Assembly: GCF_000189635.1 (NCBI RefSeq)
Contig: NW_002476235.1
Span: 62,001-126,000 of the forward strand
DNA: 64,000 bases
Source: Tetrahymena thermophila SB210
Taxonomy: Eukaryota; Ciliophora; Oligohymenophorea; Hymenostomatida; Tetrahymenidae
Direction: 5' to 3'
The notes beneath the pieces were generated by a model. The model was not told where the DNA came from and did not search any database. It worked only from the letters and a program-made list of their open reading frames with translations. This document shows positions 1-64,000 of the stretch, piece after piece. The translations under genes and the position numbers were made by a program. Within the stretch, counting starts at the first letter, position 1, and the number at the start of each line of letters is the position of its first letter.

Positions 1-184
1 TTTCAGTAATAATTAAAATAGTTTGTTTACACTTTCAATTTTCAAAGCTGTGAAATTTGAAAATATTTATTTACTTTGATTATTTCTATTTTTCAAAAAA
101 ATATGATTAAGTGTGAATCAAATTTTTGTATCATTACAAATTATTGTGTGATAAATAAATAAAATAATCTCTTATTTTTTTAAG

Positions 185-477
185 CAAAAACTAAGTATCT
201 GATTTTGGAGCTCAGAGTCTTGGAAAATCTTTGAGACAACTTAAAAAGATTACAGATCTCCATTTAGACTTAACGTAGAACATTTAAAACTAAATAATAT
301 TTGAAATTCTAAAATAATAATTTAAATAGATCTAATTAAATTGGGTAGAGTGGTGCAGAAAGGCTTGTTCATCATGTGAGAAAACTCTACTTTTTGTAAA
401 AGCTGAATATAGATATAAGGTAAATTTTTCTTTCATAACCATAGGATTTTAAAATAAATTATTGTAAACTAAAGTGA
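185..477 (+). CDS. Leucine-rich repeat protein, C-terminal exons (5' partial)
   Basis: These are the last two exons of a gene that enters from the left edge: about 185..274 and 330..477, with a 55-bp GT...AG intron at 275..329. The spliced frame reads SDFGAQSLGKSL, then TDLHLDLTSNQIGQSGAERL and LQKLNIDI, and ends at TGA 475-477. The spacing of Leu/Ile with GAQSLG and NQIG...GAE is the pattern of the large ciliate LRR family (ribonuclease-inhibitor-like repeats). The splice is supported because it joins two half-repeats into a regular one. The acceptor before 185 (run of T, then AAG) is inferred. LRR proteins act as protein-binding scaffolds; the partner is unknown. An N-terminal domain, if any, lies outside the window. 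Confidence 0.68.
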
Positions 478-1873
478 CAACAATTTCGACTACAAGCTAT
501 TTGATTGGATTAATCAACTATGAAAATATAAATAATATTTAATGTCTTATTACTAACAGTGATTACAATAAACTAAATTTAAAAATCAATTTATCTATCT
601 AAAAAAGTATAAAATTACATGTATCATAAATTTATATTTCTGATAAATATTTTTCTTATGGCATCAAAGATTTTGTGTGTATAACATTATATTTGTTATT
701 AATGAAAATTTTTAAAATTTCCAAATTAATTTATAAAGTTAATTAAATATATATGATTAGTCAAGTTTATCTATCTGAAATTAAAGATATACGTAAATTT
801 ATAAATTTATGATTAGAAAGTTATTATTACAAACAAATTATTGTATTAAATGTTAACTTACAACCTCAAAAAAGATAAAAACTCTTCTCTATTTTCTTTT
901 ATTAAAAATATAATTTATTTTTTTTGCTTTGATAACTATAAAATGAAAGGATAGTTTTAGGATGAGCATCCATATTTAGTTTGTCTAAACATAGATCATT
1001 ATTGTTTTTATGGGATTTAAAATTTTTATATCATTTATTTGGATTTGAGTGAATAAATAAATAAAAATATTCAACATTTTTAAAAAAGAAAAAAATTTTT
1101 GTGAGTTATTATGGCAAATTTACAGTTTTTCTCAAAGAAAAAGTTTCTGTTTAATTCTTGATGTTACTCTGTAATTTTAAAATTTATGGTGAATATTACA
1201 TTTATAATTAATTATGCTTTTATTATAGTATTTGATTTAGTAATATGCTATTTAAATAAAGGATTACTATTTACGCTTTTAATTTAAAATAATCGTTATG
1301 GTTATAAAATTGGATTTTTTCTTTAATTTTTTGTACATTCTGTGGATAATTAAGTTAAAATGATCAAAATTCAACAGATTGGTTTTATAATTAATAATTT
1401 CTTATATTTCTTTATTGATTGAATAAAAAATGGTAAAAAAAACTCATTTTTCATAGCGAAAAAAAGATTTTTCAGAGTAAAATATTAATTTTTAATAAGA
1501 CGTAGAATAAATTTATTTGATTTTGCCTGGAAAATTAGATTACATGTAAGATTTATACTTTTTTCTTTAATTTTTAATTGTAATACGAATATATTTATTA
1601 AAGCTTGCTTACATAAACTACATCTGTAATAAAAGATAAATAATACATAAATTAATCAATTAAATAAATCTCTTATTGAAGATATTGATATGATGCATGC
1701 GGTATTTACTAATTGCTGTAATATAAGTAAGTTTCCACACTAAAATAATATAAAAAATTTAACGAAATTAAATTGGAAAATTTACTAAACAAATACAAAA
1801 ATATTCTTACGAGGTTAAAAAAGATTGAGTTGTTAGAGCTTGCTGAATAATTATCTTTTCTCTTTATAGTAAT
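478..1873. other. AT-rich spacer
   Basis: About 1.4 kb of very AT-rich DNA between the LRR gene and the first membrane-protein gene. No conserved frame was seen. A possible donor (GTAAGT near 1726) and pyrimidine-rich acceptor (ending near 1868) just upstream of the next ATG could be a 5'UTR intron, but joining the flanking sequence does not extend the coding frame. Confidence 0.6.
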
Positions 1874-3511
1874 ATGAATACTGTTGATATACAATACTAA
1901 AATACTATCTCAAATAGATATTATTTAGTAGGTATGCTTGTTGTCTTTATTTAAGCTATACAAATGTACTTTTATTATATTAATCCTTCCTTTAAGAATT
2001 ACTTTACTAGTATGCTTGCTATTTGGATATGCTCAAAAATTTTTTGCTTGATTCTATCCCTTTATATTACTAAAAATAAGACAGGTATTCATAAATTTAA
2101 ATTGATTTTGAAAATAATCTTATTTGCAGAAGTTATTACTCTTGTTTAAGAAATTTACACTGAAAAAGAAAAGATTAAAAGTACTATGCTTGGTCTGATT
2201 GGATAAATTCACCTTTATGCTCTACCTGTTTTCCTAGCTAACCACTATATCATTATTTAACAAGAAAGTAATTAAGGAGTAAATATTTAAATTTACCTTC
2301 AAAGTATAGTTAATATTATAATTATTTCTACCTGTAACATTTTGGTGTTAGCTGTAAAAAATAAAATTGAATGTCTAAATTACCCTATATTGTTCTAGGC
2401 CTACTCTTTTTGTCGTTGCTTTGTCTTTTGGCACGTTCTCAGCTAAATTTATGTCATAAATTTATATGTTCTTATAACTTGGCTTATAGTCCATTTATTA
2501 ATAGCTATACTAATTGTATAAAACTTAGAATAAGACGAGTGCAAATTATCTTCATTTGTTAGCTATCTATTTTAACTGGAACTCTTCATAATAAGAGAAA
2601 AAGTTGAAGCAAAAGCTAGCTTGAGTCCATTATAACAATTTAACTTCTCTTATTTAGACAAGTAGTGGAGTGTTGTCCTATATTTCTTCTTTCTTTATTT
2701 CAATATACTTTTCTTTGTTTTTATCAAAATCGTATCATAACCAATACTAGTCAAATTGGATTATTTAATTTATATTTTGTTCCCACTAATGTTGCCAGGA
2801 TTAGTTTGGACAATATAATTAATTTATAATAAAATTGTAAAAATTGAAAACTACAACCAAATTATTGGATGGAGAGCCGGAGGACTTTAAGTAAGCAAAA
2901 TAATGAGTAAACTAAAAGAAAATCTTATAAATGATGGCAAAATATATATTTAATTAGATGAAATTGTGTAATAAAGCCATCTTATTGAGAATTACAAAAA
3001 TAAAATTGAAAAAATGGCAAAAATTTATCCTTCAAACAGCAATTTATAAATGAATTAGAAGTTATGCAACGACATTCAAGATATCAAGCTCGGAATTTAA
3101 TTAGCATCTAATGGCTATTTTTAAAATCTCAATGTACAGTTTTCAGATGCTCAACAAAAGATATAATTTATTATTTCGATAGATAAAAGTCATAATTATA
3201 ATCAGAAATTAATCCTAAGATAAAATTATAATTAAGAATTAGCTTTGAAAACTTTTGATTTGTTCTAGCACATAATTAAGCCTAATTATCATATTGATGT
3301 AGAAGGAAAAGAAATCGAGATATTTAAACTCCGTTTTTAAGTAATAAGATTTGAAATTAGTCATTTCAATACAAAATTAGATTTGAACGATATTACTTTG
3401 AAAGTTTTAGCAAACAATTTTTCTGCCTTAGCTTTTTATTTACAATTATCATAATATATACCAATAAATCCTTCTTTGGTATTATATGATCTTTTAGAAG
3501 ACACTCTATGA
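1874..3511 (+). CDS. Multi-pass membrane protein, tandem paralogue A
   Basis: Single open frame of 545 codons in the ciliate code, ending in TGA. I could not assign it to a named family. The N-terminal two thirds hold several hydrophobic segments typical of a multi-pass membrane protein. The C-terminal ~190 residues are hydrophilic and end with PINPSLVLYDLLE. It aligns along its length with the next gene: YALPVFLANHYII here matches YSLPTLFINQGII there, and the C-terminal PINPSLVLYDL motif is identical. The ATG at 1874 was chosen over in-frame ATGs at 1934 and 1964 because it gives nearly the same length as the paralogue (548 aa). The short LP motif in a membrane region is faintly like XK-related scramblases, but this is too weak to use for naming. 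Confidence 0.75.
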
Positions 3512-5089
3512 TTAATTTATTAAAAATTTTAATTTAAAAAATCTTAGTAATTTAAAGATCTTTTAATTTACTACCTTTATTTAATAACAAATAAAAATAC
3601 ACGAACTTTTATAAAAATAAAGAATCTTTTACTTACTTTTACTTTTATACTTAAATTTATAAATTTGTAAATACTAATTATATTTGGTAACTTATATCTT
3701 TCTATAACATACATTTGTCAACCTTCTTATATTAATAATCTTCTTCAAAAATGTTTACATTTTGTTTTTATTTTAACTTTGTTTTCTAATAATTTAAACT
3801 TTTTTCATTGAAAAATTCATTAGGATTCTAAAAATAAGTGTCTTTACTCTATTTATTTTTATTTGAGTTGAAAATATATTTTTATCAAATTTAACCATTC
3901 ATTTAAATTTCTGTGGTTGCATCAAAATGTATTTATTGATTTCAATTTTACTTACAAGCAAATTCAAAAACATTAGAAAAATTATAATTTATTGATTTGA
4001 TAGAAACAATTATATAAATCCTCTCATATGAAATTAATACTTAAAAACTCCAATTTTATAAAAGTATAAATTAAGTAATCAAATTAGGATTTAGATAAAG
4101 TTAAAAAATAAATAAATTGATTTAATTATTTTTTGTTGTCAAATAAAATACATATTTCAAATTATCATAAAAAAATTAATTCTACATTTTTGCATTAAAA
4201 TAATTTAATCTTAGATCTATTCAAAGCTTTTATCTAAAGGGTCTATTTATTTTTGTTCAGTAATACAACATTCAAAAATGTATATTGCAATGGTTTATTT
4301 AAATTAAAAATACAAGCTTTTTGTTATTAATATTAAAAACAACAATCAATATAAATCCTCTCTTATGAAATTAATACTTAAAAACTCCAATTTTATAAAA
4401 GTATAAACAAAGTAATCAAATTAGGAAATATATTAAGTTAAAAAGATAAATAAATTCATTTAATAATTTTTGTTGTCAAACAAAATATATATTTCAGATT
4501 CACACAAAAAAATTTATTATACATTTTTGTGGTAATTTATTTAATCTTAGATCTATTCTATTCTAAATTAGTTTCTAAATGATCTATTTATTTTTTTTCA
4601 GTAATGTAACATTCAAAAATGTATTTTGCGATGGTTTATTTAAATTAAAAATTCAAACTTTTTATTTTTAGTATACTATTTTTAGCAAATGAAGTTACTT
4701 AAATTTATTTTTACAATTTTATAAAATGAAATTAAATACTTTTGCATAGTTTACTTTAAAAAAATAAGTTTAAAAACTACTGTTTTAATTGGAAATTTTA
4801 AGTATTTTGATCTTTTAGGCAGGAGGATTAAAATATTAACTAACTTTCATAAAATTTACAAAAAATATATAAATAGGTAAATTAATAAGTAAGTATTTGG
4901 AAGTAAATTACTTTATTTAATTGAAAATAAGATTCTTCAAAAGTTATCTTTAATAGCAATTTATTTTTATTATTCAATAATTTTTTTAATTTATTTTAAA
5001 ATATATAAATTTCAAATAAAATAATAAGCATAAAATAAAAGTCAAAATTTTTATTCAAATAAAAACATACAATTAACAAATACATTTCA
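3512..5089. other. Spacer between the two paralogues
   Basis: No gene was found here. The spacer is AT-rich and contains a two-copy direct repeat (listed separately). Confidence 0.6.
4014..4661 (+). repeat. Tandem direct repeat, two copies, period 337 bp
   Basis: Copy 1 (about 4014-4322) and copy 2 (about 4351-4661) share long near-identical stretches: ATAAATCCTCTC at the start, ACTTAAAAACTCCAATTTTA soon after, AATCTTAGATCTATTC in the middle, and ACATTCAAAAATGTAT plus GGTTTATTTAAATTAAAAAT at the end. Small indels and substitutions separate them, so this is an old local duplication. No terminal inverted repeats or open frame were seen, so it does not look like a transposon. It lies exactly between two duplicated genes. 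Confidence 0.85.
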
Positions 5090-6736
5090 ATGTGGGTTTC
5101 ATTAAAACTACTTAAAATTGTCTCTATGCTTTCGTTATTACTATTGCTGATTTAAATATACCTTTAATACTGCTATGGATAATAGAAAGAGTAATTCTAT
5201 ATATTGCTGCTCATTTTGGTGTCTCTAAGATTAGTTTGTGCTTGTCTCTCATTTTTGATTTTGAAATAAAAGAGGATGAAAGATTATTTAAAATAATTTG
5301 TATTAATATTATTAACAAATGAATTATTTGCATTAGTAATTGAAAAATGTAAAAATGATGTAAAGAAATGTGCTAAAGGATTTATTTTTTAACAATATTT
5401 TTACTCACTGCCAACTTTATTTATTAATTAAGGTATAATTGCATAAAATTTAGTAGAAAATAACCAATATATAATTGGATTTTATCTGGTTAATCTAGTC
5501 AATTTACTCATATTATCTTTCTGTAATCTAGTCTCAATAGAAACTTAAACGATAAATTAAACAAAAAAATTTAATTTATCATAGTATCTTCAAGGTGTAA
5601 TTAGACCATTTTTATTTTGGTATTTATTTTCTTAAATGGTGTATTTAAGCTTTATTTTAACTATCGTTTGGGTTTCTGTTCAAATTCTATTAGGTATTTT
5701 AATTTCATCTGCCAAAAGTAACATTGAGTAATAGGGAGAGTATTTTGTTAGCTTTGTTTTGTAATTAGATTTTAATTTTATTCCAATACAAACTATATTT
5801 TGCTAAAAAGTTGAAAAAAATGCATAAATAGCTTTAAAGAATCAGTTCTATTGTTAAGATTGGAGTGATGTATTTTATAACTTGATGCTTTAGCTAAATT
5901 TAGCGGTTTTTTTAGTGTTCAAAGTTTTGTTTGATTTTAAAAAGACAAAATTAGAGTGCTTAATTTGTATTTTGTACATTTTTATACTTCCTAATTTGAT
6001 AAATTCAATAATTTCAATTTACTGCCAAGCCTTATAAATAAAAAACTATAATAAAATTATAACTTGGCCATATGGTAATTTGAAACTTAGTAAAACTGTT
6101 AGCTACTTAAGCAAGAATTTAATTAATGAAGGAAAAATATACATTAATATGGAAGAAGTAAAGATAGGCGTGAATAATTTGGTTTTAGATCAATATCAAA
6201 ACAGGTACTTTAATTAAAGATATACTAAAAGTTATCAATAAGAAAGCATGCATTTATTATGGATAATGGAAAATGAGTTCTTTAATGATTTGAAAGAAAT
6301 AAAATCTGCATTAATTAATTCATAATTTGGGAGATTTAAAAACCTTCTCATACACTTTTTTGATTAATCACAAAACATACAAGTTATTATCTTAGTTGAT
6401 TAAAACCAAAAACAGAATTATAAGATTGTCTTTAAGCCTGGATATGATAGAAAATTTGCAATAGAGTTAATGGATATCATTCAGTATATTTTAAATCCTG
6501 GTAATCCAATAACAGTTTAAGCTTAAGAGAGTGATTTGGCAGATTTACGCATTAAAAGCATAAGATTCGAAAGAGATATTATTATATAAAATATTTAGCA
6601 CAAAAAACTAATAGAAAATATATTGTCTAATAACTTTTAATCTTTAGTATTTTACAAGCATATAGCAGAATATATGCCAATAAACCCATCATTAGTCTTA
6701 TATGATCTTATTGAAGAAGGCAATGGTTAAAATTGA
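5090..6736 (+). CDS. Multi-pass membrane protein, tandem paralogue B
   Basis: Single-exon frame of 548 residues, from ATG 5090 to TGA 6734-6736. It begins with a strongly hydrophobic stretch (MLSLLLLLIQIYLQ), then further hydrophobic segments over about residues 30-320, including WYLFSQMVYLSFILTIVW and LAVFLVFKVLF. A soluble C-terminal part of about 200 residues ends with PINPSLVLYDLIEE. It is clearly homologous to the gene 1.6 kb upstream on the same strand: similar length, conserved LP motif near residue 108, matching C-terminus. The two arose by tandem duplication and have diverged strongly. Function is unknown. The shared tail motif suggests a conserved cytosolic binding surface, but that is inference. 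Confidence 0.78.
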
Positions 6737-7812
6737 AACCTTTATTTGTAAATGGTCAAGTATTTCATTAAATTTAAGTTAAATTATTTAAAAAAACTGT
6801 AATAAAGCTATTTAAAATTTCATTTTTTAAAAGCAATTGAGTTGTAAAATCATTTTGACGATATATACACGTATCTATTATTTTTAATTAAAATTGACTT
6901 AATTCATTTATCAAAAACTCATTTAATTTAAAAAAAAGAGCTTTAAATAAATAAAATATTTAATTTAAATTCTTAAGTGAATAAAATTAATATATATTTT
7001 TTATCATTTATTTTATGAGAATTTATTGATTATTTAAACATTCAAAAAAAATTATTCAAATTTTTCTTATTTTTCTTCTGGGTTGAATATATATTAAATC
7101 TATTAGACAAATACGCAATAATATTAAGAGAAGAAACTTTTTAAAAAACTTTCATATGAATTATTTTTGTTTGCTTTCTTTAGATCTTATGACGAAATTA
7201 AATTTTGGATAATTTAAAAGCTATTTTTAGATAAATGAATCAAATAACTCAAAACATATATTTATATCTCACTCTTTTTATCAAAGGAAAGTGTTTAACA
7301 TGTTTTATATTTTTCATATTAAAAAACAAATGAAAACTTATTTTTAGAATTTCATAAATTGAATTATTAGTTAACTAAATTTCATTTAAAAAAATATTTT
7401 TTTTTGAATAGTTTTAATTTGTCTTAGACAAAAGTGTAGCCCACCTTTTCTAACAAATTTAAATTTCTATTTTTGCTTAGTTAAGTAGGACATATGAAAT
7501 TCCTACATCAAATTTAGATTTGATGGATTTCAAGTAGAATCAGATTTCGCTTCAAATTAAAAGTTAGAAGAGTTCGCAAATTTGATAGTCACTGATAGAG
7601 TATAAAAGTAAATTTGACAAGAAATATCATATAGATTAGTTAAGCTAAAAAGAGAAAAGTTAAAAAATTTGAAAAAAAAATAACTATATCGTTCAGTTTA
7701 AGAGCAAACTATTTATAAAAAATTTAGATATTAACAAAAAAAAAAAAATATTAGACTTTTAAATAAGAAAAATTTAGGTAAAAACACAAACAAAAAAATT
7801 TATTTAGTAAAA
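6737..7812. other. AT-rich spacer with ABCF promoter region
   Basis: About 1.1 kb with no supported gene. The last ~200 bp before ATG 7813 become A-rich (runs of A at 7670-7745), as is common just upstream of ciliate start codons. Confidence 0.6.
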
Positions 7813-9528
<1,716 letters not shown>

Positions 9529-10484
9529 GAAATGTAAATAGTAATTAAAGTACAGTAAAGCATTCAATTATCTAAAAGATTGGATGAATGAAAGCAAGAA
9601 AGAAAGCAATTCATTCAACCATTATTTTGTTATATTGAATAATAATTAAAATTTTAATAAAAGCAAAAAATACTTTTAAATTCTCATATTCTTAATTCAT
9701 TTTAATATAAAAATAATTTTCTTCACTGTTTTATACATATTTCTATACAATAAAGAAAATAATTTACTTTAATAAAGTATTCCAAATATTTTTCTGTTTA
9801 ATTTAAAAAATTCTCTATTTATTTAATTTTATGTTATGAGTTAAAGATTTAAAGAGTTCATTCATTTATTTGTCTGTCTATTCCTATTTTTAAAGTTATT
9901 GAATCATCAAATAAATAATATGCTCAAAAAATCTTCTAACATATTAAATTTTCTATTAACTTTTTGCAAATTAATATGCAAAAGTATTATTTTTCCATCT
10001 AGAAAAAGCAATACTTTTAAAAATTTCATTACTTGAATCTAAAGTCAAAGTCAATATAAAAATTAACTTATTTATGGTTAAGTACAAACTTAATTTTATC
10101 AAAGAAATTATTTGATATTAAAATTTTCATTTTTTTATGTTACCATTTTATATTAAAAGGTAATTTCATTTTTTGAAAGATTTTTTTCACAAAAGAAAAA
10201 AAAAAGATATGAGTATAAAAAATACTCTTTGAATTTAATATTTAATTAAATTGAGTTTTATAATTATATCACAGGTGCTTTTGTTAATGTAGTTAAATAA
10301 AGTCTTTTAAATTTTAAATTAAAAAGTTTATAAATAAAACATACTATAAAAAACTTTATCAAGCATTTATTTGTGTATTCTGCTTTAATTTACATGAAAT
10401 AGCTTTGATAGCTATTTACAAAGACAAAATAATATTTTTTATTATTAAATTAAAATTTGTTTTAAAAAATTATAATTTTATGAG
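9529..10484. other. AT-rich spacer
   Basis: No gene or RNA was recognised between the ABCF gene and the histidine kinase. Confidence 0.6.
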
Positions 10485-13400
10485 ATGACTAATAAATAAA
10501 ACTTCATTCAAAATATTTTATCAGATTTTTAATAATTAGCAAGAGAGGCTGAAAAGAATAATTATTTGTAAATATGGTTATTAAAACTCTAGGACAATAT
10601 TTAAAAAATAAATTTAGGTCAATATTTAGCCATAATATTTATCAATTTGTGGATATAAAAAGATATTAAATTAGCAAAATAAAATTCAATTGATCATTAT
10701 TTTAAGCACACTCATTAATTAAGGATTTATTCACTTAATTTATCATTTCCCCTCACAAAATTAGTTTTGACATAAGTATGATGAATTAACTATTAAAATA
10801 AATAAATGACAAATAATTTAGTTGATGATCAATTAACTTTAATTGAAAGATAATATCGCTGATTAATATCGTATTTATAAAAAAATCATTGGAAATAGTT
10901 ATTTTTGAAGTAAAATTGAATATTATTTATATTCATCAGCAATTGTAATTAAAACAAAACATATCCTATTGTCAAATAGCCCTACAAATTAACTGGATAT
11001 AATCTTCATTTTTATTAAATGGTATTAGTGTCTTAAACAATAAGGATATTAGCAATTATTATTTTATTGATTCTCGCCTAACTCATTCCATTTATAGCAT
11101 TGGACGGAGACTTTTAAATAGCCAGAATTGTATATACTATAATTATTTCATTGATTTATTTAATTGTACTTTATAATCCATCATTTCTTTCAAAATATAT
11201 TTCTCATTATGTAACACTAACATCTATAGCCATCAACATAATAGGCTATGTTTCTCTCTAAGCATTTGAGTCTAGATTATCTTAAGGCACAAATTAAGAA
11301 ACTTAAAATTATTAGTAAAGTGATTGCAATAAGTAAATTTAAAACATTTTGAGTTATGATGAGTAAACGATAAACGAATTGAGCATAAATTTAAGGTATT
11401 ATATTGGTACATTAAATATAATCAATTTTTTTCCAGGGATTAATCAATTTCATAGAATTATAAGTCTTTCTGTATCAGTTGTACTATGGACATTTTAATA
11501 AGGAGGTGTATTAACAAGGTTAATGTCAGTATCATTTTTAATTGAGATTTTCCTTTTATATTATCATATGAATGTAATAGAAAGAATTCTAAATGAAAAA
11601 TTAGTAGGCTTGAATAGAAAAAATTAATAAGATAATAGATAAAATAGTGCCGATTAAGGATTAAACACTCTTCAGTCTGGTGATTAAAGAAATGTTGGTG
11701 AAATACAGCAGATTCTATATTAAGCCAACTTTAAATCTACTGGTAGAAAAAAATGGAAGATTGATGATATCTTATTTGAGAGAGACTCTATTTATGAAAT
11801 AATAAAAAAATTTGCAAATTTTAATATGATTATTTATACTTCTGAAATGAAAGTCAAATTTATGACTTAAAGTCTTAGAAAATTTTTAGTTAGTATAGAA
11901 AATAATTTAAAGTTAGATGAGGAGGAAAATATTAAAAAAATATTTTAAAAAATCATCATTAGTGATAAGGAAAATTTATATGATCATTTGAAAAAAACAA
12001 TAAATTAATGGTATAATTAAGGCGAAATTAACAGTAGCTTTGAAATGCTTTGTAACAGAGATCGCATTTACTCCCTTTCTAATTGTTAAGTTAATCTTGA
12101 AAAATATTAGCTTTACATTTCAGAAATTTAGGTTGATTAATAGTAATGTCTTTTAATATTATTTAATACTCAAGAAGATGCTAGTACATTTAATTAATAT
12201 AAACACAAAATGATAAATTCAATCTCACATGACCTCAAAACACCTCTAAACGGTATGATTTTACTCCTTGATATACTAAAGGAGCAAATTAAAAATAATT
12301 TTTTAAAGCCTTCTGATTAAAAATTTCCATCCTTTCTAAGTGTATCTCCATTATCTGCTAATGTTAAAATTTAATCAAATGAATAGAACGCATCAAGTTC
12401 CCACTAAATAAATTTAATTTTAGTAAATAAATAAAATTCACAATAAATATAAAACTCTTCAGTTAATATTTTGAATATGGACGGATAATTAATCAAATAA
12501 GATTCACAATTCGACACTGCAGAAGTATTACAATTTAATTAAAATAAAGAGTAAAGCCAAAACAACTATAATACAGATTAAAAAAATTAATAAAAATATT
12601 AAAATGAAACTAAAGAATAATCAAATGTTTTGCCTGGAAATATATAATTAATGAAGAATTCCCATTCTGATATTGTAAATATTGATAAACCCAAAGACTT
12701 TTAACATAAATTGTAACACTCTATGAGTTAAATTTAAGAGAATCAAATTTTAAAAATATAATAGAAGAGTCTCAATAATAATGAATAATAATAGTAACAG
12801 TAGCAATATGTATATAATGTCAAAAAGTAATCTTTTATTAATAAATATGAGCCAAATATGAGCACAAGCTTACTTCCACTTCAAGAAGAAGAAGAAATAT
12901 TTTTTGAGGATTAAAAAAAAAGTAGAAGAGATACTTTAACTGATGATGACTGGTTCGTTTAAAGCTCTCTAAAAGCAGCTACACATAATCATCTTTACCA
13001 TAATAATTTTAGCAATTAGTAAGTTTACAAAACATTTGTTCCATCTCCTTGCTCTTCTAAAGTAAAAAAGGCTGAACAGTAAGAATAAGTAATCAAGATA
13101 TAACCCTCAAAGCAAGACTCTTCCATGCAGTAAATAAAATTAGGATCTGATTTGAAAATGAATGAATTAAAATAAATATCAAATCACACATTTCAAGAGG
13201 ACAGCTTTGGTACATCTGATAAATTGCATAATAATTTTATAGTCATCAAGGTTCCTGAGTCTAATCACAGCTTAACAGAAGGACAAACTATAACAGAACA
13301 TCACCCATTTTTATAATAAAATAATCATTTTTAAACAACATAGAGTGATAATGAGGATTAGCTTGGAAATTTTAAATTAAAAAAAAATAAACTGATACTT

Positions 13401-16372
13401 ACAGACATAAATAAAAATCAAGATTAGAATTAATCCAGCTCATAAAGCTCTACCAATAAAAGCCCAGACTTTCTTGAGCCAACTCTAAAATAAAATTAAT
13501 TGTTAATTCAAGGATAGTTATAATAATAACAACAGCAAATTAATAAACCTAAATTATTTGAAGACTAATAAAATAAATATGCTAAGGATTAGAATGATGA
13601 AAATATTCAGATCTTAGAAACAGATGAAGCTCACAATTAAGTTAAGTTTACTTAGATATAAGATAATTATTTAGCTAAGATATCTCCAGTTGGTTGTTCA
13701 GTTTAAAATTCAAGGTAATTTTAAGCTAAAGATAAAACACAAAACAATATGAGCTTTTATTAAGAAAAGAAATATAATAATCAAAATCTAAAAATTTAGC
13801 TGCACAAGGAATTTTCAGAATCTTAATTATCCCCTCAAAAGAGTAATCTTGCTGTTAATTAGCAAGATTTAGTAAATGATTCGCCTAACCAAAATTTATT
13901 ATTTACTCCTTAAACATAATATTCTTAGTAAATTTAAAAATAACAAGAATTAATTTCAATAAATCAGGACATTTTTAGCAACAATTAAGCTGAAAGTTAG
14001 CAAAAAATTACTCAATAAGAAAAAGAAATTGCAAGAAATTCGTTTAATACCATGTAGAAATAACAAATCCCAGCAGAGTAAAACTCAAATATTAATTTAA
14101 TTTAATCTAAATCAAACAACTAAAACAATAATTAATCAACAAACACTTCAAATAAACAACTGACTGGAAGTTCTCCATCATCAACCCAGTAAGGATATAA
14201 GCATTAATTAAAAGATTAATAGGTAGAATCTTAAAAATAAATTATTCAAATGAAATCACTTTCAAATACTTCGATATCTAACAATACACCAAAGAGTGAA
14301 ATCTTAATTTTAAGCAAAGAAAAAATGATAAGCAATAATTCATAAGATAATATACAATAACTTTAAAATACTGAAAATATTTAGCGCTTGAATAACAAAA
14401 TATTTTCTTCAACCCCAAAAAATTATAGTCAGTTCCACAGTTGCAATGATACAGGATTAAAGAAAGATTCATTAAATTAAGACCAAACTCACGAAGATTA
14501 AAATACTAAATAACCAAAAGATATATTTAAATTCTAAGTGATGAATGAAAAAGATAGAATCACAGAAATAGAAGAAAAGTCAATTGAAGGAGATATATAC
14601 TCTTCAATTTAGAAAAATTATTTTGCAAAAGTAGATGGATAATAAGAAATTTCACCAAACTAAAATAATAAAAAAATGTAAGAGTAATAATAAAATTTTA
14701 AAAGTTTAAAATAATTGCCAAAAAAATCTATATCAAATATAAATAAATTCTAGTATTCTAAAACCACGGGGATAGCATCTTCCCTTTCTATACCTTTTAA
14801 TATTTAAAACTCTTAGAGATCTTTTACATATTCATATAGCGGAAATGAAAGAAAATTTATTTCTAAAATAAACTAAAAGAATGAAACAAAAGAAACAATC
14901 TTTAATTAGACTCCAAATTAATTAGTTAAAAGCAATAGTTAGAATTATTTTACAAGTACAACATTGAGAGATATACATATATTATATTAGTATATATGCA
15001 ATATATAGAAAAATGGTTATCTCTTGGAGTCAAGAATCAATGATTTGATAGACTATTCTACGCTTTTAAATAAAAATGATCTCAGCTTGAATTGTACATA
15101 ATTTGACCTAATGGAAATCCTCACTGAAATGAGAGAGCTTTTCGAGCTTCAAGCAAAAAAGAAGAACTGTAAGCTAATCATTCCAAATTTAAAGCTTGAT
15201 TTGAAAAATGATAAGCCAAGAATAAAACAAATTCTTATTAATATCATTGGAAACGCTATTAAATTCACATTCGAAGGATTTGTAAGGATTATAGTCTAAA
15301 ACTGTGAATCTCCATCAAACCTAATATAAATAATTGTTTAAGATACAGGAATAGGAATTCCTGATTCAATTAAAAAAAATATTTTAAATTTTGCTGCCCA
15401 TATTTAATAAGTAAAAGATGACAACAGGCAAGGTAAACATTTTTATATTTTTTATTAAAATGATTTTTAATATGATATTTTTAACTTTACTTTTATTAAA
15501 TTTCATTTTAATTTGTTTGATATAAATAAATAGGAGTTGGAATCGGTCTAGAAATTTGTTCAAGACTCTGTTAAATTATAGGACCTCTAGATTAGGAAAT
15601 ATAGGTAGAGTCTAAAGTTAATATTGGAAGTAGTTTTTCATTTTTAATCTACTTAAATCATCCACTCTACATAGAGGAAAGAGATTTATCCTCAAATCAT
15701 TATAATCAAAAGAGAAGAAGGAGATAACAAATTTCATACACAACAATTAGATCAGAAATAGAGCACGAAAATAATATTTAAATTCCTTTGTTTGAAACGA
15801 AGCACAACTTATTAGCTAAAAAATAATCACCATAAAGTTAGAATTTAGATTAAGCCCCATAGAACAGCAAAGATTAAATATAGGAAATTGGAGAGACTCA
15901 AATTAAACACTTAGAAAGCAGCAATACTTCAATACTTGTGAAAAAAGAAGCTAATATATTAAATGATTAAAATGATACAATATTAATTGTTGATGACGTG
16001 GCTTTTAATCTTATAGCGCTTAGAAATACTTTAAAATTAATATATCCTAATTTAAATATATTAGAAGCCTAAAATGGCAAATAAGCTGTAGAGATAGTGC
16101 ATGAGTATAATGGAAAGATTGATTTGATAATCATGGATATTAATATGCCTATCATGGATGGGTTTTAAGCCATTTCTATTATAAATTAAGAAATCAAAGA
16201 TTAAGTTTTAGAATACGTACCAATAATAGCTCATACAGCTTTTGATAATAATGAAGATAAATAAAAATGCTTTTAACTTGGTGCAAAAGGATTCTTACCT
16301 AAACCAGTGAAAAAAATAGAATTAGAAAAGTCAGTTCGTGCATTTTTAAGCCCTCAATCTTAATAAATTTGA
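10485..16372 (+). CDS. Hybrid histidine kinase with giant insert in the dimerisation domain
   Basis: Exons 10485..10775, 10980..15432 and 15534..16372 give 1860 residues in frame. The last intron (101 bp) is firm because it restores the G2 box GVGIGLE. The first intron and first exon are less certain; the ATG at 11019 is an alternative start. Order: hydrophobic segments (~110-200, with a further one near 240-320), H-box HDLKTPLNGM with His ~514, a Q/N/S-rich stretch of about 890 residues, then TLRDIHILYQYIC...LESRINDLIDYS (second dimerisation helix, ~1425-1465), N-box GNAIKFT (~1521), G1 box DTGIGIP (~1552), and a receiver domain with LIVDD, phospho-acceptor Asp in MDINMPIMDG (~1783) and Lys in LPKPVKK (~1838). 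It should autophosphorylate on His and pass phosphate to its own receiver at a membrane. The insert contains no TGA across about 2.7 kb, so it is genuine coding sequence. Confidence 0.9.
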
Positions 16373-17005
16373 TATAAAAGATTTTTTTCTAAAATATTTA
16401 ATCATAAAGTGGTTTAATCATTTTCTTTTATATCTAAATTAATTTTTATTACTAATTTATAAAATATTAAATTTATATTTTTAATAAACAAATATATAAA
16501 GAATTTTGATGTTAATAAAATTAATATGTGTGTATTCAATTAAAAAGTTTAATCTTTTCTTTTATATCTAAATTAATTTTTATTACTAATTTATAAAATA
16601 TTAAATTTATATTTTAATAAACAAATATATAAAGAATTTTGATGTTAATAAAATTAATATGTGTGTATTCAATTAAAAAGTTTAATCTTTAAATTATGTT
16701 GAATTTCTCACTCAAGATTTTCAAATATGTTTTTTTAATCTTTAATATATTTGATGAAATAAATACTAAATAATGAAATTATTCATTTTAAATTTTTATA
16801 GTTACTTGAACTATTAACTTATTATCTTTGGTTAAGTTTAACAGATTTTTGAAAATTAAAATTCATTTTTATTCTATTTATATTTAAAAATTCTTATTAA
16901 ACATACTTTTTTTTATTGATTTAAGTTATAATTTATCAATAATTACTTACAAAAACAAAAACAAATATTATATTATTTAGAATTAGTTAATCAAAAATAA
17001 TCAAA
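16373..17005. other. Convergent 3' spacer
   Basis: Spacer between two gene ends (histidine kinase + and hypothetical -). It contains a 134-bp tandem duplication, listed separately. Nothing else was recognised. Confidence 0.6.
16420..16688 (+). repeat. Near-perfect tandem duplication, period 134 bp
   Basis: The block from TCTTTTATATCTAAATT through GTGTGTATTCAATTAAAAAG occurs twice in a row, at about 16420-16553 and 16554-16688, differing essentially by one T in a homopolymer. The near identity points to a recent duplication in the 3' flank of the kinase gene. Confidence 0.9.
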
Positions 17006-18739
17006 TCAAGCAACTTGATTATAAATGTTAATACTCTGTGATTTTACATGATGTTACCTGGTTTTCGGACTGTTAAATTTTAAAGAAGATATCGAATGCT
17101 CTCTTTGCATTTAATACATTTTATGTAGGAGATGAGTGCTATTTTCTGAATTCAGCTTTGATTAAACTACTTAGCTTTGAAATAGCTATAACTTACTGCT
17201 AGGTTTTATAGAGCTTTATGAAGAGTGATGTTTCCTTAAAATTATTTGTTAATCTATACCTGGTAAATTATTTTTAGATAAATACCTCTTTTATTCGCAT
17301 TCCAGAATAAAATCAAATAAAACTCCATTATTAGAACTATTTTAAGAAGGCTATTTACTTTGATGCTTTTTAATAAGAGAATGCATTGATTGGTTACTAT
17401 TATTTTAAAAATTAATGCTTTGAGATTGATAATTCTAAGTTGCTTAGCTAAAACTATTTAACTATGGTTTAAAATAATATTTTTAGCTGGCATCATCCTT
17501 TACAAAATCAGAATTTTGAAAATTGTATTATGATGCAGGACTAATATTTAAAGATCGTTTTCTGGAGTGCTTATTAGAACTAGATGAAGGCGAATCACGT
17601 CTACCTACTCCATGATTGACTAAAAACATTTTCTTTTTTAAAGCTTCCATTTTTTAGCCATAATCTATTTCATTTGTTTCTCCTAAATTAAGAGATTTTG
17701 TTAGGGGTGCACTTTTTTCCTATTTTTTTTTTTATTAGTTACCCGTGTTGCTGGGCTCACTTGAGGCTATATTATTACTAATATTGTTACTCTTTTAACT
17801 TGTGTTTGATATAAGCATATTAGATTTTGATGGAGATTTTAGACGATCTTCTTAAGCTACTATAGACATTTTAAGGAAGTTGTCTCTTTAAAGGTATCCA
17901 AGAGGTTTATTTTATTTCATTTTTTTATCAATTTCTTCTTTTTCTTTATCCATTTTTATGTCATGAGTAGCAAATATAGTGATAGCACCCATTATATTTT
18001 TATTTTGCTGTTAAATTTAATTGCTATTCTCTTCATCTTTTGGTATATCAGCAATTTTGTTTACATTAGGAGAGGTATTCGGGCTCGCATTTTAAATTTT
18101 ATGAGCTACTGTTTTATTTGGGCTTTTTATTTAGTTAATTTGGATATCTCCTTATTATTGTTAGTTAGTCATATTGTTTAGTCCTACTTCATTCTAATTT
18201 TATTGGTTTTAGATTCCTTAACTAATATTTTTTTGGAATTTATGTTTTCTTTCGCTTGTTGTAGCATTTGCTTTTTGTAGAGAATTTAAAAACTTAAGTT
18301 TGATTTTGTTAAATAAAGGAGCTAGATTGTTTATAGCTTGCATCTCTTTTGCTTTAGCGATTTATTCACGTCTTTCCAATAACTTTTCTACTAGCATAAT
18401 TCTATCTTTAACATTTGGAATCATAAGCAATGCTTAATTTATTTATTCTTTATTATTCATATCTCTTATTGAATTAAATGCTTTGAGTATTTAAGCTTGA
18501 CTACTCATTTTTCTTTCCTAAAGCAACTTTTTTGTGAAATTTTATTGAACTAAGATACTTTTGCATTTTTGCAGATGATTTAAACTTTTATTTTAATCAT
18601 GCGTTATTATATTATCTTAGATTACATCATCTTAATTTGATAAAAATGACGAATTAGGAGACACAGATCTAGATGATTTTATAAGTTCATCATATGCTTA
18701 AAAACTCAGTTTATAGTTTTGCGGATTTGAATTAATCAT
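17006..18739 (-). CDS. Hypothetical Q/N/S-rich protein
   Basis: Single frame of 577 residues read from ATG 18739 to TGA 17008-17006. No catalytic domain was recognised. Residues ~75-155 (MSSQAQILKAFNSIRDMNN and LLMIPNVKDRIMLVEKLLER onwards) look helical and charged, perhaps a coiled coil. The rest is low-complexity and rich in Ser, Asn, Gln and Lys, with short basic SPxK/R-type patches (DRLKSPSKS, KRSLNISP) that resemble phosphorylation sites. Such proteins are common in ciliates and are often cytoskeletal or regulatory, but nothing here fixes the role. An in-frame ATG at 18508 is an alternative start giving 500 residues. It converges with the histidine kinase. Confidence 0.65.
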
Positions 18740-19146
18740 CAACTAATCTTCAGGTAAATTTGGTATTTTAAAATATTACAAAAATAAATAAAAATTGCTA
18801 AATTTGATTTATGTTAAACTATTTCATATACCAAAAAATTAATATAAACTTTTAAAATAACTTAATTAAATATCAGGTTTTAATTTTTTTAATTAAAATT
18901 AATCATCAATCAATCTTATCATCCAAAAAAAAAAAAAACTTAGTTTATGTATGTAAAAATGAATGAATGTTGTATTAATCAATCAATGGATAAATTTTAA
19001 TTATTAAAATTTTTTTGTAAGCTTTTTGTTAAATTGAATTTTTTATTTTAATTTAGAGCTTTAAAAGTGAATGAACGAATGTACAAAACGAATGCAAAAT
19101 TAAATGTACTGTTAATAAATTTAGCAATTGTTTATTTTTTAATTTA
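18740..19146. other. AT-rich spacer
   Basis: About 400 bp between the hypothetical gene's start and the 3' end of Rpt2. Contains an A-run near 18925. No gene was seen. Confidence 0.6.
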
Positions 19147-21045
19147 TCAAATATATAAGCCATCAGGTGTATCACCTTTCTTTAAGTAAAGAACTTTATC
19201 CTTGGCTTTGGTAAAATCATCAAGGGTTACTTTCATACGTCTCTCTCTCAAAGCTAAGAGACCTGCTTCGGTGCACATAGCTTTAATATCAGCACCACTT
19301 AAATCGTCTTTAACGTGAACAAAAGTATCAAAGTTGACCTCTTCACCAAGAGCCATCTTAGAAGTATGGATTTCAAAAATTTTCTTCTTAGTTTTCATGT
19401 CAGGTACTGGGAATTCAATCTTTCTATCAATTCTACCAGGTCTAATTAAGGCAGGATCAAGTGATTCAATTTTATTTGTTGCAAGAATAACTTTAACATC
19501 AGTTCTACTATCAAAACCATCAAGTTAGTTCAAAAGTTCTAACATTGTTCTTTAAATTTCCTTTTCACCACCACTGCTAGTATTGTATCTATTTTAAAAT
19601 TATAACAATTAGCTTTATATAATTTCAATTTTTTGGAATTCGAGCATTTATCTTTGATATCATAACAAAAATTATAATTTAAAATATTTAAAATACCTCT
19701 TAGAACCTACTGCATCAATTTCATCAATGAAAACTATAGAAGGGGCGTGCTCTTCAGCGACTCTGAAGAGTTCTCTAACGAGCTTAGGACCTTCACCAGC
19801 ATACTTTTGAATAAGTTCAGAACCAACAATTCTCAAGAAAGTGGCACTTGTTTCATTAGCAACAGCCTTAGCTAGTAAAGTTTTACCTGTACCTGGAGGA
19901 CCATACATAATGACACCTTTAGGTGGTTTTATACCCATATCTTCATAGATTTCAGGATGAGTTAAAGGTAATTCAACTGCTTCTTTAACTTCTTAAATTT
20001 ATTATTCGAGACCACCAATATCAGCATAACATTCAAGAGGAGCTTTTTCTACCTGAATAAAAAAATAAATATTGAGTTAATACTTTCTCACTAAATATTA
20101 TGCAATTAAATGGAAATCTTTTATACATTAATACAAAGACTAATATATTTACCTTCATAACATTGAGCATAGGATCAACTTCATCTTGCATAATACCAAC
20201 AACTGCCATAGTTCTATTGTTTAAAAGAACAGTAGATCCAGGCTCAAGCTAATCTTTATCAACAAATGAGAGAATATTAGCATAATATTCAGGACCAATA
20301 GAAGACACAATAGCATGGTCTTCATCAATGAATTCTTCAAGAGTTCCAATAAGCATAGGGCTTCCTCTCAATTATTCAATCTTCTTTCTTTCTTCCTAAA
20401 TTTATTCAATAACATTTTTGCTTTTTTCAAATTTGTTTATTTGATTTATTTTATAATTAATTACACTTTCTTATTCATCGTTATCAAGTTCTTCAACAGT
20501 TTACTTTTGACTTTCCTAATTTCTAATGAATTCTTATTCCATTAACAAATAATCTTTAATTCTGTCTAATTTCAATTATCTCAATCTGCATTTTGAAATA
20601 GGCGTTACTATGTTATTTAAGAAATAAAATTTTAAATTTGCTTTAATTCCTAATTTTTTATCGTTTTAGTAATTTCAATAAAATATTATAGCAAGCAGTA
20701 CTTGATGGTAATTTGACAGCAGTATCAACACCTTTGTTTTTCTTTTTTTTACCAATTCTAACTGGAGCTGGTTTCTTTTCTCTAGGCACTGTTTTTAAGT
20801 AAAAAATTAATAAACTAAATAAAATAATTGCTAATTTTAGAGGCTCATTAAAAATGTATTATTATTGTATGAAGGCCTATGAACTATTATGATAATAAGG
20901 AAAACATTTTTATCAATCCTCTAAAATGGAATTAATATGAGAATAAAAGCATACTTTGATCCTTCTTCTTTTAATCTTGTTTATCTTTTTGATTTGGAAG
21001 GTTGCCAAAACCACCCAAATTCATACCTCCTTGCTAATTACCCAT
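19147..21045 (-). CDS. RPT2: 26S proteasome regulatory ATPase Rpt2 (PSMC1)
   Basis: Exons on the minus strand: 20955..21045, 20702..20788, 20465..20607, 20153..20395, 19697..20052, 19147..19588, giving 453 residues. The 69-bp segment 20396..20464 has canonical ends and is absent from the family, so it is called as an intron although its frame is open; retaining it gives 476 residues. Rpt2 is an AAA ATPase of the 19S cap that unfolds substrates and opens the 20S gate. Visible motifs: N-terminal MGNQQGG (Gly2 is the myristoylation site in Rpt2 orthologues), basic GKKKKNKG, Walker A GPPGTGKT, Walker [33 protein letters not shown], and C-terminal GLYI. The C-terminus fits the HbYX-like tail (GLYL in human) that docks in the 20S alpha ring. 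Alignment to human PSMC1 is continuous apart from a slightly longer coiled-coil linker. Confidence 0.95.
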
Positions 21046-21769
21046 TTTATTAGATTTTCTTTGCTTAGTTATATGTTTTGCAAATTTTTTATTTAAAGTT
21101 CTATCTATCTATTATTGTTATTATCTTGAGTATTATTATCTTTTGATAAATAAACCTCAAAAAGATTTCTTTTTATTTATTTATTTATTTTTTAAAAATA
21201 ATTATTTCAAATAGGAAAGAAAAATGAATTGAATGCAATTAATTTTCTTTCTTTTTGCTGCTTTACAATATCCATTTAATAGAATTCCTTCATATTAACA
21301 AGAAGAGAGAGAGTTAAAAGATCAGAGAATCTCTTAATCTCATCTTAACGTTTTGATATATCTTCATTCGATTCTAATGCTATTTTTTTCTACATGCTAA
21401 TTCATTATTCTGATTAATTAAAAAAGAAAAATTTTAATTTAATTAAAATATTTTAAATTTTTTTAATAAATTTTTTTATGAAACTGTATTTTTTATTTTA
21501 ATAAAAAATAGAAATATAAAACAATTATAAATTAATTTTATCTTATTTGGTAATCCAATTTTAAAATTTTAATAAACTGATTACATAAAGGTTAATAAAT
21601 AGATTAATTGATTGGTAGACAGATAATAAATACTTAATTGTAGTAAAAGTAAAGAATGATTATTTTTATTTTTTGGTTTGAATAATTATTGTTAGTGAGT
21701 GATGAGAGAGTTTTGGGAGGGAGAAGGAGTTTGATATTGAAAATATTATTTGATTATTCAGTGCTTATT
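21046..21769. other. Spacer between Rpt2 start and palmitoyltransferase end
   Basis: About 720 bp, AT-rich. Short simple repeats near 21170-21190 (TTTATTTATTTATT) and GAGAGAGAG at 21304-21312. No gene was supported. Confidence 0.6.
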
Positions 21770-24567
21770 TCATTTAATGTATTACATTAGAAGCTAATTT
21801 CTGCTTTCAGTTTTACTTAAGCAATCCTTTTCAGAAAATTACTGAGAACAGCTTAGACTAAATCTTTAATCTTGATTCTAAAATATTCTTCTATGCAACT
21901 CTTCGTCAGCAAAATAAAATTTATTTTTGCGATTCTTAAAGAGCATACACTTTATATTTTCATACCACTTTTTATTTGATGGGTTTGTATTTCTATTTTG
22001 AAATATATCTCTTTGCTGTGCAGAAAGCGCAGTGTATAGTGATCCCGTGTCTTAATCGTCTGTACTTTCAAGCTGGTCTTCTGTAATTTCAGGTTATTCA
22101 TCTTCTTAATCATCATTTATATTTGAATGAGAAAGACGAGCTGTAGATTATGATGTAGAATTAGAGCGAGTTTCAGGATGTTACTTAGATTTAGTTCTGT
22201 TAGGAACTTCTGTTACAGGTTAATTTTCATCTATTTCTTCTTTTTTTTGTTTATCAAATTTTCCTTTATACCTCATTTCAAGAGAAGTCAAACCATTAAC
22301 AAGGATAGTCCTTTGATGAATGATAATGAAGAACAACGGAAAGCAAGTTATAATAAATTAAATTATTAAAATTGAAATACTAATATAAGCAATAATTGGA
22401 TTAAATAACTATGGGCAAGAATCTATAAATTGATGAGAGTGCTCATCTTCTATATCATCTTACTAGAGCTCTTTTAGAGCAAAAATACACGCAATAAGGA
22501 TAGAAATCTAAGACAATGCTTATGTTACTAGCATAAAAAAGAAATATCTGTGATTTCTATATTTTAAATGAAATGATTACTGAATATTGACTTTGGGAAA
22601 AAAATAGAAAATATTACTTCGCTCCAACACAATTTTTTATGAAGGGACAGTGATGGTCCATAACGGCAACACATCTGTTACAAAAATCACAATGTTTTGA
22701 TCTAACTGGTTTTATAATACAACATTCTAAACAAAGCTCCTCAAACTCTTTCTTGCATAATAGTAACCAAAAATTATTCACAAAAGTATCTTTTTATGAA
22801 GCAGGTTAATTGTTGTTTAAATCAAGTTAATAGCTTTCGTAACCTAATTGTTTAATATAGCCTGGATCGCTTTTATAAGAGCAGAATAAGCAATAGAAAG
22901 AACATAAGTAAATACTATAGAAAAAGACTATAAATCCTATAAATAAATCAGTATCTATTAATTAATTAAAAAAATAATATTTAGAATTTGTTTGACTGTT
23001 GATAAGTTAGTTGAATTAATAGTTTGTTAGTTTACATGGTAAAATAAAGATGAACCCAATAAATCCTAAAATGTTAATAATTCTGAGAATATAAGAGTAT
23101 TTATTCATGCCTTTTGTTGGACCTACTCTAGTCTATAATTTTAGTCGGTTAAAAAATTTAATATCTCCCAGTAGAGAAATTAATGAGTCCAAATGATTTA
23201 TTTTGCTTTCCCATTCCATTATTTAATATTAATCTACAGTTTCTCTTTTTTCTTTTAACTTTTTTTATATTTTTTCTTTCCTCCAAATAGCAAATTAGAG
23301 AGGTGTCTAATTCTCATTATTTTTTAATTGTTTATTTGCACCCTGTATTAGCAGAAATTTAACAACTGAATAATCTTTACTACGTATTCCTAAATGTAAT
23401 GGTGTTTCTTTTGATACAGGATGTTATTCATTAATATCTATTCTCTTTTAATTTTCAAATTCATCCATCTTAAGCAGATATTTCATTATGTGAAGATTTC
23501 CTTCAAAGCAAGCAATCTCAAATGTTGAGAGATTTAAACCCTTACTTTATGTCTTTTCAAATATATCTACACCTAGTTGCTGAAGTTTCATCTAATTTTA
23601 GAATATTTTGTTAAACAAGCAAAATTAATATATAATTACTTACAATAACTTTAAGAGATCCTCCTCTTGCAGCAGAATGAATAATTTTATCACCTAAATA
23701 TTTTGTTTTTAATTAGGGTTAAAAATATAGTAGAAAAATTCTATTTATTTTCCATAAAATATTAAATTAATGCAAAATTTTTAGTTAAAGAAAGAAAAAT
23801 TATTTATATATTAAAATAAGAAGTAAAACAAACAGCGACATTTTTAATTTTAGAAATTCTAAATATAAAATTATTTGAATACCTATTTCATTAATATGAG
23901 TATCGTAACGCGCTCCTTTTTCTATCAATTTGAGAGCCATATCCTTTATTTTTAAAAATTTTTAAATAAAATACCGGTTTTTAGACAATATTGATTGATA
24001 ACATAGTTTAAGCTATGATAGTGATAGTTGAAAATAAAATAAATCTAATAAATTATTTAAAACTACCTAAAATTCATAATATACGGCGTATTATAGAGCA
24101 TTATATCCTTCCTCACAATTCAAAGCTTTATTGCTATTTATATATTCAATTTTGTCTTCTTATGGAATATCAGCTTATTATAAATAATCTAAGAAAAGAT
24201 TAAAAGCAAATTCATTATTATCCTTCACTGCTTAAACTAACACTAATAATAAAAATAATTTATATTTAAAATAAATAAAATAATCAAACTATAAATTGCA
24301 GTTAATCATTTTAATTAGATTTTATATTGATAGTTTTTATATGTAAATAGGAAAACAAAAACAATCTAAGAATTTACAATTAAATTTTGGAAATTTATTC
24401 AAGTTTATGCCTTTATAAACCTTTAAGATTTCAACAATGTAATCTAGTTTAACATTTTATTGATTAGATAGACTTTTTAGAAACTTTATTGCTTCTGAAT
24501 AATTTTTTGGTAACTGCATCCCAGAAAAACATTCAACAGAGTTTTTAATATTTTTTTCTGGTATCAT
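21770..24567 (-). CDS. Ankyrin-repeat DHHC palmitoyltransferase
   Basis: Exons on the minus strand: 24378..24567, 24067..24242, 23883..23943, 23644..23693, 22618..23591, 21770..22556, giving 745 residues with all phases consistent. The N-terminal ~320 residues carry ankyrin-type repeats ([46 protein letters not shown]). Then come membrane segments, a Cys-rich domain ([18 protein letters not shown]), catalytic DHHC at ~471-474 in [20 protein letters not shown], two more membrane segments and a variable acidic tail. This is the HIP14/Akr1 (ZDHHC17) architecture: protein S-acyltransferases in Golgi or endosomal membranes that transfer palmitate from acyl-CoA to Cys via an acyl-enzyme. The join at 22557..22617 is strongly supported because it rebuilds NCVGAKNHRYF. 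The first exon and its intron are the least certain part. Confidence 0.92.
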
Positions 24568-25704
24568 ATTTAGTTAGATGTTTGTTTTTGTTTGGCTTAT
24601 ATTTTTAATTAATATAAAAATTGCTTTTTTATTACTTAGTATTGAATAATCAATCAATCTTTCTTTATTATTGAATTTACCGAATATTTTTTTACTTTAT
24701 TTATAAATACTGAACTATATATCTATCTATCAATCATATCCTAAAATTAAAATTCTGCTCACACAAAATCACAAAAAAATAAACAAATTATTTAATTAAT
24801 TAATTTTCAGTTCACTCTTAAAATAGTACTTCAGTTAATAAAGAGATATTCTCTTGTTGAGCACTATGAATTTATATTATTCAATTAAGTGCTTTATCCT
24901 ATAAAAATTAAAATGAAATTATTAAAATTTTTCTATTCCAAGCTTTATTAGATTAGGGAATTGGCTATTAAGGATATGTAAGAGTATGATAGAAACCAAA
25001 ACACTTATGAATCTTATAAAATTTAATTTCTTAAGATTAATTTATAATTTATTACATTGATAAACTATTATCATAGATTGGAGTATATTAGAAAAATATA
25101 TTTTTTAAATAAACATTTTTTAATAAATCTTTTTTAATTTCAAAATACCTAATTACCATTTCTAATTTTTATTCTTAAATATTTATTTATATTTTCTCTT
25201 TCTTTAATTTAAAAAAAGTATAAATAACAGAAGTTATATTATACCAAATAACTGATTAATATAATTTAGAAAAGGCATCCGAATAATAAGCAAATAAATA
25301 AGTAATCATATAAAAACAAAAAAACAATCTAGCTGAAGCAATTATAAACTTAGTAAGATGATTAAAAGAAGTAATTGGTGTTTTGAACTAGTTTAATATT
25401 ATAATTAAGTAAGATTTGTAAACGAAAAAGACATAAAATATATTACATTAAAAGGATTATTATATATAAAATATACTATAAATTTAATATTTTGATTTGA
25501 GTTTTAGTAAGAGTATGTTTGTGTGTGTGGTATAAGAGGTTTTTTGATTTTGTTATTTATATTTATTAATACTTGTTAAGAAGATCAAAGTTTTTATATT
25601 TTATTTTTTTGAAATTCTTTTAACAAAAATTTAAATAAATTAAATCTTAATTATTATTATTCAATAATTAATTAGTGTTTTTTTTATGATCAATTTTATT
25701 GAGT
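24568..25704. other. AT-rich spacer
   Basis: About 1.1 kb. Apart from the weak frame at 24913-25386 (listed separately) nothing was recognised. Confidence 0.55.
24913..25386 (+). CDS. Doubtful small open frame
   Basis: An ATG-to-TGA frame of 157 codons. The first ~70 residues (MKLLKFFYSKLYQIRELAIK...) look helical with mixed charge, while the rest is Lys/Gln/Asn-rich as expected from AT-rich noncoding DNA. With only one stop codon in the code, frames of this length occur by chance. No family was recognised. Confidence 0.18.
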
Positions 25705-28130
25705 TCAAGCAGTGATAATCAATTTTTCAGCTAAAGACAAGGGCTCTGTAAAGTTATGAGACAACTCTTAACCAAAGTTTTCTCTAAGTTGTAACTCTTC
25801 AAACACACCTTCAAGAGCAAGAACAAGCTTTTCAACCATATCTTCATTGTGATTAGGAGTAGGAGATATTCTTAATAATTCTTGTCCTTTAGGAACGGTT
25901 GGATAATTAATAGGTTAGACATAGATATCATATTTTTACATTAAAAGATCACTTGCCATTTTAGCTTTCTTAGCATCACCAATAAAAACTGGAATGATGT
26001 GAGATTCATTAGGTAAAATGGGGATGTTTTTATCATTACATCTTTTTTTGATAAGTCTAGCAATAAAATGTAATCTTTCTCTTAATTCATTGTGTTCCTT
26101 CACGTATGCAATAGATGTTTTAGCAGCTTGAGCAATGCATGGAGGAATGGAAGTTGTAAATATGAAATTTTAAGCAAAAGATCTAATACAATCTATTAAT
26201 AAGCTATTACCAGCAATGTATCCACCAACACATCCATAAGCCTATTTTTTAAATTAAAATTTTTAGATATTTTTGTTTTGATTAACTGAAAAGGAAAATA
26301 AATTGATGCAAAGTGTAAAGTAAGTAAATAAATAAATAAGTAAATACCTTTCCGAGAGTTCCTGAGAAAATATCGATTTGATCCATAAGACCCATCATTT
26401 CTGCAACACCACCACCTCTTTTACCATAAAGACCGATAGCATGGACTTCATCAATAAAGGTTAAAGCATTGTATTTCTTGGCTAATTTGCATACTTCACC
26501 AATAGGAGAAATAGTTCCAGACATAGAATAAACTGATTCAAAGATAATGATCTTGTTTCTTTCTAAGGGAAGTTATTTGAGTTTATTTTCTAAGTCTTCC
26601 ATATCATTGTGTTTCCAAACAACTTTATCAGCCTTACTGTTTCTAATACCTTCAATAATACTAGCATGGTTTTTCTCATCAGATAAATAAATAACATCTT
26701 TCAAAACTTTAGTCAAAGCGTTGATAGCTCCTTAATTAGCAACAAAACCACTGCTCATAACGATGGCCTTTTCTTTGAAATGTAAATCAGCGAGCTCACT
26801 TTCTAATTAAGTATGATAAATGCTACTACCTCCAATATTTCTAGTACCACCAGCACCAACACCAGTTTCTTTAACTGCATCAATCATGGCTTATCTAACA
26901 GTGGGATGTTGACCCATGCCTATTTAATTAATAATATTTTATTTTAATATAATTTAATTGATTTTGAATTAATTATTTTAAAAATATTTAAAAAAATATT
27001 TCGGTAGCTTCAAATAGATCAGTTGTGTAGCACTAAAAAGGTGCTATCAAAAAATTTTTTATTTGCAAATAAATCTATTTAGATTAATTTAATAGTAGAT
27101 ATTTGGTTCTCGAAATCAAAGAAGTTTCTATTTAGAAAGATTTATTTCTTTCAAAAAGGAGGAGAGAGCATTGATAAAAAAATTTGACAATTTTAAAATT
27201 AAGTAAAATTGTAAACAAGAATGAATAAAATCTTGGATTAAAATTTTAATTTTGTATATTCGTGGTATTAAGAAAATCTTAGTTAATTAATTAATAAATC
27301 ATGAAGCTTAATTAATCTAAATAGAAAAAATTTATGTGTTTATTGAAGTCATTTATTTCCAAGTATGTAGGGAGGTAGAATAATTTGAATGTGTAATTTA
27401 AAATCATACCCAAATAATCATTGGAGCACCAAACAGTGATTTCTTTTGTTTCATTGGTTGCGCTATCAGTGTATAATGCCTTAGGGAAACGGCCAGCGAT
27501 CTTCTTGATATGATTAAAAACTCTGTATCTTCCTTCAGTTTTTAATCCTTTAATAGCATTAGCAAACTGTTGATCATATTCGTTCAATTCTTTTTCAGAA
27601 GTTTCTTGGTTATCTAATTAGATACTCTTGTTTTTCATGATGAAATTCTTCTTTACAGATTGCTCATATTCTTCTTAATTTTTGAGTAACTTGGATGCAG
27701 CAGTTTCAGTACTGTTATCAATATTTAATAATCCAACAAAAGGACATTTTTGAGATGATTCCTATAATGTTTTTTCAGTAATTTCGTTAAGAAGAGGAGC
27801 TTCATTTGAGTGAAGACAAGCGTTATGGGGACATCCAGTGCACTTCTCTTTCTTTCCTAAGAGCTTTGAGTGATTTATAGGGCACTTAGAGAAGAAAGAA
27901 GCAGCGGCGGCGACATGGGTTGTTGTATTTGTAGAAGCACAAGCAGATACTGTTTAACCAGATGCTTCTCTTTCATTCATTTTGTTAGCGTTTTTAAGAT
28001 GAGGGCAGAGATTTACAAATTTTTTAAGAAAATCGGAGGCTATTTGATTTCTGCTCACATCAATCTTGAAGTGATTATACAAGAAGGGGCATTATTTATT
28101 AGCTTAAATGAATTTATTGAGTCCTTTCAT
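25705..28130 (-). CDS. ALAS: 5-aminolevulinate synthase, mitochondrial
   Basis: Exons 27410..28130, 26348..26919 and 25705..26241 (minus) give 609 residues; introns are 490 and 106 bp. ALAS condenses glycine with succinyl-CoA to form 5-aminolevulinate, CO2 and CoA, the first step of haem synthesis in the mitochondrial matrix. The catalytic core starts near residue 200 ([14 protein letters not shown]). It contains [52 protein letters not shown] and the PLP-binding Lys (~431) in GTLGKAYG. The last exon join falls directly after that Lys. The leader of about 190 residues begins with a mitochondrial-type sequence and carries five Cys-Pro dipeptides (~14, 42, 83, 100, 129) that look like haem regulatory motifs. 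Feedback by haem on import or stability is therefore likely, by analogy with animal ALAS1. Confidence 0.95.
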
Positions 28131-28501
28131 TTACAAATAGTTTGACAGAGAGTTATATTAAATTGTGAATTTATAATATCTTTCTTTAATATAAGTTAAT
28201 TATTTAAATGTCAGTTTTTACTTAAGTAGTATTTTGACCTTATTAAATTTATTGAATTAAAAATTAATTATGGTTTAGTTTTTTGATATGGCTATTTAAA
28301 TTAATAAAGGTGAGATTTTCTTTTATTCAGATATTTATTTATTTTATCACTTTTATTTACCCGAAATGTGTATGTATATTAATGCAAGTAAAATGAAACA
28401 TTATATATGATGATGACACTTTGATAATTACTTATACTAAAATGATTAAATTATTTAATAAATTTTAACTGAGTTTTTCTTTTATTACCTAAAACGATAA
28501 A
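28131..28501. other. AT-rich spacer
   Basis: Upstream flank of ALAS. No gene was seen. Confidence 0.5.
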
Positions 28502-28971
28502 TCATAACAAAACACGAAAATAATAGTAATACTGATGTACATGCTTATTCAAATTTTCTTGTTGATCATCCTTTTTAATTTATATTTTTATGAGATCATC
28601 AAGAGAGATGTCATCATTTGTTTAATCGTCAAATTTATTTTTATTTTTCTGTAGAATAAACCAAGGCTATTCAAATTTTATATTCCTTTACTAACTTTTC
28701 CGTCAATTTTTGTTTACTATACAGTGCTTCTTTTTGATCTCCTTTTAATTTAAATATAAAAAATGGCTTTAAAATTTAAAATCAGCATGATTAAATCAAC
28801 AAATAAAATATTCTTTTAGCATAATTACTTAGTAAACAGCTAAAAGGCCATTCCTCAGTAGTATTAGAATCTCCAAATCAGGTATACTCTGCAAAATATT
28901 TAAAATAATCTCAAATTTCTCATTTTTTTTCCTTTGAAAAGTGTAATTCTGATCAATTCTGTTGGGTTACA
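28502..28971 (-). CDS. Probable small multi-exon gene, N-terminus unresolved
   Basis: Three minus-strand segments look coding and join at plausible splice sites. The first reads FEIILNILQSIPDLEILILL and RNGLLAVYQ. It is followed by an intron of about 62 bp (GTAATT...AAAG), then PFFIFKLKGDQKEALYSKQK, then a 43-bp intron (GTAAAG...CTACAG), then KNKNKFDDQTNDDISLDDL onwards to TGA 28504-28502. Frames are consistent across both joins. No start codon is visible in the first segment, so at least one exon lies further right. The protein looks helical and charged; I do not recognise it. The plus strand is also partly open here, which lowers confidence. Confidence 0.42.
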
Positions 28972-30855
28972 CTCAAGTTGGGATGCTTAAATAAATGGAT
29001 ATTCCTGATCGATTTATTAAATTTAACATTCCTGATCGCATTACTGATGCGAGTAAGTAACAAAAATCTGAAAATCAAATTAAAAAAATCATTTTAAACT
29101 TCAAAAATTCAAGTTTATTTTTTCACATTTCTCATACATTTTTTATTTTATTTTTAGAAATCTTGATAAATATTGTATGAATGAAACAAAACAAAGGCTA
29201 TTACAGCTCATAGCAATTTCAGAAACTAGAATAAATAAAACTTTGTTTACAATAAAGCCAACCCACATTTATACCATTATTTGTAAGTATTTTATGTTTT
29301 GTTGCTGATTTAGAGTAGGTGAAAAAAAAGAAAAAGGTATTATCTCTTGAGATATAAAGTAAATAAAAAACTATAAGATCGAAAATTTATTTAGCTTCTT
29401 TACAACAAAAGAATAAAATTTAAATAAGAAAGAAAATTCAGAAACTTAAAAATGTTATAAATTTGTTATTAAAAAAATAGATTAAAATATTCATAATATA
29501 TTTTACATGTAGCTAACTCGTGTTTAAAAATTTCTTATTGATAAAAATGCTTTTAATAAATAAAACTTGAAGTCATTACATAAAACCTTATTAATCAAAT
29601 ATTTATAAGTATTTATTTAAATGCTTATAGTATTTCAAAACATAAAATATATCCATACTTTTATTTAAAGTCTATAGTACAAGCCAGCTATTAATTCACT
29701 CGAATTTGTTACCCAAAAATCCTTGTCTATGTACGCTGAATAAAAAAATGTTTAAAATAGAAAAATTTGATAAAAAACTAATTCATTTAAGTCTTTCTCA
29801 TTTAAACCTTATTTATATTTGGTTTTATATCAAAAAGAAACAAAAAAGAATATTTAGAGAAATTTTTCTATCAAGCTTAATCATATATTAAAAATAATTG
29901 TTTCTAAAACCAGAGTCAGAAAAGAGAGAGTTCACCTATTAATTTCTTAATAAAATCTTAACTATTGTAAGTACAGAAATTTACTCACAAATTTATAATT
30001 TCCTCTTCACAATTAAAAATTAAATAATCCAAATATTTAGAAGATAAGCAAGTGAATGTAAATTTTGATATAATTTTATATAAAAACCCTATAAAAAATT
30101 AATTGTGATTTTACAAATTGCTCTTGACATAAATGAACACTAAAATATGAAAAATTATGTAATTATTATTTTTAAATCTAAATAAAGGAACTAGTATTAC
30201 TTAATAATGATTCTTAGATAGATCTAATCAATATTTTCTAGTAATTAAGAGTTTGCTTTGTTCCAAATTCCTCTATTATTATCTAACACATGTTAAAATT
30301 TTTTAATGCTGGAATAATATGTATGTAAATTGAAAATTGTGACAATTTTAACAATGAGATGATTTTATTTAAAATTAAAACTCCATTTAGTGAATGAAAA
30401 TTTTATTTTTCATTATTACTTAAAAATATAATTCATTAAATAAATAAATAAATAAATTATGTATAACTATTTAGATTGTTGTTGATTATTCAGACATACT
30501 AAAATTTTATAATAAAATAATTTTTAATTGTTGAAAATTGGCTAAAAACTACATTTCTATTTATTAAATTTAATACATGAAAATAAAAATTTGATCTCAA
30601 AAATAAAAATCTAATTTTATGAAAAGACTATTTAAATCAATATTTTTGAAAAGCTTAACTACCTAAAATAAAAGATAATTAGTTTAAATTAATCACCCTT
30701 TAAAAGAACAAATAAAATATTTCTAATAATCTCAACTTTTTGTTCTTTTAAAAATACATTATTTCCAAAAGAAGTATTTTTAAAATTATTTATATACTTT
30801 AACTACTTAAAAAATTATGAAATTTAATTTAAAATTTAAAATTATTTTCATAGAA
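28972..30855. other. Long AT-rich region with ambiguous coding signals at its left end
   Basis: Between 28980 and 29290 short plausible frames exist on both strands, with GTAAGT donors and TTTAG acceptors on the plus strand (for example near 29053 and 29156), but no consistent gene could be assembled. CGATCAGGAAT occurs twice within 45 bp on the minus strand (about 29000-29040). From 29300 to 30855 I see nothing beyond AT-rich DNA. Confidence 0.4.
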
Positions 30856-32577
30856 TCATTTTTTTTTATGGTTGAAAAAGTACCTTGCAGGATATACCAT
30901 TTTAATATCTTTATTATCTTTTCTGTTTTTATAAAATAGCTCATGATACTTTTAAGATAAATCTTTTTTCCCTTACTTTAAAAAGAAAGCAAAAGCATTT
31001 TAGATCTAATTTTGATCGTTTTTATTTTTTTCAATGTAGTCAATAAGAAATTTTTCAATTTTTTCTTCATTTTACATATCACAAAAATAAAATTCATATA
31101 TTTATTGGGCTAAATGCTAGTCATTGCTATTAAATTACAGTGCTTCTTTATAAGCATTTTCTGCTTTATCTAGGCTTTCTATTTCGTTAGTTAAAAATTG
31201 GGCATATTTGATCCATTGTTAAACATCGTTCTGGTTTTTTTTCAAATACTTTTCATAAGATTTTTCAATTTCTGTAAATTAACCTGTTATAGTAAGGCAC
31301 TTAACTAAGTTCTCCAAATGATCTGATGTATTCCTTGTTTCTAATATATCCATTAGCTCTTAATTACATTTTAATTACTATTCAAATGCTTCAGGCAAAA
31401 ATTTTTTTTTGTAAGAAATATAAACTTCTTTGGCCTTTTTTTCATTTCTAATATTTCTATAGTAACCTATAAGGTCTTCATAATTTTATTGATTGTCTAC
31501 ATCATCAATTTCAATTAGTCTCAGTAAATATTATTCAAGTTTGTCATAATTTTTAGTAATCGCTGAATATAAAGTAATTAAATTCTATCTAGAGGCTTTA
31601 AACTGGGGATCACTAGGTTAAACTCTTTTTAATAAACTTTCAGCCTTATCATAATCTTTGAAATTTATAATTGTAAAAGTAGCATAATCATTCAAGTAGT
31701 ATGCACTTTCAGGATACTTTTAAAGAGCTAACTCATATATTTTTTAGGCCTTTTCATCATCAACCATCTAATCTCTGTAAAAGTCTATTAAAGTTTTCAA
31801 TATTTGCTCATTTTTGTTATCTTTTTCTAGCATTTCAATCATTTTCTTTTCGATTAAATGTAATTTTTAGTTGATTGTTTAAGTCTCCTCTAATTCATCT
31901 TTTAAACTTTTATCATCAGGATTAAGTTCAATTTAGTATTCAATTACTTTTTCTAATTTACTCAACTTATTTTTATTTTTATAAGTAGCTTTAACAAATT
32001 CAATTAGTTCCTCATCCATTTCTTTCTTATGCTTCTCAAAGAGTTAGTCACAAATAGCTTCGCATTTCTTAGAGTCTTTTACTTTATTATTATAAAACAT
32101 AAGGATATTTTTAATGGCTAAGCTCATAACTTCACCTTGACCCTCCTTATCAATTTTCAATACTCTATCATAATATATTGAAGCTTTTTCATAATCTTAT
32201 TTTACATTATTATAAAAAAACCCAAGATTATTTAATCCCTTTACGTATGTTGGATTTACTTCCACGCTTTTCAAGTAGTATTCTTCTGCTTTTTGGTAAT
32301 CTTTTTCAAAGTTTCTGTAGTAGTAACCTAGTAATCCATAAGCCTCTTCTTAATTTTAATCATGTTCTATCATTTTAAGTAAAGTTTCTTTAGCTTTTAA
32401 AGGCTCAGACAAGTTTTCAAAGTATAACTGAACTATTAATAAGTAACTATAGTAAATACATTTTTTATTAGAAATATAAGACTCGCAAAGAATTAAAGCT
32501 TCTTAAAACTTCCCTTCTTATATTAATTTCTTAAATACTCTTTATAAGTTATTTTCACTGAAGTCTTATACCTGCAT
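30856..32577 (-). CDS. Tetratricopeptide-repeat (TPR/Sel1-like) protein
   Basis: Single frame of 573 residues from ATG 32577 to TGA 30858-30856. It is built almost entirely of helical repeats of about 34-38 residues with TPR signatures: YGLLGYYYRNFEKDYQKAEE, GLNNLGFFYNNVKQDYEKAS, YYLNDYATFTIINFKDYDKA and WIKYAQFLTNEIESLDKAEN. The spacing of small and aromatic residues (Y/A-xx-L/Y-xx...A) fits TPR or half-TPR folds, so it is presumably a protein-binding scaffold. There is no signal peptide or membrane segment. Its partner and pathway cannot be told from sequence. Confidence 0.85.
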
Positions 32578-33262
32578 CTTATCAAGTGAGATTTTATTCA
32601 ATAATTTTATTAATTTGATATTTTTAAATTAATAAATACTTTATTATTTTTTTGTGAGGGAAATATTAAGTTCTGAATGATATACTTTAGTCACATTAGG
32701 TATTTAATTTAAATAAAAATAAAAAATAATTAAATTTTAAGCTTATTATTGAACTTTTGGATCTAAAAGTATTCTATATTTTTTATGTAAAAATAAATAG
32801 CAATTCTAAATAAATATAATATCTTGATATATTAAACAAATAAAAAAAATATTGATGATCTTAAAATCACTCAAATAGTTTAAATAATGTCTTTCATTCA
32901 TTTATATGATTTAAATAAATATTTTTAAATATAATTTATAGGATTCTAAATCATATAGAAATAAGAAAGTTGTGATAAATATTTTAGATTTTAATCAGAT
33001 TATTGTTTTTGTGGCTATTACAAATTTAAGAGATAATTATTAAAATATTGTTATGATTGATTGATTATTAATTAAAAAGTTTACAATGAGAATTTATACT
33101 TTTAACACTTATTATATTCCTCAAGTTGTATTAATTCGAGACTATTTAATTTAAAATATTAACAAATACTTTACTTATAATAAGAAATGATTTTTTTTTA
33201 AGTTTAAATTGATCAAAAAGATTGATAAACTTTAATTATAATTTTATTTTTAATATTCTTTA
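32578..33262. other. AT-rich spacer
   Basis: About 690 bp between the TPR gene start and the 3' end of the deacetylase gene. No feature was recognised. Confidence 0.6.
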
Positions 33263-35260
33263 TCACTTTTTCTCCTAATCATAGAAATAAGAGGATAATT
33301 ATTCACAAATTTATTAGATATTTATCAGATTGCTATTGTTGTTTGGTATGTGCGAGATTATCACTTAGCAATTACTTCCATCAATTATTAGCTGTGAATT
33401 TATTGGAATATTTGAAATTTCTTTTAATTAGTTTTTAATAGAATCATAAATAATTTGTTTTTTTTCTTTTAATTATTCTGTAAAATGTTCAAAAACCTTT
33501 TATTGATATTGAATTGTTTAATTTATTACATCTAATTATCTATTTTCAAAATCTTTTGTTTTTATTCCTTTTATGATAATACTATCCTCACCTACTATCT
33601 TTATCTCAAAACCCACATCAATACTTTTTTAAATTTCAAATAGCATTTCATTTCCAAACTATTTCATTTAATTTCCATGCCAAAGTAGCTACCTAAACTC
33701 AGGTTTCTCTAAATATTAAATCTCAATTTAATTTAAAGTGTAATATAATTTATCATTGAAGTTGTCTATCTTAAAGTTTTTACTAAAATCTGATATTATA
33801 CTTTTTCCAAAAAATTAATTTTTTTCTATGATGTTTGTAATGTTGTATTTGTCTTGTAATTTCCAAAATTTATTATGAGCCAGCTTACATTCATTAATTA
33901 CTTTTATTGACATCTAGTTTGGCAGTATGTTATTTCTCAAACTTTCAAGTTATTTTTCGTTTAAAGGATCCAAAATTCTCCTAATAACAGCTTCTGATGC
34001 CCATTATATGCTATCAAGGTTATATCCACCTTCTAAAACAAACAATAAATTAGGAAATATTTATACTAGTCTTGAACTCATATATCTATAAATAATAATA
34101 AATATAATTATTTAAAGTAAAAATAGACTTTTGTTTAAATTTTACTCGTATCCTATATTTGTCAATTAGCACCTACCTAGTTTATCGTTAGCTGCTGAAT
34201 CAAATCCGGCAGAAATAAATATAAAATCTGGCTAAAATTCAGTCAATGCTGGCATTACAATTGATTCAAAAGCATAAATGTATTCATCATCTCCAGCACT
34301 TTAAAAATTTGAAGTGTTCCAACCAATATTAATGTTAAATCCATTTCCTACTTTACTTAAATCTCCACTTTAGAAAGGATAAAATTTTCCTATATATTTA
34401 TAAATAATGCAAATTTAATTTGTTAGATTTATCTCATAATAAATACCTTCATCATACTAATGTATACTTATAAATAACAATTCATGATCATCGTATGTAA
34501 GAGCTTGAGTTCCGTCTCCATGATGTACATCAAAATCGAAAATTGCTATTTTTTTGACTGAATATTTTTCTCTTAAATACTTGGCTCCCACAACAACATT
34601 GTTAAAGAAACAAAATCCACTACACTACTATGAAGCTCCACTGTGATGTCCAGGCGGTCTTAATTTTAATTTCAAATTTTAAATTATAAATCAAATCCCA
34701 ATTATTTTCAATATAAAAAAATAAATATTAAACCTAACACAACAAAAAGCAGTATGCCAAGATTTGGATTTGATCAAATCTATTGATTAAATTACAGCAC
34801 CTGATGACAAAAAAGCACTTTATCCTGTGTACTTATTATAATAACATCCATTTAAAACCATGTTTTCTTTTTCACAGCCTTCAGGCCACATTTCTAATTA
34901 AAAAATAAAATATTATATAAAATGATTAAGTAGGAGTTAATATAAATAATTAAAGCAGCATTTTGAAATGATTTATTAATCTAAAAGAAAAAAGAAGATC
35001 TAATCAAATAGCTACAACTAATTACATTCTACTAAATCTACATATGAATCTCTGTGCACTTTATTTAAAATATCTTTTTAAATTGGCTCTACCTAGTTAA
35101 TTACATCTAATTAACTCCATAATCCAGTTTTTTTTAAGTTTTCTATTATTTTTTCTATTCTTTCAGGGCACTCAGGATGAGGAGGCTACTTAGAGAGTTT
35201 ATGTAAAAGCATTCTTTCATCATATATAAATCCTACTTTTTTATCCTTGGCATCCATCAT
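33263..35260 (-). CDS. Histone deacetylase, class II (Hda1/HDAC6-like)
   Basis: Exons on the minus strand: 35026..35260, 34734..34893, 34447..34658, 34146..34389, 33263..34085, giving 557 residues. The catalytic domain spans about residues 8-380. Motifs: HPECPERI near the start, VRPPGHHSGAS (active-site His pair ~136/137), DFDVHHGDGTQ (Zn ligands Asp175 and His177), SAGFDSAANDKLG (Zn ligand Asp ~266), GRCQLTNIGYEYMSSRL and LEGGYNLDS. This pattern is class II (PPGHH...DVHHGxGTQ). It removes acetyl groups from lysines of histones or other proteins such as tubulin. The C-terminal ~230 residues are not recognised and look partly coiled-coil. The intron at 34086..34145 was placed so as to keep the conserved segment after DKLG. 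Confidence 0.94.
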
Positions 35261-35564
35261 TTATTTATATTAGCTTGATGTATTATATTTAACAGAAATA
35301 AATAATACTATTATTTTGTAATTTTAGCAACCTTTTTTACTTTGTGGATTAAAAACTTGCAGAATTATTGTTAAACAATAATATTTTTTTATAAATAGAT
35401 ATTGTTTGAAATTTAGGTGTATTTATTGTGTTTGTTTATTATTATTTTAAATATCTTTGCTTTGCTAAAAGAATTAAAAATAAATAAATTACTTAGTTAT
35501 TTAACTAATTAATTAAAACATCTAGGAGAATATACATAAATATATAAAAATTACATTTTTTATT
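35261..35564. promoter_or_regulatory. Divergent intergenic region (HDAC minus / Bud32 plus)
   Basis: Only 304 bp separate the two divergent start codons, so both promoters must lie here. AT-rich. No specific element was identified. Confidence 0.5.
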
Positions 35565-36633
35565 ATGGAAGGTTTAGAATTAATCAGCTAAGGAGCAGAA
35601 GCAGTAAAATTATACAAATTTTTATCACAGCGTTTTTTCTATTCTTGTTATTTAACTGTTTCAAAATAGAAAGTCTACAAAGTTAAAAATTTTCTAGGAG
35701 AGCCTGCAATAATGAAGGAGAAGTTAGTTAAGGCTTATAGACATCCTGATCTTGATCAAAGACTATCAAAAGAGAGAATTACTTTTGTAATATTAATTTT
35801 TTTAAAATTAGGTAGGATAAATTTATATCGAATGTTGATAGGAAGTAAGAAATATGATTAGAGCAAGAAAAGCTGGGATAAACACTCCTTATGTTATGCA
35901 AACTGATTTCGTTTAGCGTAAAATTTACATGTAATATATTGATGGACTCAAACTTAGAGATTTTTTGTTTCAATACTAAAAAACTGAGAGTAAAAAACTT
36001 AATTATTTTATTAGAAGATACATTTATGAAATATACCAAATATTAAAAGATATGACAGAACTTTTAAAGGAAGTTGGAAGAATATTAGCGAAACTACATG
36101 ACTCTCATATTCTTCATGGAGATTTAACAACATCAAATATTATGGTTACTCATCCAGTAGCAGAAACAACAAAATTATATGGACAAATAGTAAACTTAAT
36201 AAATTTTAATGAGAGATACTATAAATTCTAATTAGTATTTAATAGATTTTGGTTTGAGCTACATAAAAGATAGCATTGAAGAAAAGGCAGTAGACTTATA
36301 TGTCTTAGGTATTTAATAGTCTAGGTTATCGATATAAATATTTATTTGTTAAAATATTATAATAGAAAGGGCTTTTATCAGCACTCATCCAGAATTAGAA
36401 AATGAAGTATTTATTTTGCCTTATAAATGAAATTTTAATATTGATAAATGTTCTTATAATAAAATAATTTAGTTTTAAGAGCTGCTTTAAGAATATAAAA
36501 GAGTATGCAAATAGGGTGATAAAACAATAAAAAAACTTAATGATGGTATGTAAATATTTTTATTATTTAGGTTATCATTTTTTTTTATAAATTAGTTCGC
36601 ATGAGAGGTAGAAAGAAAGTAGCATTTGGTTGA
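35565..36633 (+). CDS. BUD32: KEOPS complex protein kinase Bud32 (PRPK/TP53RK)
   Basis: Exons 35565..35786, 35842..36189, 36236..36308, 36366..36406, 36473..36545 and 36596..36633 give 264 residues (human TP53RK has 253). Introns are 55, 46, 57, 66 and 50 bp. Bud32 is a small atypical kinase of the KEOPS complex needed for the universal tRNA modification t6A. Motifs: LISQGAEA at the N-terminus, KAYRHPDLDQRLSKERI, catalytic loop HGDLTTSN (His ~166, Asp ~168), DFGLSYI (~194), VDLYVLERAFISTHP, and the basic tail KKLNDVRMRGRKK typical of the family. Each of these matches the human protein in order, which makes the very short introns secure. Confidence 0.96.
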
Positions 36634-37134
36634 AAATTAACATTTTTAGCAATAAATAATTACAGATTCAATTAAAAAAAATAACATATTATTTAAAAAA
36701 TTAGTTAATATTTTATATTTTTGATATTCAATAAATGATTAAATAAATTCAATATTATATTTTTGTAATATTTCAACTTCAAAAATATATAAAGAGACCT
36801 CTGAAAATTCAGTGAAAATTTAAAATTATCAAATGAACATTTATCATGATTTATTTAGTTGAACAATAAAGATTTATGAATTTACAAATTAGATTTGGTT
36901 TTTAGTAATGTTTAGGTATCCACAAAAGTGTTTATTTATTTATATTTCATTCTTTTATTGTAATGTAATTTATTCTATTTAAAGATTATTTACTCCGATT
37001 TAATTTGATTACATTTTTTTTAAATGCATTATTTTTATTATTTTAATTTTATTCAAACTTTATCAAAAATTAAATAAATAAATAGAAATCAGTATCTAAA
37101 ATAAAATAGGATATTTAATTTATTTTTTTATAGA
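36634..37134. other. AT-rich spacer
   Basis: About 500 bp upstream of the V-ATPase gene. It ends in TTTTTTTATAG directly before the ATG, which could be the acceptor of a 5'UTR intron. Confidence 0.5.
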
Positions 37135-40100
37135 ATGTTGAGAAGTGAACGAATGGGATGCTATTAAGTAATAGTATCCAGGGAATTAGCATGGGAAATG
37201 ATAAATATGTTAGGAGAATTAGGTGACGACATGGTAGAGTTTATAGATTCAAACAAAGATTAAAATTCAGCAAATCGATTGTTTTCTCGCTTTATTAAGA
37301 AATGTGAAGAGATATAAACTAATTTAGCAAAGATTAAGCAACTTCTTAAGGATTATAATTTTCATATTTAGCATTGTGAAGACGTTGAGGAGTTCTTGAT
37401 TTAGCTAAGAGAATTTCTAAGCACACGTGATAGAATTGAAAAAACATATATAGATGACATAAATTAGGAAATCGAGAGCTTCACAAAATAAATATTTAGA
37501 AACGCAGCATAAGTAGAAGAGTTAGAAAAAAAGTATCAAGATTTAAAAGAATAAAGCTCTACCTATTTATTTTACAAGGATAGATTTATAAGTTCTCTTT
37601 ACTACTAGCATAGGGAAGATCTTGAAAGAAAAAAAAAGTAGAAGCTTTAAAGCTAAATTTAAAATGTTGAAGAAATTGAGTAAGAAACAGTAGTTGTGCT
37701 ATCGTCTAAGCCAGTTTCAAGGAGATAGCAACCAATACAATAAAAACATAGAAACGAAGAAGATGCTGATTGGGAAGATTAGTTCTTAACTAGATAATTT
37801 ACAACTGTTATAGGAACAGTAAAAACAGAAGATATTTATAGATTTATACGTTCTATATACAGATTGACAAAAGGGAATTTTTGGAATATTTAAAAAGTTC
37901 ATGCAGAATTTCCTGATAGGACAATATTTATTTTGTTTTTTCCAGTAGCAAGTATCCAAAATTCTTATTTAATAGGAAAAATCAATAAAATTTTGGATGT
38001 ATTTAATGCTAAAATGTAATATAAATTTGATAAATACACCAAACAAATATTCTATTTTAACAAAAAGATTTAAATCGATTATTAATAAAGATGAGATAGA
38101 TTTAAAAATTCTACAGATAGAACAAGATAAGACTGATGTCTTGAGAGTAAAATTATTATTTTAATATATGTAACTAAAATATTAAATACTTTTTACAGGT
38201 TATCAATTTAGCCAAAAAATAACTCTATTCTGATTTGGAAGAATGGAGTCTACCGAGAAAAGGTTTAAACTGCTCTAAAATAGTTGAAATGCAGCTATTT
38301 GTAGAAAAAGAGAGGTCAATATTTGTATAACTTAACAATTTGAAACCTCGAAAGCATGTATTTATAGGCAGACTATGGTGTCCTAAAGTATACTAAGAGT
38401 AGCTTTTATAAACACAAGTTAAATTATCTTTGAAATACCCAAATTAGGGATAATCATAAATTATAGAATGTGAAATTAATGATGATGATGTTCCTCCAAC
38501 CTTATTTAAACTTAACTCTTTTACTGCTCCATTTTAGGTAAATACTTGAATCATTTTTGTATTCTAATTTTTTTCAATTAGCAAATAGTCAATACTTATG
38601 GCATTCCAAGATATAAAGAAATAAATCCAGGTATTTATTGCATAGTAATGTTTTCTTTGTAGTTTGGAATCATGTTTGGAGATATTGGTCATGGAGGGTT
38701 TCTTTTCTTATTTGGGCTCTACCTTTGCATAAATCACAAAAAAAATCCCTTTGATACACGCAGAGATTTAAATGTCTTATACTCTGTCAGATATGTTGTA
38801 CTTTTATTAGGATTTTTTGCTCTCTATAGTGGACTTATATACAATGACTTTTTCTCACTTCCAATTTATTTGTTTCACAAATCCTGCTACGTTAATCAAA
38901 GAGTAATAAATAGATCAATCAATTTTATTAAAATATCTCCAATTTAATTAGAATTTATAAAATTCTCAAATTAATCGAAAATTTTGTTTAAAAAGGATGA
39001 AAATGGAGAACTAGAATATGTAAAAAAGCCTAACTGTACTTATCCTTTTGGTTTTGACCCTAAGTGGTACATCGCCTAAAATGAATTAACATTTTTTAAT
39101 TCTTTTAAAATGAAACTCGCAGTTATAATAGGTAAAATTTTTTGATATTTCTATTTACTTTTAACTTAAGTGTTGTAATTTTTGATAAAATAGGAGTTAT
39201 ATAAATGACTTTTGGAATCATTTTGAAAGGGTTTAATAATAAGTATTTTGGATAATGGATTGATTTTTTCTTTGAATTCATACCGTAGTTAGTTTTTATG
39301 GTCACTACATTCGGGTACATGATATTTATGATAGTTATAAAGTGGAATATAAACTATTAGTAAGATACAAGCTAAGCACCTTCAATAATTAATCTTATGA
39401 TTAATCTACCTCTTAAATTAGGAATGATACCAGATGGAAAAAGTTTATGGAATCAAGAAAACCAAGAATATTTACAATAAAATCTATTATATATTTCAGT
39501 GTGCATGGTTCCTTTAATGCTTTTCCCAAAGCCCTTTCTTCTTTACTTAAAAAATAGAAAAAATAATAAAAGGACATATGTAGTTAAAAAAGGAAGTTTA
39601 AATGAGAAACTCATACCATAATTATAAAAAAATCAAAATAGTGATGTAATAAGTTTAATTATTTAAAATAACAACTTTTTATACAAACTCATATTTAAAT
39701 ATATTACAGGATGATTTTATTTAGGAATTAAGAAAATCCTAAATAGAAAAAGAGGAGACAATAAAAAAATAATTTTTAAAAGAAAACAGTATTCAAGAAA
39801 GTATGGATTTCGACTAATTTGAATCTATAACAAAAGATAAACATGAATTTGATTTTTCTGAAGTATTTGTTCATTAAGTTATTGAAACCATAGAATTTGT
39901 ATTGGGTAAATAAATAAATGAAAATTAAATTTGTATCTTAAAATATTAAAATAATTTAATTTACAGGATCTATAAGCAGTACAGCAAGTTATCTTCGTCT
40001 CTGGGCCTTATCCCTTGCTCATAGTTAGTTGTCTAAAGTATTTTTTGAAAAAACTATAGGCTCAGGAATAATTGAAGGAAATTCTCTCTAAATTTTAATA

Positions 40101-40356
40101 GGTTGGTTTGTATTTGTGCATATCACGGTATTTGTATTAATGAGTATGGATCTTATGGAGTGTTTTCTACATGCAATAAGACTTTAATGGTAATAAATTA
40201 ATTATGAAATTATAAATTAAAAAATTTTAATAATTTTGAAATAGGGTTGAGTTTTAAGGAAAGTTCTATAAAGCAGATGGTGTATGGTTTAACTCATTTA
40301 GTTTCTTAGGTAATTTAAGATAGTTTAATGTGGACTTAAGCAATGGTATAAAATGA
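37135..40356 (+). CDS. V-type H+-ATPase V0 subunit a
   Basis: Eight exons: 37135..38015, 38068..38146, 38199..38537, 38582..39131, 39194..39645, 39710..39905, 39967..40189 and 40245..40356, giving 943 residues with all phases consistent; the introns are 44-64 bp. Subunit a forms the two half-channels for protons in the V0 sector and links it to V1. The N-terminal ~400 residues are the cytosolic coiled-coil arm (MGCYQVIVSRELAWEMINML...). The membrane part follows: YGIPRYKEINPG, FGIMFGDIGHGGFL, then hydrophobic segments, and SSTASYLRLWALSLAHSQLS with the essential channel Arg (~843). The C-terminus has GVWFNSFSF. The family is usually 800-860 aa; the excess is mainly in loops and the arm. Confidence 0.96.
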
Positions 40357-40559
40357 AATATTTATAAATAAATATTATAAAAATATTATTTAATTTATTT
40401 AAATTATTAAAAAAATAATTAAAATGTATTTATTTCAAAGATTATTGTAAAAAATGTAATAAATTTTATGATTAATTGATATTTACTTGTTTTTGATTTT
40501 GAATATGTGAATAATAAAACAAAAAATTGAGTTTTGTATTTTCAGATAATTATTTAATT

Positions 40560-41060
40560 AAAAAAAACAAAGAAAATTTTCTATTTTGGAGTAAGTTGAA
40601 GTGCGAAAGAAACTTTATAAGTACCCATCGGCTTGAGGTAGAGATATGGATTATAGTATACAATTTCAGGACAGCATCAGCATATTCAGTGAAATATACA
40701 AACTAACATATTTCGGAAATAATCTCAGTATAAAATAAAGGCCTTAATACTGTTACTTGTTGATCCTCCATATGCTGGAATGCTTTTAACGTTTTTAATA
40801 CCAGAAAGAGCATGCTAAAATATCTAAAGATATTTATTAAAAAATCGAGAGAGCAAGCTCATAGTTTCCACTTTCTATAATCCAGCTATATCTTTATCTT
40901 AAGCCCTTAAAAGTTAATTATAGATGTTAATTACATTTATTTAAATCCCGAAAAACAAGAAAACCCACCAACCATTTTCTTGTTCAAAGCTATCATGCTT
41001 TCGCAACCCGATCAATCCTACTAAAAATAAAAAAACTTTTATAATTAACGAAATGAAAAA
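40560..41060. CDS. Unresolved coding-like locus, strand uncertain
   Basis: This 0.5-kb block is clearly less AT-rich than its flanks. On the plus strand one frame runs from ATG 40646 to TGA 41054-41056 (136 residues, starting MDYSIQFQDSISIFSEIYK). On the minus strand several segments also look coding, for example ENGWWVFLFFG, and after a possible 29-bp GTAATT...TTTTAAG intron YSWIIESGNYELALSIFQQ, which resembles a TPR helix pair. No minus-strand model joins all parts in frame. A gene is likely here but its strand and product are not settled. Confidence 0.3.
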
Positions 41061-41149
41061 GTACTTATAAATTGATTCTATCAATCATCCTTCTCCTCTT
41101 TTTCTAGTAAAATCATATATTAACTAACATATAAAAAGGAAAAAGCATG

Positions 41150-41345
41150 AAGATAGGGAGACATTAAAAAAATTAAAAAATATAAAAAATAAGAAAAATA
41201 AATAAGAAAAAATATAAAAAAATTAAAGATATTTAAAAAATAATAAAAAATTAAAAAAATTAAAAAATTGAAGAAAAAAAAAACAGTTAAAGAAAAAATT
41301 TGAAAATAAAAATTAAGTAAAAAAAACAATAAATAAATTAATAGA
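41150..41345. repeat. A-rich low-complexity tract
   Basis: About 200 bp made almost only of A with interspersed T and few G (repeating AAAAATTAAAAAATAT-like units). The reverse frame translates to Phe/Leu/Ile-rich nonsense and is not a gene. Confidence 0.8.
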
Positions 41346-41409
41346 ATCCAAAATAAAATAAAACACATGAAAAGTAAATTTAATGAAAAAAAAATAAATA
41401 AACTAAAAC

Positions 41410-41990
41410 AAATTTAGAAAAATAATATTTGAAATTGAAAACACATTCATAAACACATGCAATAGAGCATTATTTTTAATTTTTGTATAACACCAAAAAT
41501 ATAATCTTTTTTGAATTACATTTTTTTATTTATTTAATTAATGTAAATAAATTTTTTCACAAATTCATATTTTATTTAATCAAATTTATTAAAAGAAATT
41601 ATTTTTTATGATGATCAATAATTTCATTTTTATAACAATTATAAAAGAAAACAGTAAAGTAAAAATAAAGTAAAATCAAAATTTAATTAAAAGCCTAAAT
41701 CAAATTTTTAAAAATAATATTTGAAAATTGAAAACAGATTCATAGATTATTTTTATATTAACTTCATAGAAATATTTGTATTTCAATAAAATTTTTTTAT
41801 TTATTTGATTAAGAATAATACTTTGTAAATTAAAATTATTTCTCAAATTCCTATTTTTTACTTGAATCAAATTACTAAAGCAAAGTATTTGGTTATGATG
41901 ATATTTAATAATAAAAAAATAATTTATTTTTATTAAAACTATAAGAATAAAAATTAATTTTTTTTCAATTAAATAAATTAAATTTAATCC
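41410..41990 (+). repeat. Diverged tandem repeat, two copies, period about 291 bp
   Basis: Copy 1 from about 41410 and copy 2 from about 41701 both start CAAATTT..AAAAATAATATTTGAAA, then GAAAACA.ATTCATA. They later share an AATTC.TATTTT..TT.AATCAAATTA block and TTATGATGAT. Identity is moderate with indels, so this is an old local duplication in noncoding DNA. Confidence 0.7.
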
Positions 41991-42236
41991 TAATAAAAAC
42001 AATTATTTTCAATTATTGTTAAAAAATTCATAAATTAATTGCAATACCAATTTTCATCATTTTAAGTATTAAATTTGAAAATAAAAACGTTTTACAATAT
42101 TATATATACAGATTCAAAAAGTTTGTATAATAGGAATAAAACAGAATTAGTAAAATAATTTACATCATACAATATAAAATCAAAATTATTTAATTATTAT
42201 AAAAATATAAATAATTATAAATCTTAATGAAAATTT

Positions 42237-44772
42237 TCAAACAATAATATTATTATTTTAGTTTTATTTAGAGAAAAACTTTTTGTTAGTGTTGTTGTTC
42301 CCATTACTAACAGTACTCTAATTTTACATAGTTGAACGGAATGCAGCATCATTTAGTTAATATGAACTATTTGGGGCAGAGGGATCCAAATTTAAAGAAA
42401 CCACATTACTTTAAGGTCTGTAAGTATTGTTATTTGATTTTGGTTTTACCATATCTAGATTGTGAACTACACCTTAAGTATCATCATTATGCATTTCGCT
42501 TTACATTACAGGAGTTGCTACATTTCTACTTTATAAAGTTAAATTTCCTGTATTTGCTAGTACTGATAAACCTCCTGTTTATTATTACCCCTTCCTTATT
42601 GGGGATTATTACATAGTGGAGGCATTTTAAAATGAAGAAGATGTTAAACGATTTTATTACAATTAGCTTAATGGATGATTTGCAGCTTTGTTCTAAAATA
42701 CAATTGAGTTATTGAGGTTATTTCTATTCTTATTTTAGGCTACATCGTCATCAAATAAATTATTAACAGGTGTATGCTCTATAGTTTATTTTCTTTCAAT
42801 ATAATTATTTTTTTTAGGTGAAACAATTGAGGATCTCATTGGTGAGCTAGGAGACTGATCTTAGCCATCAAAATCATCTCTATAATTTTAAATTTTTTAA
42901 TTTAAAGTAGGTTACCTATTAATCTAATTTCCTTGTGTATTATAGATATCTCTTTAATACTAATATTCGATATCTGTTTTAACATCCGAGTTTTAGTTTT
43001 GTTAATATATTTAATTTTAATTACCATTATTATTTAAAACTTCTTTTAAAGGCACTACTTAATTATTATTATTGCTAGTTATTTATTGTCCTTGATTTGG
43101 AAACGAAGCAGTTTTTTATGAATTATATTAAGCATTTTAAATTATTTATGAATTTTACATAGTAATAGAGTTTTGCTTATATAAAACTTAATTATTAGAA
43201 GAATTAACATTGTTTACATTCTAGTTAGGAAAAGGAGCTACTTAAGCACTCTAAGCAGACATGCTATTTTATTTTTAAATAACTGAAATAACAGGTTAAG
43301 AAGATTATTAGTTAGAAGTTGCAGCTGGAAGAGCGTTCATCTAAGTATGAAGAGGCTGGATAAAGCTGTTCTTTTTAACAAAGGTCTAATTTTACTATGT
43401 CTAATAAACTTAAGGTGGTTATTATTGAATTACTTATTCCTGTTAATAGAGCTATTGATTTTGAATCATTGACTGCTAGTGATCCTATCTAATGATACTA
43501 GATTAATCATGGGCAATAGATTAATTATGGGGATCTTAAATAATTGAAGTTGCATACACATGCTACCTTTCTTAATCGATTGTTTTTACTCCTGAGAATA
43601 ATCTTACATCATCTCTGTCCAAAAAAGTTTTTAACTTCATTAAAAATAGCAATATAATCATTTGTAGAATGCTGATGGTAAAATCACCACCTAAAAATAA
43701 GTTGCTTAACGGATAGAGCTTTTGACTTGCAATCTAGAAGCAGCTTTATTATGAGTTAGGTTATCCTCTATTGACCTAATTTTAAAAAATAAATATGTTA
43801 ACTTTAATCTATAAAAATGATTTATTTAATATTTAATCGAAATTAAAATATTTAAATTGAGGTAAAGTTGCTATAATTAATCAATAAACAGCATTTATTA
43901 AATAGTAACCATTCAATTTGTTGCTTGGCTATAAATTTTTAATGTTAATATTGATGTAAAATTATTCATTTTAAATATAGCATTGAATGCATATTTATAT
44001 TTATGAAGAAAATAATAATATTTGAATAATTAATTACGTCTGTAAATAGGTACATTTTACTGACAGAGCATATTCCTGCGCATTTCCATGATGATTCAAG
44101 ATTTTGTAATAAATTGACAGTGCTTTGAGACAGAGGAGTATACTATTTACATCCTAATGCATTTATAGGACCTGATGGATCAAAATATCCTGCTAATGGA
44201 TAACTCGATTAAGACTAAGATGAATAATCACATGGACAGTTACCAGAACAAAAATTAGCTTAGGCAGTTTATGAAGCATCTAAAACAGATGATGGCCATA
44301 TTTTTTAGTAAACCTAGCTGCAAGAATAGGATACAGAACTTGATTGATCTATTGTTTAGATTATTATACCTCCAGCTAATGAGCAAGCTAAAAAGACAAA
44401 TACAAAGAAAAGAGTGAGCTCTACTTTAATACCAAGCTCAAAATTTTTCATCATTAGCTGAATAAAAGCAAAAAGGGCAAGTCCAAAAATAAAAACGCAC
44501 AAAATAATATCTGTAATAAAAAGTGCATATGTTTCCGTTGGTTGGCTACCCATCCAACTGCTTCCATCATAGCATGCTCCAACAATACTTAAGATAAATC
44601 CTATTAGTGCACCCAACATAATGAAAATCAGTAAAAATTTTATTATTGGGACAATTTGAGTTGGAGCGCATCCACATAATTCTTGATAAACTTTTTAATC
44701 GAATCGAGGGTTAGATTTTCCATAGTCAGAGTGTGCTTGTGTGTGATTTAGCATATAATTATTTTGGGACAT
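42237..44772 (-). CDS. Tetraspanin-like protein with very long Q/N-rich cytosolic tail
   Basis: Exons 44038..44772 and 42237..43775 (minus), joined phase 0 to phase 0 across a 262-bp intron, give 757 residues. The first part has four membrane segments: TM1 around PIIKFLLIFIMLGALIGFIL, TM2 around FITDIILCVFIFGLALFAF, TM3 around VELTLFFVFVFLACSLAGG and TM4 GGDFTISILQMIILLFL. Between TM3 and TM4 is a large Cys-containing loop (CSGNCPCDY, GCKQY, WKCAGIC). This topology and loop fit tetraspanins, though a canonical CCG was not seen. After TM4 comes a tail of roughly 460 residues, rich in Gln, Asn and Ser, with few recognisable motifs. Tetraspanins organise membrane microdomains; such a tail is far longer than in animal members. 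The second exon is open throughout in the ciliate code. Confidence 0.82.
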
Positions 44773-46325
44773 TTTAAGTGGGTTTGCTTAGCTTTGATTT
44801 AAAATAGTAGTATTCATATTAATGTAACTAAGAATCAATGAGTGCGATAATAATTTAGTTTTAGTAGTAGAGGTGTAATAATATGTAGCACTTAAATATT
44901 TTAAGAAACTCTGTCAAATTTAGTTTGTTTGAGTGTTAGTAATTAGTTTATGGCTAGTAAATTTTAGGGATGATAAACAAACAAACCTTTTTATTTATTT
45001 ATTTATTTATTTATGGATATATATTACTAAAATATTAAATATTTAACAAATATTTATATTTCAGGTAGTAAATAATTTATTAATTTGTTTGTCTTTTGAT
45101 TTTTCTTTTTTTGTTTTTATTTATTTACCAATCATAATCCTAATAAGTAAATTTACAATTAATCAACCAACTATATTTTTCTTATTTATTAATAAAAGTC
45201 AAGTTTGTTATGCTTGCTATTTTGCAACCCAAACATACATTTATTCATCTTTCCATGAAATTTTTATTTAACTATTGGTTGGTAAAATTTTCTTTATAAA
45301 TATATTACATCAATAGTCTTAACAAAAAAGATTTATTAATGTGGTTGTTTACCACTCGTTGTTAAATTTATAATATTACTTTTTCATTAAAGGATTTTGG
45401 TGGTTGATTATCAAATTCATTTTTTAATTCTTTGCAAATAATTTAATTTAAATATTTATCTAAAAATTTTATTCTTACTCTATCTCTCAAATTATCTATT
45501 CAAATAAAATTATTTTTAAATTAATTTATTAATTAATTCATTAATTCCATTAATTTTTCAAGAATTTATTTTTTTTATTAAAATTTAATTTTTTAAATTA
45601 TTTATCTTCTGCATATTTTAAAGTAAATTTAAGATAATTTAATCTTCTAGGATATAACTTAGAGTAAATATTTTACAGCCTTAAAAAAAATTAATTAATC
45701 AGTGAATTTTAAATTAAAATTTTGGTGTATTTTACTTTTTTTAAGTTTTTTGAAAAAAATATCAGGATTGATTATATAAATCATTTTAAAATTATTTATT
45801 TTTAACTTAGTTTGTTTAAAGTAAGACTATAGTATCAATCTAGCATACTAGGATATTATATATCAAAGGGTTTTCAATATTAAAAAACAAAATAAAGACA
45901 ACAAGTTTGAAATTAAAAATATAATTTGTTTTAGTTTTATTTAATTTAATGAAAAAATATTAGAATCTGTTAATTAAGTAAAATTTATTGTTTGTATTGT
46001 TTAAAGATAATATAATCATCCTTCTAAAATATCCATAAAAATAAAATGAAGGTCTTTTATACACTTAAAAGTAAATTTAATAATTAATTAATTTTAAATT
46101 AAAAATACTTTTTATTTTGGTTTATGAGAAAAAATCAGAATTTTTTTAGAGTTTTAAATTTTTAAATTTAAACTGAATAAATTTTTTTAATTTAAAAATA
46201 ATATTTTTATGAATTTTTATTAAAATAATAAATTAATTAAGTGAAATTTTTTTGAATAAATATTTTATCATTTTAGTTTATACAATAATTTAGAAAAGTA
46301 AATATTATTTTCTATTATAAATCAT
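44773..46325. other. AT-rich spacer
   Basis: About 1.55 kb. Short TTTA repeats near 44990-45015. No gene was supported. Confidence 0.6.
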
Positions 46326-47643
46326 TCATTAATATGTTTCAAGGAAAACCTTTGAATATTTATTTAATCCTTTGAAATAGTTAACCATAGTTTAGTCTCT
46401 GTCAACAAAACAGAGATCAATACAATTAAGTCCGTCTTTATTTTTGATTCTAGCATCAGATCCATAATCATCTAAGATATAGCACATGTCTAAATCTTTA
46501 TTTAAAGTTGCAAAATGCAGAGGAGTATTACCAAACTTATCTTAGATGTTTGGCTTTGCTCCTTTTAATAGAAGATATCTTGCACACTCATATTTTTTTT
46601 CAATAACAGCATAGTGGAGAGGAGTTTGCTAGTTAGAATTATCAGGTAAATTTACAAATGAAGGATTCTTTTCTAAAAGATAATCCAATACATCAGTAGA
46701 TTCTAATTAAGCTGCAAGATGAATAGGATCTAAATCAGGTTTTGAATTTCTAACTTATGTAAGTGTCTTTTCAAATAATTTAATTATTTCTATATTACCA
46801 GTAACTGTAGCTTCGTGAATTGGATAAAGTCCATTATTATTTTTAACTAAATCATTAGCTCCTTTAGATAAGAAATATTCAATTATTTCAGGAGATTATT
46901 TTACAATTGCATAGAAAAGAGGAGTGTCACCATCTTTATTACAAGCGTTCACATCAGAGTTATTTTCAAGGGCAAATTTAACAGCTTCTAAATTACGGTA
47001 AAAGGCAGCAATATGTAATAAAGTATTGCCATCTTCGTTTGGTGCAAATATGTTAGCACCAAATTATTAAAGGAATAAAGACATATCTGTAATATTGTTT
47101 AAAATTGCAAATGTAGTAGGACTTAATTTTGATGGATTTGAAGTATCATTCAGAACCTTCTCTTTATAATTTATCTTACTTAAAAGTTTTTCAATAGCAA
47201 CTTTATTTTGCTCACTAATCATAAGGAATAGGAGTCCATATTCATTTATTTTAATGTATTCATATTATTTGAATGTTTTTAATTTAGTAGGAATCTTATC
47301 ATATTTCTCTTTGTTGTAAATACGTAAAATTTAATCTGTTTTATACACACTCCAATAATGCTTAAGAGAGTCTTTAAAGCTTTAAGTGAATCTTTATATC
47401 ATTAGTTTATGCCGGATGCTTGCTTTATATTATATTCCTAAATACTTTAAAAAGTCTTCTTTATTAAAATAACAGAGTATCTTTTAAAAGAGTTAATATT
47501 CCACAAAGTTATTAATTTTACTTTTTTCAAGAAAAATCTATAGAAAAAAGAATCTTTACTCATCATTCTTAACATTAAGAGATAAATAGATCAATTACTG
47601 TGTCAAGTATATGTCTCGATAAATTTTATTTGATATTTAGCAT
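46326..47643 (-). CDS. Ankyrin-repeat protein with F-box-like N-terminus
   Basis: Exons 47599..47643 and 46326..47537 (minus; 61-bp intron) give 418 residues. Residues ~190-400 contain about six ankyrin repeats, e.g. DGNTLLHIAAFYRNLEAVKF, DGDTPLFYAIVKQSPEIIEY, NGLYPIHEATVTGNIEIIKL, QTPLHYAVIEKKYECARYLL and FGNTPLHFATLNKDLDMCYI. The N-terminus (FQKILCYFNKEDFLKYLGIQ) resembles an F-box, which would make it a possible SCF ubiquitin-ligase adaptor, but this similarity is weak and from memory. The first exon is only 15 codons and is inferred from a donor/acceptor pair that restores phase. If it is wrong, the next in-frame ATG is about 60 codons into exon 2. Confidence 0.82.
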
Positions 47644-49015
47644 CAAAAATATTTATTTTACTCATGAATGTATCATTGAGAATTTTTTCAAGCTAAACTC
47701 AATTAAAATTATTTTTAGTTTATTTATTATATTTGTAGATAAAATTGAACAAAAATTTGATCTGATTTAAATTTACTTTAAAATTTATATAATTTATCTG
47801 TTTCCACAATAAAATATTTATTTTTATAAATTTGATAAATAACTCCATTATTTAAGCGTTATTTAAATCATTTTAGATAACTAAAATAATTTATTCTGAT
47901 AAAAAATTGTACTATTTTCTTTATAATTATGAAATACAGCAAACATTTAAACTTAATTTTATATTTATACTTGGAATTCTACATTTAATACAATTTATAA
48001 GTTGAAAACACAAAATAATTATTTTTATACTATATAAACACCCATATACACTCAAATTTTTGGTAAAGTAAGATAATATCATAGAATATTTAAAGGTTTT
48101 GTTTACTTATTAAATAAATAACATGTTTAATAAAAACTATTTAAGCTAATATTTTTTATTTTATCTATAAATATTACGTTTAAATACTTTTGTTAATTCA
48201 TAATGGTCTAAAGAAACAATTTTATGAAAAATAACAATTCCTTTTAGCAAAAGTAATTTAATAATACTTTTGATATAGTTGTGGATTATATAATTCCTGT
48301 ATTAGATATTCTTTAATGTTAGAAATCCATTAGCGCTTTCTTTTGTTTAGTAGAATTTTAATAAATTTTGTCTCTTACTAATACTTTCAAAGAGACATAG
48401 ATAAAAAAATATAATTTTGTTTTCTAAGTATAAAAAAGTATGAGGGAAAAAATACAAATAAAAATAGATTATTGGCTATTGAAAAGAATGAGAATAAAAT
48501 AATAAAAATATTATAATTCTCTTCCTTTTTATATGCATTTAGATAGTTATAAAGTGACTTTGCTAGCTAGAGTTTTGGTAAAAATAACAAAAAGCTAAAT
48601 TAATTTTCATTAAATTATTTCTGGAAGATTGAATCAGAAATCTAGAATATTCAAAATTATTATTTAAGTTTTTTATTATTAACTTAAAAGATTTAATAAC
48701 TTTAATTTGATTCTAAAGTTCTATTTTTATTATATATGGCAAATGCTATTAGTAAATCTCTAAAAATAACCTATTTAAAATATTATTTTTGCTTAAAACT
48801 TGCATATTTAGAATATTTATAACATTGATTTTTTTTATCTATTCTCAAATCTTATCTCTCTTTTTTGGTTTTTAGCTAGAAATGAATTTTTGATTGTTTT
48901 AATGACATTTTTCCACTTTCTTTAGGTGTTTTTATCATTCAATGTTTGCAAATATAATAACCAATTAAAAATAATAATATTCAATTCTTTTTCTTGCTTT
49001 GTTTATAACTAATAT

Positions 49016-49591
49016 GGTATCTAATCCTAATTATTCATTTATAAATAAAGCTATTTAAATTTATTTAAAGAGAAAAGATGGTTGGCTTAAGTTGCTTTCT
49101 TGAGTAACAAAGATAATTCTATTGATCAACTATTAACAATTATTAAATTAATCAGGAATAGTCTTGATCTAAAATAATGTGATTTCGATAGGTGGGATAG
49201 AATAAGAGCTAATTCAGATTAATTAAGTTTTTAATTGGGCAACTTCATGTGAACGTTTGAAAGATTGGCAAACTTAGTCATAAAAAGACGAGGATCAAAC
49301 CAATATTACAATATATAATGCTATTCAGATTTTCTATGAGATTCATTTTGTAAGAAAGATAAAGTAAGTTAATTAATTATAAAATAATGTGCATACATAT
49401 CACCTATATAAAAAATTATTGTAAGGGCATAAATTATAATAGATAAATTTTACAATGAAGAAAGCATAAAGTATAATCGAATCAAAATTAACTAAATATA
49501 AAAATGATAATAAATATAAAAATCAATTATATTTAAAAGTAAATTTTTAGAAATGTAATTCAGTACAAGAGTGAGTCGTATATTTAGATAG
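49016..49591 (+). pseudogene. Coding-like block with conflicting frames
   Basis: Starts with ATG reading MVSNPNYSFINKAIQIYLKR before an in-frame TGA near 49100. Further right, a second frame gives NSIDQLLTIIKLIRNSLDLK and CDFDRWDRIRANSDQLSFQ, also ending in TGA (about 49248), and another gives SCERLKDWQTQSQKDEDQT onwards to TGA near 49575. Base composition is gene-like, but no intron set joins the pieces, so it is either a decayed host gene or an unresolved multi-exon gene. No family was recognised. Confidence 0.3.
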
Positions 49592-49736
49592 TTAATTATT
49601 TAGTTTATATGTAATGAAATAAGTGGGGGAGAAGATATCTTCATATGATAAATCTAATAATATCTTACATAGCTTTTGATATGAAAATTAATTATTAAAT
49701 ACATGAGAAATATTAAGAAATAGGAATGAATTTTTC

Positions 49737-49770
49737 TTCAAAGAAAAACAAAGAAACAAAAAGAAATTTC
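49737..49770. promoter_or_regulatory. Heat-shock-element-like sites upstream of mtHsp70
   Basis: GAAATTTC at 49763-49770 is a perfect GAA-nn-TTC inverted pair, the core of a heat-shock element. TTCAAAGAA at 49737-49745 is a near element with 3-nt spacing, and GAAAC units lie between. They sit about 130-170 bp before the mtHsp70 start codon. HSF binding is inferred from the match only. Confidence 0.4.
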
Positions 49771-49903
49771 TTTATTTTGATTTACTTTGGCTTTAAAATT
49801 TATTTTGAGGTGTTAATCATAAAATAATAATAATTTTCATAAAAATCAAATAAATAAAAATCCAAAAAGGAAAAACTGCAAACAAAATAGCTGTCCTTGA
49901 AAA

Positions 49904-52756
49904 ATGTTGTCTAAAATTATTCGTAATAACTCCCTCTACAACACCGTTAAGAAGGGTTTCGCGTAAATAAACTACTTTGCTTTAAGATTTTACTTATTTG
50001 ACTGAGATTTCTCATTTTTAGATGAAAAATTAAATCTTATGCCAAACTATATTTATTGCTAACCAATATTTTAAACTTTTAAAATTAATTTAATTATTAT
50101 TAATAATTAGCTCTGGCTCTAATAGCATTATCGGTATTGATTTGGGTACCACTAACTCTTGTGTTGCCATTATGGAAGGTAGCGCCCCTAAGATTATTGA
50201 AAATGCTGAAGGTTTCAGAACTACTCCCTCTGTCGTTGCTATCCTTCCCGATGGTTCCAGACTTGTTGGTGCTCCCGCTAAGAGATAGGTAAGCTTTATG
50301 ACTATACTTTACAAATCTTACTTACTCAATCCTACTTCTACTTTGTAGTTTAACTCAAACATTCAAATGATGGCTTTTTATTTTAAGAAGCTTTACATTT
50401 TGCAAATATTTTTCATACCACCTCTTCATAAAAGTTTTCAAATTTTTCATGAAAATGCATTAACTTTGAAACAAGAGTTAAATGGAGACTGAGAAGCCCA
50501 TCATTATCAACTAACATTACTTAAGTTTCAATAAGTTAAGGAATAAATGGAGCAAGCCAATCCATTTCTTATGGTTTTGAAAACATTTCACCAAAAATTT
50601 TCTCATATTTACATTCAAGCAGTAAATAAATGGAATGATTGCAAATAATATAATTCTCTTGACAAAGCTTATCAGCTAGCAAGCAATATAAATAAAAGCA
50701 TGGCATATAAACATTTAACCTATAGGATAAAATAAAGATGGCATAATAAAGTAAGAGCACTTAATATGATAAGAAAAATAAACATGATGTTTACTTCTTT
50801 CATTAAGAAGAAAGATCTAAATAACTAAAATTAATTAGGAATAACAAATAAATAAATAATAGATAGTTTATAATTCAAACAAAGATACTTAAATAATCAT
50901 TATTAATTAATTAATTAGCATTATGTGGTTAAATTAACAAATGTAGAAGCAAGAATTTAAACATATATTTTCACATTCATTTAATCATTAATTAAAAATC
51001 CAAAAATCATATCAATAATATTTTTAATTTAAAATAGGCTGTTACTAACCCTGAAAACACTCTTTATGCCACCAAGAGATTGATCGGTAGAAAGTTCGAA
51101 GACCCCATGGTCCAAAAGGATGCTAAGCATTTATCTTACAAGGTTGTTAGAAACTCCAACGGTGACGCTTGGGTTGCTGCTTAAGGTAAGAACTACTCTC
51201 CCTCTCAAGTTGGTTCCTTCGTCTTAACCAAGATGAAAGAAACTGCTGAAGCTTATTTGGGCAAGAATGTTAAGTAGGCTGTCGTTACTGTCCCTGCTTA
51301 TTTCAACGATCAATAAAGATAAGCTACCACTGATGCTGGTAAAATCTCTGGTTTGGAAGTTAAGAGAATCATCAACGAACCTACCGCTGCTGCTTTGGCT
51401 TACGGTATGGAAAAGACTGGTGGTAAAGTTGTTGCTGTCTATGACTTAGGTGGTGGTACTTTCGATATTTCTATTTTAGAATTAGCTGATGGTGTCTTCG
51501 AAGTCAAGGCTACCAATGGTGATACTTCTTGCGGTGGTGAAGATGTTGATGGTATGATCGCTGAATACATCATCAAGGAATTCAAGTCCCAATCTGGTAT
51601 TGATATTCACTCTGACAAGATGGCTATCCAAAGAGTCAGAGAAGCTGCTGAAAAGGCCAAATGCGAACTCTCCTCCACCAACACCACTGAAATCAACTTG
51701 CCTTACTTGACTGCTGATGCTTCTGGACCCAAGCATTGCAACTTATAAATTACTAGAGCTAAATTCGAAAGCTTGTGCGGTGATTTCTTAAAGAAGACCA
51801 TCAAGCCCTGCGAAATCTGCTTAAAGGACTCCGGTATTTCCAAGGACAAGATTGACGAAGTCATCTTAGTCGGTGGTTCTACTCGTATTCCCATGGTTCA
51901 AAAGCTCGTTGCTGACTTCTTCGGTAAGACCCCCAATAAATCCGTCAATCCCGATGAAGCCGTCGCTGCTGGTGCTGCCATCCAAGGTGCTGTCCTCGAA
52001 GGTACCGTTAAGGACGTTATTCTTCTCGACGTTACCCCTCTTACCTTAGGTATTGAAACTTATGGTGGTGTCATGACCAAGATGATTGAAAGAAACACTA
52101 CCATTCCTACCAGAAAATCCTAAGTTTTCTCTACTGCTGGTGACAACTAAACTGTCGTCTCTATCAGAGTCTTCTAAGGTGAAAGACCCATGGTTAAGGA
52201 TAACAAGCTCCTCGGTAATTTCGATCTTGCTGATATCCCTCCTGCTCCTAAGGGTGTTCCCCAAATCGAAGTTACTTTCGATATTGATTAATCTGGTATC
52301 GTCCACGTCACCGCTAAGGATAAGGGTACTGGTAAACAACAAAACGTCGTTATCCAATCTTCTGGTGGTCTCAGCAAGTCTCAAATCGAAGATATGATTA
52401 GAGAAGCTGAAGCTCACAAGGAAGAAGATAACAAGAGAAGAGAACTTGTTGACCTCAAGAATGAAGGTGACAAGGTCTATCACAACACTGAAAAGTCCCT
52501 CCAAACTCACAAGAGCAAACTTCCTTCTGAAGTTGTTGCTGAAGTCGAAAAGGAACTTGCTGAACTCAAGACCTCCCTTGACAACTCTAACTTAGGATCT
52601 GAAGATGTTGAAAAGCTCAAAACTTAAATTCAAAATGTTAACAATGCTGCCCAAAAGATTGGTGAAGCTATTTACAAGAACTCTGGTGCTTCTGAATCTG
52701 AAAATCAATAATAAAACTAAGAACATTAACACGAAGAAGAAAACAAGCGTCAATGA
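49904..52756 (+). CDS. Mitochondrial Hsp70 (DnaK/mortalin type)
   Basis: Exons 49904..49962, 50111..50288 and 51038..52756 give 651 residues; introns are 148 and 749 bp. The N-terminus [19 protein letters not shown] is a basic, Ser-containing mitochondrial presequence. Hsp70 motifs follow: [72 protein letters not shown] and [19 protein letters not shown]. The DnaK-like substrate domain follows, and the C-terminus ends EENKRQ. This chaperone drives matrix import and folding using ATP, with J-protein and GrpE partners. Codon use is strongly biased to C- and T-ending codons, unlike neighbouring genes, fitting very high expression. Confidence 0.97.
50413..51037. other. Coding-like sequence inside mtHsp70 intron 2
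   Basis: The 749-bp intron 50289..51037 is far longer than most introns here. On the minus strand a frame ending at TGA 50415-50413 reads [19 protein letters not shown], then [17 protein letters not shown] and [13 protein letters not shown], with balanced codon use. Further upstream, in another frame, a signal-like start [20 protein letters not shown] is seen near 50790. On the plus strand a frame from ATG 50547 reads [20 protein letters not shown] onwards and is open to 51083. Only one can be real; either a nested gene, a retained-exon isoform or a gene remnant. Confidence 0.35.
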
Positions 52757-53734
52757 GATGTTTGAATTTCTTAAATAATTTAAAACTTTTTAAAGTGTAA
52801 TCTAAATTAATAAATTTAATATCTATAAACAAAAATTTTTGTCTAATTGTTCAATACATGTTTAAAACTACCTATTCTTGACATTTCCCTCATTTCTTTT
52901 AATTCCTACCATTCCTTATTTACTTAGTTACTTGCATATTTTTCAATTTAATTGGATTTGTTAAAATGAAACTTAATGCAATTAGTTAGGAAATTATAAA
53001 CAGCTAATTATATTTCTTTTTTATCATATTTAAATAAAATTTATTTAAGAAACTTTATTTCATTGTATTTAGCAAATCGAATAAATCAATATATTCTTTA
53101 AATAGATTATATAATTGTTTGATGCTTAATTTTTTATGATATTATCAACACTGATATTCAAAATAAATATCTAAAATTTACATATTAATGATTATATTAT
53201 TTACTAATAAATTAATTATAAAAAATAATTTGAGATTTGTGGTAATTTTGATCTTTCTAAAATGAATAAGAAAAAAATAAAATAAATATCACTCTTTAAA
53301 ATACTTTAAAAATCTAATATCAAATTTAGTTATATCGAAAATCTGATATTTATGCATAGTTCTAGTATTTAATTATTGTTTTAGATAGATATTTTGTTTA
53401 TAAATATAAGTTAAATAAAAAATATTCTGAATGCTTTAGTTTAATTATTTTAAACTTTTTTAGACAATTAAAAATAAAATAAAAAACAATTTTAGTTTAT
53501 TCATAAAATGAAGACTTAAAATTCATAATAATTTTGGGTATTTAAAAATAAGTAAGCAAAGATGTTTTTATATAAAATAAAGGAATTAAGTTCAATATTT
53601 TTTTTAATAATTAATCGAAGTAATATTATTTGTAAATTTGTTAAAAAGTTAATTTATATTATGACTACTAAAACAAATAAGAAATGTATAATACTTTTGA
53701 AACAAGAGAATATTAAAGTTTTAAATCATATACT
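52757..53734. other. Convergent 3' spacer
   Basis: Nearly 1 kb of AT-rich DNA between the 3' ends of mtHsp70 and the WD-repeat gene. Nothing was recognised. Confidence 0.6.
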
Positions 53735-56700
53735 TCATGAAATATTTACAGGGTAGCTTTCGTTTCCAAAATTTATAGTTAGTCTTCTATCACTTTAGTC
53801 CCAACTTATATTAACTCTACTACCTTTTTTAAGTAAGGCTTCGTACTCTTATCTTGGTATTTGTATATTTTTGGAAGGAGTGCCATTCATATTTAATATA
53901 GAACTAAAGAATCCTGTTGATCCAACTTTCCATATTCTCAGAATGAAATCTTCAGAACTAAAGGAAGCTATGTGCTTTCCACTGTTATCAAAACTAACAC
54001 TTTTAACCTCACCTACATGACCAGCAAGTACTCTCCATTTAACTGCAGTTCTCAGGTCATAAATAAATATTTGATTTTAGTTTGTTCCTACAGCGAATTT
54101 CTAATAATTGATAAAATTTAATTAAAATTATTTATAAAAATAAAACAATTAAGTTACTTGAGACTACTGATGGAAAGATATGCTTGGATAAATTTTAAAG
54201 ATGGCTTATAAAGCATTTGTTGCAGGTTAATGGCAAATTCTTCTATACTCTGGATTATTAGGATCCAAAGACCTGTTTTAGATTTAAAGATTAGATAAAT
54301 TAAACCAAGTTTTAATATTAATTTATTAATTACTTTAATATTATTTCAATAAAAATTGGAAGTTTATTTCTAGCACTTTCTGATTAAACTTTTATATAAT
54401 TTCTAATTATATCTATTATTGAGCATGGGTATAAAGGATGTCTGTCTTTATTTTCTATTTCACGGCTGACTATTTGCAAAAATTCATTTTAGCATACATT
54501 TACCAAAGAAATAATTGTCCTAATTTTTTTTTAATTAAAATTTTAATTCTAAAATTTAAAAAGAAATGAAGTTTGTTTTGTACTTTATTGTCATTAATTT
54601 CATCCTCTTTCTTATATTTTATGGTTATTTTAAAAATTAATCTAGGTATATTGCTTTTTTAAGTTGAGTTCTGGGTATATCCTTCAAATTTCTTAAGTAT
54701 TCATTGGAAGTGTTGTAATGGAAGTAAATAAAGATTAAGTTAGAAACTAGATCTCTATAATTATCTATAAAGTCTTTCCATAAGTTAATTCCTATTCATT
54801 TAAATTTTAAATTAATTTTTAATTAAACTTTTTATGTTTACCTTCAGTTAGAATCTTCATACATGGAGCCACTAAATTGGGATTTTTTAAACAATTAGTT
54901 AATTCAACACCTTTAACTATTCTCTTGATGCACTCAGTCATCTTTTTTGTTTAAATGAAAAAGATTAATAGAATTAATTATTTAAAAATGGAATATAATG
55001 AATAGTTACATCTCCAACTTAACTGTTTGAGAAAATGTTAGTGTATGTGATCATCAGCAACCAAGTTATTTCAGAAACTGAGAATTGTATTTCATCTTTT
55101 TCTTTCAAATACTGTAGGTTATAATTGAATAATTCTGAACACAATTTAGTATATTGTAAGCTATCTTCATCCTATTTAATATATTTAATTAAAGAAATTA
55201 TTTCTTAGATTAATAACTACTACCTTATAGACTAATGAGTTGATCATTAAATTTGAAGAAGAGCTCATAACCTCATTCGAATCATCTATGCAAAACCTAG
55301 ACAAAATTTACAAACTTAAGCTTTTAAAATGAGGGTGAACTCTCTTTTTATTTTTTGTAAACAAATTTGCAACTTCTAACATGCTTTTGTATGTTTCCTA
55401 AAAAAAATTTACAAAAAAAAATAATTCAAATTATTGAATTTTTTATCATTTATTTACTTCACTATTTTTGAATACACCTAAAATCATTAAATGCAAAATA
55501 ATACTTAATGCCTAAATAGAAGACAAATAGCTTGAAGTTGAATATTAGGAATCCTTCTCTAATGAAAAAGAGAAGCATTAACCCATACCAGGTGATCCAA
55601 TTATGTAATTAAATACAGGCTTTTTATGATTGATATATTTAGCCATGTTGAGATCTGCTTTGTTTCCCCATGGATAAACGAATGGAATGTATGAAAATAT
55701 CTTTTTTATATGAAATAAATTAATTAAATCTCTTGAAAAATAATATTAATTTTTTACTTGGTGTGCTTCCGGATCATGAGCTGTTTCAAATATATCTACT
55801 ATTTGTTGATTGTGCTTTTTTACATCTACGAATAAAATATAAGCTTAATTTGAGTAAGTTTGCTATTTCAGCCTATTAAGTTTTAATTTAAGGATACTCA
55901 TCCCATTTTTGCTATTTCTACTTTGATAGATCATACCTTTTAATTACTTTTTAATTTATTTATTTTTTTAGTTTATCTTTTTTTGATTAAATTTTTACTT
56001 AAATCATCCATAGTAAGCTGAGTTACTCTTCTGGTGAATGCTTTTAATCTCTAAGTTCTCCAAGCTATTCATAAATCAATAGTGTGGTTCTTGATTTGTT
56101 GGATGATTCATCATTGAAATTTATTGTGTCGTCATAGTGCCTTTAGTTAAACTCTAAAACTGAATGTACTTTAGAAATCGTTTCTTCATGTATCTTTTTA
56201 TATGTTGAGTATTTATTTAGACCTCTTTGAGTTTAAAAATTATCTTAAATTAGTCCTTCAACATCAAATAAGCTTGAATAGTTGATAAATGTTCCAGTTT
56301 TTTCAAATCTTTAGCTGCCCATAGACCTTTTAAAATTTATAAACAGATTAAATTTAATTTTAAATAAATAAGTAAACGCTATATTACCAGAAATTCACTT
56401 GCCCTTCGCTTGTAAGAATGATGAAATAATCAGATATGGGATTAAAGTATAATCCATAAATAGAACTTTTATTAGAATTAAGCTTAAAATCAATTTATTT
56501 TAGCTTTGTGTTGTAAATGATAACTGAATTATTTGTTAAAATAAAGCAGAGAGTATTTTTAAGATATTTTTGAGAATCTTTGATAACTTCTTAATTAGCA
56601 GGATCTTTTAATATACTATTGACAATTTTAGGTTTCATGATATGCTTTATTGGAGCTGAAAATACTTCACTGAACTTAGGAAGAGCAGATAGATCTATTA

Positions 56701-59637
56701 TATTTAATTTCCCTTTAAAGTTGATATCAGGTTTAATAATCTACTCCTCCGAAGATTATAGTTGAAGAACTGCAGATCTACCAGAAGCACTAGAAATGAT
56801 TAAATAACCTTTCTTATACTCTAAGAAAGTGATTGGGCTTTTGTAGTCGAAATTATAATACAGCATATCAAACATCTCTTTATCGTCTGAATAAAGTAAA
56901 GGAATACCTACAACTTTACCACTCTCAGTTCCGAAGAAATAAAAGGGGTTTTTATCATCTAAAAAATCCATAGAACTAATTGTAATTTTTTCATCTCCAT
57001 ATTTTTCTTCAAGATATTATCCATACTTTAAATAGAAGAATTGATTAAAGATTCTGTCTTTGTCTACAAGACGATTTTCGCTGTTAAATAAAGAAATTAT
57101 TTGCTTTTGCTCTGGTTGAGTAAACAAAAACTAAGTAAAATCTATCTTTTTGTATATACTATCTTAAAGACTATTTTCATTGAATACTATTCTAATATCT
57201 GATTGGCAAATCATATTATTTTTATCACTTTCTTCTTAAAGAGGCTTTTATTGTAAAATATTAGTAATGAATAAATGAATTCCTTTAAAAATTTTTATTT
57301 ACTTCTGAAGCAAAATTAATATATTTTAATTAATAAATTGAGTTCTTGATAATATCAAAGTGCTTTAAAAATGAGTAAGTAGCCATTTGTGACTTCTGTT
57401 ATTCAAATTAAAATAAAAGGCTGTGATAAGGCTCAAATCCAATAACATCAAACTTTAATTAATTGTCTTTATAATCTTGGTCAATTTAAATTCCCTTCAA
57501 AATTTCAACAAGTTGCATGCTTAGCTTTCCTTTTAAAGAGTTTTCCTAATTTTAAATATTGGTTTAGGTCGAACATAAAAGCTAAAACTTTTTACATTTT
57601 TAGAATAACTGAATGATGCATAATCAAAAGAATAATCTTTGTCTATTGAAACTACATTAAATTCTGATAGCATTTCTATGTCCTTTAATCCTATTAATTA
57701 ACATGTGCCATCCTATTTAATATCAAAATTTTAATTTCTTATTCTTATTAATTTGAATAAAATTTAACCTTCAAGGATAACAAAATATATTGTTGCTCAT
57801 GGTAATATATATACTCTGCGCCATTATAAATATAATTTTTTTCTAATTCTGGATTATCTTTAACTTATTTTGGCAAATCTATCTTATAACTAATTTTTTG
57901 TTTAAGTCTTTGATAAGTAGGTGCTGCTTTTTTTCTAGAAGCACCAAAAATAATGTCATCAGTTTTTTAGAAGTGCATTTTTAGATTACTTTAGTTAGAT
58001 ATTGAAAATGGTTATGGTTATGTCTGTTCTGGTTTTTTCTCTTCCTATGGAAGTTCATGAATTAGCCTATAAAGTTCATCAGCTTTTTAAAATAACACTT
58101 TTTTAGGATATATAAATAGTATGAAGGGTATATTCTACATAATGAGCATTTTAACAAGTTATTACTTAGAGCTTGTTATTTTCACTTTATTTATAAGCTT
58201 ACACTTAGCATTTTTAATTTATTTCTCATACTCTATTTAATTTCTTACATACTTACTGTAAACACTATACTCGTTCTACTGGTACTCAGAAATCTTTAGG
58301 CAATACAATATATTCTATTAAGTAAAAGTTTATTAAAAACTGTTTATAAATAATAATTTAAAACTTAAAAAATTGTTTGAGTAACTTTAAAACGCAAAAG
58401 TAATATTTGCTACCACATTAACAAGCTTTTTAATAAGTTTATAAGTAATTTTTGTATTATTTTATAAGCTTATAAATATTTTTTCTATTATTTAAAATAA
58501 CACTATCAAACTAAAACATACAAAGAGTAAAATATCTTTTCATTTTTTCTATAACTAAAGTTTATTAAAAATGAAAAATCTCCTAGATGTAAAATAATAT
58601 ATTGATTGTTGAAATTAGTGATAGATTGATCGATAGATAGATAGCAGGTAGAATACCAAAGAAAGCAAAAAATTGAAAACTTAAAATTTACAAATTTTTA
58701 TTTTTTGAATAAAAAAAGAAAAGATATTATTTTTTAGTTGATATTTACCTAATCGTCTACTACATACATCTCGCTTTTTTCATAAACAACTTATATATCT
58801 CTAACCATGGTACTTTTTTCATCAATGCTAAAGCAAGCTACGCTTTTTAATTTCCATACATCAAGTATTTCAACTCCCTTACCATTTCCTATTTAAATAC
58901 AAAAATAAAAATGAATAAGCAATTTTGATTAAAATGATCAGATTATTAAACATGTTTTATTATCTTTATACTTCTTTGCTTTATTTAATTTAAAATGATT
59001 TACCTGCTACTGCAAAAAACCTATTTGAACTAGGAGTTATTGGAACACATAAGTTTATATTAGAGCTTTTAAAAGTTGCATGTGAAGAAATATTAATACA
59101 TCTACCATCTCTCAAATCCCAAATTCTAACTCTGTTGTCTTGATGAATACTTAAAATGCAGTAATGAGAATTATCCTAATTATTTTAAAGACACAAATTA
59201 CTTTTATTTATACCTAACAAATGGTCAATATCTTTTAAAAGTTCAAATAATATTGTTTATTCTTTACTAATAATGTATCATTTATTATAAAATCTCTATT
59301 TGCATCAATAATAACATTAATTTACAATTTCGTGATTTATGGGATTCTTTATTAACTGCAAACATGTAACTTATCCGACAGTCTATGAAAGACAAGGAGT
59401 TAAATACCTTATAGGCTCTAAATATGATGGATGTTCTTTCACTAATGGCGAAGAAGCGCTATTATTTGATTACTCATCTGCTAATCCTTCATGACTATGT
59501 ATTCTCCAAATAATAATATCACCATTTAAGCCTCCAGTAACTAATCTTCTTTCTTCTGGGATTGAAAGATAATGAGTAACTCTATGGTAGTTAGTCAACT
59601 ATGTTTTCATGCAAATAGGCAAAAGAAGGTTTGGCAT
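53735..59637 (-). CDS. WDR7 / rabconnectin-3 beta-like WD-repeat protein
   Basis: Large multi-exon gene; only some joins were resolved. It starts at ATG 59637 with MPNLLLPICMK, then a WD repeat (RRLVTGGLNGDIIIWRIHSH), and ends at TGA 53737-53735. Exon 59408..59637 is clear. Later exons include the second WD repeat (CILSIHQDNRVRIWDLRDGR, about 59010-59190), GVEILDVWKLKSVACFSID (about 58750-58890), a long charged exon (about 57790-58330), DGTCQLIGLKDIEML (about 57610-57710) and MQLVEILKGIQIDQDYKDN (up to about 57525). The C-terminus FIYDLRTAVKWRVLAGHVG...HIASFSSEDFILRIWKV matches the C-terminal WD propeller of WDR7 (ALYDIRTGKC...ATYSNTDSHISFW). WDR7 with DMXL proteins promotes V-ATPase assembly on acidic organelles. 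The exon count (over ten) and the 59190-59407 region remain uncertain. Confidence 0.8.
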
Positions 59638-61040
59638 TTCTAACTTTTATTGCTTTTATCTATTAATTAACTATTGAAAACTATTTCTAACTTATAAAAT
59701 ATATCAATATTTGATTAAATAATATTCTTAGGCTATTTATATTTTGATTGATTTTATTTATTACAAATTTAATTTAATTATCAGGATTGTATAAGGGTAT
59801 TAGATGTATAAATGTGTGTATGTACAAAGGTGCGTACCTTTTATTTATAATAAAATCACAAATAATTAAAAATACAAATAAATATTTTAACTAAAATAAT
59901 TCAAAAAGTAATCTTTTATATTCATTCAGAATCTTTTACTGAGATAACTCTTTTATGATTTTTAGAGAGATTTTTAATTGAGCCTATAGATTTAAAATAA
60001 AGATATTATACACTAAAATATAAATATAACCTTGTTTCCTAGAATTAAATTGTTATTTAATCAATTTAATTAAGGCATTTGAGCTTATATCAAAATTTTG
60101 GAAAGTGATGTTGCAAGCTATTACCTTTTTAAAAGTAAGATCAAATAAAAAAAGAAAAGTTGATTTGTAAAAATTTGATCAAAAATACTTAGCAAACTTC
60201 AATAAAAAATAATAAAAAAAGCTAATTAACTAATTTTTTTTATAAATTAAAATAACCTAAAATTAAAATGTAAAAAATAATAAATAGAATATTTGAATTT
60301 TAAATTCTAAAAATTATGAAGATATTTTAATTACTTAATCAAAAATTAAAATACATTTTTTAACATTTTTTTTTTCACTTTTGCTTATGAAAAATAATAA
60401 ATAACACAATTTTTCCAATTTAACTTTCAAACAATGAGATAAAAATGTACAGAAGATAATAAATTTAATTAAAAAAATTTTTATACAGCCATCTTAACTA
60501 AAAGATTTTCTAAATCAATAAATATAGGTAAATTTAGTAAATTGTAAAAAATAAAATAAACTGTCCATAAAAAATATCTAAGGCATAAATAAGTTTCTTT
60601 CAATAAAATAAAATTTTTTGTATTAAAAATATTAATTCAATCATGACATGAAAAAGTAAAGATATCAAAATTAATCACTGAAGATCAAATTTTTAAGCTA
60701 ATTTGAGAACAATATTTACAATAACATTATTTGTTTCATAAAATTATTAGCAAACTTATTAATTTTATTTATTTCATTTATTTGATCGAAGTAAGGTTTT
60801 TTCTTTAAGGATACATAAATACATTTATTAAAAAATTTAATCTTAAATGCACAATGCAAAAATGATTTAATATTTTAAATTTAAAATCTACAATTTTAAA
60901 ATTAAATTTTTGTATAAGTTTAAAATAAACTTAAAATTATAAAACAATTCAGACATAATATCAAAATAAGTTGATTATTTCTTTTTTTTTTTGAATTTTT
61001 ACAAAATTTATACTCTAAAAATATTTATTTATTTCTTCTT
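59638..61040. other. AT-rich spacer
   Basis: About 1.4 kb upstream of the WD-repeat gene. No gene was supported. Confidence 0.6.
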
Positions 61041-62740
61041 TCAATCCTTTTTGAGCATTTTATCTGGGTTTCCATCAGGACTAATATGAGAACCATTAGA
61101 TGATTGTTGACTATTACCTGATTCTTAAGGTGGGATATTCATAGTAGTTGAAGAACCATTTTAAGAATTGCTGTTTTCAGAAGAAGGTTCTTTTCTTTTT
61201 AAGGATCCAAATGTACCTAAATTTTTGATAGGAACACTATTTTATGAAGGTTAGGCAAATTGATTTTAATTTTGAGATTATTTTTTCATAAGTTCTTAGT
61301 AAGCTTTGTACTTATCTCTTTCATCCCTTTGTATCAAGGTGTCTTCAATTTTTTCATATAAAACTTTTAGAGTATCTTTAATTTCCTTTGATTCATCATC
61401 ATCCAAAAAGCTGTGTTTTAAATGGTCGACTTTAATATCGTCTTTTTTTAATATTTTGAAGCTAGGAAGTTCTTAAGGAGGAATTGCTATTTTTTTTGAA
61501 AGACAATTTTCTAATATTTATGCACTGTCAATAAAATTTTTAAGACCCTCTTCTTCACAATATTCTTTATTTTCATAAAGTACAGCGTTTCCTAATTAAA
61601 AGAAAATACTGCTCAAAGTTCTGCTATACTCCCTATCTTCTATTTCTTTTGACAACTAAAGAGCCCTATTTAAAATTAAAAGATAAGTTTTTTCTCCTAA
61701 TATAGATAATTATTTACATAGTGTATTCCTTTAAAGCATCTGAGAAATTATCCCTCCATTATTCTAAATCAGCAATTCTTAAAGTTACTTCGACTATTTA
61801 TTTTTTGACTTAAATTTATTTTTCTTTTCTATCCTCATCTTAGCTATCTTATAATTATAACAACTCTTAATTATAAATCTTACGACTTAATTCCAAATTT
61901 TCCCAAGCTAACTATAAATCATCAATAGGATCTGACTTTTCCATAGTCACTTTACCAATTGGTAGATTGTTTTCTTCAGTTTAATTTTCTTCATTATTTT
62001 ATGGTGCATTAGTTTCATCTCTAATTTCTACATTTTCATCTTTAAAAATAACTGTGTCTAGCTAAACAATTTCTTCTTCTCCTTATTTATTATAAAAATT
62101 TTTGTTTATGTGAAATTCCTCACTCTTTTAAGTGCTTTAAATATATTTTTATGATCAAAAATAAATTATTTTAAAGTTTATATTTGTTTCAAATACCTTA
62201 GGACTAAGATTCTTCGTTTTCTTCTTCATCCTCCTCTTTTTATTCTTTTTAAGCAACCATTTTCTATTCACTAGCTTCTTCAGATGCCATTTAATTAGGA
62301 TTTTTTTCAACTTCTTCAGTAGTTTAATTGTCTAATTTTTTTTAAGCTTTATCTCCAAAGACATCTGGATTATTTTCAAGTTTAGAAAGAAGCATATCTC
62401 CGTAAAAAAAGAAGTATTTAGACATCTTCACATGGGTTTCAGATTTATAAAATTTAACTGCATAAATCATCAGATCAGAGAAAATATTTTCAGCCTAATC
62501 AAAGTTTTTATTCTTGTAACATTCAACAGCCTCTGTAAGCCTGCTCTCTAAATACTTTTCACTTACTTTGCTTGAACTTTCTTTCAATATCTTTGTGATT
62601 TCCTCAGCCTCTTCCTAGTTACGACTGCCTTCATCATTTAGATTATTTTAATCTCCATTTTCTTCCTTATCTAAAATTTTTTGTTCCTTTGTTATTTCTT
62701 CTTACATTTATTTTTCTTATTCACTATTGTCAGAACTCAT
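61041..62740 (-). CDS. NASP: Histone chaperone NASP (SHNi-TPR protein)
   Basis: Exons 62197..62740, 61718..62081 and 61041..61665 (minus; introns 115 and 52 bp) give 510 residues. NASP/Sim3/Hif1 proteins bind H3-H4 and linker histones and hand them to chromatin assembly factors. TPR-like motifs: AVECYKNKNFDQAENIFSDL, then a helix with HVKMSKYFFFYGDMLLSKL. There follows an acidic insert (KEEDEEENEESQSQGEEEI) of the kind that contacts histones. The hallmark DLQLAWENLELSRKIYNQEL comes next, then LRIADLEQWRDNFSDALKEY and SIFFQLGNAVLYENKEYCEE, a coiled coil, and a Ser/Asn-rich tail ending KMLKKD. The acidic insert interrupts the TPR array, as in the family. The 52-bp intron is required to keep frame and rebuilds a normal TPR. 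Confidence 0.92.
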
Positions 62741-63509
62741 TTAACAGAAATAATTATTAAGTTTGCTATTACTCTTTGCTATAATCAAATTTTGTTTAAT
62801 TAATATTTTTTATATTTAATATATCTATCAGTTTTTATATTATTGTTTTTTATGACTAAAATACAGTAAAAAAAGATTCAAATAAATTTTTTATGATTTC
62901 AATTTTCAATAAATAAGATAAACTATAACTTTTAAAATATTTAGTAAGATATTTTTTAGCGGTTCACTCGCTTTATTATACTAATATATATATTTATAAT
63001 ATATATGTATTCCGCTACACAGAAACTATTAGAATATTATTGCGCCAAAATCTCCTTTTTTCTTTATAATAATAAATTTTTTCAGTTGAATGATAAATCA
63101 ATGATATTAATAACTAAAATTTGCATATTTATTGAATAAATTATTTTAAATATTTTAGCTTTTAGATTTATAAGACAAATTTTTTAATTGTTTTATTTTT
63201 TTTATAGTTTTGTTTCATATTCATTAGAAAATATATTCATATTGAGGATTAATTAACTTACCTAAAATAATAAAATATTTACAAGAAAAAATAAATAAAT
63301 AACTAAATATTTTAAATTATTTAATCAAAAAAATTCTTCATATTTTCTTTACATTTAAGAATAAAAATTATCTTAATTATTTCTAACAGCATAAAAATAT
63401 ATCAAGATTAGTTAAATATTTTATACAGTAAATTGAATAAATGTTGTTAATTTATAAAATTTTAATATTTTTTCCAAACATAAATAAAAATAAAATCTAT
63501 CTAAGAGCT
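62741..63509. other. AT-rich spacer with TA-repeat palindrome
   Basis: About 770 bp. Around 62981-63010 there is an alternating AT stretch (TAATATATATATTTATAATA...) that can form a hairpin. No gene was supported. Confidence 0.55.
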
Positions 63510-63908
63510 TCATTAGATATCAAATTAATGCTAAATTTGATTTTTTTATTCATTTTATCTCATATTATTATGCTCATCAGATTCAATATTCATGTATTTC
63601 TTCTTTTGCTCAAAAAGTTAATCTATTTGACCTCTGTTCTTTTTATAGCGGTTATATATACAAAGAAGAATAATAACTAAAAGAACAAATAAACCGATAG
63701 TCAATCCAATAATCAAACCAATATTTGCTGATGTTATATAAACATCAATGGTCTAGAAGTTTAAATTGAAACTTACTATGCATTCTTTGAATAAGTATAA
63801 CGAATCTGCTTCTTTACCTTATAATAATTACTCTGTAGAGCAATAATTTGTTGTAAAAGTAACATTATACTATTGGTCTACTCCACCTTATTTGCTTGAG
63901 CATAAGAC
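63510..63908 (-). CDS. Single-pass membrane protein, C-terminal exon (5' partial)
   Basis: Last exon of a minus-strand gene that continues beyond the right edge; 133 codons from acceptor at 63909-63910 to TGA 63512-63510. It encodes an extracellular part with Cys (CSSKQGG...TTNYCSTEQ...LFKECIVSF), a clear membrane segment (IGLIIGLTIGLFVLLVIILL), then a basic stop-transfer sequence NRYKKNRG and a charged, Gln/Asn-rich cytosolic tail of about 45 residues. This is type I topology, typical of the large ciliate families of Cys-rich surface proteins. The 92 bp to its right look like intron. Confidence 0.7.
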
Positions 63909-64000
63909 CTAGTTTACAAAAATTTTTATTTTAAAGAAATATTTTCTTTAAAAAAATCAAAATATCTGTCTTATTTTAGCATTATTAATTAGCAAATGAA

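What the first reader, a model, noticed from the sequence alone, without database searches (positions are those of the whole stretch)
12206..15120. About 890-residue Q/N-rich insert inside the histidine-kinase dimerisation domain
The phospho-acceptor His lies in a normal H-box (HDLKTPLNGM), but the second DHp helix (LESRINDLIDYS) follows only some 890 residues later. The whole stretch lacks TGA and is rich in Gln, Asn and Ser. DHp domains are normally a compact two-helix hairpin of about 65 residues. A low-complexity loop of this size at the hairpin tip could act as a condensate-forming or scaffold module, or tune autophosphorylation.
Basis: partly seen in the sequence, partly recalled or inferred. 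Interest (0 to 1): 0.75.

Follow-up and report, generated by a model that had tools for sequence, protein, structure and literature searches.

The report
Histidine kinase with giant disordered loop
A ciliate gene encodes a membrane sensor kinase whose phosphate-accepting helical hairpin appears to be interrupted at its tip by about 890 flexible, glutamine- and asparagine-rich residues; the place is unusual, but such flexible stretches are common in these organisms.

Summary
Read in the ciliate code (TAA/TAG=Gln), window 11019-16372 is one hybrid histidine kinase gene, 1750 residues, with an evident 101-nt intron (15433-15533) outside the insert. Phospho-acceptor His404 lies in a good H-box. 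HisKA matches only through helix 1; 889 codons (12291-14957) separate it from helix 2 and the ATPase domain. They contain no TGA, against 14 and 32 in the other forward frames, carry in-frame codon signal, and show no frame-preserving intron-like interval of 45-600 nt. Leaving the insert out extends HisKA from profile 2-31 to 2-63 of 66. In an uncut alignment, 42 of 42 bacterial kinases have 5-8 residues opposite the insert. AlphaFold2 gives both flanking helices high confidence and most of the insert low confidence; packing of the helices was not verified. Best reading: an otherwise canonical, probably active kinase with a mostly disordered loop at the hairpin tip. Q-rich expansion is documented for ciliates with this code (PMC10942620). 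Q/N clustering does not exceed composition, and condensate formation is untested. No ciliate homologue could be examined.

The parts
11019..16372 (+). Hybrid histidine kinase gene, two exons as read (11019-15432 and 15534-16372, stop TGA included), 1750 aa with TAA/TAG = Gln; start at the first Met of the open frame
   Evidence: Spliced translation open to a single terminal stop; HisKA, HATPase_c and Response_reg matches
11019..12167 (+). N-terminal membrane part (hydrophobic stretches at about residues 1-32, 31-59 and 162-182) plus a further part without Pfam or PDB match
   Evidence: Hydropathy; no Pfam family at E<=10 and no PDB sequence at E<=1 for 11019-12227
12168..12290 (+). DHp helix 1 with H-box; His404 = codon 12228-12230
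   Evidence: HisKA profile 2-31; His opposite His in 41 of 42 bacterial rows; model helix at residues 385-428, pLDDT 78-96 by tens
12291..14957 (+). 889-residue Q/N/S-rich insert at the DHp hairpin tip
   Evidence: No TGA, composition; coding signal, no frame-preserving intron-like interval of 45-600 nt; no Pfam family; pLDDT mostly about 28-45 by tens
12699..12848 (+). Predicted Q-rich helix A inside the insert (residues 561-610)
   Evidence: Model helix, pLDDT about 50-81 by tens, no relatives aligned there
13917..14057 (+). Predicted Q-rich helix B inside the insert (residues 967-1013)
   Evidence: Model helix, pLDDT about 55-83 by tens, no relatives aligned there
14958..15074 (+). DHp helix 2
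   Evidence: In register with bacterial helix 2; best of 1727 positions by a profile from bacterial rows; model helix 1313-1352
15075..15432 (+). Linker and first part of the ATPase domain: N-box IGNAIKF, G1 DTGIGIP
   Evidence: HATPase_c match; motifs
15433..15533 (+). 101-nt intron GTAAAC...TAG, 9.9% G+C, between G1 and G2 boxes (predicted, no transcript)
   Evidence: Splicing joins ...RQ-GVGIGLEI... in frame, and HATPase_c then runs over profile 2-107 of 111 instead of 2-59
15534..16372 (+). Exon 2: G2 box GVGIGLEI, linker, receiver domain (Asp1673; DD, T, K motifs present), stop
   Evidence: Response_reg 6.4e-25; motif positions

Best explanation
One ciliate gene makes a membrane-bound hybrid histidine kinase. 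Helix 1 (with His404) and helix 2 of the DHp domain still belong together and form the usual hairpin, but the turn at its tip has grown into a mostly disordered loop of 889 residues. ATP is bound by the ATPase domain after helix 2, His404 is phosphorylated, and the phosphate goes to Asp1673 of the receiver domain and then presumably to an HPt protein. The loop leaves from the end of the bundle far from the membrane (general knowledge of histidine kinases) and is most likely a tolerated, lineage-typical expansion of a disordered stretch at a permissive site. It may have secondary effects: an entropic cost for hairpin closure, loss of the short-loop constraint on cis versus trans autophosphorylation, and a tether or phosphorylation platform. 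Shown by sequence: one open frame, domain order, catalytic motifs, insert position, coding character. Inferred: hairpin closure, activity, disorder in the cell, every effect of the loop.
For: 0 TGA in 889 codons; codon signal best in this frame overall and in 8 of 10 sub-windows. HisKA stops at profile 31 in exon 1 as read and reaches 63 with the insert left out, 30.1 to 38.7 bits. In the uncut alignment 42 of 42 bacterial rows have 5-8 residues opposite the insert. Helix 2 ranks first of 1727 positions. Join control: 0 of 378 other segments and 1 of 500 shuffles reach the true helix 2. Model: helices 385-428 and 1313-1352 confident, 778 of 1088 residues under pLDDT 50. Key motifs of DHp, ATPase and receiver present. 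Q-rich motifs are expanded in ciliates with TAA/TAG=Gln (PMC10942620: passages and two of three parts of section 12).
Against: Helix 2 alone gives no HisKA match at E<=10, and a short helix-2 HMM misses it at E<=10. The join-control margin is thin: 49.2 bits against 48.6 for the best other segment, and the best shuffle has 55.8. Packing of the two helices in the model was not verified. No transcript and no ciliate homologue was available.
Confidence: 0.62

Rival explanations
1. The loop is a selected functional module: Q/N-rich segments and Q-rich helices assemble kinases into clusters or condensates and so tune signalling.
For: 108 of 810 80-residue windows hold 30 or more Q/N, while the rest of the protein reaches 20 at most; two Q-rich predicted helices; D, E, S, P enriched above base composition, so the stretch is not mere nucleotide drift.
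Against: The densest window (34 Q/N) is reached by 261 of 1000 shuffles of the insert, so no special clustering; charge is abundant and nearly balanced (98 K/R, 90 D/E); another open frame of the window has a Q/N-rich run of 444 residues, so the composition is not special to the kinase.
Confidence: 0.2
2. The insert, or much of it, is removed at RNA level or the locus is two transcripts, so the mature kinase has an ordinary hairpin.
For: No transcript data. One intron-like interval was found in the insert (14684-14753, 12.9% G+C), and 1.8% of its 60-nt windows are at or below 11.7% G+C, against 0.1% in the upstream exon.
Against: That interval is 70 nt and not a multiple of three; 0 frame-preserving intron-like intervals by the criteria used, and intergenic DNA has 13.4% of such AT-rich windows. 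The evident intron has 9.9% G+C, the insert 24.1% with codon signal in its frame. No in-frame stop. The scan covered 45-600 nt only; one long intron was judged by composition and coding signal.
Confidence: 0.07
3. The protein is cut within the insert into a sensor-helix 1 part and a helix 2-ATPase-receiver part that reassociate: a split kinase.
For: A long disordered, exposed stretch is a likely protease substrate (general knowledge); nothing specific found.
Against: No Pfam domain of any kind, so no recognisable protease or self-splicing domain, in the insert; cleavage by other proteins is not testable here.
Confidence: 0.06
4. The kinase is dead or degenerate and the insert is a symptom of relaxed constraint.
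For: Insert in a core domain; weak helix 2 match.
Against: His404, N, G1 and G2 boxes and receiver Asp, Thr, Lys motifs are present; HATPase_c 61.9 bits and Response_reg 87.9 bits.
Confidence: 0.05

Closest known systems
HisKA-type hybrid histidine kinases (solved sequence relatives: 7z8n, called GacS; 2c2a, HK853 by recall)
   Same: H-box, two DHp helices, ATPase boxes, receiver; with the insert left out, the 246-residue core aligns over nearly its whole length with these chains
   Different: 42 of 42 aligned bacterial kinases have 5-8 residues where this one has 889. 61 of 63 bacterial ATPase hits have helix 1 upstream at 65-95 residues; the same measure here is 968
Ciliate 'atypical histidine kinase' family, reported as greatly expanded in ciliates (PMC3341644, passages)
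   Same: Ciliate code and kinase type; plausibly the family it belongs to
   Different: No ciliate member could be compared; whether others carry inserts at this place is open
Q-rich-motif proteins of ciliates with TAA/TAG = Gln (PMC10942620, passages and two of three parts of section 12)
   Same: Gln codon shares of the insert (TAA 0.60, TAG 0.16, CAA 0.19, CAG 0.06) resemble those printed for T. thermophila (56.8, 17.0, 21.2, 5.0%)
   Different: The paper treats motifs proteome-wide; 'histidine kinase' does not occur in its main text

Membership tests
HisKA hybrid histidine kinase | Phospho-acceptor His in H-box | tested here: met
   HDLKTPL, His404; HisKA 30.1 bits over cut-off 26.9; His in 41 of 42 aligned bacterial rows
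HisKA hybrid histidine kinase | Both DHp helices present by sequence | tested here: met
   With the insert left out: profile 2-63 of 66, 38.7 bits. Not contiguous in the chain, and helix 2 alone is not matched
HisKA hybrid histidine kinase | Compact hairpin, helices packed together | tested here: inconclusive
   Both helices confidently predicted but contact not verified; Foldseek rows shown span about 100-160 columns
HisKA hybrid histidine kinase | HATPase_c with N, G1, G2 boxes | tested here: met
   61.9 bits, profile 2-107 of 111, exons joined; motifs
HisKA hybrid histidine kinase | C-terminal receiver domain with phospho-acceptor Asp | tested here: met
   Response_reg 87.9 bits; Asp1673
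HisKA hybrid histidine kinase | Autokinase and phosphotransfer activity | not testable with these tools
   Needs biochemistry
Q/N-rich prion-like domain | 80-residue windows with at least 30 Q/N (criterion recalled, not from a call) | tested here: met
   108 of 810 windows, maximum 34; but 951 of 1000 shuffles of the insert also reach 30
Q/N-rich prion-like domain | Self-assembly or condensate formation | not testable with these tools
   Needs experiment

The most novel reading that the evidence does not exclude
Because a loop of 889 residues no longer fixes how helix 2 returns to helix 1, the DHp bundle can close in either hand and also swap helices between dimers. Q-rich helices in the loop could promote such swapping, making a kinase whose autophosphorylation mode (cis, trans or in higher assemblies) depends on its own local concentration or on modification of the loop.
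Probability: 0.1. Interest if true: 0.8.

Novelty: new variant of a known kind. Interest (0 to 1): 0.45.

Why it matters
The turn of the DHp hairpin is believed to decide whether a kinase phosphorylates itself in cis or in trans (PMC11371814, passages, citing Ashenberg et al. 2013, which is not held). A natural kinase in which that turn is replaced by an 889-residue chain would be a direct test of that rule and of how much disorder a core signalling domain tolerates. It also suggests one reason why HisKA may be missed or half-annotated in some ciliate kinases.

Tried and rejected
Own-genome paralogues: no genome is held for the window. Viral contigs: 9 stretches matched a pattern but none encoded a relative, and a degenerate H-box DNA pattern had 0 matches. 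The single genome scan returned 50 loci, all with bacterial record titles. The insert has no Pfam family at E<=10 and one PDB sequence match at E 0.1, taken as chance. The N-terminal part has no match. Pfam matches TP6A_N (E 0.06) and Adeno_terminal (E 0.12) to pieces of the kinase were taken as chance, being below their cut-offs. Internal duplication as origin of the insert: within it only short imperfect repeats were listed. SQ/TQ motifs: 19 in the insert, about 24 expected from its composition, so no enrichment. Six paper searches on ciliate or Tetrahymena histidine kinases and on insertions in DHp listed no title about such an insert; lists were cut at 12 to 20 rows, the library holds open-licence papers only, and I looked into only four papers (PMC3341644, PMC4029085, PMC10942620, PMC11371814; passages, and for PMC10942620 also two parts of one section).
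Full report
What is there. The window reads as ciliate nuclear DNA: 23.8% G+C and long frames that are open only if TAA and TAG mean Gln. The species was not determined; Gln codon shares of the insert resemble those printed for Tetrahymena thermophila in PMC10942620 (passages). The gene runs from the first Met of the frame at 11019 to a TGA ending at 16372, with one evident intron of 101 nt at 15433-15533 (9.9% G+C). Joining its exons brings the ATPase G2 box (GVGIGLEI) into place and gives 1750 residues with one terminal stop. I did not scan the parts outside the insert for further introns. Pfam finds HisKA, HATPase_c and Response_reg in the order of a hybrid histidine kinase. Hydropathy gives three membrane-like stretches in the first 182 residues by a simple threshold. 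The N-terminal 403 residues have no Pfam match at E<=10 and no PDB match at E<=1. His404, the N, G1 and G2 boxes and the receiver's Asp1673, Thr and Lys motifs are present.

The insert. Between the end of helix 1 and the start of helix 2 lie 889 codons (12291-14957). TGA is absent from this frame, against 14 and 32 of 888 in the other forward frames, and 29 of 889, 19 of 888 and 7 of 888 on the reverse strand. The chance of that is about 1e-6 to 2e-7. Codon usage trained on the kinase flanks, the ABC gene and the Hsp70 ORF prefers this frame overall (mean score -0.100 against -0.253 and -0.174; all are negative, as the insert's composition differs from the training set). It does so in 8 of 10 sub-windows covering 12291-14750; one sub-window prefers another frame and one is a tie. 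Intergenic DNA (9535-10900 and 16400-17000) and the intron score lower in each frame. A scan for GTRA...TAG intervals of 45-600 nt with at most 14% G+C found one in the insert, of 70 nt, whose removal would break the frame. AT-rich 60-nt windows (at most 11.7% G+C) make up 1.8% of the insert, 0.1% of the upstream exon and 13.4% of intergenic DNA. Ser, Asp, Glu and Pro are 1.8 to 2.1 times the base-composition expectation, Gln and Asn 1.4 times, while Arg, Cys, Tyr and Ile fall to 0.2-0.6. That is the profile of a disordered protein stretch, not of drifting AT-rich DNA. By a hydropathy-charge rule (recalled) the insert falls on the disordered side and the four other parts taken whole on the ordered side, though single 100-residue windows outside the insert also fall on the disordered side.

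Does helix 2 belong to helix 1? In exon 1 as read, Pfam HisKA matches only profile positions 2-31 (30.1 bits, cut-off 26.9). With the insert left out it matches 2-63 (38.7 bits), and solved kinases such as 7z8n and 2c2a align across the DHp and ATPase domains. Without any joining, MAFFT aligned the 1088-residue fragment with 42 bacterial kinases (42 of the 50 loci; 8 with partial or longer matches were left out), so that helix 1, helix 2 and ATPase fall in register (every second row shown). Over all 42 rows, 5-8 residues stand opposite the 889 of the insert, and 41 of 42 have His opposite His404. The loci were found through patterns of this same core, so some conserved columns, NAIKFTFE above all, are conserved by selection. 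A profile from the bacterial rows put helix 2 first of 1727 positions (z 4.2; with linker z 5.1), although the register came from the same alignment. Against this: helix 2 alone gave no HisKA match at E<=10, and a short helix-2 HMM missed it. In the join control the true helix 2 scored 49.2 bits (helix 1 alone 39.5) against 48.6 for the best of 378 other segments, with 1 of 500 shuffles higher, at 55.8. Its place right before the ATPase domain is the strongest further argument.

How unusual. Over the 50 bacterial loci, 61 of 63 ATPase hits have helix 1 upstream at 65-95 residues (median 68); 2 of 63 have no helix-1 hit upstream. In the window protein the same HMMs give 968. The survey is biased, as loci were fetched by similarity to the core with the insert left out, and the HMMs were built from 42 of those loci. 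In the window itself other frames also hold Q/N-rich runs, notably 444 residues at 42357-43688 (-) and runs in the 17006-18823 (-) frame; neither open frame has a Pfam match at E<=0.01. These are frames, not proven genes.

Structure. AlphaFold2 on alignment A1 gave mean pLDDT 48.2 and pTM 0.40, with 778 of 1088 residues under 50. Helix 1 (residues 385-428), helix 2 (1313-1352) and the ATPase core have block means mostly above 80. Inside the insert two Q-rich stretches (561-610 and 967-1013) are predicted as helices with block means up to 81 and 83, without any related sequence to support them. Foldseek's best PDB hits are GacS, RetS and HK853, but the 50 rows shown span about 100-160 columns, with TM-scores by target length of 0.57 or less. 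This fits helix 2 plus ATPase; aligned ranges were not printed. So I could not check helix 1 against helix 2; the second structural aligner was not available.

Mechanism. The best reading is a canonical hybrid kinase with a giant disordered turn. The tip of the hairpin is where a chain can leave without crossing the core (inference). The handedness of this turn is believed to decide cis or trans autophosphorylation (PMC11371814, passages). An 889-residue turn should impose no handedness, so both modes become possible (inference). Closing so long a loop should cost several kT compared with a short turn (polymer estimate, recalled), which the dimeric bundle must repay. Ciliates with this code show higher Gln use and more Q-rich motifs (PMC10942620), and histidine kinases are reported as greatly expanded in ciliates (PMC3341644, passages), so an accommodated expansion is the economical account. 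A condensate role is possible, but Q/N density is not clustered beyond composition: 261 of 1000 shuffles reach the observed maximum.

Verdict. Observation confirmed, interpretation partly supported. I rate it a new variant of a known kind. The decisive comparison, other ciliate kinases at the same site, could not be made here.

Noticed in passing
16412-16690: 133-nt tandem duplication (2.1 copies, 98% matches) just downstream of the kinase stop codon.
   Followed up: no
50663-52756 (+) and 50897-52942 (-): An Hsp70 gene on the + strand (HSP70 E 2.9e-234); the antisense frame matches Pfam NAD-GH (PF10712, 431 bits), which looks like a Pfam family built on Hsp70 antisense frames (that explanation is recalled).
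   Followed up: no
42237-43880 (-): 547-residue open frame with a 444-residue run of about 30% Gln+Asn and no Pfam match at E<=0.01: another Q/N-rich candidate protein.
   Followed up: partly
17006-18823 (-): 605-residue open frame convergent with the kinase gene, Q/N-rich in part, no Pfam match at E<=0.01.
   Followed up: no
22455-23924 (-): Open frame with ankyrin-repeat and DHHC palmitoyltransferase matches.
   Followed up: no
7618-9528 (+): ABC protein with two ATPase matches and an ABC_tran_Xtn linker, ABCF-like by domain order (family name recalled).
   Followed up: no
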